From assembly GCA_022600955.1 (NCBI GenBank), contig JAHZJK010000029.1, positions 1 through 64,000 on the forward strand: a DNA stretch of 64,000 bases, written 5' to 3'. This DNA comes from Gammaproteobacteria bacterium (lineage in GTDB: Bacteria; Pseudomonadota; Gammaproteobacteria; Steroidobacterales; Woeseiaceae). Shown here piece after piece: positions 1 to 64,000 of the stretch. The position numbers were made by a program, and so were the translations under genes. A model generated the notes under the pieces. The model saw only the letters and a list, made by a program, of their open reading frames with translations, had not been told where the DNA came from and did no database searches. Numbering within the stretch: position 1 is the stretch's first letter; every line of letters starts with the position of its first letter.

Positions 1-1288
1 CACAACGCCGCAGGCGTTTGCAGTTCTTCGAGAGCAGGGTCTTGCCGTGCGTCGACCGGACCTTACTCTTCCGACTCTCGACCATTCGACGCCAACGACT
101 CCGGTATCGACGTTCAAGGATCTGCTGGTCGCTGGAGAGGATGCCGCGAATCAGGTGCGGCAAATGGAGCAGAATTGTAAGGACTTCGGACTGGATCTGC
201 TGGGGTACGGCAGCGGCCAGCGCGGCATTGTGCACGTAATTGGACCCGAACTCGGCGCGACCCAGCCGGGCAAGACAATAGTTTGCGGAGACAGTCATTC
301 CAGCACGCACGGCGCGTTTGGCGCCCTCGCCTTTGGCATCGGCACAACAGAAGTCGGGCACGTTCTCGCGACGCAATGCCTGCTACAACGCAAACCGAAA
401 ACACTTGCCGTTAACGTGGAAGGCAAACTCCCGGCCGGCGTAACCGCCAAAGACGTAATTCTCGCGGTCATCGGGCAAATTGGTGTAGACGGTGGAACCG
501 GGCATGTCATTGAGTATCGCGGCGACGCCATAACTGCGATGGATATGGAAGCGCGTATGACAATTTGCAATATGTCGATAGAAGGCGGTGCTCGTGCCGG
601 CATGATTGCCCCGGACGAAACCACTTTTGAATATCTGAAGGGCCGTCAGCGTTCACCGCAAGGTGACGAGTGGGATGCCGCGGTTGCCCGATGGCGCGCA
701 CTGCGCAGCGACGACGACGCAATTTTCGACAAGTCGGTATCACTCGATGCAAGTGTATTGCAGCCGATGGTCACATTCGGGACGAATCCGGGCATGGTAG
801 TCGGCATCAACGAACCCGTTCCGGAAAGCAATGACCCGAGCTTCAGGAAAGCTCTGGATTACATGCAGGTCGAATCGGGTAAACCAATGACTGAGAATTC
901 AGTCGATATCGTTTTCGTCGGAAGCTGCACCAATGGTCGCATTTCGGACATTGAGGAAACAGCTGGCATATTGCAAGGACGCAAAGTAGCGAACGGCGTA
1001 CGCATGCTGGTAGTGCCAGGATCAGAGCGTGTCAAAGCCGAGGCCGAAAAGCGTGGCCTCGATAAAGTTATCACGGCAGCTGGAGCAGAATGGCGTGAGG
1101 CAGGTTGCTCAATGTGCATTGGAATGAATGGCGATATCGCCGCTCCCGGACAACTCAGCGTCAGCACCAGCAATCGGAATTTTGAGGGACGCCAGGGCGT
1201 CGGTGCCCGAACAGTCCTGGCCAGTCCGGCGACTGCCGCCGCATCGGCAATTGCCGGTCACGTAGCCGACCCGAGGAACTACGCATGA
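1..1288 (+). CDS. leuC: 3-isopropylmalate dehydratase large subunit (5' end cut by window)
   Basis: LeuC isomerises 2-isopropylmalate to 3-isopropylmalate with LeuD in leucine synthesis. The open frame runs in from the window edge (first full codon at base 2, reading [13 protein letters not shown]), so the start codon and roughly the first 50 residues lie outside. A GTG at 47 lies in frame but is internal to the conserved N-terminal region and is not the start. Aconitase-family signatures are present: the substrate-loop segment [11 protein letters not shown], and the cysteines for the 4Fe-4S cluster in FVGSCTNGR and in [10 protein letters not shown]. The stop overlaps the leuD start by 4 bases (ATGA), indicating translational coupling. 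Confidence 0.97.
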
Positions 1289-1869
1289 CGCCCGTCACTC
1301 GAGTGAAATCACGTACCGTCAATTTGCCCACGAAGGATATAGATACTGACCAGATAATCGCGGCGCGTTTTCTGACAACCACGAGCAGAGAAGGACTCGG
1401 CAAGAACGCATTCTACGACCTGCGCTACGACAAGAACGGCGAACAAAAGGCCGACTTTGTACTCAACACACCGGATGCTGCGGGTTGCAATATCCTGGTC
1501 GCTGGCAACAACTTTGGTTGCGGTTCCTCACGCGAACATGCGCCATGGGCATTGCTCGACTTTGGTTTTCAAGCGGTCATCTCTACCGAAATCGCTGACA
1601 TTTTTCGCAATAACTCATTGAAGAATGGTCTTCTGGCAATCAGCGTTGATGCCGACACACACACCTGGCTCATGCAGAATCCCGGTGCCGAGATTTCCAT
1701 CGACGTTGCAGCAGCAACGCTTGAATTGCCTGATAGTCGGAAAGTCGCATTTCCTATTGACGGGTTTGCACGGCACTGCCTTGTTGAGGGCATCGATCAA
1801 CTCGGTTTCCTGCAACAACGACTGTCGGATATCGAAAGCTTTGAGGAGAAACGCGCATGGAAGCCTTGA
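1285..1869 (+). CDS. leuD: 3-isopropylmalate dehydratase small subunit
   Basis: LeuD is the swivel-domain partner of LeuC; the heterodimer works in the cytoplasm in leucine synthesis. The 194-residue length is normal for the family. The family segments [11 protein letters not shown] near the N-terminus and [15 protein letters not shown] around residue 75 are intact. The ATG at 1285 overlaps the leuC stop. The gene overlaps leuB by 13 bases at its 3' end, so leuC-leuD-leuB form one tightly packed operon; leuA is not in the window. Confidence 0.97.
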
Positions 1870-2918
1870 TTACACTGTTGCCGGGCGATGGTATTGGTCC
1901 CGACGTTACCGCGAGCGCCGTACAGGTGCTCGACAAGATTGCTGGCCGATTTGGGCATGATTTTGACTGTCGTGAGGAGCTAATCGGCGGCGCTGCGATT
2001 GACGCCGCAGGCGACCCGCTTCCTGCACAGACAATCGCAAGCTGCAAAGAATCAGATGCCGTGCTGCTCGGCGCAGTTGGTGGTCCAAAGTGGTCTGACC
2101 CCAACGCCAAGATCCGCCCGGAACAGGGCCTTTTGAAAGTCCGGTCCGTGCTGCAGGTGTACGCCAATATTCGGCCGGTCAAGATTTATGACGAGTTACT
2201 CGCCGCCTCTCCTCTCAAAGCGGAGGTGCTTCAGGATGTCGATATGCTCGTGATCCGCGAGCTTACCGGCGGCATATATTTTGGCAAGAAAACACGCACA
2301 GAAAATGCAGCAAGTGACCTGTGCGAATATACGACGCCTGAGATCGAGCGCATCGTTCGAGTCGCTGCCAGGCTCTCGGCTGGACGCCGCAAGAAGCTGT
2401 GTTCGGTCGACAAGGCTAACGTCCTGGAAACATCAAGACTATGGCGGGATGTCACTGATCGCATCATGGCGAGTGAATTTCCAGACATTGAGCTCGAGAC
2501 GCTGCTCGTCGATGCAGCGGCGATGCATCTTCTCAGTCGTCCGTCAGATTTCGACGTCATAGTCACTGAGAACATGTTCGGTGACATCCTGACTGACGAG
2601 GCGTCCATGCTGGCGGGATCCATGGGCATGTTGCCTTCCGCCTCGCTCGGTGACGGCTCAGCCGGTCTCTATGAGCCGATTCACGGTTCTGCGCCCGATA
2701 TCGCGGGTCTGGGCATCGCTAACCCGTGCGCGATGATCGCGAGCACTGCGCTGATGCTGCGGCACAGCCTTGGCCTCGAGGACGAAGCCGTAGCAATTGA
2801 GTCCGCGATTGCCGATGCTATAGCAAGCGGTGCGCGAACCGCTGATATTGCGGCTGACGGTGATGCGAAACTCTCGACCACCGAAATGACCGACGAGATT
2901 CTCCGCTGCATGGCTTGA
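1857..2918 (+). CDS. leuB: 3-isopropylmalate dehydrogenase
   Basis: LeuB oxidatively decarboxylates 3-isopropylmalate to 2-oxoisocaproate with NAD+. At 353 residues it matches the family. Visible signatures are the N-terminal [11 protein letters not shown], the [11 protein letters not shown] segment that contacts substrate, and the metal and cofactor region [21 protein letters not shown] followed by [12 protein letters not shown]. The ATG lies inside leuD. Its stop codon (2916-2918) is directly abutted by the stop of the convergent metB-like gene with no base between them, so any terminator for the leu operon must lie inside the opposing gene. Confidence 0.97.
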
Positions 2919-4115
2919 TCAGGCGCAGGCCGCTGCAACAGGTGCCGGCGCTTGCTGTGCTGCGGCGGTGTCGAGGGCACGCAATATGTCTGCCAGCAGA
3001 TCCTCACTGGCTTCGAGCCCGACCGACAATCTGATCAGATTTGGCCGTATGCCTGCGACTTCCAGTGCGGCCTGACTGAGCGGAGCGTGAGTCATCGATG
3101 CAGGATGACAGACCAGGCTCTCTACACCGCCAAGTGATTCCGCGAGGGAAAAGAACGCCAGATTTTCAACAAAGCTGCGCACGGCCCGCTCGCCACCTGC
3201 GAGTTCAAAACTAACCATGCCACCGAAGCCACGCTGCTGGCGTCTGGCAATCTCATGGCCGGGGTGCGCCTCAAGACCCGGGTAGTACACGCAGTCCACC
3301 GAGGGATGATCGTTTAACACATTGGCAACGAGACCCGCGCTTTCTTCATGTTGTTTGATGCGCGGATGCAATGTCCGGATGCCACGAAGTGTCAGAAAGC
3401 TATCGAAAGGCGCTCCGGTAATGCCGATGCAATTAGCCCAGAACGTGATCTGCTCAGCCAGTTCTTCGGTCGCCGCAACAACGCAGCCACCTACAACATC
3501 GCTATGACCGTTTATGTACTTGGTCGTTGAATGAATGACGAGATCGGCACCAAAGTCGATCGGGTTCTGCAAGGCCGGCGACAGGAACGTATTGTCGACC
3601 GCAAACAACGCCCCGCTTGCTGCCGTAATCTTGCCGATCTCTTCAAGGTCGACAATTCGCAGCAATGGGTTCGAGGGTGTCTCGGTTAACACGATCTTCG
3701 GACCGCACTCACAAGCCTGTGTGAATGCCTCTGTGTCCGTCTGGTCTACGAACAGAACGTTGAACAGGCCCTTTCTGGACTGTTGTTCGAAAAGACGGAA
3801 GGTCCCGCCATAGCAATCGTGCGGTGCAATGATGGTATCGCCCGGACGAAGAAACTGGGTTAGCAGTGTCAGGGCAGCCATTCCGGAGGATGTCACAACA
3901 GCACCCGCGCCTCCTTCAAGCTCCGCTAACGCATCTGCAAGCGCGTCGCGCGTCGGGTTCCCGGACCGGGTGTAGTCGTATTGCCGCTTGTCGCCGAAAC
4001 CAGCGAACGCAAAATTGGATGAAAGATGCAATGGCGGCACAACAGCACCGTGCTGTGTATCTGATTCAATAGATGCACGTACGGCACGAGTGGCTTTGCT
4101 GGCTGAGAATGTCAT
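2919..4115 (-). CDS. metB: Cystathionine gamma-synthase-type PLP enzyme
   Basis: This is a Cys/Met-metabolism PLP enzyme of 398 residues, the normal size. It carries the family segments YDYTRSGNPTRDALA (substrate and PLP contacts), VDNTFLSPALQNP (PLP-ring Asp) and the Schiff-base lysine in STTKYINGHSDVVGG. By sequence alone, cystathionine gamma-synthase, gamma-lyase and O-succinylhomoserine sulfhydrylase are hard to separate. The SAM-I riboswitch in its leader supports a biosynthetic, methionine-repressed role, so metB is preferred. The likely ribosome binding site is GCGGAG, about seven bases before the ATG. Transcribed alone, convergent with leuB. Confidence 0.85.
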   Translation of the reverse strand: MTFSASKATRAVRASIESDTQHGAVVPPLHLSSNFAFAGFGDKRQYDYTRSGNPTRDALADALAELEGGAGAVVTSSGMAALTLLTQFLRPGDTIIAPHDCYGGTFRLFEQQSRKGLFNVLFVDQTDTEAFTQACECGPKIVLTETPSNPLLRIVDLEEIGKITAASGALFAVDNTFLSPALQNPIDFGADLVIHSTTKYINGHSDVVGGCVVAATEELAEQITFWANCIGITGAPFDSFLTLRGIRTLHPRIKQHEESAGLVANVLNDHPSVDCVYYPGLEAHPGHEIARRQQRGFGGMVSFELAGGERAVRSFVENLAFFSLAESLGGVESLVCHPASMTHAPLSQAALEVAGIRPNLIRLSVGLEASEDLLADILRALDTAAAQQAPAPVAAACA

Positions 4116-4147
4116 GGTCGGTCTCCGCTAAACGATTCCAATTACTA

Positions 4148-4154
4148 CTCATCG
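4148..4154 (-). promoter_or_regulatory. Possible competing strand for riboswitch P1
   Basis: On the minus strand, CGATGAG at 4148-4154 is perfectly complementary to CTCATCG (4337-4343), the 5' strand of riboswitch P1. The normal P1 3' strand is TGATGAG, which gives six Watson-Crick pairs and one G-U. The downstream copy could therefore form a seven-pair alternative helix that breaks P1. It lies about 32 bases before the metB ATG. The switching role is inference. Confidence 0.4.
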
Positions 4155-4220
4155 GAACCCTGCGAAGCCCGCAAGGGAGGGGTGTACTGCCCTTCACCCA
4201 CTACGGGTGCTGCAGTAGCC

Positions 4221-4343
4221 CTCATCATTCGATGCCTTCAGTAAACTGAACTGGCATCGCAGGAGTTGGCACCTTTTCGGAGTGGTTAGCTCCGCTGGTT
4301 GCCCCGGCGTCGTCGGGCCTATCCCTCGACCGGTCTCGATGAG
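4221..4343 (-). ncRNA. SAM-I (S-box) riboswitch in the metB leader
   Basis: Read on the minus strand, the leader has the SAM-I core. P1 is CTCATC (4338-4343) pairing with GATGAG (4221-4226). Between them are the conserved GAGGGATAGGCCCGACGA, CGGGGCAACC and AAGGTGCCAACTCCTGC segments, a P3 helix CGGAG/CTCCG, and a P4-like hairpin CCAGTTCAGTTTACTGAAGG. It ends about 105 bases before the metB ATG. No U-tract terminator follows, so control is probably at translation or by a non-classical terminator. Identification rests on motif order and the paired P1 and P3 arms. Confidence 0.93.
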
Positions 4344-4444
4344 TTTCGCGAAGTGTATGCGCGACGACCGGCACGCGTCAAGTACCTGGTTCAAACTAAA
4401 AAAGTAACGACAGAAACCTTATGCAAACAAATACTTGCTATCGC

Positions 4445-4488
4445 TGTAATGATGTAATAACGTGCTAGTACATTAATACATCATTACA
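4445..4488. promoter_or_regulatory. 44-bp palindromic operator candidate before the his regulator gene
   Basis: Two perfect 12-bp arms, TGTAATGATGTA (4445-4456) and TACATCATTACA (4477-4488), flank a 20-bp centre containing GTGCTAGTAC. Over the full 44 bp, 19 of 22 base pairs obey dyad symmetry, centred on CTAG. Known TrpR operators also have CTAG cores, and the next gene encodes a TrpR-family protein, so autoregulation and control of the his genes is the simple reading. The element ends 3 bp before the first possible ATG (4492). TTGCTA at 4435-4440 with TAACGT 17 bp downstream is a weak promoter candidate that the palindrome would cover. Confidence 0.7.
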
Positions 4489-4491
4489 ATT

Positions 4492-4818
4492 ATGAAACCC
4501 AATCGCCACGAAACCGAACGCCAGCAGACACGTGCAGAGAACGATATGTTTGAGGCCATCATTACGTTGCAGACCGCCAGCGAGTGCCGAAACTTCTTCA
4601 AGGATCTGTGCACTCCGGCGGAGCTGCAGGCCCTGGTCGATCGCTGGCAGGTCGTCGAGTATCTGCAAAAAGACCTGCCTTATCGCAAAATCCACGAGCT
4701 CACTGGCGTAAGCGTTACAACCATCGGACGCGTCGCACGCTGCCTCGTCGACGGCTTTGGCGGCTATCAAACAGCACTTGACCGCAAATCAGAAACTGCG
4801 GCGCACTCCTCGCACTAA
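4492..4818 (+). CDS. TrpR-family regulator (YerC/YecD type), probable his operon regulator
   Basis: A 108-residue protein of the TrpR superfamily. The conserved stretch ECRNFFKDLCTPAELQALVDRW is followed by a helix-turn-helix around residues 62-84 (PYRKIHELTGVSVTTIGRVAR). Family members bind DNA as dimers. The gene sits directly upstream of hisG (11-base gap) on the same strand and behind a palindrome with a CTAG centre. A role as histidine-operon repressor is therefore inferred; the ligand could be histidine or an intermediate. The start is unsettled: ATG 4492 touches the palindrome and lacks a ribosome binding site. ATG 4546 (residue 19) has a weak AGAGAA before it and keeps the whole conserved domain. 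Confidence 0.85.
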   Translation: MKPNRHETERQQTRAENDMFEAIITLQTASECRNFFKDLCTPAELQALVDRWQVVEYLQKDLPYRKIHELTGVSVTTIGRVARCLVDGFGGYQTALDRKSETAAHSSH

Positions 4819-4829
4819 GGAAAAACCCA

Positions 4830-5732
4830 ATGGAAACCCCTGAGCAGCGCATAAAAGTTGCGGTGCAGAAGACCGGCCGCCTGACAGATCACTCTATCGA
4901 CCTGCTGGAGCGTTGTGGCCTGGTGCTGACAAAGAGCAAGGACCAGCTAATCTGTTACGGCGAGAACATGCCCATCGACCTCCTGCTGGTACGCGACGAT
5001 GATATCCCGGCGCTGGTCGGCGACGACGTTTGTGACCTCGGCATAGTCGGCCTGAACGTGGTTGAGGAAAAGCGTCTGAGCATGGAGCAGAACGGCAGCA
5101 AGGGACAGTTCAAGCAAATATTCGAATTGGAATTCGGTCATTGCCGACTGTCCATCGCGGCACCCGACGAGGCACGTTATGAAGGACATAACTCTCTCGA
5201 AAAGACTAAGATTGCAACAAGTTACGTTGGTTTGCTCACTGACTTTCTAACTAAGAACAACATCGATGCAGAACCGGTCTATTTTTCCGGCGCGGTTGAA
5301 ATCGCGCCCAAACTTGGCCGTGCAGATTTTATCTGCGACCTGGTATCTACGGGCAGCACTTTGAAAGCGAATGGTCTTAGTGAAGTAGAGACCCTGCTGC
5401 AGAGTGAGGCTGTAGTCATTCAAACGCTTGCACCTCTCAGCGACGAAAAACAGGCTCTTGTGGACAAGATTCTGCAGCGCCTCGCCGGGGTTTTGCGGGT
5501 GCATGACAGCAAGTACATCATGCTGCATGCGCCTCGTTCGGCGCTGGCCGACATTCGTGCATTGCTGCCAGGCTCCGAAGCACCGACCGTAATGCCGCTG
5601 GAAGGCAACGATGACAAAGTGGCCATTCACGCCGTGTGCCGCGAGAACGTCTTTTGGGAGACACTCGAAAACCTGAAAGCCGCGGGCGCCAGCTCTTTGC
5701 TGGTTTTGCCTGTGGAAAAAATGTTGGCCTGA
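4830..5732 (+). CDS. hisG: ATP phosphoribosyltransferase, long form
   Basis: HisG condenses ATP with PRPP, the first step of histidine synthesis. At 300 residues it is the long form, which carries a C-terminal histidine-binding regulatory domain and needs no HisZ. The PRPP loop is seen in CDLVSTGSTLKANGL (about residues 170-185). The C-terminal third (residues 225-300) matches the ferredoxin-like regulatory domain in position. The start ATG is preceded by AAGGA with suitable spacing. Feedback by histidine is expected from the family. Confidence 0.97.
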   Translation: METPEQRIKVAVQKTGRLTDHSIDLLERCGLVLTKSKDQLICYGENMPIDLLLVRDDDIPALVGDDVCDLGIVGLNVVEEKRLSMEQNGSKGQFKQIFELEFGHCRLSIAAPDEARYEGHNSLEKTKIATSYVGLLTDFLTKNNIDAEPVYFSGAVEIAPKLGRADFICDLVSTGSTLKANGLSEVETLLQSEAVVIQTLAPLSDEKQALVDKILQRLAGVLRVHDSKYIMLHAPRSALADIRALLPGSEAPTVMPLEGNDDKVAIHAVCRENVFWETLENLKAAGASSLLVLPVEKMLA

Positions 5733-5734
5733 GC

Positions 5735-7042
5735 ATGACGCTTCCTATCTATAGCTGGTCTGAGCTTAGCCTCAACGAGCGGTCTGAAATATTGCGGCGA
5801 CCGGCTGCGAAGCTGGACGGCTCAATTCGGGCAGATACCGCGGCAATACTTGAGCAGGTCAGGAGCGAGGGTGACGCCGCGGTTTGCGCACTCACAGCGC
5901 GGCTTGATGGCGCATCCGTCGAAAACTCAAGAATCAGCAATACTGAGATCGACGCCGCAATCGCGGCATTGGACTCCGAGCAGGTTGCTGCGATTGATCT
6001 GGCAATCAGAAACGTACGCACCTTTCACACGGCACAGCTCAGCAAACCAATCCGTGTTGAAACGATGCCTGGTGTGGTGTGCGAGCGCCGCAGTCATGCG
6101 ATCGACTCCGTTGGATTGTATGTGCCGGCGGGCACTGCGCCCCTGCCCTCAGCCGCAGTGATGCTGGCAGTTCCGGCCGTGCTGGCTGAGTGTCCGCGAA
6201 TCATCATGTGCACCCCGCCGCGGCCCGACGGCTCGGCTGATCCCGCGGTCCTGACCGCCGCCACACGAGCGGGCGTGACCGAGATCTACAAGATTGGTGG
6301 CGCCCAGGCGATCGCTGCAATGGCCTACGGCACCGAGTCGGTACCCAGGGTCAACAAGCTGTTCGGACCGGGCAATGCATGGGTGACGTGCGCCAAGTCA
6401 TTGGTCAGCGGTGATCCCGACGGTGCCGCGATCGATCTTCCCGCTGGCCCATCCGAGGTGCTGGTCATCGCAGACGAAAACGCGTCAGCAGAATTCGTTG
6501 CGGCCGATTTGCTGTCACAAGCAGAACACGGAGTTGACTCACAGGTCATCCTGCTAAGCTCAGATAAGCAACTGGCCGTGGACGTACAGCACGAAGTGCA
6601 ACAACAACTCTCTGGATTGTCCCGTGCCGAAATAGCGACACAGGCGCTGCAGCACTCCCGTATCGTTCTGGTTGATGCGGTGGCGACAGCGGTAGACATC
6701 AGCAACCAATATGCACCCGAACATCTGATTCTGCAGGTAGTTGAAGCGCGAGAGGTGCTGTCCCGGTGCCGTAATGCGGGCTCAGTCTTCGTCGGTCCGT
6801 GGACACCGGAATCTGTAGGGGACTACTGCAGCGGAACCAATCACGTATTACCGACCTATGGTTATGCCAGCAGTTTCAGCGGCCTTGGTGTTGATCAGTT
6901 TCTACGGCAAATGACAGTACAGGAAGTGAGCCGTGATGGGCTCAGACAGCTCAGCAACGCGGTCATTACTCTCGCGACGATGGAAGGGCTGGACGCGCAC
7001 GCGGCAGCCGTCAGCCGTCGTCTGGGTGAGGGGCCGGCATGA
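5735..7042 (+). CDS. hisD: Histidinol dehydrogenase
   Basis: HisD oxidises histidinol to histidine in two NAD+-dependent steps and is a zinc enzyme. The protein is 435 residues when started at ATG 5735, two bases after the hisG stop. The frame stays open about 100 bases further upstream inside hisG, but that part is not homologous and is rejected. Signatures include IYKIGGAQAIAAMAYGT, the GPGNAWVTCAK and DLPAGPSEVLVIAD segments, and the zinc-site region SQAEHGVDSQ. YAPEHLIL and GTNHVLPT follow later. Confidence 0.97.
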   Translation: MTLPIYSWSELSLNERSEILRRPAAKLDGSIRADTAAILEQVRSEGDAAVCALTARLDGASVENSRISNTEIDAAIAALDSEQVAAIDLAIRNVRTFHTAQLSKPIRVETMPGVVCERRSHAIDSVGLYVPAGTAPLPSAAVMLAVPAVLAECPRIIMCTPPRPDGSADPAVLTAATRAGVTEIYKIGGAQAIAAMAYGTESVPRVNKLFGPGNAWVTCAKSLVSGDPDGAAIDLPAGPSEVLVIADENASAEFVAADLLSQAEHGVDSQVILLSSDKQLAVDVQHEVQQQLSGLSRAEIATQALQHSRIVLVDAVATAVDISNQYAPEHLILQVVEAREVLSRCRNAGSVFVGPWTPESVGDYCSGTNHVLPTYGYASSFSGLGVDQFLRQMTVQEVSRDGLRQLSNAVITLATMEGLDAHAAAVSRRLGEGPA

Positions 7043-8106
7043 GTATCATGCAACGGGCACGGCCGGAAATTCAGGCGCTGGTCGCCTACAGTGCAGCCGC
7101 GCAGGTGACCGATACGATTCGGTTGAACGCGAACGAATCACCACACACGACGAACAGCAGCGACTACCGCAGGCCACTGAATCGCTACCCGGAGGTTCGG
7201 CCGCAGAATTTGCAGACAGCGCTAGCGGCCCGCTTCGGTTGTCCGACCGAGCAGTTGCTCGTGACCCGCGGTTCCAGTGAGGCGATCGACCTGATAATCA
7301 GGGCCTTCTGCAACGCAGGTGTCGACAATGTGCTGAGTCCATCGCCTTCATTCGAGATGTACCGGCACTACGCCCTCGTGCAGGGTGCCGGGACGCTGCA
7401 GGTCCCTACGCTCCCTGAGGATGATTTCGCAGTTGATGTAGATGCACTTATCGATGCCCGCACATCCACAACCAAGCTTGTCTTCGTTTGCTCGCCAAAC
7501 AACCCCACGGGCACACCACTGCCTCGCGCGCAATTGCTCAAATTACTTGAGGCATGCCGAGACCAGTCCGCCGTTGTCGTCGACGAAGCGTATATTGAGT
7601 TCGGTCAGGAAACGTCGTCGATGGAACTACTGCAGCAGTGGCCGAACCTGCTTGTATTGCGCACGCTGTCAAAAGCTTTAGGTTTCGCCGGCGCTCGTTG
7701 TGGCGCCGTTGCTGCGTCGCCCGATATCATCGAAATGTTGAGCGCCGTGCAGGCGCCGTATGCGCTGGCGACACCCGTTGTCGAATGCGTCGAAGACGCG
7801 TTGCAGGAAGATCAGATCAGGCGAGCAGACCAGTTTGTCAAAGAAATCGTGGGCGAGCGCGAGCGCTTGCGAAAAGCCATTGGTGAATGCCCTTTCGTGC
7901 AAAAAGTCTGGCCAAGCGAAGCGAACTTCTTCCTCGTCAAGATGGATGACGCTGCAAGCGTCGTGCAACGCTGTGCAGAACAAAACATCCTGTTGCGATA
8001 TTTCGGCGACAGCTTGCCGGGCTGTATACGAATTTCGGTCGGAAGTCGCAGCGACAATGACCGCCTTCTAGCTGCGCTGGCAATAATCATAGAGGATGCG
8101 TCATGA
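7039..8106 (+). CDS. hisC: Histidinol-phosphate aminotransferase
   Basis: HisC is a class I/II PLP aminotransferase converting imidazole acetol phosphate to histidinol phosphate. It has 355 residues. Seen are the N-terminal RLNANESPH, the segment FVCSPNNPTGTPL, the PLP-phosphate and Asp/Tyr region VVVDEAYIEF, and the Schiff-base lysine in LRTLSKALGFAGARCG. The C-terminal substrate arginine lies in CIRISVGSRSDND. The ATG overlaps the hisD stop by 4 bases (ATGA), and the stop overlaps hisB in the same way. Confidence 0.97.
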   Translation: MSIMQRARPEIQALVAYSAAAQVTDTIRLNANESPHTTNSSDYRRPLNRYPEVRPQNLQTALAARFGCPTEQLLVTRGSSEAIDLIIRAFCNAGVDNVLSPSPSFEMYRHYALVQGAGTLQVPTLPEDDFAVDVDALIDARTSTTKLVFVCSPNNPTGTPLPRAQLLKLLEACRDQSAVVVDEAYIEFGQETSSMELLQQWPNLLVLRTLSKALGFAGARCGAVAASPDIIEMLSAVQAPYALATPVVECVEDALQEDQIRRADQFVKEIVGERERLRKAIGECPFVQKVWPSEANFFLVKMDDAASVVQRCAEQNILLRYFGDSLPGCIRISVGSRSDNDRLLAALAIIIEDAS

Positions 8107-9182
8107 GCAGCAAGGTACTTTTTATCGACAGGGATGGAACGCTTGTCGAAGAGCCGGAAGACTTTCAGGTCGATACGCTGGACAAGATCCGACTTGTCCC
8201 GGACGTCATTGCGGCACTACTGGAACTCGCCCGCCATGGCTTTCGATTTGTGATGGTGAGCAATCAGGACGGGCTCGGTACCGATAGCTTTCCTGAGTCA
8301 GCGTTTAATACCTCCCACAGTTACATAATGAGCCTGTTCGAATCGCAGGGCATCCGGTTTGACGAGGTGTTCATCTGCCCTCACCTGCCGGATGAAGGCT
8401 GCGATTGCCGCAAGCCGCGGACTGGGCTCCTGACGCGGTATCTCGCAGCAACCAAACTTGATATTAGACATTCCGCAGTCATCGGTGATCGCCCGACCGA
8501 CATGCAGCTTGCCGACCGAATCGGCGTGCAGGGACTCCTCGTCAACTGCGACGATTCGGCCGCTATCAGCTGGCCCGAAATCGTCTCACGTCTGTGTTAC
8601 TCCGATCGCGTTGCGCAGGTTGTTCGTGAGACTCGAGAAACAAACATCACTGTTGCTGTAAACCTCGATTCTGCTAAGCAGATAGATGTCGCCACCGGGA
8701 TCGGGTTTTACGATCACATGCTGGAACAGATCGCCAAGCACGGCGGCTTTAGTCTCACCGCAAAGTGCTCGGGGGATCTGCAGATCGATGAGCATCATAC
8801 CGTCGAAGATACCGCCATTTGTATAGGACGCGCTATGCGCGAAGCCCTTGGGAACAAGTTCGGAATAGCGCGGTATGGGTTCCTGTTGCCGATGGACGAA
8901 AGTGAAGCACAAGTCTCACTGGACCTGTCTGGGCGTGCCGCGTTCGAATTCAGCGCAGATTTTCCACGAGACACTGTCGGAGAAATGTCAACAGAGATGG
9001 TCGAGCACTTTTTCCGCTCATTTGGAGACTCGCTGGGAGCTGCACTGCATGTGCACGTTCGCGGAGAGAATACTCACCACATGGTGGAAGCCTGTTTCAA
9101 ATCTGTCGGACGGGCATTGCGCCAGGCGATTGCACAGTCAGGAACAGATTTACCAACGACGAAGGGAACGCTCGACGGATGA
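8103..9182 (+). CDS. hisB: Bifunctional histidinol-phosphatase / imidazoleglycerol-phosphate dehydratase
   Basis: The 359-residue protein is the fused enterobacterial-type HisB. Residues 1 to about 165 are a HAD phosphatase with the nucleophile motif FIDRDGTLVEEP. It also has the zinc-loop cysteines CPHLPDEGCDCRKPRTG and the motif VIGDRPTDMQLA. From about residue 180 it is the IGP dehydratase, with the manganese-binding histidine motifs DHMLEQIAKHGG, DEHHTVED and the later VEHFFRSFG and HHMVEACFK. It thus supplies two pathway steps. It is coupled to hisC and hisH by 4-base overlaps. Confidence 0.97.
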   Translation: MSSKVLFIDRDGTLVEEPEDFQVDTLDKIRLVPDVIAALLELARHGFRFVMVSNQDGLGTDSFPESAFNTSHSYIMSLFESQGIRFDEVFICPHLPDEGCDCRKPRTGLLTRYLAATKLDIRHSAVIGDRPTDMQLADRIGVQGLLVNCDDSAAISWPEIVSRLCYSDRVAQVVRETRETNITVAVNLDSAKQIDVATGIGFYDHMLEQIAKHGGFSLTAKCSGDLQIDEHHTVEDTAICIGRAMREALGNKFGIARYGFLLPMDESEAQVSLDLSGRAAFEFSADFPRDTVGEMSTEMVEHFFRSFGDSLGAALHVHVRGENTHHMVEACFKSVGRALRQAIAQSGTDLPTTKGTLDG

Positions 9183-9778
9183 CACACGTCGCCATTATCG
9201 ATAGCGGTGGCGCGAACATTGCGTCAGTGCGTTATGCATTTGATCGACTCGGGGCCACCTCAGAACTAACGACCGATGCGGAGACCATTCGCTCCGCACC
9301 GCGAGTACTATTGCCTGGCGTCGGTGCGGCCAGGGATGCGATGCGTCGATTGCGCGCCGCCGGCCTGACTGACGTTATTCGCGAACTACAGCAGCCTGTA
9401 CTCGGGATATGTCTTGGCATGCAGCTTATGTGTGAAGCCTCTGAAGAGGAAGACACGGATTGCCTGGGTATATTCACTGCTGCGGCAAAGCAATTAAGCG
9501 GTTCGCCCGATCGGCCAGTGCCGAACATGGGCTGGTGTGCCACCAGCGCGAGGAGCCCTCACCCGCTGCTGCGACACATCGACGATGGAAGCTATTTCTA
9601 CTACGTGCATGGTTACGCGATTCCGGTTACGGCGCAGACTGTAGCAACGGCAGAGCACTCGCAGAGTTTCTCCGCAATTCTGGCGCGGGACAACTTTGTT
9701 GCGGCCCAGTTTCACCCGGAACGCTCGTCTGATGTCGGCGCCAAACTGTTGCAGAATTTCGTGAGATCGTCCGCGTGA
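9179..9778 (+). CDS. hisH: Imidazole glycerol phosphate synthase, glutamine amidotransferase subunit
   Basis: HisH hydrolyses glutamine and channels ammonia to HisF. The 199-residue protein is a class I amidotransferase. The nucleophile cysteine lies in GICLGMQLM, the catalytic His-Glu pair in AQFHPERSSD, and the oxyanion loop in LLPGVGAARDAM. The start ATG overlaps the hisB stop. The N-terminal segment reads IDSGGANIASV, where many homologues have an Asn-Leu pair after Gly-Gly/Gly-Asn, a small variation only. Confidence 0.96.
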   Translation: MTHVAIIDSGGANIASVRYAFDRLGATSELTTDAETIRSAPRVLLPGVGAARDAMRRLRAAGLTDVIRELQQPVLGICLGMQLMCEASEEEDTDCLGIFTAAAKQLSGSPDRPVPNMGWCATSARSPHPLLRHIDDGSYFYYVHGYAIPVTAQTVATAEHSQSFSAILARDNFVAAQFHPERSSDVGAKLLQNFVRSSA

Positions 9779-10515
9779 AGATCATTCCGGCAATAGACAT
9801 TAAAGACGGTCGTTGTGTACGTCTGTTTAAAGGAGATTTCGAGCAGACCACGGAATACAGCGCCGATCCTGCCGCGGTCGGCAGGCGTTTCTCAAAGCTC
9901 GATGTGCAGGATATTCATATCGTCGATCTCGACGGTGCGAAATCCGGTACGCAGTCCAATCATGAAATAGTTTCGAGCATCGCGTCGGAGTCTGATCTCG
10001 ATATTCAGCTGGGTGGCGGTATCCGCACGCGGGAGGATGTTGCGCAGTGGCTTTCTGTCGGGGTACGTCGCTGTGTCGTTGGCAGTGTCGCGATAAGCTC
10101 ACCGTCGCTGGTGCTGGAATGGATGCAGGAGTTTGGCGCCGACAGCATCGTTTTGGCGCTCGACGTCAAACTTGGCAGCGATGGCATACCATTGCTTACG
10201 ACGCATGGCTGGACACAGGATTCCGGACTACCGCTCTGGGATTGCCTGACCGCGTACGACAATGTGCCGCCTCAGCATGTGCTGTGTACCGATGTTGCCC
10301 GGGATGGCGCGATGGCCGGTCCCAATACCGAGTTGTATTCACGCATCATCGAGCGCTACCCGGCATTACAACTACAGGCATCCGGTGGCGTTCGCAATAT
10401 CGAAGATATGCAACAGCTGCGCGAAATCGGTGTGCCCGCTGCAATTACAGGAAGAGCGCTGCTGGATGGCAAAATCACCGAGAACGAGGTGGCATCATTC
10501 CGGCAAAGCGCATAA
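9775..10515 (+). CDS. hisA: ProFAR isomerase
   Basis: HisA is the (beta/alpha)8 barrel isomerase of the pathway's fourth step. It starts with GTG at 9775, overlapping the hisH stop by 4 bases. It begins [22 protein letters not shown], where the catalytic Asp is that of AIDIKDG. Other marks are the phosphate-binding [11 protein letters not shown], the second catalytic Asp in [14 protein letters not shown], and [11 protein letters not shown]. The length of 246 residues is standard. The 3' end overlaps the probable hisF start by 19 bases. Confidence 0.97.
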
Positions 10516-11264
10516 TTCCCTGCCTGGATGTACGCGATGGTGTTGTCGTCAAGGGCGTGCAGTTTCGTAACCACAAGGTCGTGGGCGACATACTTGCGCT
10601 TGCGCAGCGTTATTGCGACGAAGGTGCAGACGAGCTTGTGTTCTACGACATTACTGCGAGCCCTGACGACCGCACGGTTGACCGCAGTTGGGTCGATCGT
10701 GTTGCCTCAGTGATCAATATCCCGTTCTGCGTCGCCGGCGGGATCAGGTCTCTCGCAGACGCGGAAGATGTATTGAACAAGGGCGCCGACAAGATTTCCA
10801 TTAACTCCCCCGCACTCGCCAATCCGGATCTCATCGGTGAGCTGGCGACGCGCTTCGGCTCGCAATGCATCGTCATTGGCATCGACAGTCGTGCAGAAAG
10901 CGGTGACTATTGTGTTTATCAGTACACCGGGGATCCAGACAGGACACGCGCCGCCGAACGCCTTACGAGCGACTGGATTGCAGAAGTGCAGCGACGAGGA
11001 GCCGGTGAGATTGTGCTGAACTGCATGAACCAGGACGGCGTTCGACAAGGCTACGACACAGCCCAAATTGCATCGATGAGAGCTATCTGCAGCGTACCTC
11101 TGATTGCCTCGGGTGGCGCTGGCGCCCTGCAACACTTCGCAGAAGTTTTTAGTGAGACGAACGTCGATGGCGCCCTGGCGGCCAGTGTGTTTCACAGTGC
11201 GCAAATCCATATCGCCGACCTGAAGCGTTATCTCGCAGATCGCGGTATAAGTATTCGACCCTGA
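10497..11264 (+). CDS. hisF: Imidazole glycerol phosphate synthase, cyclase subunit (AUU start)
   Basis: HisF is the barrel partner of HisH and makes IGP and AICAR. The homologous region begins [13 protein letters not shown], yet no ATG, GTG, TTG or CTG lies in frame for over 100 bases upstream. The ATT at 10497 gives [12 protein letters not shown], which puts the catalytic aspartate at position 11, exactly as in canonical HisF. A good ribosome binding site (GAGGTGG, 10486-10492) precedes it by 4 bases. ATC at 10494 is the only near alternative. Phosphate-site motifs CVAGGIRS and [13 protein letters not shown] are intact. The 255-residue length is normal. Confidence 0.93.
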
Positions 11265-11274
11265 GGAAACCGGC

Positions 11275-11580
11275 ATGAGCCACGCAGACATCGCATTCTT
11301 CACCGAGCTCGAAGAAATCATTCATACTCGACTTCGTCACCCGACAAATGACAGTTACACTGCTCGACTGCACGCAGCAGGTACCAAACGACTGGCACAA
11401 AAAGTCGGGGAGGAAGGACTGGAAGTCGCACTCGCAGCAACCGCCGGCGACAAGCAAGAAGTTGTCGACGAGGCAGCGGATCTTGTCTACCACCTGGTTG
11501 TGCTACTGGCAGACCAGGGCCTGCGCCTTGGCGATGTAGCGGACCGACTCAAGGCACGCCATGCCGCCAAGCCTGGATAG
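11275..11580 (+). CDS. hisE: Phosphoribosyl-ATP pyrophosphatase
   Basis: HisE hydrolyses PR-ATP to PR-AMP, the second step. The 101-residue protein is all-helical and of the MazG/HisE fold, with KRLAQKVGEEGLEVALAA and the metal-binding EVVDEAADLVYHLVVLL. It stands alone, without the HisI cyclohydrolase domain found fused in enterobacteria. It follows hisF by 10 bases with GAGGAAA as the ribosome binding site and is the last his gene here. It is convergent with the GST gene, 8 bp away. Confidence 0.96.
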   Translation: MSHADIAFFTELEEIIHTRLRHPTNDSYTARLHAAGTKRLAQKVGEEGLEVALAATAGDKQEVVDEAADLVYHLVVLLADQGLRLGDVADRLKARHAAKPG

Positions 11581-11588
11581 TCCGCCTG

Positions 11589-12185
11589 CTAGGTGGCCTC
11601 GACCGCGGCCATCGCCCTTTCGTAAGCGGGACGAGCAACGCACCGGTCCGCGTAAGCATCCAGATTGTGGCTGTTCGGCAACATGTTAAACATGCGCATG
11701 AAAATTGCGCTGGACCCAAGCATTACGTCGGCAGCCGTGAACTGATCGCCAAGAATCCAGTCGTGACCTTCGAGCGCGTCGTCGAATGTCTTGATCATCG
11801 TGTCAAAGTCGCCCCAGCCACTGCGTGCCTTGTTGCTTTCGACATTATTGAGTTTCTCAGACATCGCCGGCTCAACGACGGCCGGCGTATACATGCACCA
11901 ATACAAAAACTTGCCGCGCGAAGGGTGCACTGGCATCGGTGCCAACGTCCCACTGCAGTAGCGATCAGCGATATAGATGCAGATGGCCGCAGACTCTGAC
12001 ATCGAAGCATCACCGTCTTTTAACGCCGGTACCTTGCCCATTGGACTCGCTTCCAGGAACTCGCCGTTGTCCCCAGGTTGATCAGTACCAAGGTCGACTA
12101 TCTCTGACTCGTAATTTACCCCGGCTTCCTCGAGCATCCAGAATGCGCGGGGAGAACGTGTTTGTGGTGCCCAGAAAAGTTTCAT
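11589..12185 (-). CDS. Glutathione S-transferase family protein
   Basis: A 198-residue soluble GST-fold protein. The N-terminal thioredoxin-like half (residues 1-80) begins with LFWAPQTRSPRAFWMLEEAG. It carries the glutathione-binding pattern GKVPALKDGDASMSESAAICIYIAD, with cis-Pro and the Glu/Ser that bind the gamma-glutamyl group. The helical C-terminal half includes WILGDQFTAADVMLGS, the N-capping motif. The substrate is unknown. The ATG overlaps the lysAC stop by 4 bases, so it is probably co-transcribed with lysAC, although no functional link to lysine synthesis is evident. Confidence 0.9.
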   Translation of the reverse strand: MKLFWAPQTRSPRAFWMLEEAGVNYESEIVDLGTDQPGDNGEFLEASPMGKVPALKDGDASMSESAAICIYIADRYCSGTLAPMPVHPSRGKFLYWCMYTPAVVEPAMSEKLNNVESNKARSGWGDFDTMIKTFDDALEGHDWILGDQFTAADVMLGSSAIFMRMFNMLPNSHNLDAYADRCVARPAYERAMAAVEAT

Positions 12186-14824
12186 ATGACGATTTCTCTT
12201 GCGACTTCGCGTCGATTGTATTGTGAGCTCATGACAAAGCCATACGCGCCCGCATTGGCGATCAGGATAACATCACCTTCGACGGTGGGTGGTAGCAGTC
12301 GATCACTGCCAAGCCGGTCACCGGTCTCACAGATCGGTCCAACGATTGTAACGGTCTCGCTCGGCGCCTGGTCCGCGCGAGACAGATTTACAATCTCGTG
12401 GTACGCACCATAAAGCGCCGGGCGAATCAGGGAGTTCATACCGGTACCCACGCCTATATAACGCATCTCCCCTTTGCCCTTTGTTTGCGTTACGCGTGTC
12501 AGCAAAACTCCGGCGCGGGCGACCAGGAAACGTCCGGGCTCGAGCCAGAGATTAAACTGTGGATAGGTTTCCTTAATTTCAGCTAGCGTATCGTCCAGTC
12601 GCTCGAGGTCGAAATCCCTGTCGCCAGGTTTCTCTGGCACACCAAGGCCACCGCCGAGATCTATTGTCTTTACGCTTGGGAACAACTCGGCAATTTGCAC
12701 CAGTTCTCCGGCAACGCTGCGCCAGTTATTCGGATCGAGAATGCCGCTGCCGCTATGCGCATGTATACCGACAACTCGCGCGCCCGCGGCGTCAACCAGT
12801 CGGGCAAGTTCGCTAACCTCAAATCTCGGCACACCGAACTTCGAATGTACACCCGCTGTCTTGACGTGCTCATGATGTCCACGCCCCTGTCCCGGATCAA
12901 CGCGCACAAACAGGTCCTTGCCCTTAAAAAGCTCCGGCCACGCCTGTAGCGGATAAAGATTGTCCAGCGTGACCTGCAAGCCCTTATCCAGGCCCCACTG
13001 ATACTCGTCCCGCGGTGCGAAGTTCGGCGTGAACAGGATGCGGCTCAAGTCGATGTCAGGAATCACCTCCTGCAACCAGTCAACCTCCCCCGGCGAGACG
13101 CATTCAAAGTCGACGCCAGCGGCACTTAGCGTACGCAGCAGTTCAGCATTGAAGTTGGCCTTAACTGCGTACAGGATACGGTCAATATTCTTGAGTCCCA
13201 GCAGGCTATTCGCGGCATTCGCAACGCTCTCGCGATCGTACACGTAAGCGCTGAGCTGTCCATCCGCCAGCGCCAGCAATTCGTCGCGCTTTTGCATCCA
13301 CCACGTATCAGCCGCTCTGGCTACCGGCTCCTCGCCCGCAAACAGTCGCTCCCAACTACTGCCGAATACACTCGATGCGCCCTTCTTGCGAATGATCGAG
13401 GCATGCAACTTGCTCACCAGTCGGGGGCCTTGCTGCTTGTCGACAACGAAGCTCAGATTAAGGTCATTCGCAGCCTGCGACATCAGGTGGATACGTTCTT
13501 CTTCGAAGACCTCCAGGGCGGGAGCCAGGCGCGGAATAATCGTTCTGATCTTGCGTCCTACGAGGCTGACTGCAGAACAGTTTGCGATAACGCGTACCCG
13601 GCAAAGCTGCTCAAGGTCATCGACCAGGGACTCTTCAACATCGTCGGGTAACGCGCCGTCAGACGTATCAATCGACACTGTTACATTCGTTTCCGAGGTC
13701 GAGATCAGATCGACCGAAACGCCGTTGTCACTAAATGCGGCGAATGCCCTCGCAAGGAAACCAACCTCGTGCCACATCCCCACACCGTCCATTGAGATCA
13801 GCGTCAGACCATTGCGGATGCAAATCCCTTTTACCTGAGGCTCGACTTCCTCTGTCACCGACGAAATGACCGTACCGCTGATCTGCGGATCGGTGGTACT
13901 GCGGATAAAGATCGGGATGCCGTATTCACGCGCTGGGGAGATGCAACGTGGATGCAGGACTGAACTGCCGGCGGACGCCAGTTCCTGGGCCTCGTCGTAA
14001 TGCAGTGCTATCAACAGGCGGGCCGAAGGCACATCCCGCGGGTCCGCCGTGAACATGCCCGGAACGTCTGTCCAGATTTCGAACCGACGTGCTTGCAGGC
14101 GTGCCGCGAAATAGGCGGCAGACGTGTCGGAACCACCCCGACCCAGCAATACCGTCTCTCCGTTGCGGTTTCTCGCGATAAAACCCTGCGTCAGGATAAT
14201 TTTCTTGTGTGCGGCGAGCCTGGTCTGGAGATCCTTATCGGGCCTGAAGTCACAAGTCGCAGAGAGGTAGGACTGAGGCCCCTGGGCTGTATTCCTGGAT
14301 ACGCTGGTCAGGAGCTCTCTCGCATCGACCCACTGTACGGGCAGTCCTGCCCGCGACAAGTATTCGGCACCAAGCCGGGTGGACATCAACTCGCCCAGCG
14401 CCATGATCCGAACTCGAACCCGCACACTGACTTCGCGAATCAGCCGAACGCCGGCGACGAGTTGCTCGAGCTCGTGCAGTGTCTCGTCGAGCAAAGCTGC
14501 ACCATCAAGCCCCAGATCATCTGCGAGCGCATAGTGCTGTGTACGAACCTGCTCCAGCACCACGCTGGGATCGTCCGACACCGCAGTCTTGAGAAGCTCT
14601 TCCAGTGCATTGGACACCCCACTGAGCGCAGAGTGAACCACAACGGGCTGCAACCCTTCAGCAAGGCGCTGTCGTAGCAAAGTTGCCACGGTAGACCAGT
14701 TGCTCGCACTCGACACGCTGGTGCCGCCAAATTTCAGAACAACCCAGGGTGAGGTCGTTACTTCCGGGGGCGCGCCCAGCAAACCACTGTCCTCAAAAAC
14801 TGCTTCCGAAATCTCGCGGTTCAT
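12182..14824 (-). CDS. lysAC: Bifunctional aspartate kinase / diaminopimelate decarboxylase
   Basis: One chain of 880 residues joins the first and last enzymes of lysine synthesis. The N-terminal kinase starts with WVVLKFGGTSVSSASN, has the LLGRGGSDTSAAYFAARL segment, and two ACT-type regulatory repeats to about residue 460. The C-terminal PLP barrel carries the lysine in ILYAVKANFNAELL, then GGGLGVPEKPGD and the late CETGDRL. Such fusions are known in Xanthomonas. I choose ATG 14824; a TTG 33 bases upstream is in frame but lies against the leader terminator. Feedback by lysine through the ACT domains is expected. It is coupled to the downstream GST gene. Confidence 0.95.
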   Translation of the reverse strand: MNREISEAVFEDSGLLGAPPEVTTSPWVVLKFGGTSVSSASNWSTVATLLRQRLAEGLQPVVVHSALSGVSNALEELLKTAVSDDPSVVLEQVRTQHYALADDLGLDGAALLDETLHELEQLVAGVRLIREVSVRVRVRIMALGELMSTRLGAEYLSRAGLPVQWVDARELLTSVSRNTAQGPQSYLSATCDFRPDKDLQTRLAAHKKIILTQGFIARNRNGETVLLGRGGSDTSAAYFAARLQARRFEIWTDVPGMFTADPRDVPSARLLIALHYDEAQELASAGSSVLHPRCISPAREYGIPIFIRSTTDPQISGTVISSVTEEVEPQVKGICIRNGLTLISMDGVGMWHEVGFLARAFAAFSDNGVSVDLISTSETNVTVSIDTSDGALPDDVEESLVDDLEQLCRVRVIANCSAVSLVGRKIRTIIPRLAPALEVFEEERIHLMSQAANDLNLSFVVDKQQGPRLVSKLHASIIRKKGASSVFGSSWERLFAGEEPVARAADTWWMQKRDELLALADGQLSAYVYDRESVANAANSLLGLKNIDRILYAVKANFNAELLRTLSAAGVDFECVSPGEVDWLQEVIPDIDLSRILFTPNFAPRDEYQWGLDKGLQVTLDNLYPLQAWPELFKGKDLFVRVDPGQGRGHHEHVKTAGVHSKFGVPRFEVSELARLVDAAGARVVGIHAHSGSGILDPNNWRSVAGELVQIAELFPSVKTIDLGGGLGVPEKPGDRDFDLERLDDTLAEIKETYPQFNLWLEPGRFLVARAGVLLTRVTQTKGKGEMRYIGVGTGMNSLIRPALYGAYHEIVNLSRADQAPSETVTIVGPICETGDRLGSDRLLPPTVEGDVILIANAGAYGFVMSSQYNRREVAREIVI

Positions 14825-14850
14825 GTTTTCGTTATCCGATCGTCTTTCAA

Positions 14851-14890
14851 AAACCAAAAAAAAACCCGCTAGGACGTACCTGGCGGGTTT
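14851..14890 (-). terminator. Rho-independent terminator in the lysAC leader (possible attenuator)
   Basis: On the minus strand AAACCCGC (14883-14890) pairs with GCGGGTTT (14862-14869) over a 13-base loop, followed by a run of about ten U with the stem's own. It ends only about 30 bases before the lysAC ATG. It can serve as the ilvD terminator. Because no promoter fits in the remaining 30 bases, lysAC transcripts must cross it, which suggests attenuation or leaky read-through. No lysine riboswitch consensus is recognised upstream. Confidence 0.85.
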
Positions 14891-15066
14891 GCTGACAATG
14901 TCCGAACCTTATTATCTAGCCGGTACAGTTGCCACTCGCACCCACGCACCTCTGGCGCGCCATATATTTTATGTGTTTTATCATTTCGAACGAATCGAGA
15001 TGCAGGCACATTGCATGGGTGTCATAAAAAAGCATCGTCGCAGTAGGCCCGACCACGAGCGAAACG

Positions 15067-16758
15067 TCAAGTTTCGTCCCAGTCCGGCGGAATTGTCACG
15101 GCGCCTTCGGAAGCTGAAGACACCTCATTTCGATATTTGGCCAACGCGCCACGGCGAACCGGCGATTTTGGTCGCTTCCAGGCCGATCGTCGTTCAGCCA
15201 TCGTTGCCTCATCGACAGCAACGTTAATCTCTTTGGACTCCGCATCAATGCGAATCCGGTCACCGTCTTCCACCAGTGCAATTGGGCCACCGACTGCAGC
15301 CTCCGGCGTAACGTGGCCGACGACAAAACCGTGACTGCCGCCCGAGAAGCGACCATCGGTAATAAGAGCCACATCCTTGCCAAGACCCTTGCCCATTATG
15401 GCGCCAGTCGGACTGAGCATTTCACGCATACCGGGCGCGCCTTTCGGGCCTTCGTATCGTATAACCAGGACGTCACCCGCCGTGACCACATTGTCCAGGA
15501 TCGCTTGCAACGCCTCTTCTTCAGAATGGAACACCCGCGCGACGCCCTCGAAATGCAGTCCTTCCTTGCCCGTAATCTTGGCAACGGCGCCCTCGGGGGC
15601 CAGGTTGCCATACAAAATCGCAAGGTGGCTGTCCGGCTTAATCGGTTGTTCGAAGTCCCGTACGATGTCCTGCCCTTCGGGATAATCGGCGACATCGGCG
15701 AGGTTCTCGGCCAACGTCTTTCCTGTAACCGTAAGGCAATCACCGTGTAGCAGGCCGCGATCCAGCATGCGCTTCATGAGCGGCTGGATCCCACCAATCT
15801 CGATGAGTTCCGACATCAGGTACCTGCCACTGGGGCGTACATCGGCCAGCACTGGCGTCATGGCACCGATGCGGGTGAAATCGTCAAGACCGAGCTCGAC
15901 TTCGGCCTCACGTGCTATCGCTATCAGATGCAGCACCGCGTTCGTGGAGCCGCCGAGTGCTATAACCACTGATATCGCGTTTTCAAATGCCGGCTTCGTC
16001 ATGATATCGAGTGGTTTCAGATCACGTTTGATCAGTTCCATGACAGCCGCGCCAGCTCGGTGGCAATCCGATATCTTGTCACTTGATACCGCCTCCTGGG
16101 CCGAGCTGTTTGCGAGACTCATACCGAGCGCTTCGATCGCTGACGCCATCGTGTTGGCCGTGTACATGCCGCCACAAGCTCCGGGGCCGGGAATCGCAGT
16201 GCGTTCCACTTCAAGCAGCTCATCGCTGGAAATGCTCCCACCTGACCTGGCGCCCACCGCTTCAAAAACCGACACAACGTCACGCCGCTTCGCGCCCGGC
16301 TTGATTGTGCCACCGTAAACGAACACAGACGGTCGGTTAAGGCGCGCCATCGCCATCACGCACGCGGGCATATTCTTGTCACAGCCGCCGATAGTGACGA
16401 CACCGTCAAAGCCTTCAGCGCCCGCTACTGCCTCTATGGAGTCTGCAATGATCTCTCTGGATACCAGCGAATAACGCATACCCGGGGTCCCCATCGATAT
16501 GCCGTCAGAGACACTGATCGTATTGAAAATTACGCCTTTGGCACCCGCCTCGTTCGCGCCTTTCTCGGCTTCTTCTGCCAGGCCGTCGATATGCATGTTG
16601 CAGGGCGTCACCATACTCCAGGTCGACGCAATGCCGATCTGTGGGCGCTGGAAGTCATCTTCTTTGAAACCGACTGCGCGCAACATGGCACGACTCGGTG
16701 CCTGTTCGTCGCCATCGACAACGACGCGAGAATAGCGTCGCAGATCTTTGTCACTCAT
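15067..16758 (-). CDS. ilvD: Dihydroxy-acid dehydratase
   Basis: IlvD dehydrates the dihydroxy acids of isoleucine and valine synthesis using an Fe-S cluster. The 563-residue length fits the IlvD/Edd family. Cluster and substrate motifs are visible: the cysteine in [45 protein letters not shown], and the C-terminal [18 protein letters not shown]. The signature closest to IlvD rather than 6-phosphogluconate dehydratase is the overall length and the amino-terminal RSRVVVDG-like region. It has its own upstream space of 64 bases to the kinase gene. Confidence 0.95.
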
Positions 16759-16822
16759 GGTTTAACCGTCACTCCTCAAGGGCCTGGCAGTGCGGCAGGC
16801 CGGAGCGGCAGTCTAGCAGTAT

Positions 16823-19174
16823 TCAGGGAGTATTTGAGTCGTCGTCGCGAATCATCACGACGATTCGTCTGTAGATATCCAGCGCCGCACTCTCAGGTCC
16901 GTCGAGTAGTTCAACAACAAATGCTTCGTCGCCTTCTGCCTCTGCGTCCTGAACGAGCGGAATCAGCAATCGAGCCGAGCGTCTGGAGGGACCGAATGTA
17001 ATTGAATAGCTACCCGGCGCGAAATAGTCCTCACCGTCAGTCGCAGTAATATCGCTGACGCTGAATGCGACTGTAAGCGGTGCTCTGCTCGGGTTGAAGC
17101 GAACGAGGTCAATCTGTACTGCCGGGTCAGTTTCACGAATGGAAGCCTGGCTTGCAGCGAATGCCACCGTATCGGCTGGCAAGCCGGCCTCGAAGCTGCG
17201 CTGGTCGTCGTCTTCCAGGCTAACGTTAATCGTCACAAGCCGTGAATCCACCAGATCGGCTTCGCGAAGGACCAGTGTCGACAGCTGATCTGCCTCCCGC
17301 AATGGATCGGAGGCCATCGTCAGCGTAACCCTGGCGCGCTCCTGCCCTTGCGGAAACCACACTACGCCATCGTCAGAAAACGAATACTGCCCGGTGCTCC
17401 ATGGAGACCGATTGCCGCTAAACCCGACTTCTTCGAGCCGCAGCTCAAGTGAACCAGTCAGGCCGTCGTTGCGGATAAAATCGATAATGCTGGCGGAACC
17501 GTCCTCTCGCAGAGCGATATCGACAGTCTCGGCAAGGCGCCCGGACCGGGGTACCGAAATCTCGTGGGTCGGAGGCGCCAGCCGCGAGAAGTCGACCAAC
17601 ATAGGGTCTGGACCCACGACCTCCTCAACCGGAATCTCGACCTGCTCAGGCTCAGGTTCGGCTGTTGCAGGCATGCCGTCAATAGCCTCATCAACAATGG
17701 TGGCCGGGTCTGTCACGTCCTCAATGGGTGGCGTGACACTCTCTACCGTTATTGGCTCAAGCGACGTCACTTCCGAAAGCCGACTCATGAAGTCATCGAG
17801 GAAGCCTTGCTGATACGCCGCGCCACCTGCGACAAGCCCCAATAACAGCACCCAGGGCCATAGCCTGCGAGGTGTATCCTCAAACTCTGGAGCGAGTCGT
17901 TCTGAGGCGTCGAGACTGATTGTGTCATCGTCCTGGTCCGTCAGCGCATCGAGAAACTCATCGATAGACTGAAACCGCGTGACCCGTGAATACGAAAGTG
18001 CTTTCTTTAGCGCTTTCCATTCTCCATCGCTGATTCCACGCACACGTTGTGGGGCCATGCCCTTTTCAGAAGCCTCTGCGGCATTGCGTGGTCCAAACAC
18101 TCTGTGCCCTGCGATCAATCTGTACATCAGACAGGCGAGTGAAAATACGTCATCACTTGGGGCCGGTGGCTCACCGGTAAGAACCTGCATGCTCGAATAG
18201 GCGGGCGTAACCGCGCCAAGCACACCTGGATCAAAATCCGCTTTGGTCTGTTGTTGTTGCACTCGGGCAACGCCGAAATCAAATAGCTTCGCGCGACCGC
18301 CCGGCGTAATCATAATATTCCCGGGTTTTATGTCCGCATGCACGATGCCGCACTTGTGTGCGTAATCCAGGGCCTCACCAATTTCACGGACGATTCGCCG
18401 CGACGTTTCGTGATCAATTGAACCTGCATCTTTGGAATCAAGAATGTTGGCCAGGGTACGGCCCTCAAGCCATTCCATGACCAGAAAATACAAATCGTCG
18501 TCACGATCCAGATCAATGAAGCGCACAATGTTCGGATGTACCAGGCAGCGACCTTTCGCCGCCTCCTGTTGCAATGCGCGCAGAGCCTGAGCGTTCTCTG
18601 CGAGTCCCGGGGAAAGCACCTTGATCGCAACCCAGTGATCATCGCTGCCCGCTTCGGCGAGGCGTCGGTCAAGAGCCTTGTAAACCACACCCATGCTGCC
18701 GCCGGCCACCTGTTCCTGCAGCAAGAAGCGGTCCCTGAGTATCGAACCGATCTGTACGGGCGATTCGCTCCTGTGTTCCGGTACTTCATCAACGGGTATC
18801 ACAGTCGTCGATCCAAAAGCATCGTCGCCTTCGCTTAAGCCCGACGTACTCAGTGTCTCTGGCAGAGGGTGCTGCTCGTTGCCATCCAGACCCGGCAGCT
18901 CCGGGCTGGTCGGAATATTTTCAGTGACGTAGCGGTCCAGCATCGACTTAACGAGCTGGAACGTTTCCTTGCGCAGGGCACCAGAATCATAGCGCTCCTG
19001 CAGGACCCGCCGAATTTCGCCCTCACCGCCGCTGGACGACGCCAGTAACTGGCCGATCCCATCCTGGATATCGGCAAGCATGTCGACATCGTTGGCGGTA
19101 GCGCTCAGTTTGTCGTCAAACTGCTCAAGTTGGTCGCCGAACGTGTCACGAGGTTGATTGGTATCTGCGCTCAT
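16823..19174 (-). CDS. Membrane Ser/Thr protein kinase with Calx-beta-like extracytoplasmic repeats
   Basis: 783 residues. Residues 1-140 are polar and helical, of unknown role. Residues 145-415 form a Hanks-type kinase: glycine loop VAGGSMGVVYKA, lysine K185 in VAIKV, catalytic loop IVHADIKPGNIM (HAD in place of HRD, with the aspartate kept) and DFG at 299-301. A single membrane span follows at about 438-457 (WPWVLLLGLVAGGAAY). Beyond it are a Pro/Glu/Val-rich linker and two beta-sandwich repeats. The second repeat has the Calx-beta hallmarks TATDGEDYFAPGSYSITF and DAEAEGDEAFVVEL. This suggests sensing outside the membrane coupled to phosphorylation inside. Ribosome binding site AAGGAG is well placed. 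Confidence 0.88.
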   Translation of the reverse strand: MSADTNQPRDTFGDQLEQFDDKLSATANDVDMLADIQDGIGQLLASSSGGEGEIRRVLQERYDSGALRKETFQLVKSMLDRYVTENIPTSPELPGLDGNEQHPLPETLSTSGLSEGDDAFGSTTVIPVDEVPEHRSESPVQIGSILRDRFLLQEQVAGGSMGVVYKALDRRLAEAGSDDHWVAIKVLSPGLAENAQALRALQQEAAKGRCLVHPNIVRFIDLDRDDDLYFLVMEWLEGRTLANILDSKDAGSIDHETSRRIVREIGEALDYAHKCGIVHADIKPGNIMITPGGRAKLFDFGVARVQQQQTKADFDPGVLGAVTPAYSSMQVLTGEPPAPSDDVFSLACLMYRLIAGHRVFGPRNAAEASEKGMAPQRVRGISDGEWKALKKALSYSRVTRFQSIDEFLDALTDQDDDTISLDASERLAPEFEDTPRRLWPWVLLLGLVAGGAAYQQGFLDDFMSRLSEVTSLEPITVESVTPPIEDVTDPATIVDEAIDGMPATAEPEPEQVEIPVEEVVGPDPMLVDFSRLAPPTHEISVPRSGRLAETVDIALREDGSASIIDFIRNDGLTGSLELRLEEVGFSGNRSPWSTGQYSFSDDGVVWFPQGQERARVTLTMASDPLREADQLSTLVLREADLVDSRLVTINVSLEDDDQRSFEAGLPADTVAFAASQASIRETDPAVQIDLVRFNPSRAPLTVAFSVSDITATDGEDYFAPGSYSITFGPSRRSARLLIPLVQDAEAEGDEAFVVELLDGPESAALDIYRRIVVMIRDDDSNTP

Positions 19175-19222
19175 GTACTCCTTAGTGTACCGCCGCCGCC
19201 CCGGCCGAACCGGAACTGGTCG

Positions 19223-20596
19223 TCAAATTACCTTGCCCGGATTGAGGATATTCGCGGGATCCAGCGCTTTTTTGAGTGTTTTCATGAGAGCGACTTCGGA
19301 CTCGGTCCGGTATTGAGGGAGGTACTTACTCTTCAGGCGACCCACACCGTGCTCGGCGCTGAAGCTGCCACCGAGCTCCGTCGCCAGCGTATAGATGCCC
19401 GCGGTGACGGCCTCTCCGTCTTTGAAGGAGTGCGGCAGCATGACATTGTAATGCAGGTTTCCATCGCCGACGTGCCCAAACGCGACCAGCTGTGAACCTG
19501 GTGCCAGTGACTCAATGAGCGCTTCACCACGCAGCAAAAACTCCTGCATCGCTGACAATGGCACAGAAATATCGTGTTTCAGGGCCTTGCCTTCTGCCTT
19601 TTCGCCCTCGGTAATGGAATGCCGCAATCGCCACATTGCTGCCGACTCTGTTTCATTCTTGGCAACAATCGCGTCATTGATTACGCGAGCGTCCACGGCC
19701 CTCTGCAATGTCGTCTCCAAAGCGTCAGTGCTTGACCCGGGCGTCACATCCGTGAGCACGTACCATGGCGAGCGTTGCCTGAACGGCAGTCTAGTGTTGG
19801 CTACGTGTTTTTCGACCAGGCTGAAAACGAAGTCCGATACAAGTTCAAACGCTTCGATTTTGTCTCCGAGCGAATCCCGCATCAGACCCAATAGTTTTAC
19901 CGCATCTCCGCTACTTGGCAGAGATACGAGCATGGTTCGGGTCTCACCCGGATCCGGGTAGAGCTTCAAGGCTGCGGCCGTAATGATGCCCAGCGTGCCT
20001 TCGCTGCCAACAAACAACTGCTTGAGGTCGTAGCCCGCTGTATCCTTACGCAACGCTCTCAGGCTGTTGACAATAGTGCCATCCGCCAACACAACCTCAA
20101 GACCCAGTAACTGTGATCGCGCCGTGCCATAACGAATTACATTGATGCCGCCCGCATTCGTCGAGAGGTTGCCGCCGATCTGGCAGCTTCCCTCGGCGCC
20201 GAGGCTCAGCGGAAAGTGACGGCCTGCTTTCCTGGCCGCATCCTGAATGTTCTGCAAAATGCAGCCCGCCTCGACAATCATCGAATAGTTGTCACGATCC
20301 ACGCTGCGAATTGCATTCATGCGTGCGAGTGAGAGCACAACCTGGGTGCCACTTTCGTCAGGGACGGCACCCGCACACATACCGGTATTACCGCCCTGCG
20401 GTACGATCGCAGTGCCGGCTGCCGCACAGCAACGCACGATCCGGACGACTTCGCTGGTGTCGGCCGGCAGGAGCAAGATCGGGGTCTGGCCATGCACGAC
20501 GCCGCGCCACTCAGTGACATGTGGCAGCAGGTCATCAGGATCCGTGCGATAGGCGTTTTCTCCAACTATCGCTTTTAGATCTTCAATCAAGGTCAT
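19223..20596 (-). CDS. FAD-linked D-2-hydroxyacid dehydrogenase (GlcD/D-lactate dehydrogenase type)
   Basis: A 457-residue flavoprotein of the PCMH/VAO family. The FAD-binding half has VPQGGNTGMCAGAVPDESG, then GAEGSCQIGGNLSTNAGG, then VGSEGTLGIITAAALKLYP. The C-terminal cap has GHVGDGNLHYNVMLP, whose histidines bind metal in D-2-hydroxyglutarate and D-lactate dehydrogenases, and SAEHGVGRLKSKYLP. The substrate is a D-2-hydroxy acid; which one is not decidable here. ATG 20596 is preferred to the TTG one codon upstream. It overlaps the 3' end of the dehydratase gene by 14 bases, so the two are co-transcribed. Confidence 0.9.
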   Translation of the reverse strand: MTLIEDLKAIVGENAYRTDPDDLLPHVTEWRGVVHGQTPILLLPADTSEVVRIVRCCAAAGTAIVPQGGNTGMCAGAVPDESGTQVVLSLARMNAIRSVDRDNYSMIVEAGCILQNIQDAARKAGRHFPLSLGAEGSCQIGGNLSTNAGGINVIRYGTARSQLLGLEVVLADGTIVNSLRALRKDTAGYDLKQLFVGSEGTLGIITAAALKLYPDPGETRTMLVSLPSSGDAVKLLGLMRDSLGDKIEAFELVSDFVFSLVEKHVANTRLPFRQRSPWYVLTDVTPGSSTDALETTLQRAVDARVINDAIVAKNETESAAMWRLRHSITEGEKAEGKALKHDISVPLSAMQEFLLRGEALIESLAPGSQLVAFGHVGDGNLHYNVMLPHSFKDGEAVTAGIYTLATELGGSFSAEHGVGRLKSKYLPQYRTESEVALMKTLKKALDPANILNPGKVI

Positions 20597-21566
20597 CAAA
20601 TTCGGCCTGTTGTTTGAAGGTTTGCCAGTCGGTGTTACTGCCGCACATTACGATCACGACATGTTTGCCGCGCATCGAGTCACGCAGCGGTCCCAGCAAC
20701 GCCGCAGCCGTCGCGGCGCACGCGGGCTCAACAGCCAACTGCATTTCCCGGTAGAGCCATCTCATCGTGCGACGAAGATCAGCGTCATTGATCATCGCCA
20801 GGCGATCGACGTTAGCCCGCGTAAGCGCGAACGAATACGGCAACGCGAAAGGCGCACCAAGACTGTCGGCAATCGTTCGCACCTTGTCGATTGACTCAGG
20901 CTCGCCGGCGGCAAAGCTGCGATGCATGCTGTCTGCTCCTTCGGGCTCAACTCCGATGATCTGGACCGCGGGTCGCAGCTGTTTGACCGCATTTGAGACA
21001 CCCGCAATCAATCCGCCACCACCAACGGGTACCAGCAATGCGTCAAAGTCGCTAACTTGCTCGCAGATTTCCAGCCCGGCTGTTCCAGCACCAAGCGCGA
21101 TGGAAGGACCGTCAAATGGGTGCACAAAGTATCGCCCCTCCTCATCCTGAATCGTCTGGGCGAGAGCGAATGCTTCGTGCACGTCCGCCGCGAACACGAC
21201 TTCGGCACCATAGTCCCTGCAAGTCTGAATTCGTGCGGGATTCGCTGCGCGCATCATCACCACTTTGGCACTGACGCCGGTCGCCTCGGCTGCAAAGGCA
21301 GTCGCAATGGCATGGTTTCCGGCGCTGACCGCCGTAACGCCGGCTGAGCGCTCGGTAGCCGTCAGACCCTGCAGCGTTGCGAGCGCACCACGGGCTTTGA
21401 AAGTGCCCGTCCGTTGCAGAAACTCAAGCTTGGCGGTTACTCGAGTACCGTGTCCGAGCTCCGCTTCCAGCGCGGCGCACTGCAGCATTGGCGTGTGTAC
21501 AAGCTGATTCTGCAAAAGATCACGTAACTTGCGAATCTCATTGATATTAGGTGCTGCTGAATTCAT
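20583..21566 (-). CDS. Threonine/serine dehydratase, PLP fold type II
   Basis: 327 residues, a single catalytic domain without an ACT regulatory domain. It therefore resembles catabolic threonine dehydratase or serine racemase rather than the biosynthetic IlvA. The PLP lysine is in FLQRTGTFKARGALATL, the PLP asparagine in VSAGNHAIATA, the phosphate-binding loop in VPVGGGGLIAG, and the C-terminal PLP-nitrogen contact lies near MCGSNTDW. The likely reaction is deamination of threonine or serine to an oxo acid. It precedes and overlaps the flavoprotein gene, hinting at a shared hydroxy/oxo-acid route. Confidence 0.88.
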   Translation of the reverse strand: MNSAAPNINEIRKLRDLLQNQLVHTPMLQCAALEAELGHGTRVTAKLEFLQRTGTFKARGALATLQGLTATERSAGVTAVSAGNHAIATAFAAEATGVSAKVVMMRAANPARIQTCRDYGAEVVFAADVHEAFALAQTIQDEEGRYFVHPFDGPSIALGAGTAGLEICEQVSDFDALLVPVGGGGLIAGVSNAVKQLRPAVQIIGVEPEGADSMHRSFAAGEPESIDKVRTIADSLGAPFALPYSFALTRANVDRLAMINDADLRRTMRWLYREMQLAVEPACAATAAALLGPLRDSMRGKHVVIVMCGSNTDWQTFKQQAEFDDLD

Positions 21567-21684
21567 ATCTTATGTAAAATACTGTGTGGCGCAGAAACTT
21601 GCGTTGGCGTAGATAACTGACTAATTTGGTAGGGGCGAACTGTGGCAGAGAATCCACTTTCGTGAAAGTCGCCGCGGGAAAACA

Positions 21685-22926
21685 ATGGAATTAGATGAAC
21701 TGTCGCAATCCGGGATTCGACGAATAGCTGACTATTCGCCGTACCTGGACCAATTGGCTGGGCTGGCCCAACAAATGGGCCTCCGGCAACGCAGCAATCT
21801 CACGCACCTTGAGAAAGCACTGCGCAGCCACTGGAAGCTCGGGCAGAACAGTATTTTGAGTTGGGTTCCGCTCGACCAGAGCGTTCTGATTCTCGTGGTG
21901 CCCCACTACGCAATTTCCGAATACGTTTCTCCGCAAGAAGATGGCACGATGCCGCCGCTGGTTTCCCCGCGCTTTGTTACTGAATTGATATCCGGCGACC
22001 GGCAACTCACGATCGAACAGATGCAGAAAGTCGCCCGCCTGCTGAATATTGAACCCGTGAATATCGCGCTGCGCGAACCGCTGGAAGGCACAATCGTCGA
22101 AACCAAAATCATTGAGAAGATGATTCGCAAGTACGGCATCAACTACGTACCGAGCCGTGCCGTTACCCTGTTCGACATCGTCGGTTTTAGCTTGCTGACG
22201 CCGTTCGAGCAAATGACGCAATTAAACAGCTTGTCCTATTCCCTGAACTCGGCACACGCAAAAATGCTTGAAGCCGACGTCAATATCGACTTCGCCCGTT
22301 CATCGAGTGGCGACGGCTTCTATATCTGGAATCGGGACGAAGGCCTTGAAGCCAGCGTTAACCTGTATCACTTCATGCATATCGTGCTTGCCGACAATGC
22401 AATAGCGCGTAGCAAATCTGCATCAAAAGCGGTGCCTCGCCTGCGTGCCTGTTTTCACGTTGGTAGTTGCTACGAGTTCCATCAGGCCGAGGGGCTCAAT
22501 CCGACCACCCATGACTTTATCGTTGGCGATGTCACGATCGAACTCGCGCGGATGATCGATGCGGCACTTCCAGGCCAGATTCTGGTTGGCGACTTCATGG
22601 CAGATATTCAAACACCGACTGATACAGGCGACTTCGAAGTCGTTCCGAATGTCGATGCTGTGACGTTTCTGCAGAGAGCGCAAGGAAACCTGGCACGCCT
22701 TAGTGGCATGGAGCTGTCAGGAGAACGCGTGACGGCAATCAAGTGTTACCTGACCGGCGAGAACATGGGCGGCGGTCACTTTAATATAAGGCGGCTGACC
22801 ATCAGGGATAAGCACGGACTTTCGCGGGTCGCGTTCAATGCCAAGGTCAATATTTATCGCGAAACGGCGCAACCGATCTTGCTAGGCATACAAGACAGAA
22901 AGCTGCCAGCCATCGGTACTATATAA
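21685..22926 (+). CDS. Class III nucleotide cyclase-like protein with novel N-terminal region
   Basis: 413 residues, soluble. Residues 1-150 are not recognised. From about 155 to 330 the pattern is that of adenylate/guanylate cyclase domains: metal aspartates D164 in TLFDIVGFS and D210 in SSGDGFYIW. Later comes GDVTIELARMIDAALPGQILVGD, which aligns with the usual GDTVNLAARL segment. There the arginine (R289) is kept but the asparagine is isoleucine. Activity or substrate may thus be altered. The region after 330 ends in a small beta-rich tail. It is divergent from the dehydratase gene and followed by a terminator. The annotation to a cyclase fold is by motif only. Confidence 0.7.
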   Translation: MELDELSQSGIRRIADYSPYLDQLAGLAQQMGLRQRSNLTHLEKALRSHWKLGQNSILSWVPLDQSVLILVVPHYAISEYVSPQEDGTMPPLVSPRFVTELISGDRQLTIEQMQKVARLLNIEPVNIALREPLEGTIVETKIIEKMIRKYGINYVPSRAVTLFDIVGFSLLTPFEQMTQLNSLSYSLNSAHAKMLEADVNIDFARSSSGDGFYIWNRDEGLEASVNLYHFMHIVLADNAIARSKSASKAVPRLRACFHVGSCYEFHQAEGLNPTTHDFIVGDVTIELARMIDAALPGQILVGDFMADIQTPTDTGDFEVVPNVDAVTFLQRAQGNLARLSGMELSGERVTAIKCYLTGENMGGGHFNIRRLTIRDKHGLSRVAFNAKVNIYRETAQPILLGIQDRKLPAIGTI

Positions 22927-22934
22927 CCGGGTAC

Positions 22935-22954
22935 CGCGCGCAGCGCGCGTTTTT
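22935..22954 (+). terminator. Rho-independent terminator after the cyclase-like gene
   Basis: CGCGCG (22935-22940) pairs with CGCGCG (22944-22949) across a three-base loop, followed by five T. It lies 9 bases after the cyclase stop, and its last T residues overlap the stop codon of the convergent efflux adaptor gene. Confidence 0.8.
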
Positions 22955-23999
22955 ACTGACTGGCGACTTCGACTGTCATGCCGTCACTCAAGCCTTCCGC
23001 GCCTCGCACAACAACAACATCCCCTGCCGCCAACTGACCGAACACTTCGATCAATGGCCCTGCGCCCAGCCCAACCGTGACGTTGACCTGTGCGACACTG
23101 GAATCCGCTAATACTTTGAAAACCGTGACGCCTTCGCGTCGCAGCACAAGTGCATCTCGCGGCACGGCAAGTACCTCTTTCGCTTCCGCCGTTGGCATAG
23201 TCAGGCGCACGCTCTCGCCGACGGTCCACAGTTCTGCATCAGCATCCAGGCGTACCTCGAACATGTGCGATTGCGGGTCGCCAAACGGCACCATTGCACG
23301 AATCGGTGCCTGACCGGACCTGAAGTCATTGCCGATGCTGATGATGTCGCCTTTGTTAATAAAGTTCGCGCTTCTCAATGGTGCCCGGGCAACTACTTCC
23401 AGTGCACCGGGATCAACCAGCCTGATAACTTCGTCAGCGACGTTGAGGCGCTCGCCAATACTCCGCAAGCGTTCGGTAACAACGCCGTCAAACGGCGCTC
23501 GAATCTGCGTGGTGTACATCGCGATCTGGGCGTACGCCAATTGTGCACGTGCAATTTGATGATCGCCTGCCGCCGCCGCCAGGTCTGCCACCGTTTCGTC
23601 GAGGCGGCTGGCAGCCGACAGATTCTGTTCCGACAACTGGCGCAGCCGTTGCAGTTCCGATTCCAGGAAGACGACCCGTGCTTGTTCACGATCAACGCGG
23701 GCCTGAGCCTCTTTCTCGCCAACATCGAACGTGACATTTTCGAGTCGGGCGACAGTGTCACCCTCCTTAACCTCAGTCCCGACTTCGGCAATCCATACAA
23801 GCTTCGCGTTCAGCTCAGCCGCCAGTCTGGAATCATGACGACTGACAACGGTGCCGGGTACCTCGACTGACGGTGCCAGCCGCTCCAGTCTGGCTACGTC
23901 GGTAACTACCAATGCCGCATCCCATTGCGCGAACACGCAGGTGGGCAACAACAGTAAACAGCAGAGTATTCGAATGTTTGTATATCGGTTTAGTTTCAT
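22953..23999 (-). CDS. RND efflux periplasmic adaptor (membrane fusion protein)
   Basis: 348 residues with a signal peptide (residues 1-25, ILCCLLLLPTCVFA then a cleavage-like AQ). A split lipoyl/barrel-sandwich domain follows: first half VPGTVVSRHDSRLAAELNAKL... VGTEVKEGDTVARL, second half TQIRAPFDGVVTERLRSIGERLNVADEV. A coiled-coil hairpin (about 85-140) lies between them. The last third forms the beta-barrel and membrane-proximal domains. It would link the inner-membrane pump to an outer-membrane channel. It follows the pump gene by 3 bases, and no tolC-like gene is nearby. Confidence 0.92.
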   Translation of the reverse strand: MKLNRYTNIRILCCLLLLPTCVFAQWDAALVVTDVARLERLAPSVEVPGTVVSRHDSRLAAELNAKLVWIAEVGTEVKEGDTVARLENVTFDVGEKEAQARVDREQARVVFLESELQRLRQLSEQNLSAASRLDETVADLAAAAGDHQIARAQLAYAQIAMYTTQIRAPFDGVVTERLRSIGERLNVADEVIRLVDPGALEVVARAPLRSANFINKGDIISIGNDFRSGQAPIRAMVPFGDPQSHMFEVRLDADAELWTVGESVRLTMPTAEAKEVLAVPRDALVLRREGVTVFKVLADSSVAQVNVTVGLGAGPLIEVFGQLAAGDVVVVRGAEGLSDGMTVEVASQ

Positions 24000-24002
24000 A
24001 GA

Positions 24003-27000
24003 TCAAGCCAGCGCAGTCGCTTCGCCGGCTGCGGTTCGCGGTAACAGAGCGCCCTCGCCCAAGCGCAGTAAGCTCGGGAGGAATACTAATGTAAAAACCG
24101 TGCTGACGGCCATGCCGCCGACGATAACGGCAGCAAGGCCCTGGTAAACCTCCGTCCCCGGACCGGGAATTAACAACAACGGCAGCATGCCGAACAAGCT
24201 GGTCATTGAACTCATCAGGATCGGCCGCAGACGGCGTCTTACCGCTTGCTCAACCGACGCCCGACGATCAAGTCCGAGTCTTTCCGCCACGCGAGTCTGA
24301 TGTACAAGCAAAATGGCGTTATTCACTACGAGTCCGAGCAGCGTTATAAAACCAATCATCGTAAGCAGGTCCAGCGGCAGATTCATTATGCGCAATAACG
24401 TGACGCCGCCGACGGTCGCCAACGGCAATGCCGCGATAACCAGCAGACTGTCGACGAACGAACGAAACAGCCCGCTCATCAACAGGTACAGGACGACTAT
24501 AGCCAGTGTAAAACTGCGCACCATGCTGCCTAGAGCCACGCTGAGATCGTCAGCGCTGCCGTAGTAGGTAATCTCGCCATCGTCCGGCAGGTACGCGCGG
24601 AGTTCAGGCTCGACCCGGGTCTTTAGCACCTCGAGGGTTTCTTCCAGGGACAGATTGTCCGGCGGAGTGATCTGCAGCGTCAGAGCCCTGCGCCGGTCAA
24701 CGCGGCGGATCTGACGAGGCCCTGCCGTCCGCTCAAGCGCGACCAGTTGATCCAGTGGCTGAATCCCGCTGGCCGGCGTGGCCAATGGCGTCGAGGCAAG
24801 CTGTTCCGGACTGCTCCACTCTGGCGCCCGCAATACGATATCCATCCGCCTGTCACCGTCGAAGTAGTCGCCGACGTAGACGCCATCCCCCAATGCGCGA
24901 ACGACAGTCGACATCTGCCGCCGATCCCATCCTGCCTCAGTAATACGGCGTTCGTCCGGCACCAGTCGCAACTCCGGCTCAGCAAAGTCAACGCCGGGAA
25001 TCGGGCGCGTCTGCGCATTGGGAATGTGCTCAGCGACAAGACCGAGCCCCGCCCGAGCCGCTTCCAGCATTGCGTCCATATCGCGGCTCTGGATATTCAG
25101 ATCGATATTGCCGCCGCCGCCAACGCGGTCAAAGATTCCCCAATGCGCTGCGAACGCCATCGTGTCCGGGAAGCCTGCGAATATCTCGTTGTTCAGTAAA
25201 TCGACGAAAGCATCAGAATCATCCGGATCCGTAGTACTGCCACCGGCGAATGCATCGGATCCAAAGGTACCCATGAAGAAATTGTCGAGATGCAGTTCCG
25301 CACCGTCGCGCAAATACGGTGCAATACGGCCGTTGACGACGTCGGCAAACTCCTCTTTACCTGCCGTTATGCTTTGACCGGGCGGCAGCATCACGAACGC
25401 GAACACCCAGCCTTGTTTCCCCTTCGGAAGATAGTCGGCGGGCGGAATCAATAACCACGTCAGGAACGTCGCAGAGAAAAACAGTGCCGCAATCAGAATC
25501 TTGCGACGCTGCTCACCATCCGTCACTTTCATGATCAAACGGGTAATCCTGTCCCACCAAGCATTGTGCGGATCATCGAGACTGACCGTGTTCAGCCACT
25601 TCGACGCGGCTGTCGGAATCACTGTAACTGCGATGATCAGAGAAGCTACGACCGCTACCGAGATCACTAACGCGAGGTCGGCGAATAGCTGACCCGAAAC
25701 ATCCTCCAGAAAGACAATCGGTAAGAAAATAACAACGGTAGTTGCCGTCGAGGCCATCAATGCCAGCCAGACCTGCGTCGCGCCGGTCATGGCAGCCTCT
25801 TCCGATTCCGTTCCCTTCTCGCGCAAACGCACGATGTTCTCTAACACTACAATGGCAGCGTCCAGCACCATGCCGGTGGCGAAAGCGAGGCCCGCGAGCG
25901 AAATAACGTTAAGCGTTCGTCCCGTCATCTGCATGACGAGGAAGCCGGTAAAAAGCGAAATCGGTATGGCCAGTGCGACGACACACGTCGCACGGAATTT
26001 ACGCATGAACCACCAGAGAACCCCGATTGCCAACGCGATGCCGATCAGCAGATTGGTGCGCAACATAGCAATGGAATCCTCAATGTAAACAGATTCGTCG
26101 TAGGCCTGGGCGATCTCCAGACCAGCCCGCTTGAGAGGTCCTGCCCGCAATTCTTCAATGGCGAGCTTCAGGTCGTCCATAACCTCCAGCACATTGACGC
26201 CTTTTTCGACCTGGGCATCAAACGCGATGGAATCCTTGCCGCCTTCGAGCATGAATCCATTGCTGTCACGCATCACGACTTCAACAGTCGCTACATCGCG
26301 TAGTCGCACCGGGTTGCCGCCGCGCCATTCGAGCACCATTTCACCGAAATCCGGTAAGTCATACTGACCCGCATATCGGAGTGTGTACTGACGTCGTCCG
26401 ACATTACTGAAGCCACCGGACGTGTCGTTGTGATTACCGGTCAATTCGGCCAGCGACGGAATATCGACGCCAAGTGCGGCCGCCTCGTACGGATCGAAAG
26501 TGATACGGACTTCGTTGTCTCGCCCGCCATACGCGTTCGAGTTGGATATACCCGGCACGCGTTCAAGTCGTGCCTGCACAACCTCGCGAACAAAGTCGCT
26601 GTAGCTTGCCATCGGTCGTGTGTTGCCTTCGGCGGGCGTAAGTGCGAACCAGGCAATTGCCGCACCGAAACTATCTTGCCCGGCAAAAATTTGCGGTTCG
26701 GTTACGTCCTGCGGATAGCGCGGCACCTGGTTAAGCCTGTTGATCACTTCAATGAGTGAACGTTGCAGGTCGGTACCTACAGAGAACATCAGGCTGATGC
26801 TGCCGGTGCCTCGCGACGCGGACGATGTCATCTGCTCCAGACCCGGCAAACCGCGCAAGGCATCCTCTTGCGGTTCGAGTATTTCCGACTCCACTTCTTC
26901 AGGAGCAGCTGTACGCCAACCGGTGTTTATCTGGATAAAAGAGCGCTGCACATCGGGGATCATCTGGACCGGCAGTCGGCTGAGACCGATGCTGCCCATG

Positions 27001-27068
27001 AGCAAAGTGAGCATGACCGCTGCAATCACGGCAACCGGGTTGGATATCGAAATCCTGGTTAGCTTCAT
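24003..27068 (-). CDS. RND family efflux transporter (AcrB/HAE1-like)
   Basis: 1021 residues, the usual size of a homotrimeric proton-driven exporter. The first membrane helix is ISNPVAVIAAVMLTLLMG. Two large periplasmic loops and twelve predicted membrane helices in two repeats follow. The helix-4 charge-relay region reads FATGMVLDAAIVVLENIVR, with one aspartate (the canonical Asp-Asp pair is Asp-Ala here). ATG 27068 is chosen over the GTG one codon earlier; GGGGAGGGG precedes it closely. The pump gene comes before its adaptor, opposite to the common order. The substrate is unknown. Confidence 0.93.
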   Translation of the reverse strand: MKLTRISISNPVAVIAAVMLTLLMGSIGLSRLPVQMIPDVQRSFIQINTGWRTAAPEEVESEILEPQEDALRGLPGLEQMTSSASRGTGSISLMFSVGTDLQRSLIEVINRLNQVPRYPQDVTEPQIFAGQDSFGAAIAWFALTPAEGNTRPMASYSDFVREVVQARLERVPGISNSNAYGGRDNEVRITFDPYEAAALGVDIPSLAELTGNHNDTSGGFSNVGRRQYTLRYAGQYDLPDFGEMVLEWRGGNPVRLRDVATVEVVMRDSNGFMLEGGKDSIAFDAQVEKGVNVLEVMDDLKLAIEELRAGPLKRAGLEIAQAYDESVYIEDSIAMLRTNLLIGIALAIGVLWWFMRKFRATCVVALAIPISLFTGFLVMQMTGRTLNVISLAGLAFATGMVLDAAIVVLENIVRLREKGTESEEAAMTGATQVWLALMASTATTVVIFLPIVFLEDVSGQLFADLALVISVAVVASLIIAVTVIPTAASKWLNTVSLDDPHNAWWDRITRLIMKVTDGEQRRKILIAALFFSATFLTWLLIPPADYLPKGKQGWVFAFVMLPPGQSITAGKEEFADVVNGRIAPYLRDGAELHLDNFFMGTFGSDAFAGGSTTDPDDSDAFVDLLNNEIFAGFPDTMAFAAHWGIFDRVGGGGNIDLNIQSRDMDAMLEAARAGLGLVAEHIPNAQTRPIPGVDFAEPELRLVPDERRITEAGWDRRQMSTVVRALGDGVYVGDYFDGDRRMDIVLRAPEWSSPEQLASTPLATPASGIQPLDQLVALERTAGPRQIRRVDRRRALTLQITPPDNLSLEETLEVLKTRVEPELRAYLPDDGEITYYGSADDLSVALGSMVRSFTLAIVVLYLLMSGLFRSFVDSLLVIAALPLATVGGVTLLRIMNLPLDLLTMIGFITLLGLVVNNAILLVHQTRVAERLGLDRRASVEQAVRRRLRPILMSSMTSLFGMLPLLLIPGPGTEVYQGLAAVIVGGMAVSTVFTLVFLPSLLRLGEGALLPRTAAGEATALA

Positions 27069-27151
27069 CACCCCTCCCCAATACTACAGCTACGAACCGA
27101 CGCGACGTCAATGAGTGCGACTGATTCTATACGTTGTGGTTCGAAGAAAAT

Positions 27152-27228
<77 letters not shown>

Positions 27229-27243
27229 ACCGGAAGACTAATT

Positions 27244-27600
27244 CTAGCGGCGTAGAATCTTCAGAACTTGTTCAAGTTCCATGCGTATCTGCTTGATAAT
27301 CTGCTGACTTTGCGTCACGTCAGATTTCGCATCATCACCGGTCAAACGCTGTCTGGCGCCACCGATCGTAAAACCCTCGTCGTAAAGCAGACTTCTGATC
27401 TGTCGAATGATCAATACGTCCTGACGTTGGTAATAGCGGCGATTGCCACGTCGTTTGACGGGTTTGAGTTGCGGAAATTCCTGTTCCCAATATCGGAGTA
27501 CGTGCGGTTTAACGGCACAGAGATCGCTGACTTCACCTATCGTAAAGTAGCGCTTACCCGGTATTGGAGGAAGTTCGTCGTTATTCCCCGGTTCCAGCAT
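27244..27600 (-). CDS. MerR-family transcriptional regulator
   Basis: 118 residues: a winged-helix MerR DNA-binding domain (about 18-88), reading [25 protein letters not shown] then [16 protein letters not shown] short helical tail follows, without an obvious effector domain or metal-binding cysteines. It overlaps the ihfA 3' end by 20 bases and is followed by tRNA-Pro. This ihfA-merR-tRNA-Pro order recurs in gammaproteobacteria. Its targets are unknown. Confidence 0.92.
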
Positions 27601-27880
27601 ATGCTTCCACTCGGGCCTTTAATTTTTGTCCTGGACGGAAGGTCACTACGCGGCGTGCGCTAATAGGAATTTCCTGACCCGTTTTCGGGTTTCTACCTGG
27701 ACGTTCTTTTTTGTCCCGAAGATCAAAGTTCCCGAAACCGGAAAGCTTGACTTGTTCACCGACTGCGAGCGATGCACGCAGCTCCTCATAAAACATATCG
27801 ACTAACTCGCGAGCTTCCCTTTTGTTCAAACCAAGTTCATCGAACAACGACTCGGCCATGTCTGCTTTTGTCAATGCCAT
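27581..27880 (-). CDS. ihfA: Integration host factor subunit alpha
   Basis: 99 residues, the HU/IHF fold. The DNA-intercalating arm and tip are seen in [27 protein letters not shown], preceded by [21 protein letters not shown] bends DNA as an alpha-beta heterodimer and acts in transcription, replication and recombination. The alpha assignment rests on its place directly after pheT and the N-terminus [22 protein letters not shown]. The beta subunit gene lies 15.5 kb away in this window. Confidence 0.96.
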
Positions 27881-27885
27881 CAGGA

Positions 27886-30264
27886 TTAGTCTCTTAGAAC
27901 AGCGGCGAATTTGTCTTGTAATTTGTTGACTGCTGCGGCCATCGCCGCGTCTGCATCTTCGTCAGTAAGGGTGCGCGATGTTTCCTGCAAAATCAAGCCT
28001 ATTGCGATGCTTTTTCGCCCAGCTTCTATGCCCGCACCGGTATAAATGTCAAAAATTCTGACATCTTCAATCAAGGCAGGCGAGCTCTCCGCAACTGCGG
28101 CAACAAGCTCTCCAGCCGAAACCGTGTCATCTACCACAACCGCTATGTCACGACGAATCGCTGGAAAGCGGGACACAATTTCTGCGCTCGGCGCACGCGA
28201 TGCAAGCGTTTTCGCAGCATCAAGTTCAAACACATACGCCGCACGTTTCAGGTCGTAGCGCTTCGCAAGTCGAGGATGCAGCTTGCCGAGCAAACCAATC
28301 TGTTCGCCGCTTCGCATCACCTTCGCCGCCTGACCGGGTTGCAGTGCCGGGTGCTCGGCATTCTCAAAAGAAATCTCGTCCGACTCGGCCGCGAGAGCGA
28401 GCAGCGCTTCGACGTCACCCTTTATGTCAAAGAAGTCTAAAGATTCAGCGCCCGAGCTCCATTGTTCGGGAAACACAGAACCTGTAGCCAGCCCGGCAAT
28501 ACGCACCACTTCAGTATGCTCACCCAATGCACCGTGAAAAGACTTGCTGATTTCAAAGATGCGCACTCGATCCTGCTGCCGTGCGTTGTTGGCTGACGCG
28601 GCTGCAACCATTCCTGGCCACAACGACGCACGCATGACTGACATTTCTGATGAAATAGGATTACTGAGAACGAGTTCCGACTCGTCGCCCGTAAAAATCG
28701 TGTTTGCTTCCGCATCGATGAAACTATAAGTCACAACTTCCTGATAATCGCGCGCAACCAGTGTCGCAGCCGCCTTCTCCGCGTCAACGGTGGATTCCGT
28801 CACGGTTTCGAGACCCGCTTGAGAAAACGCTGTCGTCTCCGGGATAGAATCATAGCCGTGAATTCGGGCGACTTCCTCGATCAGGTCCGCCTCAATCTCG
28901 AGGTCGAACCTGAACGTCGGTGGTGTGACATCCCAGCCACCTGATACGGCAGTGACATCCAGCCCTAACCCTTCCAGTATCGACTCAACCTCGTCGCTGT
29001 CGATTTGCGCGCCCAAAAGCTTATCCAGGCGAGTCTGTCTCAAACGAATAGTTCTGGATGCTGGCAGGAACTCGTCAGCTGACGTGACGACCAGGGGTCC
29101 CGCATCGCCACCGGCAATTTCCAGGAGTAACTCGGTCGCTCTTTCGACAGCTCGCCCCTGGCCTTCCGGATCGACGCCGCGCTCAAATCGCAGTGATGCA
29201 TCTGTGTGCAATCCATATGCCCGTGCACGGCCGGCCATGAAGTCCTGTGGCCAGAACGCGGCCTCAAAGAAGACATCGGTTGTCGCATCTGAGACAGCCG
29301 TACTCATGCCGCCCATGATGCCAGCGAGGCCGATCGGTCCGCTGTCATCGGTAATGATCAACGTGTCGTCGAGCAGTTCAATCTGTTTCTCATCGAGCAA
29401 AGTAAGCTTCTCGCCGGTCTTCGCCAGTCTTGGCCGTATGGTCCCCTGCAGTTTGCTCGCATCATAGGCATGCAGTGGCTGGCCGAGTTCCAGCATAACG
29501 TAGTTGGTTATATCGACAATTGGCGAGATCGCGCGCAGTCCACTGCGGCGTAACCGCTCGGTCATCCATACCGGCGACTCTGCATCGACGTTGATACCAC
29601 GCACAAGTCGACCGGCAAATTGCGGGCAACCTTGCGGCTCGACCAGTTCGACAGGCTGAGAATCACCTATCGTTGCTTTGACAGGCTCAATGCTTGCGTC
29701 CTTGAGGCTGGCACCTGTTAGTGCGGCAACATCCCGTGCGATGCCAAGAACGCTGAAACAGTCACCCCGGTTGGGTGTCAGATCGAGATCGATGACAGCA
29801 TCAGGGAGGCGCAGGAACTCAGTTAACGGAGCGCCTGTGACCGCGAGATCAGGCAGATGAAGAATGCCGTCTGACTCATCACCGAGCCCAAGCTCGACTG
29901 CTGAGCACAGCATGCCGTTCGATACAACGCCACGAATTTTCGCTTTGCGAAGCTTCAGGCCGTTGGGCAATTTCACACCGGGCCTGGCCAATGGCGTCTT
30001 CATGCCTTTCACGACGTTCGGCGCACCGCAAACGATGTCAAGCACTTCGTCACTACCGTCGCTGACCTTGCACACGTTCAGTTTATCGGCATCGGGATGC
30101 TTTGAGACTTCCAGTACCTCTCCGATGACGACAGCTTCCAGGCCTGTCCCTTCAAAATTGATTCCATCAACTTCGTGCCCGAGCATCGTTAGTTGGTGGC
30201 CCAGCGCCTCTGTATCGAGGTCAGGGTTCACCCATTCACGCAACCAGGATTCTGCAATCTTCAT
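27886..30264 (-). CDS. pheT: Phenylalanyl-tRNA synthetase beta subunit
   Basis: 792 residues, full length. The N-terminal tRNA-binding OB domain (residues 40-150) includes [21 protein letters not shown]. The B3/B4 editing domain, B5 domain and catalytic-like core follow. The C-terminal ferredoxin-fold anticodon-binding domain begins near [16 protein letters not shown]. It acts as an alpha2-beta2 enzyme with PheS, five bases upstream, and is followed by ihfA after five bases. Confidence 0.97.
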
Positions 30265-30269
30265 TGTGC

Positions 30270-31301
<1,032 letters not shown>

Positions 31302-31673
31302 CTAGCTAGCAGCCTGAGATTCGAGGCCGGCCTTGGCCGCTTCTGCAATTGCGCCAAAAGCTTCCGGATCATGTACAGCTATGTCAGCCAGCACTTTTCG
31401 ATCAACTTCGATTTCAGCCTTGTTGAGACCGTTAATCAGGCGGCTGTATGACAATCCGTGCAGTCTGGCCGCAGCGTTGATACGAGCGATCCACAATGAA
31501 CGGAACTGGCGCTTACGCTGACGGCGGTCGCGATACGCATATTGTCCAGCCTTGATAACAGCCTGCTTGGCTGTCTTGAATAGTTTACTGCGCGCGCCGT
31601 AATAGCCCTTCGCTTTACCGAGGACCTTTTTATGGCGGGCTTTGGCGGTTACGCCACTCTTAACTCGTGCCAT
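31302..31673 (-). CDS. rplT: 50S ribosomal protein L20
   Basis: 123 residues, highly basic. It begins [26 protein letters not shown] and has the [19 protein letters not shown] segment that contacts 23S rRNA. L20 is an assembly protein, and in E. coli it also represses its own operon. The gene follows rpmI by 14 bases and precedes pheS, the standard infC-rpmI-rplT-pheST order. Confidence 0.98.
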
Positions 31674-31687
31674 TTCTCAATCTCCTC

Positions 31688-31885
31688 TTAACTGTATGGA
31701 AGCATGCGTTTTACGGACTTAACATCGCACTCGGCGACTTGCTGGGTCGTGCCCAACTGACGTTTACGCTTTGACTTCTTCTTGGTAAGAATATGATTGA
31801 GGTGGGACTGGGAGCGCTTGTAGCCACCCTTGCCCGTCTTACTGAAGCGCTTGGCCGCGCCCCGGTTGGTTTTCATCTTTGACAT
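31688..31885 (-). CDS. rpmI: 50S ribosomal protein L35
   Basis: 65 residues from ATG 31885: [20 protein letters not shown], then the family end KRQLGTT...VKRMLPYS. The frame is open 28 codons further upstream, but that part is not homologous. The ribosome binding site AAGGA lies seven bases before 31885. The 113-base gap to infC contains short GC-rich hairpins, for example CCGGA-ATGG-TCCGG; such structures bind L20 in E. coli, but this is not shown here. Confidence 0.97.
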
Positions 31886-31998
31886 TTCAGTTCCTTTAGC
31901 CGTGCTACGAACCGGACCATTCCGGCCGCTACAGGCGGGTAGAGCTCTCCGGGGTGTCACGCCCTTCAATGCTGTTACTCACTTTTTCGTTACTACTT

Positions 31999-32517
31999 CT
32001 ACTTCTTCTTCGGCCCGATCACCATCACCATCTGCCGACCTTCCATCTGTGGCATCTGTTCGACCGTACCCAACTCTTCGAGGTCATCTCTGACCCTGGC
32101 CAGCAGCTGTGCACCCAATTCCTTGTGCGCCATCTCCCGGCCTCTAAATCTCAGTGTGACTTTCGTCTTGTCACCAACTTCCAGAAAAGCGATCAGTTTC
32201 TTCAGTTTGATCTGGTAGTCACCTTCATCCGTACCCGGACGAAACTTAATTTCCTTGACGTGAACCTGTTTCTGTTTACGTTTCGCAGACTGTGCCTTCT
32301 TGTTCTGTTCGAACAAGTACTTGCCGAAATCCATTATTCGACAGACTGGCGGTGCAGCGTTCGGCGATACTTCGACGAGATCAAGACCTTCTTCCTTCGC
32401 CAGCTCGATCCCTGCCCTGAGCGTCATGACACCCGCTTGTTCGCCTTGAGAATCGATAACTCGAACCTCTGTTGCGTCTATTTCGTCATTACGCCTTACG
32501 CGCTTTGTAACTGCGAT
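31999..32517 (-). CDS. infC: Translation initiation factor IF-3 (AUC start)
   Basis: IF-3 binds the 30S subunit and rejects non-canonical start codons. The homologous region extends 30 codons upstream of the first ATG (32427), reading [20 protein letters not shown]. The ATC at 32517 gives a 172-residue protein. GGAGGA lies seven bases before it. Non-AUG starts (AUU in E. coli) are the hallmark of infC autoregulation. The core [20 protein letters not shown] and the C-terminal [13 protein letters not shown] are intact. thrS, often upstream, is not present here. Confidence 0.95.
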
Positions 32518-32593
32518 ACCAAAATCCTCCGGAAACTAAGCAATCCCAACACTTCCAGCCACGTACAAAGGCCGCAGAATGTGCGGGAACGCG

Positions 32594-32622
32594 ATTCTAT
32601 ATAGCCGGAAACAAGGTTACAA
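32594..32622 (-). promoter_or_regulatory. Sigma-70 type promoter for infC operon
   Basis: On the minus strand TTGTAA (32617-32622) and TAGAAT (32594-32599) are separated by 17 bases, each one or two bases from consensus. The predicted transcript would start near 32587, about 70 bases before the infC AUC codon. Confidence 0.6.
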
Positions 32623-32644
32623 CCTCGGAAACACCGATTTTCGT

Positions 32645-32668
32645 AAAAAAATCAGGCATTTTGCACTG
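32645..32668 (-). terminator. Probable terminator of tRNA-Val
   Basis: On the minus strand CAG-T-GCA pairs with TGC-CTG across an AAA loop with one bulged T, followed by ATTTTTTT. It begins 16 bases after the tRNA-Val CCA end. Confidence 0.5.
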
Positions 32669-32683
32669 CAGAGCAGTTCAGAT

Positions 32684-32758
32684 TGGTGGGCGATGCGGGT
32701 TTCGAACCTGCGACCTCCACGATGTCAACGTGGCGCTCTACCCCTGAGCTAATCGCCC
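32684..32758 (-). tRNA. tRNA-Val (anticodon GAC)
   Basis: 75 bases with encoded CCA. The acceptor stem GGGCGAT/ATCGCCC is perfect. The D-arm is GCTCAGGGGTAGAGC. The anticodon stem CCACG/CGTGG encloses TTGACAT, giving GAC. The T-arm GCAGGTTCGAAACCCGC is present. It lies between uvrB and the infC promoter on the same strand. Confidence 0.97.
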
Positions 32759-32813
32759 TACACCTCGGAAGGGACGCGTAAGATACTGAAGCGCATGATG
32801 GACTGCAAGACTG

Positions 32814-34871
32814 TCAGCCGGCTTTTTTCTCCTCAATCCCCAATCCGGCGGCCCGCAGCGCGTGAATCTCATCGCGCAACCTCGCCGCATCCTCAAATTC
32901 AAGGTCCCGGGCGTGTTTCAGCATCCGTTTCTCGAGTTTGGCAGCCCTCTTGATGAGTTCCGCCGGGCTCATTACCTCGTATGGCGCACCCGACTCAGCC
33001 GTTCCGCGCGCCCCTGAGCCCGGTGACGGATATGCCGACTCCATGATATCGGCGACCTTTTTGACGATGGACTCCGGCTTGATGCCATGCTTTTCATTGT
33101 GTGCGACCTGCCGCTCACGGCGCCGGTTTGTCTCATCAATCGCCCGTTCCATTGAACCTGTCATCTTGTCGGCGTACAGAATTGCCTTGCCGTGCAGATT
33201 GCGGGCAGCCCGGCCGACTGTCTGGATCAGCGAGCGGTCGGACCGCAGGAAGCCTTCCTTATCCGCATCAAGAATTGCAACCAGCGAAACTTCGGGCATA
33301 TCGAGCCCTTCGCGCAACAGGTTGATGCCGACCAGGACATCGAATACTCCGAGACGAAGGTCCCGGATAATCTCCGTACGCTCGACCGTCCCGATATCAG
33401 AATGCAGGTAGCGCACGCGCACACCGTGCTCACCGAGATAGTCTGTCAAATCTTCTGCCATGCGCTTGGTCAGGGTGGTGATCAGAACGCGCTCTTCATT
33501 AGCCACCCTCTTGCCAATCTCCGAAAGCACGTCATCAACCTGGGTACTTGCAGGGCGTACCTCCAGTTCCGGGTCTATCAAACCGGTCGGTCGCACCAGC
33601 AACTCGACCGTGCCGTCCGTGTGCTCTTTCTCATAATTGCCCGGTGTCGCCGATACGTAAATTGTTTGCGGCGACAGACTTTCAAATTCATCGAATCGCA
33701 ACGGCCTGTTGTCCAGCGCGGACGGCAAGCGGAAGCCGTGTTCAACCAGTGTTTCTTTGCGTGAACGATCCCCTTTGTACATGCCACCCAGCTGCGGCAC
33801 TGTTACGTGGCTCTCGTCGACCACGAGAATCGCATTGGGCGGAATATAATCAAACAAACACGGCGGCGGTTCACCTGGATTGCGGCCGGAAAGATAGCGC
33901 GAGTAGTTCTCAATTCCGCTGCAATAGCCAAGCTCCCGAATCATCTCTAAATCAAATAAAGTTCTCTGTTCAAGTCTTTGAGCTTCAAGGAGTTTACTGT
34001 TATCTCGAAGTTGCTTAAGGCGTTCTTTCAGCTCGACTTTGATGTGCTCGCACGCCTCCAGGAGACGCTCTCTGGGTGTCACGTAGTGCGACTTCGGAAA
34101 GATCGTCAGCCGTGGCACGCGTCGAACCACCTCGCCTGTCAGCGGGTCGAAAAACGCCAGCGACTCAACCTCGTCATCGAACAGCTCAATACGCACTGCA
34201 TCCCGATCAGATTCTGCTGGAAAAACATCGATTACATCGCCGCGGACGCGATACGTTCCTTGCGACAAATCCAGCTCGTTGCGTGTGTATTGCAGTTCCG
34301 CGAGACGACGCAGCAAGCTGCGTTGATCCAGTCGCTCACCTCGAGACAAATGCAAGACCATACTGAAATAGGCTTCCGGATCACCCAGGCCATAGATTGC
34401 CGAGACTGTCGCGACAATGATTGTGTCCGGCCGTTCGATCAATGCCTTGGTCGCCGACAAGCGCATCTGTTCTATATGCTCGTTCACCGACGCGTCTTTC
34501 TCGATGTAAGTATCTGAGCTCGGCACATACGCCTCTGGCTGGTAGTAGTCGTAGTAAGAAACGAAATACTCAACCGCGTTGTTTGGGAAAAACTCGCGCA
34601 TCTCCCCGTACAGCTGAGCCGCCAGCGTTTTGTTTGGCGCCAGCACGATGGCCGGCCGTTGCAGCCGCTCGATTACGTTCGCGACTGTGTAAGTTTTTCC
34701 GGATCCGGTGACACCGAGCAAAACCTGCTTTGCGAGACCATCTTCAAGCCCCTCGCACAACCCCTGAATGGCTTTCGGCTGGTCCCCGGCAGGCTGAAAT
34801 TCTGACTTCAGGCCAAGTCGGTCGCGATCATCACTAAGTCTGTTGGGCTGCATGTCGGTTTCACGTACCAT
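32814..34871 (-). CDS. uvrB: Excinuclease ABC subunit B
   Basis: UvrB is the damage-verifying helicase-like subunit of nucleotide excision repair. The 685-residue protein has Walker [19 protein letters not shown], the beta-hairpin region [24 protein letters not shown], helicase motif [12 protein letters not shown], and motif [11 protein letters not shown]. The C-terminal UVR coiled coil ends with [27 protein letters not shown]. The start may be ATG 34871 or ATG 34853; a GTG at 34886 is also in frame. Only 27 to 45 bases separate it from the divergent aminotransferase start. In many bacteria LexA controls uvrB, but I see no clear SOS box. Confidence 0.97.
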
Positions 34872-34898
34872 TGTTTCGCGTTTCACGGAGGCAATCGA

Positions 34899-36083
34899 GT
34901 GAGTTTATCAGTTTCTAAACGTATGGCAGCCATCAAGCCTTCGCCAACCGGCGCCGTGCTGGCCCTGGCCACCGAATTGAGAGCGGCTGGCCGTGACGTC
35001 ATTAGCCTGGGCGCCGGCGAGCCCGACTTCGACACGCCGAATCACATCAGGCAGGCAGCACACGCCGCGATCGATGCCGGTGACACCCGGTATACGCCTG
35101 TCGATGGCACGGCCGAACTCAAAACGGCAATCCAGCAGAAGTTCCTGCGCGAAAACCAGCTCGATTACGAGATATCTCAGATACTCGTGTCCAGCGGTGC
35201 CAAACAATGCCTCTTCAACTTGTGTCTCGCCGTGCTGGGGCCAGGTGATGAGGCAGTCATTCCCGCACCCTACTGGGTCTCCTACCCGGACATGGTGCGT
35301 CTTGCCGGTGCGCAACCGGTCATTCTCAGTGCGGGCATTGAGGAAGACTTCAAGATTACGCCTGAGCAACTCAATGCGGCGCTCTCCAACCGAACGCGCC
35401 TGTTGATCATGAATAGTCCGAGCAACCCCACAGGGGCAAGTTATTCCGAACGCGAACTACAGGCACTCGGCGCTGTTCTCGAACGTTATCCAGATGTTCT
35501 GATCGTCGCCGATGACATTTATGAGCACATACACTGGGCAAAACAGCCATTTGTCAGTTTTGCAGCAGCATGCCCGGCCCTGTTCGAGCGCACGGTAACA
35601 ACGAACGGTGTTTCCAAAGCCTATGCGATGACAGGCTGGCGCATCGGCTATGCGGCAGGACCCCATAGCATCATCTCAGCGATGAAAACCATCCAGAGTC
35701 AAAGCACATCGAATCCATGCAGTGTTTCGCAAAAGGCGGCCGTTGTTGCCCTGTCCGGAGACCAGTCTTGCGTCGTACGGATGACTGCTGCGTACAAGAA
35801 ACGTCACGACTACATCGTCGCCGCCCTCAACGAAATCGAGGGCATTGAGTGTCGGCCCGGCGAAGGCACTTTCTACGCTTTTCCACGCGTTACCGGGATA
35901 CTGGAGAAAATAGGCCTTGGCTCAGATACAGACCTGGTCGAGCATTTGCTCAATGCCGCGGATCTCGCCTGCGTGCCCGGATCGGCCTTCGGCGCTGCTG
36001 GCTATATTCGCTTGTCATTTGCCTGTTCTATGGAAACCCTTGAAGAGTCGATCAATCGCATAAAACGGGCAGTTTCGGCTTGA
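34899..36083 (+). CDS. Aspartate-type class I PLP aminotransferase
   Basis: 394 residues starting at GTG 34899, with GGAGG seven bases before it. It has the N-terminal [15 protein letters not shown], the motif [27 protein letters not shown] (PLP Asp/Tyr) and the Schiff-base lysine in [20 protein letters not shown]. The C-terminal arginine lies in [10 protein letters not shown]. This is the I-gamma/I-beta aspartate aminotransferase group; aspartate to oxaloacetate is the likely reaction, and prephenate or other amino donors are possible. It is divergent from uvrB. Confidence 0.92.
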
Positions 36084-36150
36084 CTTCGGATCGCCTCTGA
36101 ACCAGAATTCCGGCCCGCACCCTAGAGCAATACCTAAGGTGTCGACCTAT

Positions 36151-36226
36151 TCCCCGATAGCTCAGTTGGTAGAGCGATTGACTGTTAATCAATTGGTCCC
36201 TGGTTCGAGTCCGGGTCGGGGAGCCA
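36151..36226 (+). tRNA. tRNA-Asn (anticodon GTT)
   Basis: 76 bases with encoded CCA. The acceptor stem TCCCCGA/TCGGGGA is perfect. The D-arm is GCTCAGTTGGTAGAGC. The anticodon stem TTGA/TCAA encloses CTGTTAA, giving GTT. The T-arm CTGGTTCGAGTCCGG is normal. Confidence 0.98.
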
Positions 36227-36231
36227 ATCTC

Positions 36232-36265
36232 AAAAAAGCCCGCAGCAGATGCGGGCTTTTTTTTT
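36232..36265 (+). terminator. Strong Rho-independent terminator after tRNA-Asn
   Basis: AAAAAAGCCCGC pairs with GCGGGCTTTTTT over a seven-base loop (AGCAGAT), followed by more T. It begins 5 bases after the tRNA end. The A-tract makes it nearly symmetric, but no minus-strand gene needs it here. Confidence 0.93.
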
Positions 36266-36328
36266 GCTAAAACGGCTCAACCGCGGGCTTTTCCTCAAGT
36301 TTTGTTCGGCCCCGCCGACAGTCTCAGC

Positions 36329-38542
36329 ATGGATAAACCTCTTGCCAAACCCCACCCCGGTCCGCTGCTTGACGATCAGGCCGTTACCGCATTCGTCGCG
36401 GAAATCCGTCATCCGATAGACAACGTGGCAGCGGCCGTGGTTTACAGCAGCAACGGCAGGCTCCTTTGGCAACGCGAGTATCGCGACAACACGCTCGACG
36501 TCGCGAGCTCCCTCTCGCTAACGCCGCCGGCGGAACCCGGCAAGCGTCTTCTGGGGCAGAACTATTGCGCGTTCGATTTCCCGCTTAAACCCGCCAGCGA
36601 AGAACCACACACGTTTACGCTGATCGTCGATACCATGGACCCACCGAGTCTCGCATCTGTCACTCTCGCAGCGAAAGACATGCTCTCCTGCATTGCGCGT
36701 CAGATCGATCTGGATGCAGCGCTTGAAACTGGCACGATCAACGTCAGGTGTCTCCGCGGCACAGACCCGATTCGCCGGCACCTCGAGGAAATCGAGACTG
36801 ACGGCTCGCCTTCATCCGTCCTGCAGAACATCGTCGATATGTGCTTTGCAGAGTGCGAGATTGACTGTTTTGCGGCCGTTTTCCCTGACAGCAACACCCG
36901 AGCAGTTGCCTGCAAACCGTCTTTTGACGCGACCATAATCGACTTGATGGTCGAGCAACTGCAAAAGCGACTGCTTGAAAAGCGCCGCGTAGTAACGGCT
37001 ACGATTACGACGGAAAATGGCGTCGAACGGCATGTCACCTGCGCGCCCGTTTACAGACAGCGAAAACTGATCCTCGGCATGGTAGTGATCATTGCCGAGT
37101 CCAATGAACCGTCACACGCAAAAATCGTTCGTGCCGTTGCTGACAAGCTGTCAAAAACTCAAGCGAGCCGCCGCGCCAAAGGCAAATTCCTCGCGCGGCC
37201 AGAACTGCTGACACAAATTGACGGAATACTGACTTCCGACAGCGACTCATTTCATAGCCTGATCTACTTCGATGCCGACAAGATGCATGCGGTCAACGAC
37301 AGTTTCGGATATTCCGGCGGTGATCGGGTTCTCAAGATCATTCGTCGCATCGTCGCCGACAGTTCCGGCGCCAACGACGTCGTTGCGCACCTTGGTGGCG
37401 ATCGGTTCGCGATGTTCATGCCCGGCGCCTCGGGCGATACGGCGGTCGCAAAAGCCGAGCAAGTATTGCAACTACTCGCGCAGGAAACCATCGATGATGG
37501 CGCGAGATCCATCAAACTCTCCGCAAGTTGTGGCGTAGTCGATACGGCCGAAGCCCGCAACGGAGCTGAGGACATGCTGGTGCTGGCGGAAGTCGCATCA
37601 CGAGGCGCTCAGGAGCGTGGTGGGAACCAGTGTGCTCGCTTCCAGGATATTGACAGCAGCATCATCCAGCGAAGATCAGACGTAGACCGCGTCGGCTTCC
37701 TGCAAATGGCACTCCTCGAAAACAAATTCTCGCTGCATGCACAAGAGATTGCGTCACTCAACGGCGAGTCGGGACAGAAATATGAACTACTGGTTCGGAT
37801 GGACGATGAGAACCACCCGGACAGCAGCCCCGCACAATTCCTCTCGGCCGCAGAGCGATACCAACTGATGTCAGCGCTGGACCGATGGGTGATTAACTCC
37901 GCGCTTACCAGCATTGCATCAACCACCAACGTCATGGAAATTGGACTCTCAACGTTTTGTATCAACGTTGCAGCCCAGTCGCTTCAGGACGACTCCCTCG
38001 TCGACTACATTGAATCCCGAATCGCCGAAACCGGCGTACCACCCGATTCCCTGTGCTTTGAAATCACGGAGACGACGTTGGTGAGAAATATCGAAAAAGC
38101 CCAGTCCTTTGTCCATCGCCTGCAACGACTCGGATGCCTGGTTGCTTTGGACGACTTCGGCACTGGCTACAGCTCCTTCGCGTACCTGAAGACGCTGCCA
38201 GTGAACTACCTCAAAATTGACGGTTCGTTTGTCCGCGACGTGCTTGAAAACGAACTATCGAAAACGATTGTCCGAGCTGTTGTAGAAATCGCCAAAGTCA
38301 TCGGCGCACAAACGGTCGCTGAGCACGTCGAGAACACCCTGGTTCGGGCCTGGCTAAAAGACGCAGGTATCCACTACGTACAGGGATTCGCTATTCACCG
38401 GCCCGAACCGTTCGAGGGTATTCTCACTTCGATCGACGAAATGTCCAGTGTATTTGACGACGACAGCGAGCGGATCGACCTTAGCGCGCAAACCGTCGTG
38501 CGCTCGGTGCCAAGCCGTATACTCCGGATGCTCAAGGAGTAG
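36329..38542 (+). CDS. GGDEF-EAL protein, degenerate GGDEF with intact EAL
   Basis: 737 residues from ATG 36329 (a TTG nine codons upstream is possible). Residues 1 to about 290 have no membrane span and may form sensory folds; SSVLQNIVDMCFAECEIDCFAAVF resembles a GAF-type region. The GGDEF domain (about 300-450) has GGDRF instead of GGDEF, so synthesis of cyclic di-GMP is doubtful. The EAL domain (about 465-710) keeps the catalytic set: E in YELLVRM, N in CINVAAQ, E in FEITETT, DD in LDDFGTGYSS, K in LKIDGSF, E in AEHVE and Q in VQGFAIHRP. It is predicted to be a cyclic di-GMP phosphodiesterase. Confidence 0.93.
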   Translation: MDKPLAKPHPGPLLDDQAVTAFVAEIRHPIDNVAAAVVYSSNGRLLWQREYRDNTLDVASSLSLTPPAEPGKRLLGQNYCAFDFPLKPASEEPHTFTLIVDTMDPPSLASVTLAAKDMLSCIARQIDLDAALETGTINVRCLRGTDPIRRHLEEIETDGSPSSVLQNIVDMCFAECEIDCFAAVFPDSNTRAVACKPSFDATIIDLMVEQLQKRLLEKRRVVTATITTENGVERHVTCAPVYRQRKLILGMVVIIAESNEPSHAKIVRAVADKLSKTQASRRAKGKFLARPELLTQIDGILTSDSDSFHSLIYFDADKMHAVNDSFGYSGGDRVLKIIRRIVADSSGANDVVAHLGGDRFAMFMPGASGDTAVAKAEQVLQLLAQETIDDGARSIKLSASCGVVDTAEARNGAEDMLVLAEVASRGAQERGGNQCARFQDIDSSIIQRRSDVDRVGFLQMALLENKFSLHAQEIASLNGESGQKYELLVRMDDENHPDSSPAQFLSAAERYQLMSALDRWVINSALTSIASTTNVMEIGLSTFCINVAAQSLQDDSLVDYIESRIAETGVPPDSLCFEITETTLVRNIEKAQSFVHRLQRLGCLVALDDFGTGYSSFAYLKTLPVNYLKIDGSFVRDVLENELSKTIVRAVVEIAKVIGAQTVAEHVENTLVRAWLKDAGIHYVQGFAIHRPEPFEGILTSIDEMSSVFDDDSERIDLSAQTVVRSVPSRILRMLKE

Positions 38543-38550
38543 AGAGCGGG

Positions 38551-39846
38551 TTACAGCTGGCTCTTGACGATTTCACCGCCTTTCATGATCAATGCGAGAT
38601 TCTTGCCCGGATCCCGTAGTACGGAGATGTCTTCCAATGGCTCACCATTGATGAGCAAGAGATCTGCGACCCATCCCTCGCGAATCTCGCCGAAATTTCC
38701 ATGACGGTTCAACTTGCCCGACATGCGAATGACTTTCGCGCTCTCCGAGGTCGCCTGAACCAGGACTTCGTGCGGCGTCCAGTACAATGCACGCTCGGTA
38801 AACTCACGCGTTAACATTGGATACATTCCGGAAACCAGGTCGGTCGAAAATCCAGTTGTAATGTCGTACTTTTTAATCAGTTTGATCAGGTTTTCCTGGC
38901 CTTCCAGTACCACCGCAAGTTTTTCCAGGTTCTTTTCACTCAAGCCGGGTATGTCACCCAGAGCGCGGTAGACCACCAGCTGGGTGCTGATAACCACATC
39001 ATTTTGCTTGACCATCCTGGCCGTTGCATCGTCTATCAACAGGCCATGCTCGATGCACCGTACGCCGTTCTCAACCAGCCGCTGCACTGCTTCACTCGTA
39101 TACGCGTGCGCCAAAACGTAGGTGCCCCAGTCGCTGGCTGCCTGTACAGCTGCCTGAATCTCTGCGGGTGACGGCTGCAAGGAGTGAATCGGGTCATACT
39201 CTGACATCACTCCCCCACCGCCCATGATCTTGATCTGCGTCGCACCGAAGCGCAGATTTTCACGAACTGCAGCAAGGTGTTGATCAACACCATCGACGAC
39301 GATGCTGGTATCGCCATAGATGTAGGGATTACCTCCCTCGAGTGTCGTATTGCGTGCGGCAGCGTGCCGCCAGTCGCCATGACCGGCCGTCTGTGACAGC
39401 ACCGCGCCCGACGGGAAAACTCTCGGACCATAGACAACGCCGCGCTCAATCGCGAGCGCGAGATTTGGGTGTGTACCGCCGGCGTCGCGGATACTTGTGA
39501 AACCACTGTCCAGGTAATTGCGCGCGACATCACTGGCAACTGCGCCAATAGTCGTAGCATGCGGCGCCGAAACACTCGATGGAACATTCATGGCCAGGTG
39601 CGAATGCAGGTCTATGAAGCCCGGTGTCATAACACGATTAGCACCGTCTATCACCACGGCATTCGCCTCGACTCCAATTGTATCCGACGAAATCCGCGCG
39701 ATTAATCCATCTTCGACGAGCACGTTGCCGCTCATCAGTTGTTTACTGACACCGTCGAAAATTCGCACATTCTCGATCAGGATTGTCTCTGCTCTCGACG
39801 TTAATGCGACGAATGACAAAAGTACTACTAAGAATATGCGACTCAT
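38551..39846 (-). CDS. Secreted metal-dependent amidohydrolase
   Basis: 431 residues with a signal peptide (residues 1-19, IFLVVLLSFVALTSRA). Metal ligands are HSHLAMN (HxH), the probable carboxylated lysine in GATQIKIMGGGGV, the histidines in VLAHAYTSEA and CIEHGLLID, and the aspartate in GFSTDLVSGMYP. This is the amidohydrolase subgroup with imidazolonepropionase-like and Xaa-Pro dipeptidase enzymes. Many exported members cleave dipeptides such as Xaa-Lys or Xaa-Arg. The substrate is not evident. It is convergent with the GGDEF-EAL gene, 8 bp away. Confidence 0.9.
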   Translation of the reverse strand: MSRIFLVVLLSFVALTSRAETILIENVRIFDGVSKQLMSGNVLVEDGLIARISSDTIGVEANAVVIDGANRVMTPGFIDLHSHLAMNVPSSVSAPHATTIGAVASDVARNYLDSGFTSIRDAGGTHPNLALAIERGVVYGPRVFPSGAVLSQTAGHGDWRHAAARNTTLEGGNPYIYGDTSIVVDGVDQHLAAVRENLRFGATQIKIMGGGGVMSEYDPIHSLQPSPAEIQAAVQAASDWGTYVLAHAYTSEAVQRLVENGVRCIEHGLLIDDATARMVKQNDVVISTQLVVYRALGDIPGLSEKNLEKLAVVLEGQENLIKLIKKYDITTGFSTDLVSGMYPMLTREFTERALYWTPHEVLVQATSESAKVIRMSGKLNRHGNFGEIREGWVADLLLINGEPLEDISVLRDPGKNLALIMKGGEIVKSQL

Positions 39847-39867
39847 AGATAATCCCTTGTGGCGCGG

Positions 39868-40464
39868 TTACAGGACCTCATGTTCCTTACGATGAAACAT
39901 GACATCCAACGAAATTTTCATTGCCAGCAATAATAGCAGCCCAATCATCGGCTCGTTACTTGCGCTCAGTGCAAAACCGCCAGCAATCAGGGCCACATGT
40001 GTGACCGCTATGCGCTTGTACGGCACTCCCATCGCCTGCATGGGCCCGTATGAATGTCTCTCATCGCTTAGAAGAAAGTTGTTCACAAACGACCACCCAT
40101 GCGACACGAACAGAGCCAGTACCGGCACCAGGTAAACAGGCGATTTCAATAGTGTCCAGATTTGTTCGGGCTCATCGATCGTTTCGGTCACCATCGAGTT
40201 TTCCGCAAACAAGCCAAACAGGATCATGAGGTGCCCGAACATGAAGCCACCATAATGAACGCAAAAGAAAAGCGGCATGAACAATCCACCACCCGCCACC
40301 ACAATTCTTGCGATACCGAACACGCCAATGATGACGTTCTCACACCAAAAAAGAAGCAACAGGAAAAATACGTCCCAGTCCCACAGCAGAACGCCCGCGA
40401 CCGGAATCAGGTTCGCAAGAATCAGCAGGATAATAGAGACCCGCAGGTCAGGCGTCTTGGTCAT
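39868..40464 (-). CDS. DUF6498-like integral membrane protein
   Basis: 198 residues with five or six hydrophobic segments, the first being VSIILLILANLIPVAGVLLW. The sequence then has FFLLLLFWCENVIIGVFGIARI and VHYGGFMFGHLMILFGLF. The Trp-Cys-Glu-Asn pattern in the second segment recalls the DUF6498 family; I place it there by memory of that pattern, so with caution. There is no known role. It lies 21 bases upstream of the amidohydrolase gene and 33 bases downstream of galU on the same strand. Confidence 0.75.
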   Translation of the reverse strand: MTKTPDLRVSIILLILANLIPVAGVLLWDWDVFFLLLLFWCENVIIGVFGIARIVVAGGGLFMPLFFCVHYGGFMFGHLMILFGLFAENSMVTETIDEPEQIWTLLKSPVYLVPVLALFVSHGWSFVNNFLLSDERHSYGPMQAMGVPYKRIAVTHVALIAGGFALSASNEPMIGLLLLLAMKISLDVMFHRKEHEVL

Positions 40465-40497
40465 CGTCTACCTGGATCCTTTAGCGTTTCAGAGATC

Positions 40498-41367
40498 TTA
40501 TTCCGCCAGTACAGACTTGAGATGTGCACGAAAGCGATCACGAGTATCCGGATGCTCGAGCCCGAACGCGACGGTTGCCTGCAGATAGCCCATCTTGCTG
40601 CCACAGTCATATCGCACACCGGAAAACGAATACGCATGCACAGGTGATTCATCAAGCAGGGCTGCAATACCATCAGTCAGCTGAATCTCGCCTCCCGCAC
40701 CTCTGCCGACACTCTCTAGCTTGTCGAATATTTCAGGCAGCAAGAGATATCGACCAACGACTGCCGAGTTGGATGGCGCATCCTCAGCCCTCGGTTTCTC
40801 AACAATCTGCGTTACGCGGTCATTATCCGTTTCGTCGACGGCGACGATACCGTAGCTTGACGTGCTTTCAAGCTCTACGGTCTCAACGGCGATCACACTG
40901 CCGCCATGCTTCGCGTGTTCGTCCGCCATCTGCTGCAGACAGCCGGGTTCGCCCGCGATCAAGTCATCAGCGAGATGTACGAAAAACGGTTCGTCACCAA
41001 TGGCCGAACGCGCGCGCAGTACAGCGTGACCCAGGCCCAGCGGGTCGCCTTGACGAATGTAAATACAATCAACCCCGGGTGGCACGATGCTTTGAATGGA
41101 TTTGAGTTGGGCATCCTTCCCGGACACCCTGAGCGCGTGCTCCAGTTCAGGATCCGAGTCGAAGTGATCTTCAATAGCGCGTTTCGACGCACCTGTCACA
41201 AACACGAGCTTCGTAGCGCCGGCAGCAATAGCCTCTTCAACTGCATATTGGATAAGTGGCTTATCGACAATTGGCAGCATTTCCTTGGGGCTGGCTTTGG
41301 TCGCCGGCAAAAATCGTGTTGCTCGCCCTGCAACCGGAAAAACGGCTGCTGTTACTGCTCGACCCAC
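40498..41367 (-). CDS. galU: UTP-glucose-1-phosphate uridylyltransferase
   Basis: GalU makes UDP-glucose for polysaccharides and LPS. The 289-residue protein has the nucleotidyltransferase start [39 protein letters not shown] and the later [15 protein letters not shown] 41367 is chosen: GGAG lies seven bases upstream, and the sequence before it (to an ATG at 41412) is not homologous to the family. The C-terminal [17 protein letters not shown] is intact. Confidence 0.95.
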
Positions 41368-41507
41368 GTGAACGCTCCGGCACTGCAAAAGATGCAGAAT
41401 CATAACGGACAACGGGTCGCGGCGTCATTATGTACGTCAAAACACGGCGTGGAACAGACCGCGCCCGTGCAAACAGACGCGGTCATCTAATGCCGACAGG
41501 CCGGAAT

Positions 41508-41780
41508 CTATTTCCTGTTCGGCTTGGTTACAACGATGTCCGCTTTGTTCCGGTCTACCGTCCGGTCGCCGATTCCTTTGACGAGCGATAGCTCATCCGC
41601 GCTCTTAAAGGGTCCGTGTTTTTTGCGATATTCGACGATGGCTCTGGCTTTCGCGAGTCCAATACCATTGAGTTCAGCAGAGATGGTCTCCGCATCCGCG
41701 GTATTGACGTTTACTGCGCCAGCAAAAGCCAGTCCAGGCAGGCACAACAGAGCTGCGGCTGCTAACAAGAACGTTCTCAT
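41508..41780 (-). CDS. Small secreted helix-hairpin-helix protein (ComEA-like)
   Basis: 90 residues. A signal peptide (1-20, ending LAFAG) precedes a ComEA-type double helix-hairpin-helix, with [36 protein letters not shown] and [12 protein letters not shown]. ComEA proteins bind incoming DNA in the periplasm during natural transformation. This form lacks a membrane anchor after cleavage and is the short type common in gammaproteobacteria, some of which act in uptake. No other competence gene is adjacent. Confidence 0.88.
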
Positions 41781-41875
41781 GTGTAGTTCCTTCTATCAGT
41801 GAGTGACAGAAGCAGCGTAAGGACACGTGGAACGAGCGTCAGCCCAAGAAAATCGGCGGAATCAGTCGAAATGCT

Positions 41876-43078
41876 TTATCGATTGGTAATGCTGTGCTGC
41901 AGTACCGTATCGAACTGCACCCGCGAGGCCGGGCGCTGGGTCTCCCAATTGCGGCAACTTGGGCATTGCCACAGCAGTCGCTGGCTGGAGAAGCCACACT
42001 CCTGGCATTGATAACGCGGCGTGGCGCTGGCCAGTTTCGAGAGCGCGCTGCGAACCTTTGCCAATGCAGATTCGTGTGAACCGCCTTCGCCGGCCGACAG
42101 CTGCTGTAGCTCCACAAACTCGCCCAAGGTTGGCTCACTGAGCATGTATTGCTCAACACAACGGTCAATCACCGGAATACCACCAAGATCATTTACTATC
42201 GCTGTGTAAGCAACCAGAGAGCTTGTCTCAGGATGCTCGGATATCAGAGTGTTCAACGCACTTTCGAGCTCAGGAATCTTATTCTCGCGCTCGTAGATGG
42301 TCACCATTTCCGGTAACGCTTCAGCAATCAGGTACGTGTTGTCGTCAATAATGCGATGGTACAACTTGAGCGCTGTCTTGTTGTCGTCGGAATCGCGCGC
42401 AATATGTGCCCTGGTCAGCGCGCCGCGCATCGTTCGAGGCCGACCGGCCTGTGCTTTCTTTACGAATCGTCGCGCAGCGGCGAAATCGGATTTGAGAGCA
42501 GCGGCTTCAGCGAGTTCGCAATAATAGTGTGCAATTTGCAGCGCCAATGACTTGCCACCCAAAACCTCCAGGCGCTGGCCGGCATCAATCGCTTTCTCCC
42601 AGTCTTTCTCTTGCTCATATATCCCGCACAGTGCCTCAAGCGCCTGCACCTGGTAACGCGAACCCTGAGCCAGACGCACGCAAAGTTTCTCGGCGCGATC
42701 GAGCAAACCAGCTCCAAGATAGTCCTTGGCGAGTGAATACAAGGCCTGGTCGCGCTGCTCAGCTGCGAGATCAGGCCGTGCAATAATGTTCTGGTGAATA
42801 CGTATGGCGCGGTCGACTTCACCGCGCCGTCGGAACAGGCTTCCGAGGGCAAAGTGAGTCTCAATCGTCTTGTCGTCGACTCGAACCATCTCGAGAAAAT
42901 GTTCGAGCGCCTGATCCGTCTGTTCATTCAGCAGAAAATTGAGGCCCTTCAGGTAATCGATGTTGAGTGGTGCCGGAGTGTCGCTCTCGTCGCGTTCACC
43001 AAATCGACCCATGGCCCATCCCGCAGCCGCCAGCAACAGGAACAGGCCGGCGAGCAGGAATGTGGACTCAGTCGGCAT
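41876..43078 (-). CDS. lapB: Lipopolysaccharide assembly protein LapB (YciM)
   Basis: 400 residues. An N-terminal membrane anchor (FLLAGLFLLLAAAGWAMG) is followed by about nine TPR repeats. It ends in a rubredoxin-like metal site with CQECGFSSQ and CPSCRNW (two Cys-X2-Cys pairs). In E. coli LapB controls LPS synthesis by delivering LpxC to FtsH. It follows lapA with an 11-base overlap. The anchor, TPR and zinc-ribbon order matches E. coli YciM. Confidence 0.96.
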   Translation of the reverse strand: MPTESTFLLAGLFLLLAAAGWAMGRFGERDESDTPAPLNIDYLKGLNFLLNEQTDQALEHFLEMVRVDDKTIETHFALGSLFRRRGEVDRAIRIHQNIIARPDLAAEQRDQALYSLAKDYLGAGLLDRAEKLCVRLAQGSRYQVQALEALCGIYEQEKDWEKAIDAGQRLEVLGGKSLALQIAHYYCELAEAAALKSDFAAARRFVKKAQAGRPRTMRGALTRAHIARDSDDNKTALKLYHRIIDDNTYLIAEALPEMVTIYERENKIPELESALNTLISEHPETSSLVAYTAIVNDLGGIPVIDRCVEQYMLSEPTLGEFVELQQLSAGEGGSHESALAKVRSALSKLASATPRYQCQECGFSSQRLLWQCPSCRNWETQRPASRVQFDTVLQHSITNR

Positions 43079-43370
43079 CGTCTAGTGGCAGGCTTCTTAG
43101 GCTACTGACTTCGTTCTCTGTCATACGCAGGTTGCGACGCAACAAACGGCGCTCATTGGCCAGTTTGAATGCATACAGCCCCATACAGACGACCCCGAAC
43201 AACCAGCCAATTGCAAAAGCGCTGGTGAATGCCAAAGATATCGGGGCGGTGATTTCCCAATGCAGAAGTTTGAGATTCAGTTCGCCAGGGTTTCCGGCGG
43301 TAAATACGATCATCGCCGTGAAGATCAGAACGATCAACAGCGCGAGAGCAATACGTTTGAGTATAGTCAA
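43068..43370 (-). CDS. lapA: LapA family membrane protein (DUF1049)
   Basis: 100 residues with two membrane helices ([19 protein letters not shown] and [23 protein letters not shown]) and a basic coiled cytoplasmic tail. It is LapB's usual partner in LPS assembly control. The start is TTG 43370, overlapping the ihfB stop by 4 bases (TTGA), so translation is coupled to ihfB. Confidence 0.93.
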
Positions 43371-43669
43371 TTCTTAATAGGGAAATGGCGACTCGCATTG
43401 ACGCGTTCGCGCAAATCTTTACCGGGCTTGAAATGTGGCACGTACTTGCCGGACAACGCGACAGCTTCACCGGTCTTTGGGTTTCGGCCTATGCGCGGTG
43501 GCCGGAAGTGCAATGAGAAGCTTCCGAAACCACGAATTTCGATCCGCTCACCCTTTGCCAGTGAGTCACTCATGAGGTCAAGCAGGTGCTTTACCGCGAG
43601 TTCGACATCTTTGGCAGGCAGGTGTTTTTGCTTGCGGGAAATTGCTTCAATGAGTTCTGATTTTGTCAT
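43367..43669 (-). CDS. ihfB: Integration host factor subunit beta
   Basis: 100 residues, HU/IHF fold. It starts [23 protein letters not shown] and has the conserved [22 protein letters not shown] arm, with the tip proline. It pairs with IhfA. Its position after rpsA is conserved in gammaproteobacteria. It is separated from rpsA by a perfect hairpin and coupled to lapA. Confidence 0.97.
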
Positions 43670-43725
43670 TTTACCTTTCGCCGTCTCGCCTGTTAGCGTA
43701 ACCCACGGATATTAAAGGCAATAAT

Positions 43726-43749
43726 AGCCCAGACCAAGCGGTCTGGGCT
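43726..43749 (-). promoter_or_regulatory. Perfect 10-bp hairpin between rpsA and ihfB
   Basis: AGCCCAGACC (43740-43749, read on the minus strand) pairs with GGTCTGGGCT over a four-base loop. On the minus strand it is followed by ATTATTG, not a clean U-tract. On the plus strand it is followed by ACC and six T. It could be a weak terminator or processing site setting the rpsA to ihfB ratio. Confidence 0.65.
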
Positions 43750-43763
43750 ACCTTTTTTACTTA

Positions 43764-45446
43764 TTATTTGCTTCCGCCGGACATTTTTTCTTTGAGAAGC
43801 TCACCAAGCGTTGTGCCCACGGGTGCTGCGCCGGCATCAGACTTGTAACTGCTGACTGCCTCTTGCTCCTCATGGACCTCCTTGGCCTTGATCGAAAGCG
43901 CAATCGTACGGGTCTTGCGATCGACGTTGGTGAATTTGGCCTCAACCTCTTCACCGACCTTAATCATCGTACGAGCATCTTCTACACGGCCTCGCGCCAG
44001 TTCAGACGCACGCAGGGAACCAAATACGCCCTCACCCAGGTCAACGATCGCGCCTCGCGCGTCAACCTCAGTGACCGTACCGGTAACAATCGAGTTCTTC
44101 GGATGCGCCGCAAGCCAACCGGAGAATGGATCTTTCTCAAGTTGCTTGATACCCAATGAAATACGCTCACGCTCCGCATCGATTGCGAGAACTGCAGCCT
44201 CGATCTCCTGACCTTTCTTGTAGTTACGCACGGCTTCTTCGCCAGGCATATCCCAGGAAATATCAGAGAGGTGAACCAGGCCGTCGATACCGCCGTCCAG
44301 ACCGATGAAGATACCGAAGTCTGTGATCGATTTGATCTGACCGGATACCTTGTCAGTACGGCTTACGCTGGTTGCAAATTCTGCCCATGGATTGGACTGA
44401 CATTGCTTGATGCCCAGCGAGATGCGACGACGTTCTTCGTCGATTTCGATGACCATGACTTCAACTTCCTGCCCGACCTGCACGACGCGTGAGGGATTGA
44501 CGTTCTTATTAGTCCAGTCCATCTCTGAGACGTGTACGAGACCTTCGACGCCATCTTCGATTTCAACGAAGCAACCATAGTCCGCGATATTCGTGACTTT
44601 GCCGAACATACGAGTCTGCGGTGGGTAACGGCGCGCGAGATCTTGCCATGGGTCATCACCAAGCTGCTTCATGCCAAGCGATACGCGCTGGCGTTCACGA
44701 TCAAACTTGAGGATCTTGACGTCGATTTCCTGGCCAACTTCAACGACCTCGGAAGGATGTTTGACGCGCTTCCAGGCCATATCCGTAATGTGCAACAGGC
44801 CATCAATGCCACCGAGATCGACGAAAGCGCCGTAATCGGTGAGATTCTTGACGATACCTTTGGCGGTATTGCCTTCCTGCAGCTCTTTGAGCAACTGTTC
44901 GCGCTCAGCAGAGTATTCTGTTTCGACAACAGCGCGGCGTGATACGACGACGTTGTTACGCTGCTGGTCAAGCTTGATCACCTTGAATTCAAGCTCTTTG
45001 CCCTCGAGATAAGCAGGGTCACGGACCGGGCGAACATCAACCAGCGAGCCAGGCAGGAACGCCCGAACGTTGTCGATTTCGACGGTGAAACCACCCTTAA
45101 CACGACCATTGATGACGCCTTCAACTACGGCACCTTCTTCAAAGGCCTTCTCAAGATCAATCCAGGTACGCGCACGTATCGCTTTCTCGCGGGACAATTT
45201 GGTCTCACCGAAACCGTCTTCAACGGCATCCAGTGCGACTTCAACTTCATCACCAACGGCGAGTTCAGTTTCACGCTTGTCGTTTTTAAATTGTTCTTTC
45301 GGAATTACCGCCTCAGACTTGAGGCCGGCACTGACGATGACGACATCGTCATTTATCGCAACAACGGTACCGGTGATAATAGCTCCCGGTTTTATGTGTT
45401 GACTGGCAAAACTCTCTTCAAATAATTCAGCAAAACTTTCAGACAT
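43764..45446 (-). CDS. rpsA: 30S ribosomal protein S1
   Basis: 560 residues with six S1 RNA-binding domains; the first two are divergent and bind the ribosome, and the other four bind mRNA. Repeats such as [30 protein letters not shown] and [30 protein letters not shown] are typical. No clear Shine-Dalgarno sequence precedes the ATG; a GGGGA/TCCCC hairpin and an A/T-rich stretch lie in the leader. E. coli rpsA shares this trait and is autoregulated. Confidence 0.98.
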
Positions 45447-45573
45447 GTTAGTTAATCCAAGGGGATTCTAAACTCCCCACCCAAACGTCAGAGTGCATCC
45501 TGCGACCGACGGTCATTACAAAAAAAGGAGCGAACATCCTGTCCGATCCTATCCAATTATCTTTCTGCGATTT

Positions 45574-46242
45574 TTAGAGTTCTGCGACCCAATCGAGAAC
45601 GGTATTCGTCACAGCCTCGATCGAGAGGCCGGATGAATCCAGAATTCTGGCGTCTTCAGCTGGCCTCAATGGCGCGACAGATCGTTCCGTATCGCGCCTG
45701 TCACGGTCCTCTATGTCCCGCGAAAGGGCGGCAAGGCTAACATCGATACCCTTGTCTTTCAACTGCTTATGGCGCCTTCGGGCGCGTTCTTCCGCACTGG
45801 CCGTCAGGAAGATTTTGACCGCCGCGCTGGGAAAAACGTGGGTGCCCATATCGCGACCGTCTGCTACCAGGCCCGGCGCTTGCTCAAAGCCCCGCTGGCG
45901 CTCAAGAAGTGCCTCACGGACGGACTGGATGGAAGCCACCATTGAGGCGCCCTCGCCGGTCGATTCGCGCCGGATTTCGAGCGTCACATCCTCATTATCC
46001 AGCCAGATTCGCTCGCTGCCGTCGGAATTGCTGTCAAATCGCACATCCAGAGCGCGCGCCAGCTCGGCAAGCGATGCCTCATCGTCGAACTGCACGCCCT
46101 GCTTCCTGGCTGACAGCGCCGTCAGGCGATAAAGCGCGCCGCTGTCCAGCAGGTGGTAGCCAAGCGCTTCGGCGACGCGGCGGGCAATTGTGCCTTTGCC
46201 GCTGCCACTCGGGCCATCGATGGCAATAACCGGTACCGACAC
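45574..46242 (-). CDS. cmk: Cytidylate kinase
   Basis: Cmk phosphorylates CMP and dCMP. It has 222 residues from GTG 46242, one base after the aroA stop, with GGAG eight bases upstream; a TTG 33 bases earlier, inside aroA, is in frame. The P-loop is IAIDGPSGSGKGTIARRVAEAL, and the CMP-binding insert includes VADGRDMGTHVFPSA. The C-terminal RRDTERSVAPLRPAEDARILDSS is standard. Confidence 0.96.
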   Translation of the reverse strand: MSVPVIAIDGPSGSGKGTIARRVAEALGYHLLDSGALYRLTALSARKQGVQFDDEASLAELARALDVRFDSNSDGSERIWLDNEDVTLEIRRESTGEGASMVASIQSVREALLERQRGFEQAPGLVADGRDMGTHVFPSAAVKIFLTASAEERARRRHKQLKDKGIDVSLAALSRDIEDRDRRDTERSVAPLRPAEDARILDSSGLSIEAVTNTVLDWVAEL

Positions 46243-46243
46243 C

Positions 46244-47548
46244 CTATTGCTCCGCAATGCTGATTTCGCCACCAATTGACCGCAGGCACTCGCAGAACCC
46301 GGGGAACGAAGTCTCTACGGCGGCGACGTCGTCGACGACCACTGTGTCCCCCGCTACAAGTCCGCCGACCGCAAGTGCCATGGCGATTCGATGATCGCCC
46401 TGACTCTCAACGACTCCGCCACTCAGCATGCCACCATGCACCACCGCACCGTCGGCAGATTCGTCGACCTGCACGCCGAGTGCTCTTAATCCGGCAGACA
46501 TGGCCGCTATACGGTCACTCTCTTTTACTCTTAGCTCACCGATTCCTGAAAACTCGGTGTTACCACTCGCGGTCGCCGCTGCCACGAACAGCACAGGAAA
46601 CTCGTCGATCGCGAGAGACACTAGCTCCGGATCGACCAAACCACCCTGAAGTGCGGATGCCCGCACCCGGATGTCAGCAACTGGTTCCGCACCCATCGTG
46701 CGTTCATTTTCCAGCTCAATGCTGCCGCCCATGCTGCGTAAAATATCAATAACGCCCGTGCGCGTCGGGTTGATTCCGACTCCTTCTATCAACACGTCGC
46801 CATTTTCAGAGATCAGCGCCGCGAGCATCACAAATGCCGCCGACGACAAGTCCGCCGGTACGTCGACGGCACAAGCCTTTAGCCGCTGGCCGCCCTCAAG
46901 TCCGATCCTGCCACCTGAATTGCTTACGCTAACCCCCATCGAGGTCAACATTCTTTCTGTATGATCGCGAGTAATGTCCGGCTCGGTAACGCTCGTAGTG
47001 CCCTCGGCATACAGACCTGCAAGCAAAACTGCAGACTTCACCTGCGCACTCGCCATCGGCAAATCATAGTGAATCCCGGCGAGCCGCAATCCCCCTGAAA
47101 TCTGCAGCGGCGGAGTACCGTCACAGTCGCTTTCGATGGCCGCTCCCATGCGTGTCAGTGGCGTAATGATTCGGCCCATCGGGCGGCTGTTCAGCGATTC
47201 GTCACCTGTTAATACGGTCGCGAACGGCTGGCCCGCCAACAACCCCGCCATCAATCGCATCGCTGTGCCGGAGTTCCCCAGGTCCAGGTGATGTTCGGGC
47301 GCACGCAGACCGTTCAGGCCTGCGCCGTGCACGGTCAACTGTGTGGCACTGTGCGTTTCGACTTCAACACCCAATTGACGCATCGCATCAAGCGTTGCGA
47401 GACAGTCCTCGCCCGCCAGGAACCCACTGATATGCGTACGCCCATCGGCGATGCCTCCGAGCATCAGAGCCCGATGAGAAACCGACTTGTCACCTGGAAC
47501 GGTGACCGTCGCATCGCCGATCCTGGACGGTGTGACTTCGAAGCGCAT
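46244..47548 (-). CDS. aroA: EPSP synthase (3-phosphoshikimate 1-carboxyvinyltransferase)
   Basis: AroA joins PEP to shikimate 3-phosphate, the sixth step to chorismate. It has 434 residues. Visible are the N-terminal VPGDKSVSHRALMLGGIA, the substrate segment DLGNSGTAMRLMAGLLA and RVKESDRIAAMSAGLRALG. In the glyphosate-site region it reads LGNSGTAMRL with TGDESLNSRPMGR. It follows pheA by 6 bases and precedes cmk by one base. Confidence 0.96.
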   Translation of the reverse strand: MRFEVTPSRIGDATVTVPGDKSVSHRALMLGGIADGRTHISGFLAGEDCLATLDAMRQLGVEVETHSATQLTVHGAGLNGLRAPEHHLDLGNSGTAMRLMAGLLAGQPFATVLTGDESLNSRPMGRIITPLTRMGAAIESDCDGTPPLQISGGLRLAGIHYDLPMASAQVKSAVLLAGLYAEGTTSVTEPDITRDHTERMLTSMGVSVSNSGGRIGLEGGQRLKACAVDVPADLSSAAFVMLAALISENGDVLIEGVGINPTRTGVIDILRSMGGSIELENERTMGAEPVADIRVRASALQGGLVDPELVSLAIDEFPVLFVAAATASGNTEFSGIGELRVKESDRIAAMSAGLRALGVQVDESADGAVVHGGMLSGGVVESQGDHRIAMALAVGGLVAGDTVVVDDVAAVETSFPGFCECLRSIGGEISIAEQ

Positions 47549-47554
47549 GAAGAG

Positions 47555-48667
47555 CTAGCCAACCGCCTTAGGATAGGCGCCGAGAACGCGAAACAACGAA
47601 GCATCACTTTCCAGTTTGGCCAATGCGTCCGCAACAGGCGATTCCTCTGCATGACCTTCGAGGTCGAGAAAAAATACGTAGTCCCAATTCTTGCGTCGCG
47701 ATGGCCGTGATTCGATACGCGTCATGCTTACACCGAAATCAGCAAGCGGCTGCAGGAGATGGTGCAGTACGCCGGCCCCACCTTTGGTATCTCCGGTGGA
47801 AATCAACAAGGTAGTCTTGTCGCTGCCACTTGCAGCCAACAGCTGCCGGCCGATAACCAGAAAGCGCGTAGCGTTGTCCGGGCGATCTTCAATATTGTTA
47901 ACAAGAATGTTCAACTCATAGACATCCGCAGCGACATCCGGTCCGATGGCCGCTGTGCCATCTTCATCTCGCGCGCGACGTGCGCCAGCAGCATTGCTGG
48001 TCATGCCGATCAACTCAACGTGCGGCAGGTATTCCCGAATCCAGCCTCGACATTGAGCCAGAGATTGTTCGTGGGCGCAGATGCGCTCGATGTTTTCAAG
48101 CCCCTGCATTCGGCCCATCACGTGTTGCTCAATCTTGAGCTCGATCTCTCCCGAAATCTTCAGCGGCGAGGTCAGGAACATATCCAGAGTATTGTTGACC
48201 GAGCCTTCGGTCGAATTCTCGATAGGCACGACACCGAAATCGGCAGCGCCACATTCGACTTCCTGAAAAACTTCATCAATCGTGTGAAAAGGAAGTGCCC
48301 GTACTGAGTGCCCGAAATGCTTGAATACGGCCGTCTGGGTAAACGTTCCTTCCGGACCAAGAAATCCAATTTTCAATGGTTCCTGTTGCGCCAGGCATGC
48401 AGACATGATCTCTCTAAACAGGCGCAGCATCTCATCATCACGCATCGGACCCGTATTGCGCTCGACCACATTGCGGAGCACTTCCGCTTCACGCTCAGGC
48501 CGATAATAATTCACGGCGGATCCGAGGTCGCCTTTTGCTACCCCGACTTGCTGCGCAAACGTCGCACGCTCGTTGATTAGCGCCTGAATGCGTTCATCGA
48601 TTTCATTGATGCGCGTGCGAATCTCCGAGAGATCCGTGACCTGTTTGTCTTTGCCCGAAGCAGTCAT
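47555..48667 (-). CDS. pheA: Bifunctional chorismate mutase / prephenate dehydratase
   Basis: The P-protein of phenylalanine synthesis, 370 residues. It has an N-terminal AroQ-type chorismate mutase (about 10-95, RTRINEIDERIQALINERATFA), then prephenate dehydratase (about 98-275, IGFLGPEGTFTQTAVFKHFG ... GVVPIENSTEGSV). A C-terminal ACT domain follows, with the phenylalanine site MTRIESRPSRRKNWDYVFFLD. Feedback by Phe is expected. It lies between serA and aroA. Confidence 0.97.
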   Translation of the reverse strand: MTASGKDKQVTDLSEIRTRINEIDERIQALINERATFAQQVGVAKGDLGSAVNYYRPEREAEVLRNVVERNTGPMRDDEMLRLFREIMSACLAQQEPLKIGFLGPEGTFTQTAVFKHFGHSVRALPFHTIDEVFQEVECGAADFGVVPIENSTEGSVNNTLDMFLTSPLKISGEIELKIEQHVMGRMQGLENIERICAHEQSLAQCRGWIREYLPHVELIGMTSNAAGARRARDEDGTAAIGPDVAADVYELNILVNNIEDRPDNATRFLVIGRQLLAASGSDKTTLLISTGDTKGGAGVLHHLLQPLADFGVSMTRIESRPSRRKNWDYVFFLDLEGHAEESPVADALAKLESDASLFRVLGAYPKAVG

Positions 48668-48705
48668 TCCTCACCTGACAACGAAAACCTAACGGAATCC
48701 TGAGG

Positions 48706-49881
48706 TTATACAGGCTTACCGAGATTTCGCAACGTCAAAACACCTTCAATTGAGGCAATGTGATCCAGCATCTCCCTGGAAGGCTCGGCGTTTACATCAA
48801 CGATCGTATAGGCGAGATCACCACTGGACTTGTTCAACAGGTCCTCGATATTCAATCCCGCGTCAGCAATGCAGGTCGATATCTGACCGACCATGTTCGG
48901 AACGTTTGCGTTGGCTACCGTGATTCGCCAGGCATCCAGTCTTGCGAGCCGCGCCTCAGGAAAATTAACCGCAAACCGGACGTTGCCGTTCTCGAGATAA
49001 TCCTTCACATTTTCCGCGACCATGATGGCGCAGTTCTGCTCCGCTTCGGCCGTTGACGCGCCAAGGTGCGGCAACGCAACCGCTTTCGGGTGAGCGATCG
49101 ACTCCGGAGTCGGGAAATCGGTTACGAAAGCATGCAGCTTGCCACTGTCCAATGCAGCTAGCGCCGCAGATTCGTCAACGACCCCGCCGCGAGCAAAATT
49201 GACGAGCACCGCACCATCGTTCATCAACCCCAGACGGTCCGCATTGACCAGGTTGCGGGTGGCGTCAATGAGGGGCACGTGCAGCGTGAGAAAGTCCGCA
49301 TGCTGGAACAGTTGGTCAAGCGTCTCTGCGTACTCAACTCCGGAGGACAACTGCCAGGCGTTTCGCACCGTAATCGCGGGATCGAAGCCAACAACCTTCA
49401 TGCCCAAAGCCAATGCTGCATTGGCGACTTCCACACCGATTGCACCAAGACCCACAACGCCAAGCGTCTTGCCTGGCAATTCGAAGCCTACGAACTGCTT
49501 CTTGCCCGCCTCTACTGCCTTGTTCAGAGAATCGCCGGTCTCTTTCAGAGCCGAGACGTATTCACTCGCTCCACACAAGTTGCGAGCGCCAATCAACATG
49601 CCGGCAATCGCAAGCTCCTTAACGGCATTTGCATTCGCACCGGGAGCGTTGAACACGGGAACACCGCGTTGCGCCATTTCATCGATAGGGATGTTATTCG
49701 TCCCTGCACCAGCGCGACCAATGGCCACAACTGTCTTCGGAATGTCCATATCGTGCATATTGTGCGAGCGTAACAGGACCGCGTCCGGATGCGTGATCTC
49801 CGAGGCTACCTCGAACCGTTCCCGCGGTAGCCGTCTTAATCCTTCAACCGCGATGTTATTGAGTGTCTGAATTTTGTACAT
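48706..49881 (-). CDS. serA: D-3-phosphoglycerate dehydrogenase
   Basis: SerA starts serine synthesis from 3-phosphoglycerate. The 391-residue protein has the NAD-binding motif LGVVGLGAIGVEVANAALALGM, the active-site segments NFARGGVVDESAAL and ALPHLGASTAEAE, and a C-terminal ACT domain. I choose ATG 49881 (MYKIQTLNN), matching the short family N-terminus. An ATG at 49920 overlapping the serC stop is in frame but would add 13 non-homologous residues. Confidence 0.95.
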   Translation of the reverse strand: MYKIQTLNNIAVEGLRRLPRERFEVASEITHPDAVLLRSHNMHDMDIPKTVVAIGRAGAGTNNIPIDEMAQRGVPVFNAPGANANAVKELAIAGMLIGARNLCGASEYVSALKETGDSLNKAVEAGKKQFVGFELPGKTLGVVGLGAIGVEVANAALALGMKVVGFDPAITVRNAWQLSSGVEYAETLDQLFQHADFLTLHVPLIDATRNLVNADRLGLMNDGAVLVNFARGGVVDESAALAALDSGKLHAFVTDFPTPESIAHPKAVALPHLGASTAEAEQNCAIMVAENVKDYLENGNVRFAVNFPEARLARLDAWRITVANANVPNMVGQISTCIADAGLNIEDLLNKSSGDLAYTIVDVNAEPSREMLDHIASIEGVLTLRNLGKPV

Positions 49882-49912
49882 GATCGTATCGTTACCGAGC
49901 CGCAAGGCTCTC

Positions 49913-50992
49913 CTAGCCATATTTGTTTTGAAAGTCAGTCATGAAAGCGATCAGTGCATCCACCGCCTCTTCGTTGACAGCGTTATAGATCGACGCCCGC
50001 ATGCCGCCCACTGATCGATGCCCTTTCAGGTTCGTCAGGCCGGCAGCCTTACTCTCTTCGAGAAACGTGGCGTCAAGAGTTGCATCGGCCAGTATGAATG
50101 GGACATTCATCCACGACCGGCAGTCTACAGCGACAGGGTTACTGTAAAACTCCAGGCTGTCGATTGCGGCGTACAATTTGCTTGCTTTGCGTTCATTGAT
50201 TTTCGCGATCGCTGAGACTCCGCCTTTGCTCTTAAGCCAGGAAAAGACGTGGTCCGCGACGTACCAGGCGAAAGTCGGGGGTGTATTCGTCATTGAGTCC
50301 GAATCGGCGTACGACTTCCAGGTCATAAGGTGCGGATTGCTCGAACGAGCTTTGTCGAGCAATTCGTTCTTCACGATAACAACCGTGATACCGGCCGGTC
50401 CGATGTTCTTCTGCGCGCCTGCGTAGATGACGCCAAATTTGCTGACATCAATTGGCCGCGACAGAATCGTGCTCGACATGTCTGCGACCAGAGGAACGTC
50501 ACCACTGGGCACGAAATGAAATTCGACGCCGGCAATTGTTTCGTTCGGTGTGTAGTGCAGATACGCCGCACGGTCACTTCGCGCCCAGCTTGCTTCATCC
50601 GGGATGTAGCTAAAGTTCTTGTCGGAAGCGTCTGCGATGACTTTCGCATTGCAAAACTTCGCGGCTTCGGAGGCTGCTTTTTTGCCCCAGCTACCCGTAA
50701 CAACGTAGTCCGCGACATCGGTCGGGCTGGTGAGGTTCAGAGGCGCCATGGCCATTTGCATGGTCGCGCCACCTTGTGGGAACAAGACGCTGTAGTCATC
50801 CGGAACTTGCAAGAGCTCCCGCAAATTAGCCTCAGCACGTGCTGCCAGTTCTACAAACTCCTTGCTCCGGTGACTAACCTCCATGACAGACATGCCAGTG
50901 CCCTGCCAGTCATAGATTTCAGATTCGATTTTCTCAAGTACTTCGAGCGGAAGCGCTGCCGGGCCGGCACTAAAATTGTAGACGCGAGACAT
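49913..50992 (-). CDS. serC: Phosphoserine aminotransferase
   Basis: SerC transaminates 3-phosphohydroxypyruvate; it also serves pyridoxal 5'-phosphate synthesis. It has 359 residues. Signatures are the N-terminal YNFSAGPAALPLEVL, the PLP lysine in GVIYAGAQKNIGPAGITVVIV, and HRSVGGMRASIYNAV at the C-terminus. It is directly followed by serA, so two successive steps of serine synthesis are linked. Confidence 0.97.
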   Translation of the reverse strand: MSRVYNFSAGPAALPLEVLEKIESEIYDWQGTGMSVMEVSHRSKEFVELAARAEANLRELLQVPDDYSVLFPQGGATMQMAMAPLNLTSPTDVADYVVTGSWGKKAASEAAKFCNAKVIADASDKNFSYIPDEASWARSDRAAYLHYTPNETIAGVEFHFVPSGDVPLVADMSSTILSRPIDVSKFGVIYAGAQKNIGPAGITVVIVKNELLDKARSSNPHLMTWKSYADSDSMTNTPPTFAWYVADHVFSWLKSKGGVSAIAKINERKASKLYAAIDSLEFYSNPVAVDCRSWMNVPFILADATLDATFLEESKAAGLTNLKGHRSVGGMRASIYNAVNEEAVDALIAFMTDFQNKYG

Positions 50993-51110
50993 GTCGCTGT
51001 GGTCCTTCGGGATTCGCTGTGAGGTCGACGATTAGCCGTCAAGTATAGGGCGCGTATTGTTACGTTTTAGAGAACGAAATGCACTAAGTAAATAGACTTA
51101 AGCAAACGTC

Positions 51111-51141
51111 AATAACGCATAAGCCGCACCAACTTGGTGCG

Positions 51142-51146
<5 letters not shown>
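51111..51146. repeat. Inverted repeat spanning the gyrA stop codon
   Basis: AATAACGC (51111-51118) and GCGTTATT (51139-51146) are perfect inverted repeats, and GCACC/GGTGC (51126-51130 / 51136-51140) form a nested hairpin sharing two bases with the outer arm. The gyrA stop codon lies within the right arm. There is no U-tract, so termination would be atypical. Confidence 0.5.
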
Positions 51147-53682
<2,536 letters not shown>

Positions 53683-53936
53683 ATTTACCTACTTTTCCTG
53701 CCCAAACTTTCAGCGCTGTCCCGCTCGACAAAGCGGAATCGACGGATCATATCTTGCTGGATTTCAGGCGAACTTTGTTGTGTCGTTTCTGGACTGATTT
53801 CGGCCATTTACCAGCGGCCGGATGAGGCTTGGAATAATACCATAGGAGGTGCCGAAACAGCAGTGTTTTCGCCCCTTTCAGCGCATTTCAATGTAGCGCT
53901 GGCACTGCCCCCAATGACGCGTATACTCCCCCGACT

Positions 53937-55274
53937 ATGCAGCATTGCGACACCCTGATCGCGCCCCGCTGGTGCGCCCCTGTAGACGACAACGACACGG
54001 TCCTTGAAGGCCATGCCGTGGTCGTCAATGACGGGCGGATTATCGAGCTACTGCCGCGAGCCGACGCAAACGAGAAATACCAGCCCAGCGTCGTCGTCGA
54101 GAAGCCCGACCACCTCCTCATACCCGGCTTCGTCAACGTGCACACGCATGCTGCCATGACCCTGCTTCGGGGGCTGGCAGACGACCTGCCACTGGAACCC
54201 TGGTTGCGCGAGGGAATCTGGCCGGCGGAGAAACGCTGGGTCAGCGCCGAGATGGTCAGAGACGGTACTGAACTCGCCATCGCGGAGATGATCGCGGGTG
54301 GCACCACCTGCTTCAGTGACCAGTACTTCTTTCCGGAAATCGTCGCTGAGACGGCGGTGGACCTGCACATGCGGGCCATGATCGGCACACCGGTCATTGA
54401 ATTTCCGACCGCGTGGGCAAACGATACTGCAGAATACCTGAGCAAAGCGAGCGACCTGGTCCATGACCCCTATGCGGACCACCCGCTGATATCCACCTGC
54501 TTCGCGCCGCATTCGACCTATGCGCTGTCGGAGGACTCGTTTATCGAACTGCGGGTCCTTGCGGACCAGCTGGACGCTCGCGTCCAGATTCACCTGCACG
54601 AGTCTGCGAATGAAGTCGCCGACGTCCTGGCACGAACCGGTGATCGACCTTTCGAGACGCTGCGTCGGGTGGGCCTTGTGAACTCATCGTTGCTGGCGGT
54701 ACACGCTGTACACCTGGACGACAACGAAATCGCTGCGTTTGCGGATGCAGGCGTTTCTATCGCTCACTGCCCGCGATCCAATATGAAGCTCGCGAGTGGT
54801 ATCGCACCGGTTGCACGTTATATTGACGCTGGCATTCCCGTCGCAATCGGAACCGACGGCGCGGCCAGTAACAACGTCATGGATATGCTGTCTGAAATGC
54901 GCACAACAGCTCTGCTGGCAAAAGCTGTTGCAGACGATGCCGCGGCGATCCCGGCAAGCAAAGCCCTGCGGATGGCGACCCTGGATGGTGCCGCGGCGCT
55001 GGGCCTGGCGCACGAGACGGGGTCGATAACGGCTGGCAAGTGGGCCGACCTGGCCTGCGTGGATCTGAGTCCACTGCACAGTCAGCCGGTCTATGATCCG
55101 GTATCGCAGCTGGTATACACCGCTCGAGCCGAGCAAGTGACGGATGTCTGGATCGCCGGGAAGCAGCAGCTTGAAAACCGCCGCCTGACACAGATTGATA
55201 CACAGAACTTGCGGACACGCAGCAACGAATGGCGAGACAGAATAGCGTCCAGCACAGGAACCAGGAACGACTAG
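53937..55274 (+). CDS. mtaD: 5-methylthioadenosine/S-adenosylhomocysteine deaminase
   Basis: A TRZ/ATZ-family amidohydrolase of 445 residues. The zinc ligands are in NVHTHAAMTLLRGLADD (HxH), QIHLHESANEV and VHAVHLDDNEIAAF, and the aspartate is in GTDGAASNNVMDML. MtaD deaminates methylthioadenosine and SAH to inosine derivatives. It heads mtaD-ubiG-mupP-rmuC-yciK, an order close to that in Pseudomonas aeruginosa (PA3170-PA3173). No ribosome binding site is obvious at ATG 53937. The 254-base space to the divergent gyrA holds both promoters. Confidence 0.9.
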   Translation: MQHCDTLIAPRWCAPVDDNDTVLEGHAVVVNDGRIIELLPRADANEKYQPSVVVEKPDHLLIPGFVNVHTHAAMTLLRGLADDLPLEPWLREGIWPAEKRWVSAEMVRDGTELAIAEMIAGGTTCFSDQYFFPEIVAETAVDLHMRAMIGTPVIEFPTAWANDTAEYLSKASDLVHDPYADHPLISTCFAPHSTYALSEDSFIELRVLADQLDARVQIHLHESANEVADVLARTGDRPFETLRRVGLVNSSLLAVHAVHLDDNEIAAFADAGVSIAHCPRSNMKLASGIAPVARYIDAGIPVAIGTDGAASNNVMDMLSEMRTTALLAKAVADDAAAIPASKALRMATLDGAAALGLAHETGSITAGKWADLACVDLSPLHSQPVYDPVSQLVYTARAEQVTDVWIAGKQQLENRRLTQIDTQNLRTRSNEWRDRIASSTGTRND

Positions 55275-55278
55275 CCCT

Positions 55279-55986
55279 ATGAGTACCGTACGAGACAACG
55301 TCGACCCGGCTGAGGTCGCCAAGTTTGATGCCCTGGCTGCACGCTGGTGGGATGAGTCCGGCGAGTTCAGGCCGTTGCACCAGATCAATCCATTACGCCT
55401 CGACTGGATTCGTCAGCATGTCGCGCTTAAAGGCCAGAAGATCGTTGATATCGGTTGCGGCGGTGGGATCCTGACGGAGTCCATGGCCAGCTGCGGGGCC
55501 GACGTGACCGGCATTGATATGGCAGAAGCGCCACTCGCTGTCGCCAAATTGCACCTGCATGAATCGAACCTCGACATTCATTACCGGCAATCAACGGCCG
55601 AAGAGCTCGCAGGAAAAGAAGCCGGACAGTACGACATTGTCACGTGCCTCGAAATGCTGGAGCACGTGCCAGATCCTGCGCAGGTCGTCCGCTCGTGTTT
55701 CGAGCTCGTCAAGCCAGGTGGCCACGTTTTCTTTTCCACGATCAACCGCAATCCGAAGTCATTCATGTTCGCGATAGTCGGTGCAGAGTATCTCCTGAGG
55801 CTGCTACCTGCGGGCACACACGAATACGAGAAATTCATCCGGCCGTCCGAACTCGAAGCCTGGTCGCGCAACGCGGGATTAAATCACAAGGACAGTATCG
55901 GCATGCACTACAACCCTCTGACGAAGGTTTACTCCCTCGGTCAGAACGTCGACGTTAATTACCTGATGTATTTTCAACGTGACTGA
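55279..55986 (+). CDS. ubiG: Ubiquinone biosynthesis O-methyltransferase
   Basis: UbiG methylates two hydroxyl groups in ubiquinone synthesis using SAM. The 235-residue protein has the N-terminal FDALAARWWDESGEFRPLHQINPLRLDWI, SAM motif I IVDIGCGGGILTESMA and later the membrane-contact region RLLPAGTHEYEKFIRPSEL. The link with mtaD makes sense: UbiG produces SAH, which mtaD can deaminate. It overlaps the phosphatase start by 8 bases. Confidence 0.97.
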   Translation: MSTVRDNVDPAEVAKFDALAARWWDESGEFRPLHQINPLRLDWIRQHVALKGQKIVDIGCGGGILTESMASCGADVTGIDMAEAPLAVAKLHLHESNLDIHYRQSTAEELAGKEAGQYDIVTCLEMLEHVPDPAQVVRSCFELVKPGGHVFFSTINRNPKSFMFAIVGAEYLLRLLPAGTHEYEKFIRPSELEAWSRNAGLNHKDSIGMHYNPLTKVYSLGQNVDVNYLMYFQRD

Positions 55987-56668
55987 GCTCAACGGCGAAG
56001 AATACAACGCGGTGCTGTTCGATCTCGATGGCACGCTGATCGATACTGCCCCTGACATGGTGGCAGTCTTGCAAGGCATGCAGCGCGATCATGGCATTGA
56101 GCCAGTTCCCTATAGCGTTGGCCGCTCGAATGTGTCCAATGGTGCGATCGGCCTGTTGTCGCTGGGCTTTCCCGAAATCGATGTGGTGTTTGGCGACCAG
56201 CTGCACGCCGAATACCTGGAACGCTACGCCGAGAACGTCTGTATCGAGTCCATGGTGTTTGAGGGCCTGAGTGAGCTGCTCGACGAACTGGACCGTGCAG
56301 AATGCCCGTGGGGCATCGTCACCAACAAACCCAAGCAACTGACCGGACCATTGGTCGTTGCATTGGGGCTCGAAGAGCGTCTTGCCTGTGTCGTCAGTGG
56401 TGACACGCTGCCAGTTCGAAAACCTGACCCGGCACCGATGTTTCTCGCGTGTGATATCGCTGGCGTCGACCCTGACTGCACCATCTACGTGGGCGATGCC
56501 GAACGAGACATCGAAGCCGGACAGAGAGCGGGTATGGCAACAATCGCAGCCGGCTACGGCTACATCACCGAGGACGACGACCCGCGCGAATGGGATGCTG
56601 ACGTCATCGCCATGAGTACCGAAGAACTGACGCAAATCGTCCTCAAAGCAGTTAGTCTTGAGTCCTGA
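55979..56668 (+). CDS. mupP: HAD phosphatase, probable N-acetylmuramate 6-phosphate phosphatase
   Basis: 229 residues, HAD superfamily class IA: motif I AVLFDLDGTLIDTAPDM, motif II IVTNKP, motif III KPDPAPM and motif IV VGDAERDIEAG. It resembles phosphoglycolate phosphatase in sequence. Its place between ubiG and a yciK-type gene is that of MupP in Pseudomonas, which acts in peptidoglycan recycling; hence mupP is preferred over gph. It starts at GTG 55979 inside ubiG. The choice between the two substrates rests on context. Confidence 0.85.
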   Translation: MTELNGEEYNAVLFDLDGTLIDTAPDMVAVLQGMQRDHGIEPVPYSVGRSNVSNGAIGLLSLGFPEIDVVFGDQLHAEYLERYAENVCIESMVFEGLSELLDELDRAECPWGIVTNKPKQLTGPLVVALGLEERLACVVSGDTLPVRKPDPAPMFLACDIAGVDPDCTIYVGDAERDIEAGQRAGMATIAAGYGYITEDDDPREWDADVIAMSTEELTQIVLKAVSLES

Positions 56669-57951
56669 TGATCTCGTTCTCGATAGATCCGTTGCTACTG
56701 CAATACGGCCTGCCAGCAGCCGGAATCGGCTTACTCCTTGGCGCCCTGATCGGCTGGCTCATTGCTCGTCGCCGCTCGCAACGACTGCTTACCGAGCTCG
56801 AGCAGGTCGGTCACGACCTGAAATCGCAGGAAGCCTTGCAGGAAGAACGCGAAGCCGCGTTTGAACTGGCTAACGCAAAGCTTACCCAGGCGTTTTCAGA
56901 TCTTTCCCACCGTTCGCTTCGAGCTAACAGCGATACTTTCCTGAAGCTTGCCGAGCAGAACCTCGGCACACACCAGGAACGCGCCAAACGCGAACTCAGC
57001 GAACGCGAGAAGGCCGTCGAGGCACTGGTCAAACCGATTAGCGATGCACTCGAGGCATCGCAAAAACAAATTTCCGAACTGGAGAAATCACGCTCCGAGG
57101 CCTACGGTGGAATCAAGACTCAGCTCGAGTCGATGCAGCTCAGCCAAAAGTCTTTGACACAGGAAACACACAACCTGGTGAAAGCGCTGCGCCGTCCCGA
57201 AGTGCGCGGCCGCTGGGGCGAAATCACATTGCGACGTCTCGTTGAGCTCGCCGGCATGGTTGAACACTGCGATTTCGTGGAGCAGGCGCATACTGAAACC
57301 GATGGGCAGGTCATCCGTCCGGACATGCTGGTTCGCATGCCCGACCAGCGCACTCTCGTTGTTGATGTCAAAACTCCGCTCGACGCCTACCTCGCAGCCG
57401 CAGAAGCCGAAGACGATGTGCAGCGTCAGCTTGGGCTGGAGCGACATGCGAAGAACGTGCGCTCACACATTCGCATGCTGTCATCCAAGGCCTACTGGAA
57501 CCAGTTCGACGACAGCCCGGAGTTTGTGATCCTGTTCATACCCGGTGACCAGTTCCTGAGCGCGGCTCTTAATGAAGAGCCCGACCTGATCGAATACGCG
57601 CTGTCGCATCAGATAATTCTCGCCACACCGACCAGTTTCGTCGCATTGCTGAAGGCTGTCGCCTACGGTTGGCGGCAGCTGTCACTGGCGGACAATGCAA
57701 AAGAGATTCGCGTGCTTGCGGAAGACCTCTACGGTCGCCTCGCAACGTTTGTAACACACATGAACAAAGTCGGGCGGCAACTGGCCAGCAGCGTAGAGAA
57801 CTACAATAAGGCGGTTGGCTCGCTGGAGCGTAACGTATTGCCGGGTGCCCGGAAATTTGTCGAACTGGGTGCGCACGCCAAAAAAGATATGGAAAAGCTG
57901 GAGTCACTGGAACAGGTTCCGCGGACGATGATAGAAGGAAATGACACTTGA
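56668..57951 (+). CDS. rmuC: DNA recombination protein RmuC
   Basis: 427 residues. An N-terminal membrane helix (GLPAAGIGLLLGALIGWLIA) leads into a coiled coil (about 35-160). Then comes the RmuC domain with RGRWGEITLRRLVELAGMVEHCDFVEQ and LVVDVKTPLDAYLAA, resembling a restriction-endonuclease fold. RmuC limits DNA inversion in E. coli; its activity is unsettled. The ATG shares one base with the mupP stop (TGATG). In Pseudomonas this position is not occupied by rmuC as far as I recall. Confidence 0.95.
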   Translation: MISFSIDPLLLQYGLPAAGIGLLLGALIGWLIARRRSQRLLTELEQVGHDLKSQEALQEEREAAFELANAKLTQAFSDLSHRSLRANSDTFLKLAEQNLGTHQERAKRELSEREKAVEALVKPISDALEASQKQISELEKSRSEAYGGIKTQLESMQLSQKSLTQETHNLVKALRRPEVRGRWGEITLRRLVELAGMVEHCDFVEQAHTETDGQVIRPDMLVRMPDQRTLVVDVKTPLDAYLAAAEAEDDVQRQLGLERHAKNVRSHIRMLSSKAYWNQFDDSPEFVILFIPGDQFLSAALNEEPDLIEYALSHQIILATPTSFVALLKAVAYGWRQLSLADNAKEIRVLAEDLYGRLATFVTHMNKVGRQLASSVENYNKAVGSLERNVLPGARKFVELGAHAKKDMEKLESLEQVPRTMIEGNDT

Positions 57952-58700
57952 TCGAGGACACCAAGACCTACGCGTATGCAGATGATTTACTACGTGGGCG
58001 CATCATTCTGGTGACAGGCGCCAGCGACGGAATTGGCAAGGCATTGGCACTTGAATGCGCCCGGCTCGGAGCGCAAGTGATCCTGCATGGCCGCAGTGTT
58101 CCGAAACTGGAAGCAGTTTACGATCAGATCACGGCGATGGACGGTGCCGCGCGCCCTTCGATAGCCGTGCTCGACCTCGCGGCTGCCAATGCCGAGAGCT
58201 ACATGACGCTCGCGCAGAGCATCGAAGATGAGTTCGGACGCCTCGACGGCCTGGTTCAGAACGCGAGCATTCTCGGAGAACGCTACTCGCTGGAACAATA
58301 TGACGCAGTTCTGTTCCAGCGTGTAATGCATGTCAACGTTACAGCGACCTTTGCGCTCACCCAGGTATTTATGCCGTTGCTGCACAAGTCTGATGACGCG
58401 TCAGTGATATTTACGAGCAGCGGTGTCGGCCGCACTGGCAAAGCGTTCTGGGGTGCATACGCCGTTTCGAAATTTGCGACAGAGGGTCTGTCACAGGTCC
58501 TCGCTGATGAGACAAAGCACACGGACATTCGTGTTAACTGCATCAATCCGGGGGCCACGCGGACCGCTATGCGACTGGCAGCGTACCCAGCGGAGGACAG
58601 AGACCTTCTGAAGACTCCCGAAGATATCCTGCCAACCTATATCTACTTGTTGGGTGCAGAGAGCAAGGGCGTTACCGGACAGAGCATTGACGCTCAATAA
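57948..58700 (+). CDS. yciK: Short-chain dehydrogenase (YciK-like)
   Basis: 250 residues, classical SDR. The cofactor motif is VTGASDGIGKALALECARLGA, followed by QNASILG, the catalytic serine in FTSSGVGRTGKAFWGAYAVSKFA and the YxxxK motif YAVSK. The substrate is unknown in this family. It starts at TTG 57948 overlapping the rmuC stop by 4 bases; no other start is in frame before the cofactor motif. It is the last gene of the mtaD operon and is convergent with rluB, 18 bp away. Confidence 0.92.
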   Translation: MIEDTKTYAYADDLLRGRIILVTGASDGIGKALALECARLGAQVILHGRSVPKLEAVYDQITAMDGAARPSIAVLDLAAANAESYMTLAQSIEDEFGRLDGLVQNASILGERYSLEQYDAVLFQRVMHVNVTATFALTQVFMPLLHKSDDASVIFTSSGVGRTGKAFWGAYAVSKFATEGLSQVLADETKHTDIRVNCINPGATRTAMRLAAYPAEDRDLLKTPEDILPTYIYLLGAESKGVTGQSIDAQ

Positions 58701-58718
58701 ACCCGATTTAACAATGAT

Positions 58719-59546
58719 TTACCGCCGCCTCTTAAAGGCTTTTCTTGGTTTTCGGGGCGGTTTGTAGTCATCCGCCGGAGGCGCCATGCCCGCAGCAATG
58801 TAGAGTAACCGTACCTGCGCGGGCGTCAGTGCCTCGTATTTGCCGCGGCGGAGCTTTCTTGGCAACTGCAGCGGACCATAGGCGACGCGAATGAGGCGAC
58901 TCACCTTGTAACCGACCGACTCCCACAGACGCCGCACCTCGCGATTGCGCCCTTCTTTCAAGGTGACGTCGAACCAGCGATTGGCGCCCTCGCCCCCACC
59001 GCTTTCTATGGTCTCGAAACTGGCCCTACCATCTTCCAGTTCGACACCCTCACGAAGTTTTTCAAGCTCGGCTTTGCTCGGGTTGCCGTGTACCCGGACT
59101 GAATACTTGCGGACGATTTCTGCCGACGGGTGCATCAGGCGGTTCGCCAATGCGCCGTCGGTTGTGAATATCAGTAGTCCCGTCGTCGCAAGATCAAGCC
59201 GACCTACCGCTACCCACCGCGAGCCTTTGAGACGGGGCAACGAATCGAAAACAAGCTTGCGACCCTCAGGGTCCTCGCGGCTCGTGAGCTCGTCGCCCGG
59301 TTTGTTATAGATAATGTGGCGGTGTGCTCTTTGCAGACCGCGGATTGACAGCGGCTTGCCGTCGAGCGTGACTTTCTCTGTCCCCTCGATCTGGTCGCCA
59401 ATCTCCGCGACCCGACCGTCTATTAACAGTCGTTTTTCACGAATCCAGCTCTCTACCTTGCGACGCGAGCCGTGGCCCGCAGCAGCCAGGATTTTCTGAA
59501 CGCGATCAGCCAACCGGGTCTGGCCACTTTGTGACCACGAGTTCAT
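58719..59546 (-). CDS. rluB: 23S rRNA pseudouridine(2605) synthase
   Basis: RluB modifies U2605 in the peptidyl-transferase region. The 275-residue protein has an N-terminal S4 domain ([27 protein letters not shown]) and the RsuA/RluB core with catalytic aspartate in [20 protein letters not shown]. It ends in a basic tail ([13 protein letters not shown]). The start is taken as ATG 59546; ATG 59555 and GTG 59567 are also in frame. All lie inside the scpB 3' end. Confidence 0.94.
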
Positions 59547-60327
59547 CGCCCTCATCGGCGGACTCACTCACAGCATCCTCATCGACGGCCTCGACAACTT
59601 CAGCAACCTCCGCGACCTCGACTTCGGGTTCTGGCTCACCCTCCGGGTGTAGTACTGGCAAGTCCGTGCCTTGTGCCTCTTCAAGGTCAGGCGCGGCTTG
59701 TAAATCATTGGATGCCTCAACCGCGTCCGACACAACTGGCAGTCCCTCGGTTTCGCCCGAGCCTTCGACTTCCGGCAGGTTTAGCTGCACTCGCAAACTT
59801 TCCCAGTCAGCCAGATCAGCCAATGGCGGCAGGTCGTCGAGTTTCTTGAGGCCAAAATAGTCTAGAAATGCCTTTGCCGTACCGAACATCGATGGGCGCC
59901 CCGGAACGTCACGATGACCGACCACACGAACCCAGTCGCGCTCCATCAGTTGTCGGATAATATTGCTGCTCACCGACACTCCGCGAATTTCTTCAATCTC
60001 ACCACGCGTTATCGGTTGCCGATACGCGATCAGTGCCAGGGTTTCGAAAAGCGCGCGGGAGTATCGCGGCGGCCGCTCCTCCCAGAGTTTCTGCAACCGG
60101 TCGGCCATTGTCGCTTTGACCTGCATGCGAAAACCCGATGCGACCTCCGAGATAATAATGCCTCGGGGTTCGTACTCGTCGTTGAGTGTCGCGATGGATT
60201 TTCTTATCTCAGCTTTCTCGGGCGCCATGCGCCCGTCGAACAGCCCTTTAAGCTGGTCGATATTGAGAGGTCGCCCTGCTGCCAGCAGCGCCGCCTCCAA
60301 AAAATATTTGATCTCGTTTTCGTCCAT
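59506..60327 (-). CDS. scpB: Segregation and condensation protein B
   Basis: 273 residues. Two winged-helix domains (about 1-175, [46 protein letters not shown]) are followed by a long acidic tail rich in Glu, Val and Ala (about 195-270) of unknown role. ScpB binds ScpA and Smc in chromosome condensation. The ATG shares one base with the scpA stop (TAATG). The tail overlaps the rluB start. Confidence 0.95.
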
Positions 60328-61244
60328 TACTCATCTTCTGCAGGAGTCTCTTCTTCCAAAGACTCCTGATCTTCGTCAGGTACCAGTCGCACCGATGATG
60401 CCGCTCTGACATGCAGCGGTGCGTATTGTTCGGATTGCACAACCTCGACGACTGATTCTTTCAGCAGTTCGAGGATGGCGATAAAAGTTACTGCGACACC
60501 CATGCGTCCTTCTTCCGGATCGAACAGGTCAATAAAATGCGTAAACGAGTTAGCCCTGATGCGCGAGAGTATCTCGCTCATGCGTTGTCGTACGGACAAC
60601 GGCTCGCGTTGAATATGATGACTGCTGAACATCTCGGCGCGTTTCAGAACGTCGTGAAAGGCCAGCAACAATTCCTTCATCGTGACGTCGGGCAACGCAG
60701 TGACGATCTTGCGTTCCGGTGCATCGGCACTGGCCACAAACACGTCACGCTCAAGTCGCGGCAGATCACTGATATCTTCCGCGGCCTTTTTGAAGCGCTC
60801 GTATTCCTGCAATCGTCGGACCAGTTCAGCGCGCGGATCGTCTTCTTCGTCATCCTGCGCTTCAGGGCGCGGCAGAAGCATACGTGATTTGATCTCGGCC
60901 AGCATAGCCGCCATCAGCAGGTATTCGCCGGCAAGCTCAAGCTGCAGCTCTTTCATGACTTCTATGTACTGCACGTATTGCTTGGTGATCTCGGCGATCG
61001 GAATATCGAGGACATCGATGTTCTGACGGCGGATCAGATACAGCAGAAGATCCAGAGGGCCTTCGAACGCCTCCAGAAAAACCTGCAACGCATACGGCGG
61101 GATATAGAGGTCCTGCGGCAACGTTGTAACGGGCTCGCCATCGACAACGGCAAACGGCATTTCACCTTGCGAGGGGGACTGTGCGTCGTCCTGCGCCGGC
61201 TTGGGGGCGTCTTCAGGTGTCAGGACTGTGAGTTCTGGTTTCAT
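60327..61244 (-). CDS. scpA: Segregation and condensation protein A
   Basis: 305 residues, the kleisin of the Smc-ScpAB complex. The N-terminal SMC-binding part begins FLEAFEGPLDLLLYLIRRQNIDVLDIPIAEITKQYVQYI. The C-terminal winged helix has GRMGVAVTFIAILELLKESVVEVVQSE. Both ends are extended: about 50 residues precede the kleisin start, and an acidic tail EEETPAEDE ends the chain. Presence of ScpAB implies that Smc serves condensation here. Confidence 0.95.
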   Translation of the reverse strand: MKPELTVLTPEDAPKPAQDDAQSPSQGEMPFAVVDGEPVTTLPQDLYIPPYALQVFLEAFEGPLDLLLYLIRRQNIDVLDIPIAEITKQYVQYIEVMKELQLELAGEYLLMAAMLAEIKSRMLLPRPEAQDDEEDDPRAELVRRLQEYERFKKAAEDISDLPRLERDVFVASADAPERKIVTALPDVTMKELLLAFHDVLKRAEMFSSHHIQREPLSVRQRMSEILSRIRANSFTHFIDLFDPEEGRMGVAVTFIAILELLKESVVEVVQSEQYAPLHVRAASSVRLVPDEDQESLEEETPAEDE

Positions 61245-61290
61245 GCGGGTTCCGGCGAATATCGGCGCATTCTATCGTATATCTTCGCGT

Positions 61291-61911
61291 TCAGGTGAAC
61301 TGGCTTACGTCGCCCTGCCCGGCACGCAAGACCTCGACGGAGCCTGAGGAAAGATCGAGCACTGTCGTGGGCTCAACCCCTGCCGGGCCACTGGAGATAA
61401 TGGCCTCAATCTGGTTGCCAATGCGCTCATCTATCTCATGAGGATCGGTCAGCGGACTGTCATCGCCGGGCAATGTCAGGGTCGAGCTCATGATTGGCTC
61501 GCCCAGAGTCTCCAGGATGGCATGTGCAAGCGGATGTTGCGGCACCCGCAGTCCTATCGTGCGGCGTTTGGGATTCTGCAGCATCCTCGGAACAGCCCGC
61601 GTTGCTGGCAGCACGATCGTATACGGTCCTGGCGTGATCGATTTGATTAAGCGATAAGCCCAGTTGTCAACACGCGCATACAAGCTGATCTCGGACAGGT
61701 CTGCGCAGACCAGTGTGAAATTGTGCTTCTTGTCCATGCGGCGAATACGCCGGATCCGGTCGATCGCTTTCCGGTCACCGATGTGACAGCCGAACGCATA
61801 GCTCGAATCCGTTGGATACGCCACGAGGCCACCCGCCTGGATGATTTCGACGACCTGCGCCACACGACGCGGCTGCGGATCGTCCGGATGAATTTCTATG
61901 ATTTTCGCCAC
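61291..61911 (-). CDS. yciO: YciO family protein (Sua5/YrdC fold)
   Basis: 206 residues from GTG 61911, equal to E. coli YciO. TTG 61932 is an alternative start. The start VAKIIEIHPDDPQPRRV and the core GGLVAYPTDSSYAFGCHIGDRKAIDRIRRIR match it, with HNFTLVCADLSEIS and RTIGLRVPQHPLAHAILETLGEP. The fold binds dsRNA and nucleotides. YciO is a paralogue of the tRNA threonylcarbamoyl-AMP synthase TsaC; its own role is less certain. It is convergent with none and lies upstream of scpA on the same strand. Confidence 0.92.
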   Translation of the reverse strand: MAKIIEIHPDDPQPRRVAQVVEIIQAGGLVAYPTDSSYAFGCHIGDRKAIDRIRRIRRMDKKHNFTLVCADLSEISLYARVDNWAYRLIKSITPGPYTIVLPATRAVPRMLQNPKRRTIGLRVPQHPLAHAILETLGEPIMSSTLTLPGDDSPLTDPHEIDERIGNQIEAIISSGPAGVEPTTVLDLSSGSVEVLRAGQGDVSQFT

Positions 61912-61974
61912 GCGCGGATTGTAGGCGAGCAACCCCGTCGCGGATACCCCTGCGATACGCTACTATCCCGCCCC

Positions 61975-62538
61975 ATGAACCTGCTAATCGAATTCTTCCC
62001 GCTGATACTGTTTCTGGCGGCCTACCTGTACAAGGACATCTACCTGGCGCTGATTGTCCTCATGATTGCGATGCCGGTGGCGTTACTTATCAAGTACATC
62101 CGCACCAAGAAACTCGACAAGATGCTTTTCTGGTCAACCGTGTTCCTGTTGGTCGCTGGCGGATTTACGCTCTACTTCCGGAACCCGCTCTTTGTTTACT
62201 GGAAACCGACGGTGTTCTACTGGGCGGTCGCCATTGCTTTTCTCGGCAGCCAGTTCGTGAGTGACAAGCCGCTGGCGCAACGATTCTTCGGCCTGGTCGA
62301 AGGACTGAACATGGAGAAGATCACACGAGCGCAATGGGTCAAGCTGAACATTGCATGGGTTCTGTACGCGATCGCTGCAGGCATCCTGAATATTTATGTC
62401 GCCTACAACTTTGAAGAGGCGACCTGGGTGAAATTCAAAGTATTTGGACTCATGGCAATAACGTTTGTGTTCTTGCTTGGTCAGACTTTATGGATCGCCA
62501 ATATCATTGGCGATGACGAAGAACAGGAACAGGAATGA
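61975..62538 (+). CDS. yciB: Inner membrane septation protein (YciB/IspZ)
   Basis: 187 residues from ATG 61975, with five membrane segments: [55 protein letters not shown] and two later. The family segment LEKITRAQW appears as [16 protein letters not shown]. YciB affects envelope and septation in E. coli and Shigella. The frame stays open far upstream through the yciO region, but that is antisense. The stop overlaps yciI by 4 bases. Confidence 0.95.
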
Positions 62539-62837
62539 TGTGGTACGCAGTTATCAGTGAAGACCATGAAAACTCACTCGACAACCGGATGGCTGCGAGA
62601 CCTGATCATGTCGCAAGACTAAAATCACTCGCCGATACAGGCCGGCTGCTAATCGCAGGACCTCATCCCGCTATCGACTCTGCTGACCCGGGTGCCGCCG
62701 GATTTACGGGCAGTCTTGTAGTCGTCGAGTTCGACTCTCTGGAAGATGCCAAAGCCTGGGCGGATGAAGATCCGTATGTCGCGGCTGGCGTCTACAAGCA
62801 CGTCACGGTCAAGCCGTTTAACTGTGTACTGCCATGA
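62535..62837 (+). CDS. yciI: YciI-like protein
   Basis: 100 residues, ferredoxin-like YCII fold. Seen are [31 protein letters not shown] and the [10 protein letters not shown]-type end as [22 protein letters not shown]. The conserved His (in RPDHVARL) and Asp (in DEDPY) of the putative active site are present. Its function is not established. It is coupled to yciB and bolA through ATG overlaps. Confidence 0.95.
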
Positions 62838-63097
62838 ACGAACACAGAATCGAGCTAATTGAGAAGAAGCTGAAACAGGCATTCTCACCGAAAGAGCTGC
62901 TAGTGAAAGACCAGAGCCACCTGCATGCTGGTCATGCGGGAGCGAAAGACGGCCGGGGACACTTTGATGTTGTTATCTCAGCGGCAAAACTGAGTGATTG
63001 CTCACGGGTGCAGGCTCATCGGCTGATCTACGATGCACTGGGCGACTTGATGCAGACCGACATTCACGCACTCAAGATATCCATCCGGGACAACTAA
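62834..63097 (+). CDS. bolA: BolA family protein
   Basis: 87 residues, class II KH-like fold. The N-terminal [28 protein letters not shown] contains the histidines used with glutaredoxins to bind a 2Fe-2S cluster. It ends with the KH helix [15 protein letters not shown] and DIHALKISI. BolA links iron-sulfur handling with envelope and stress responses. It starts 4 bases inside yciI. Confidence 0.95.
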
Positions 63098-63150
63098 AGC
63101 CCGTCTAATCGTTTATTATTCGCACAAATTTCACTGAGGATACGTAAATC

Positions 63151-63963
63151 ATGATTTCTATTTCTCGTTCCAACAAGGTTGGAACACGCTTTGCCGCTCT
63201 GGCTTTGAGCCTGTCTGTCGCGCTGGCCACCGGCTGTGCTCCTGCGCAGCAGGAAACAGTTCAAGAGCTGGACAGAAGCGAAGACTCTGAGTTGTTCAGC
63301 GTCTTTGCCGCCTCGCAACTCCGCAAGCCGCTGGAACAAGCATCGCCGGAAGAACGGGCCAGTGCGATGGAGCAATTGACGGACCTGTACCTGATCGCCT
63401 CGACCGATCGTGCCGTAGAACTGGGCAAGGGTGAGAACGTTCGAGCGCAGATCGAACTGCAACGCGTGGTTACCTTGTTCAACGCCTTCGCGGTCGACTT
63501 TCTCGAATCCAATCCGGCAACAGAAGAAGAGATCCTGGCTGCGTATAGCGAACAAACGGCACTTGTTCCTACGGAATTTAAAGCGAGACATATTCTGGTA
63601 GAAACCGAAGACGCGGCCAAAGGCCTGATTGAAGAGCTGCAAGGCGGCGCGGATTTTGTAGAACTGGCGAAACAGCACTCAACAGGACCGACTGGCCCTG
63701 CCGGTGGTGATCTTGGTTGGTTCGCGCCACAGACAATGGTGAAAGAATTCTCTGATGCGGTTGCCGTTCTCGATGATGGCGGCTTCACGCCAGCACCGGT
63801 TCAGACACAATTCGGCTGGCACGTCATCTTGCGCGAAGACTCTCGTGAAGGAACCGCCCCACCGTTAGACGGCGTTCGCGAAGTTATCCAACGCAAGATC
63901 GAACAAGAGAAGTTCAGTAAGTACGTCGAAGATTTGCGCGGCGGCACCGAAGAACAATCCTGA
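63151..63963 (+). CDS. Parvulin-type peptidyl-prolyl isomerase, probable lipoprotein
   Basis: 270 residues. A signal sequence ends at a lipobox-like LATG-C29 followed by Ala, favouring outer-membrane sorting (the leucine sits at -4 rather than -3). Residues 30-135 are helical and SurA/PrsA-like (chaperone part). Residues 140-240 form the parvulin domain with ARHILVETEDAAKGLIEEL, FVELAKQHSTGPTGPAGGDLGWF and FGWHVILREDS. It probably assists folding of exported proteins. It has its own 53-base upstream gap after bolA. Confidence 0.93.
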   Translation: MISISRSNKVGTRFAALALSLSVALATGCAPAQQETVQELDRSEDSELFSVFAASQLRKPLEQASPEERASAMEQLTDLYLIASTDRAVELGKGENVRAQIELQRVVTLFNAFAVDFLESNPATEEEILAAYSEQTALVPTEFKARHILVETEDAAKGLIEELQGGADFVELAKQHSTGPTGPAGGDLGWFAPQTMVKEFSDAVAVLDDGGFTPAPVQTQFGWHVILREDSREGTAPPLDGVREVIQRKIEQEKFSKYVEDLRGGTEEQS

Positions 63964-64000
63964 GTTAACTTAATCCAAGTTTTTGTTCAGGTAAGGGCGC

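Follow-up and report, generated by a model that had tools for sequence, protein, structure and literature searches.

A probable HisR operator of overlapping, 8-bp-stepped sites ahead of the hisR-his operon in a Woeseiaceae genome

INTRODUCTION

What is the role of a 44-bp inverted repeat that ends just ahead of a TrpR-family gene, at the head of a histidine operon? The repeat lies in the first 64,000 nucleotides of a contig (JAHZJK010000029.1) from a gammaproteobacterium of the family Woeseiaceae, a stretch that we call the window. An earlier note, made from the sequence alone, had proposed that the protein binds the repeat and controls its own gene and the his genes, that the long arms hinted at two dimers or an added contact, that the CTAG core was the feature shared with TrpR operators, and that the unstudied ligand could be histidine. 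We found that the observation is correct and mostly explained already: this is most likely a HisR operator before the hisR-his operon, a regulation known in outline, to which the extended 8-bp array described here is a modest addition.

RESULTS AND DISCUSSION

The palindrome and the regulator gene

The dyad covers positions 4445 to 4488 and matches in 19 of its 22 pairs (22-nt arms at 4445-4466 and 4467-4488, 86% complementary). The outer 12 bp of the arms are perfect, CTAG at 4465-4468 forms the center, and three bases separate the repeat from the ATG at 4492; these features, as the earlier note had given them, were all confirmed. The dyad centered at 4466|4467 has the top score of all 44-bp dyads in the 64-kb window, and the highest score reached in 40 first-order Markov shuffles was 17, so that every shuffle stayed below the observed 19.

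Profile searches and a structure model identified the adjacent gene (4492-4818, plus strand) as hisR, coding for a TrpR-related protein of the YerC/YecD family with 108 amino acids. The protein passes the family cut-off of TIGR02531 (73.5 bits against 42.2) and has a match to PF01371, the only gene with such a match that we found in the genome. Its AlphaFold2 model (mean pLDDT of 90.6) consists of six helices in an all-helical TrpR-type fold, for which the best Foldseek hits were the YerC-type structures 3frw, 3kor, and 3g1c (E values from 2e-6 to 8e-5), followed by Escherichia coli TrpR. A TrpR of tryptophan regulation was ruled out by the score against the TrpR equivalog model (28.8 bits, under the cut-off of 67.25) and by the neighboring genes, which are his and not trp genes. 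By sequence family, the product of 4492-4818 is the HisR of Ashniev et al. 2022, who gave the family this name (PMC9413887). Of 50 loci, a set that includes the present one, 46 begin the frame with M or V at the position corresponding to M1, mostly as MKPNR; the alignment therefore places the start at ATG 4492 rather than at 4546.

The operon begins with hisR and continues as hisGDCBHAFE, all on the plus strand: hisG (long-form ATP phosphoribosyltransferase, 4830-5732), hisD (5735-7042), hisC (7039-8106), the bifunctional hisB (8103-9182), hisH (9179-9778), hisA (9775-10515), hisF (matched region 10518-11264; the exact start may differ), and a stand-alone hisE (phosphoribosyl-ATP diphosphatase, 11275-11580), which closes the run. 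The remaining gene hisI (PRA-CH) is on another contig (G000:C23:122751-122975) and has no HisR site among the pattern matches. Divergent from hisR there is a cystathionine gamma-synthase gene (2919-4115, minus strand) preceded by a SAM riboswitch (RF00162, 4219-4345, minus strand; 71.4 bits, gathering threshold of 44.4). Downstream of the operon, an 891-aa frame (12182-14857, minus strand) resembles, by eye, a fused aspartokinase and diaminopimelate decarboxylase.

Conservation of hisR and its site

Of 60 genomes, the present one among them, 52 have a match to hisR, as do 244 of 296 within the order; the figures for the class (23 of 276) and the phylum (41 of 397) both include weak, TrpR-like matches. 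From the 60-genome set we read 50 of the 52 loci, leaving out G053 and the truncated G003, and added 80 named loci (the top-ranking ones among 573 or more confirmed), which come mainly from Woeseiaceae and other uncultured Gammaproteobacteria. The combined set holds 107 distinct loci, with hisG 279 to 633 bases downstream, and 106 of them could be scored (L019 is too short). In one locus (L016, G009:C122) hisR is in frame with hisG as a single 391-aa frame, either a real fusion or an assembly indel.

As a search pattern we used TGTANTARNNNNYTANTACA, the published 20-bp consensus symmetrised in the present analysis, with 14 informative positions. The motif lies upstream of hisR in all 106 scored loci, at 12/14 in 7, 13/14 in 44, and 14/14 in 55 of them, its best register beginning 96 to 22 bases ahead of the gene start. 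Lack of conservation in related genomes, which the earlier note had named as an outcome that would count against it, was therefore not what we saw. The CTAG core fared otherwise: at the place of the dyad center, 49 aligned loci read YTAR, most commonly CTAA, with YTAR-like steps every 8 bp, and the alignment marks CTAG as incidental and not as a conserved feature.

Outside the order we scored 27 more distant hisR loci: 21, across nine families, carry a site that reaches 10/14 or more, and no site at this threshold was found in the other six (L171 and L173 to L177). The last five are alphaproteobacterial loci of one family with hisR-hisG and no TGTA/TACA site. Upstream of hisR in four of them there are TCCACT/AGTGGA-like inverted repeats, possibly another type of HisR operator.

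Genomes of the order that lack hisR provide a comparison from the opposite side; we examined 20 of the 52. Sixteen of the 20 have no match to the present HisG either, which may reflect loss of the operon, a different form of HisG, or assembly gaps, and in another (G813) the contig ends within the HisG match. In three genomes of a single family (f12; L219 to L221), hisG stands directly behind leuB. These loci have no HisR site, the best motif score being 8 to 10, with neighbors of 4 to 5, far upstream inside leuB. Regulator and site are jointly absent in this family.

In its own genome the site stands alone. The 20-mer at 4453-4472 is the sole perfect match to TGTANTARNNNNYTANTACA in 3.86 Mb, and the 17 further places with two mismatches compare with 16 for a reversed-pattern control. 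Because the genome-wide scan found nothing elsewhere beyond this control level, and none at hisI, the HisR regulon of this genome looks local.

An array of overlapping registers

A dyad search and an alignment with 48 other loci resolve the stretch 4445-4488 into 8-bp-stepped half-sites, TGTAATGA TGTAATAA CGTGCTAG TACATTAA TACATCAT TACA, a candidate HisR operator array. By motif scoring, the best 20-bp register (4453-4472) matches the symmetrised motif at 14/14, a second (4461-4480, shifted by 8 bp) at 12/14, with two mismatches to the 20-bp pattern, and a third (4469-4488, shifted by 16 bp) at 11/14. An extra left half-site, TGTAATGA at 4445-4452, belongs to a register (4445-4464) that reaches only 8/14. 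At 44 bp (20 + 3 x 8), the array of the window thus holds three registers plus one half-site on the left. This half-site, which completes the 44-bp dyad, shows no general conservation across the 49 aligned loci; a TGTATTAR-like left block is seen in a few relatives (e.g., L030 and L034).

The ungapped alignment of the 49 upstream regions reads TGTATTAR YGTACTAA YRYRTTAA TACATTRR TACA, with a YTAR step each 8 bp, GTA on the left side, and TAC on the right. Plotted against the shift from the best site, the mean motif score rises from a background near 4 to maxima of 9.6 and 9.95 for a shift of 8 bp and of 6.1 and 6.7 for 16 bp. Part of this excess is built in, because registers that overlap have letters in common, and we allowed for it with a shuffle control that keeps the best 20-mer and shuffles the flanks together with its four central bases. 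Within the order, the better neighboring register scored 11.3 against 6.4 by chance (103 of 107 loci, omitting L019, which is too short, and L037, L041, and L115, which are located where the scanned stretch ends), and 97 of the 103 had a second copy scoring 10/14 or more. The control corrects for shared descent only as far as thinning to at most 65% alike, after which 69 of 74 upstream regions still had a second register scoring 10 or more. Outside the order, 19 of the 27 loci entered the control (L163 and L164 are at a stretch end; L171 and L173 to L177 score below 10); their neighboring register scored 10.0 against 6.4 by chance, 15 of the 19 exceeded 95% of their own shuffles and 4 did not, and 13 had a second register scoring 10 or more and 6 did not.

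The number of registers is not the same everywhere. Among 101 of the 107 loci, registers scoring at least 10 form runs of two in 47 loci and of three in another 47; 5 loci have one such register and 2 have a run of four. The center of the best 36-bp dyad falls at -8, -4, 0, +4, or +8 bp from the center of the best register in 100 of 101 loci, i.e., the symmetry center hops by half a step between loci while the 8-bp phase remains unchanged. Because these distances are multiples of 4 bp, we read the conserved feature as a ladder rather than a fixed palindrome. Several loci in the families f26 and f180 resemble a single strong 20-mer with weaker neighbors, so the ladder, as read from the motif scores, varies in length between loci.

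A putative promoter overlapped by the array

On the plus strand, TTGCTA at 4435-4440 is a putative -35 element; TTGC occupies this place in most aligned loci, 18 bp before column 0 of the array. From spacing only, TAACGT at 4458-4463, 17 bp past TTGCTA and inside the array, would be the -10 element. A scan with the sigma-70 consensus found no sigma-70-like site. The upstream TTGC is likewise in phase with the registers: measured from the best register, 69 of the 105 TTGC or TTGA occurrences within 40 bp have an offset of 2 modulo 8. It is since TTGC and its spacing are conserved that we propose TTGCTA/TAACGT as a putative promoter, with a transcription start near 4470.

Proposed mechanism and alternative explanations

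We consider it probable (about 80%) that 4445-4488 is the operator of hisR-hisGDCBHAFE, bound by HisR with histidine as two to four dimers side by side, the multiplicity being suggested because the array is built from 20-bp sites that overlap at an 8-bp step. When histidine is plentiful, HisR, a dimer of the TrpR fold, would bind this stretch, and its dimers would fill the overlapping sites next to each other and cover the promoter. By this overlap HisR would repress the histidine pathway together with its own gene, making repression self-limited. The long dyad would then arise as a side effect of the registers being even in number. Comparative evidence and published work on HisR both support the proposal of the earlier note that the adjacent protein controls its own gene and the his genes, and also its suggestion of an operator longer than one dimer.

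The most serious competitor is a conventional operator in which one HisR dimer sits on the 20-bp core (4453-4472) and the symmetry on either side is decoration or provides a minor contact. A 20-bp motif is what has been described, and a 20-bp site was tested for a Firmicutes HisR (PMC9413887); the E. coli trpR operator binds TrpR one to one (PMC7518442); and eight loci outside the order (L144, L148, and L165 to L170) consist of one perfect 20-mer with neighbors of only 8 to 10/14. Within the order, however, a second register is the rule (97 of 103 loci), only 5 of 101 loci have a single register of at least 10 and 49 have runs of three or four, and the window itself scores 12 and 11 in its second and third registers, all of which makes a single dimer unlikely here.

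Could the repeat act in RNA instead, as a transcript hairpin that hides the hisR start or as an attenuator? The start codon adjoins the dyad, and the RNA fold of the stretch reaches -16.1 kcal/mol (z of -3.6 against shuffles), but any DNA dyad of this size yields a comparable fold, and the site fits the motif of the DNA-binding protein encoded next to it. Moreover, the dyad center shifts by 4-bp steps between relatives and the distance from register to gene is as variable as described above. An RNA switch was rejected, the hairpin being attributed to the DNA dyad itself, and the sole Rfam match at 4000-5000 (E up to 1) being the SAM riboswitch on the opposite, minus strand; we regard an RNA element as very improbable. 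Least credible of all is a palindrome due to chance or serving another regulator, for example, one that controls the divergent methionine gene (2919-4115). Nothing specific speaks for it beyond the AT-richness of the intergenic DNA, and against it stand the 40 of 40 shuffles that the dyad beats, its motif in every scored locus, and its disappearance together with hisR in family f12; the divergent gene, for its part, has a SAM riboswitch of its own.

A broader reading seems somewhat favored: gammaproteobacterial HisR would act as a cooperative row of dimers on ladders with an 8-bp step and two to four registers (20, 28, 36, or 44 bp), phased with the promoter, with lineages varying the number of rungs. 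Were this true, the published 20-bp site would be one rung, and the length of the ladder would determine how abruptly the his operon is shut off by histidine. It offers a countable prediction, namely, that HisR dimers should number the same as the 8-bp steps.

Comparison with known systems

HisR has been described before the his operon in Proteobacteria, with histidine as corepressor (PMC9413887). The part of the earlier suggestion that named histidine therefore fits the comparative and published evidence, while the word "unstudied" was wrong, both the family and its corepression being treated in that paper. Histidine-stimulated DNA binding was demonstrated there with HisR of Ruminococcus gnavus, a Firmicutes protein; in the literature consulted it is the only HisR with this property shown, and by analogy we predict it for the HisR of the window. 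The two kinds of protein share sequence family and fold, as seen with the YerC/YecD structures 3frw, 3kor, and 3g1c, and differ in the recognition helix, which reads GASTATISRV in these Firmicutes proteins and GVSVTTIGRV in the window. The Firmicutes HisR motif, cacTTTAnnnnnnTAAAgtg, also differs (PMC9413887).

The HisR regulon published for Proteobacteria gives the site as one 20-bp palindrome (PMC9413887), in contrast to the array considered here, with its two to four registers at 8-bp steps. In the main text of that paper the words "overlapping" and "dimer" are absent and "tandem" is applied only to riboswitches and leader codons, and in the open-licence literature that we searched we found no published 8-bp HisR array. 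With our data, the HisR system extends to Woeseiaceae and their relatives, a large uncultured group in which each scored locus has a site.

The closest parallel to the array is found in the operators of E. coli TrpR (trpEDCBA, aroH, and trpR), which serve a protein of the same fold and in which 20-bp registers can likewise be repeated at an 8-bp step, although the ligand is tryptophan and the targets and the motif, TGTAcTnGTnnACnAgTACA, are others. Tandem binding of TrpR has been studied on synthetic operators (PMC8745587). Scored with the TrpR motif, the trpEDCBA operator has two registers at an 8-bp step with 13 and 12 of 16, aroH has 14 and 10, and trpR has a single register of 13 with neighbors of 7 and 6. 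TrpR occupies the E. coli trp operator as tandem dimers with an 8-bp step; multiple binding at aroH and trp was reportedly described by Kumamoto in 1987, and tandem TrpR binding has been solved in the structure 1trr. Thus, E. coli TrpR operators have one or two strong registers, whereas HisR arrays have up to four, offering natural operators of graded length for studies of cooperative repression in the TrpR fold.
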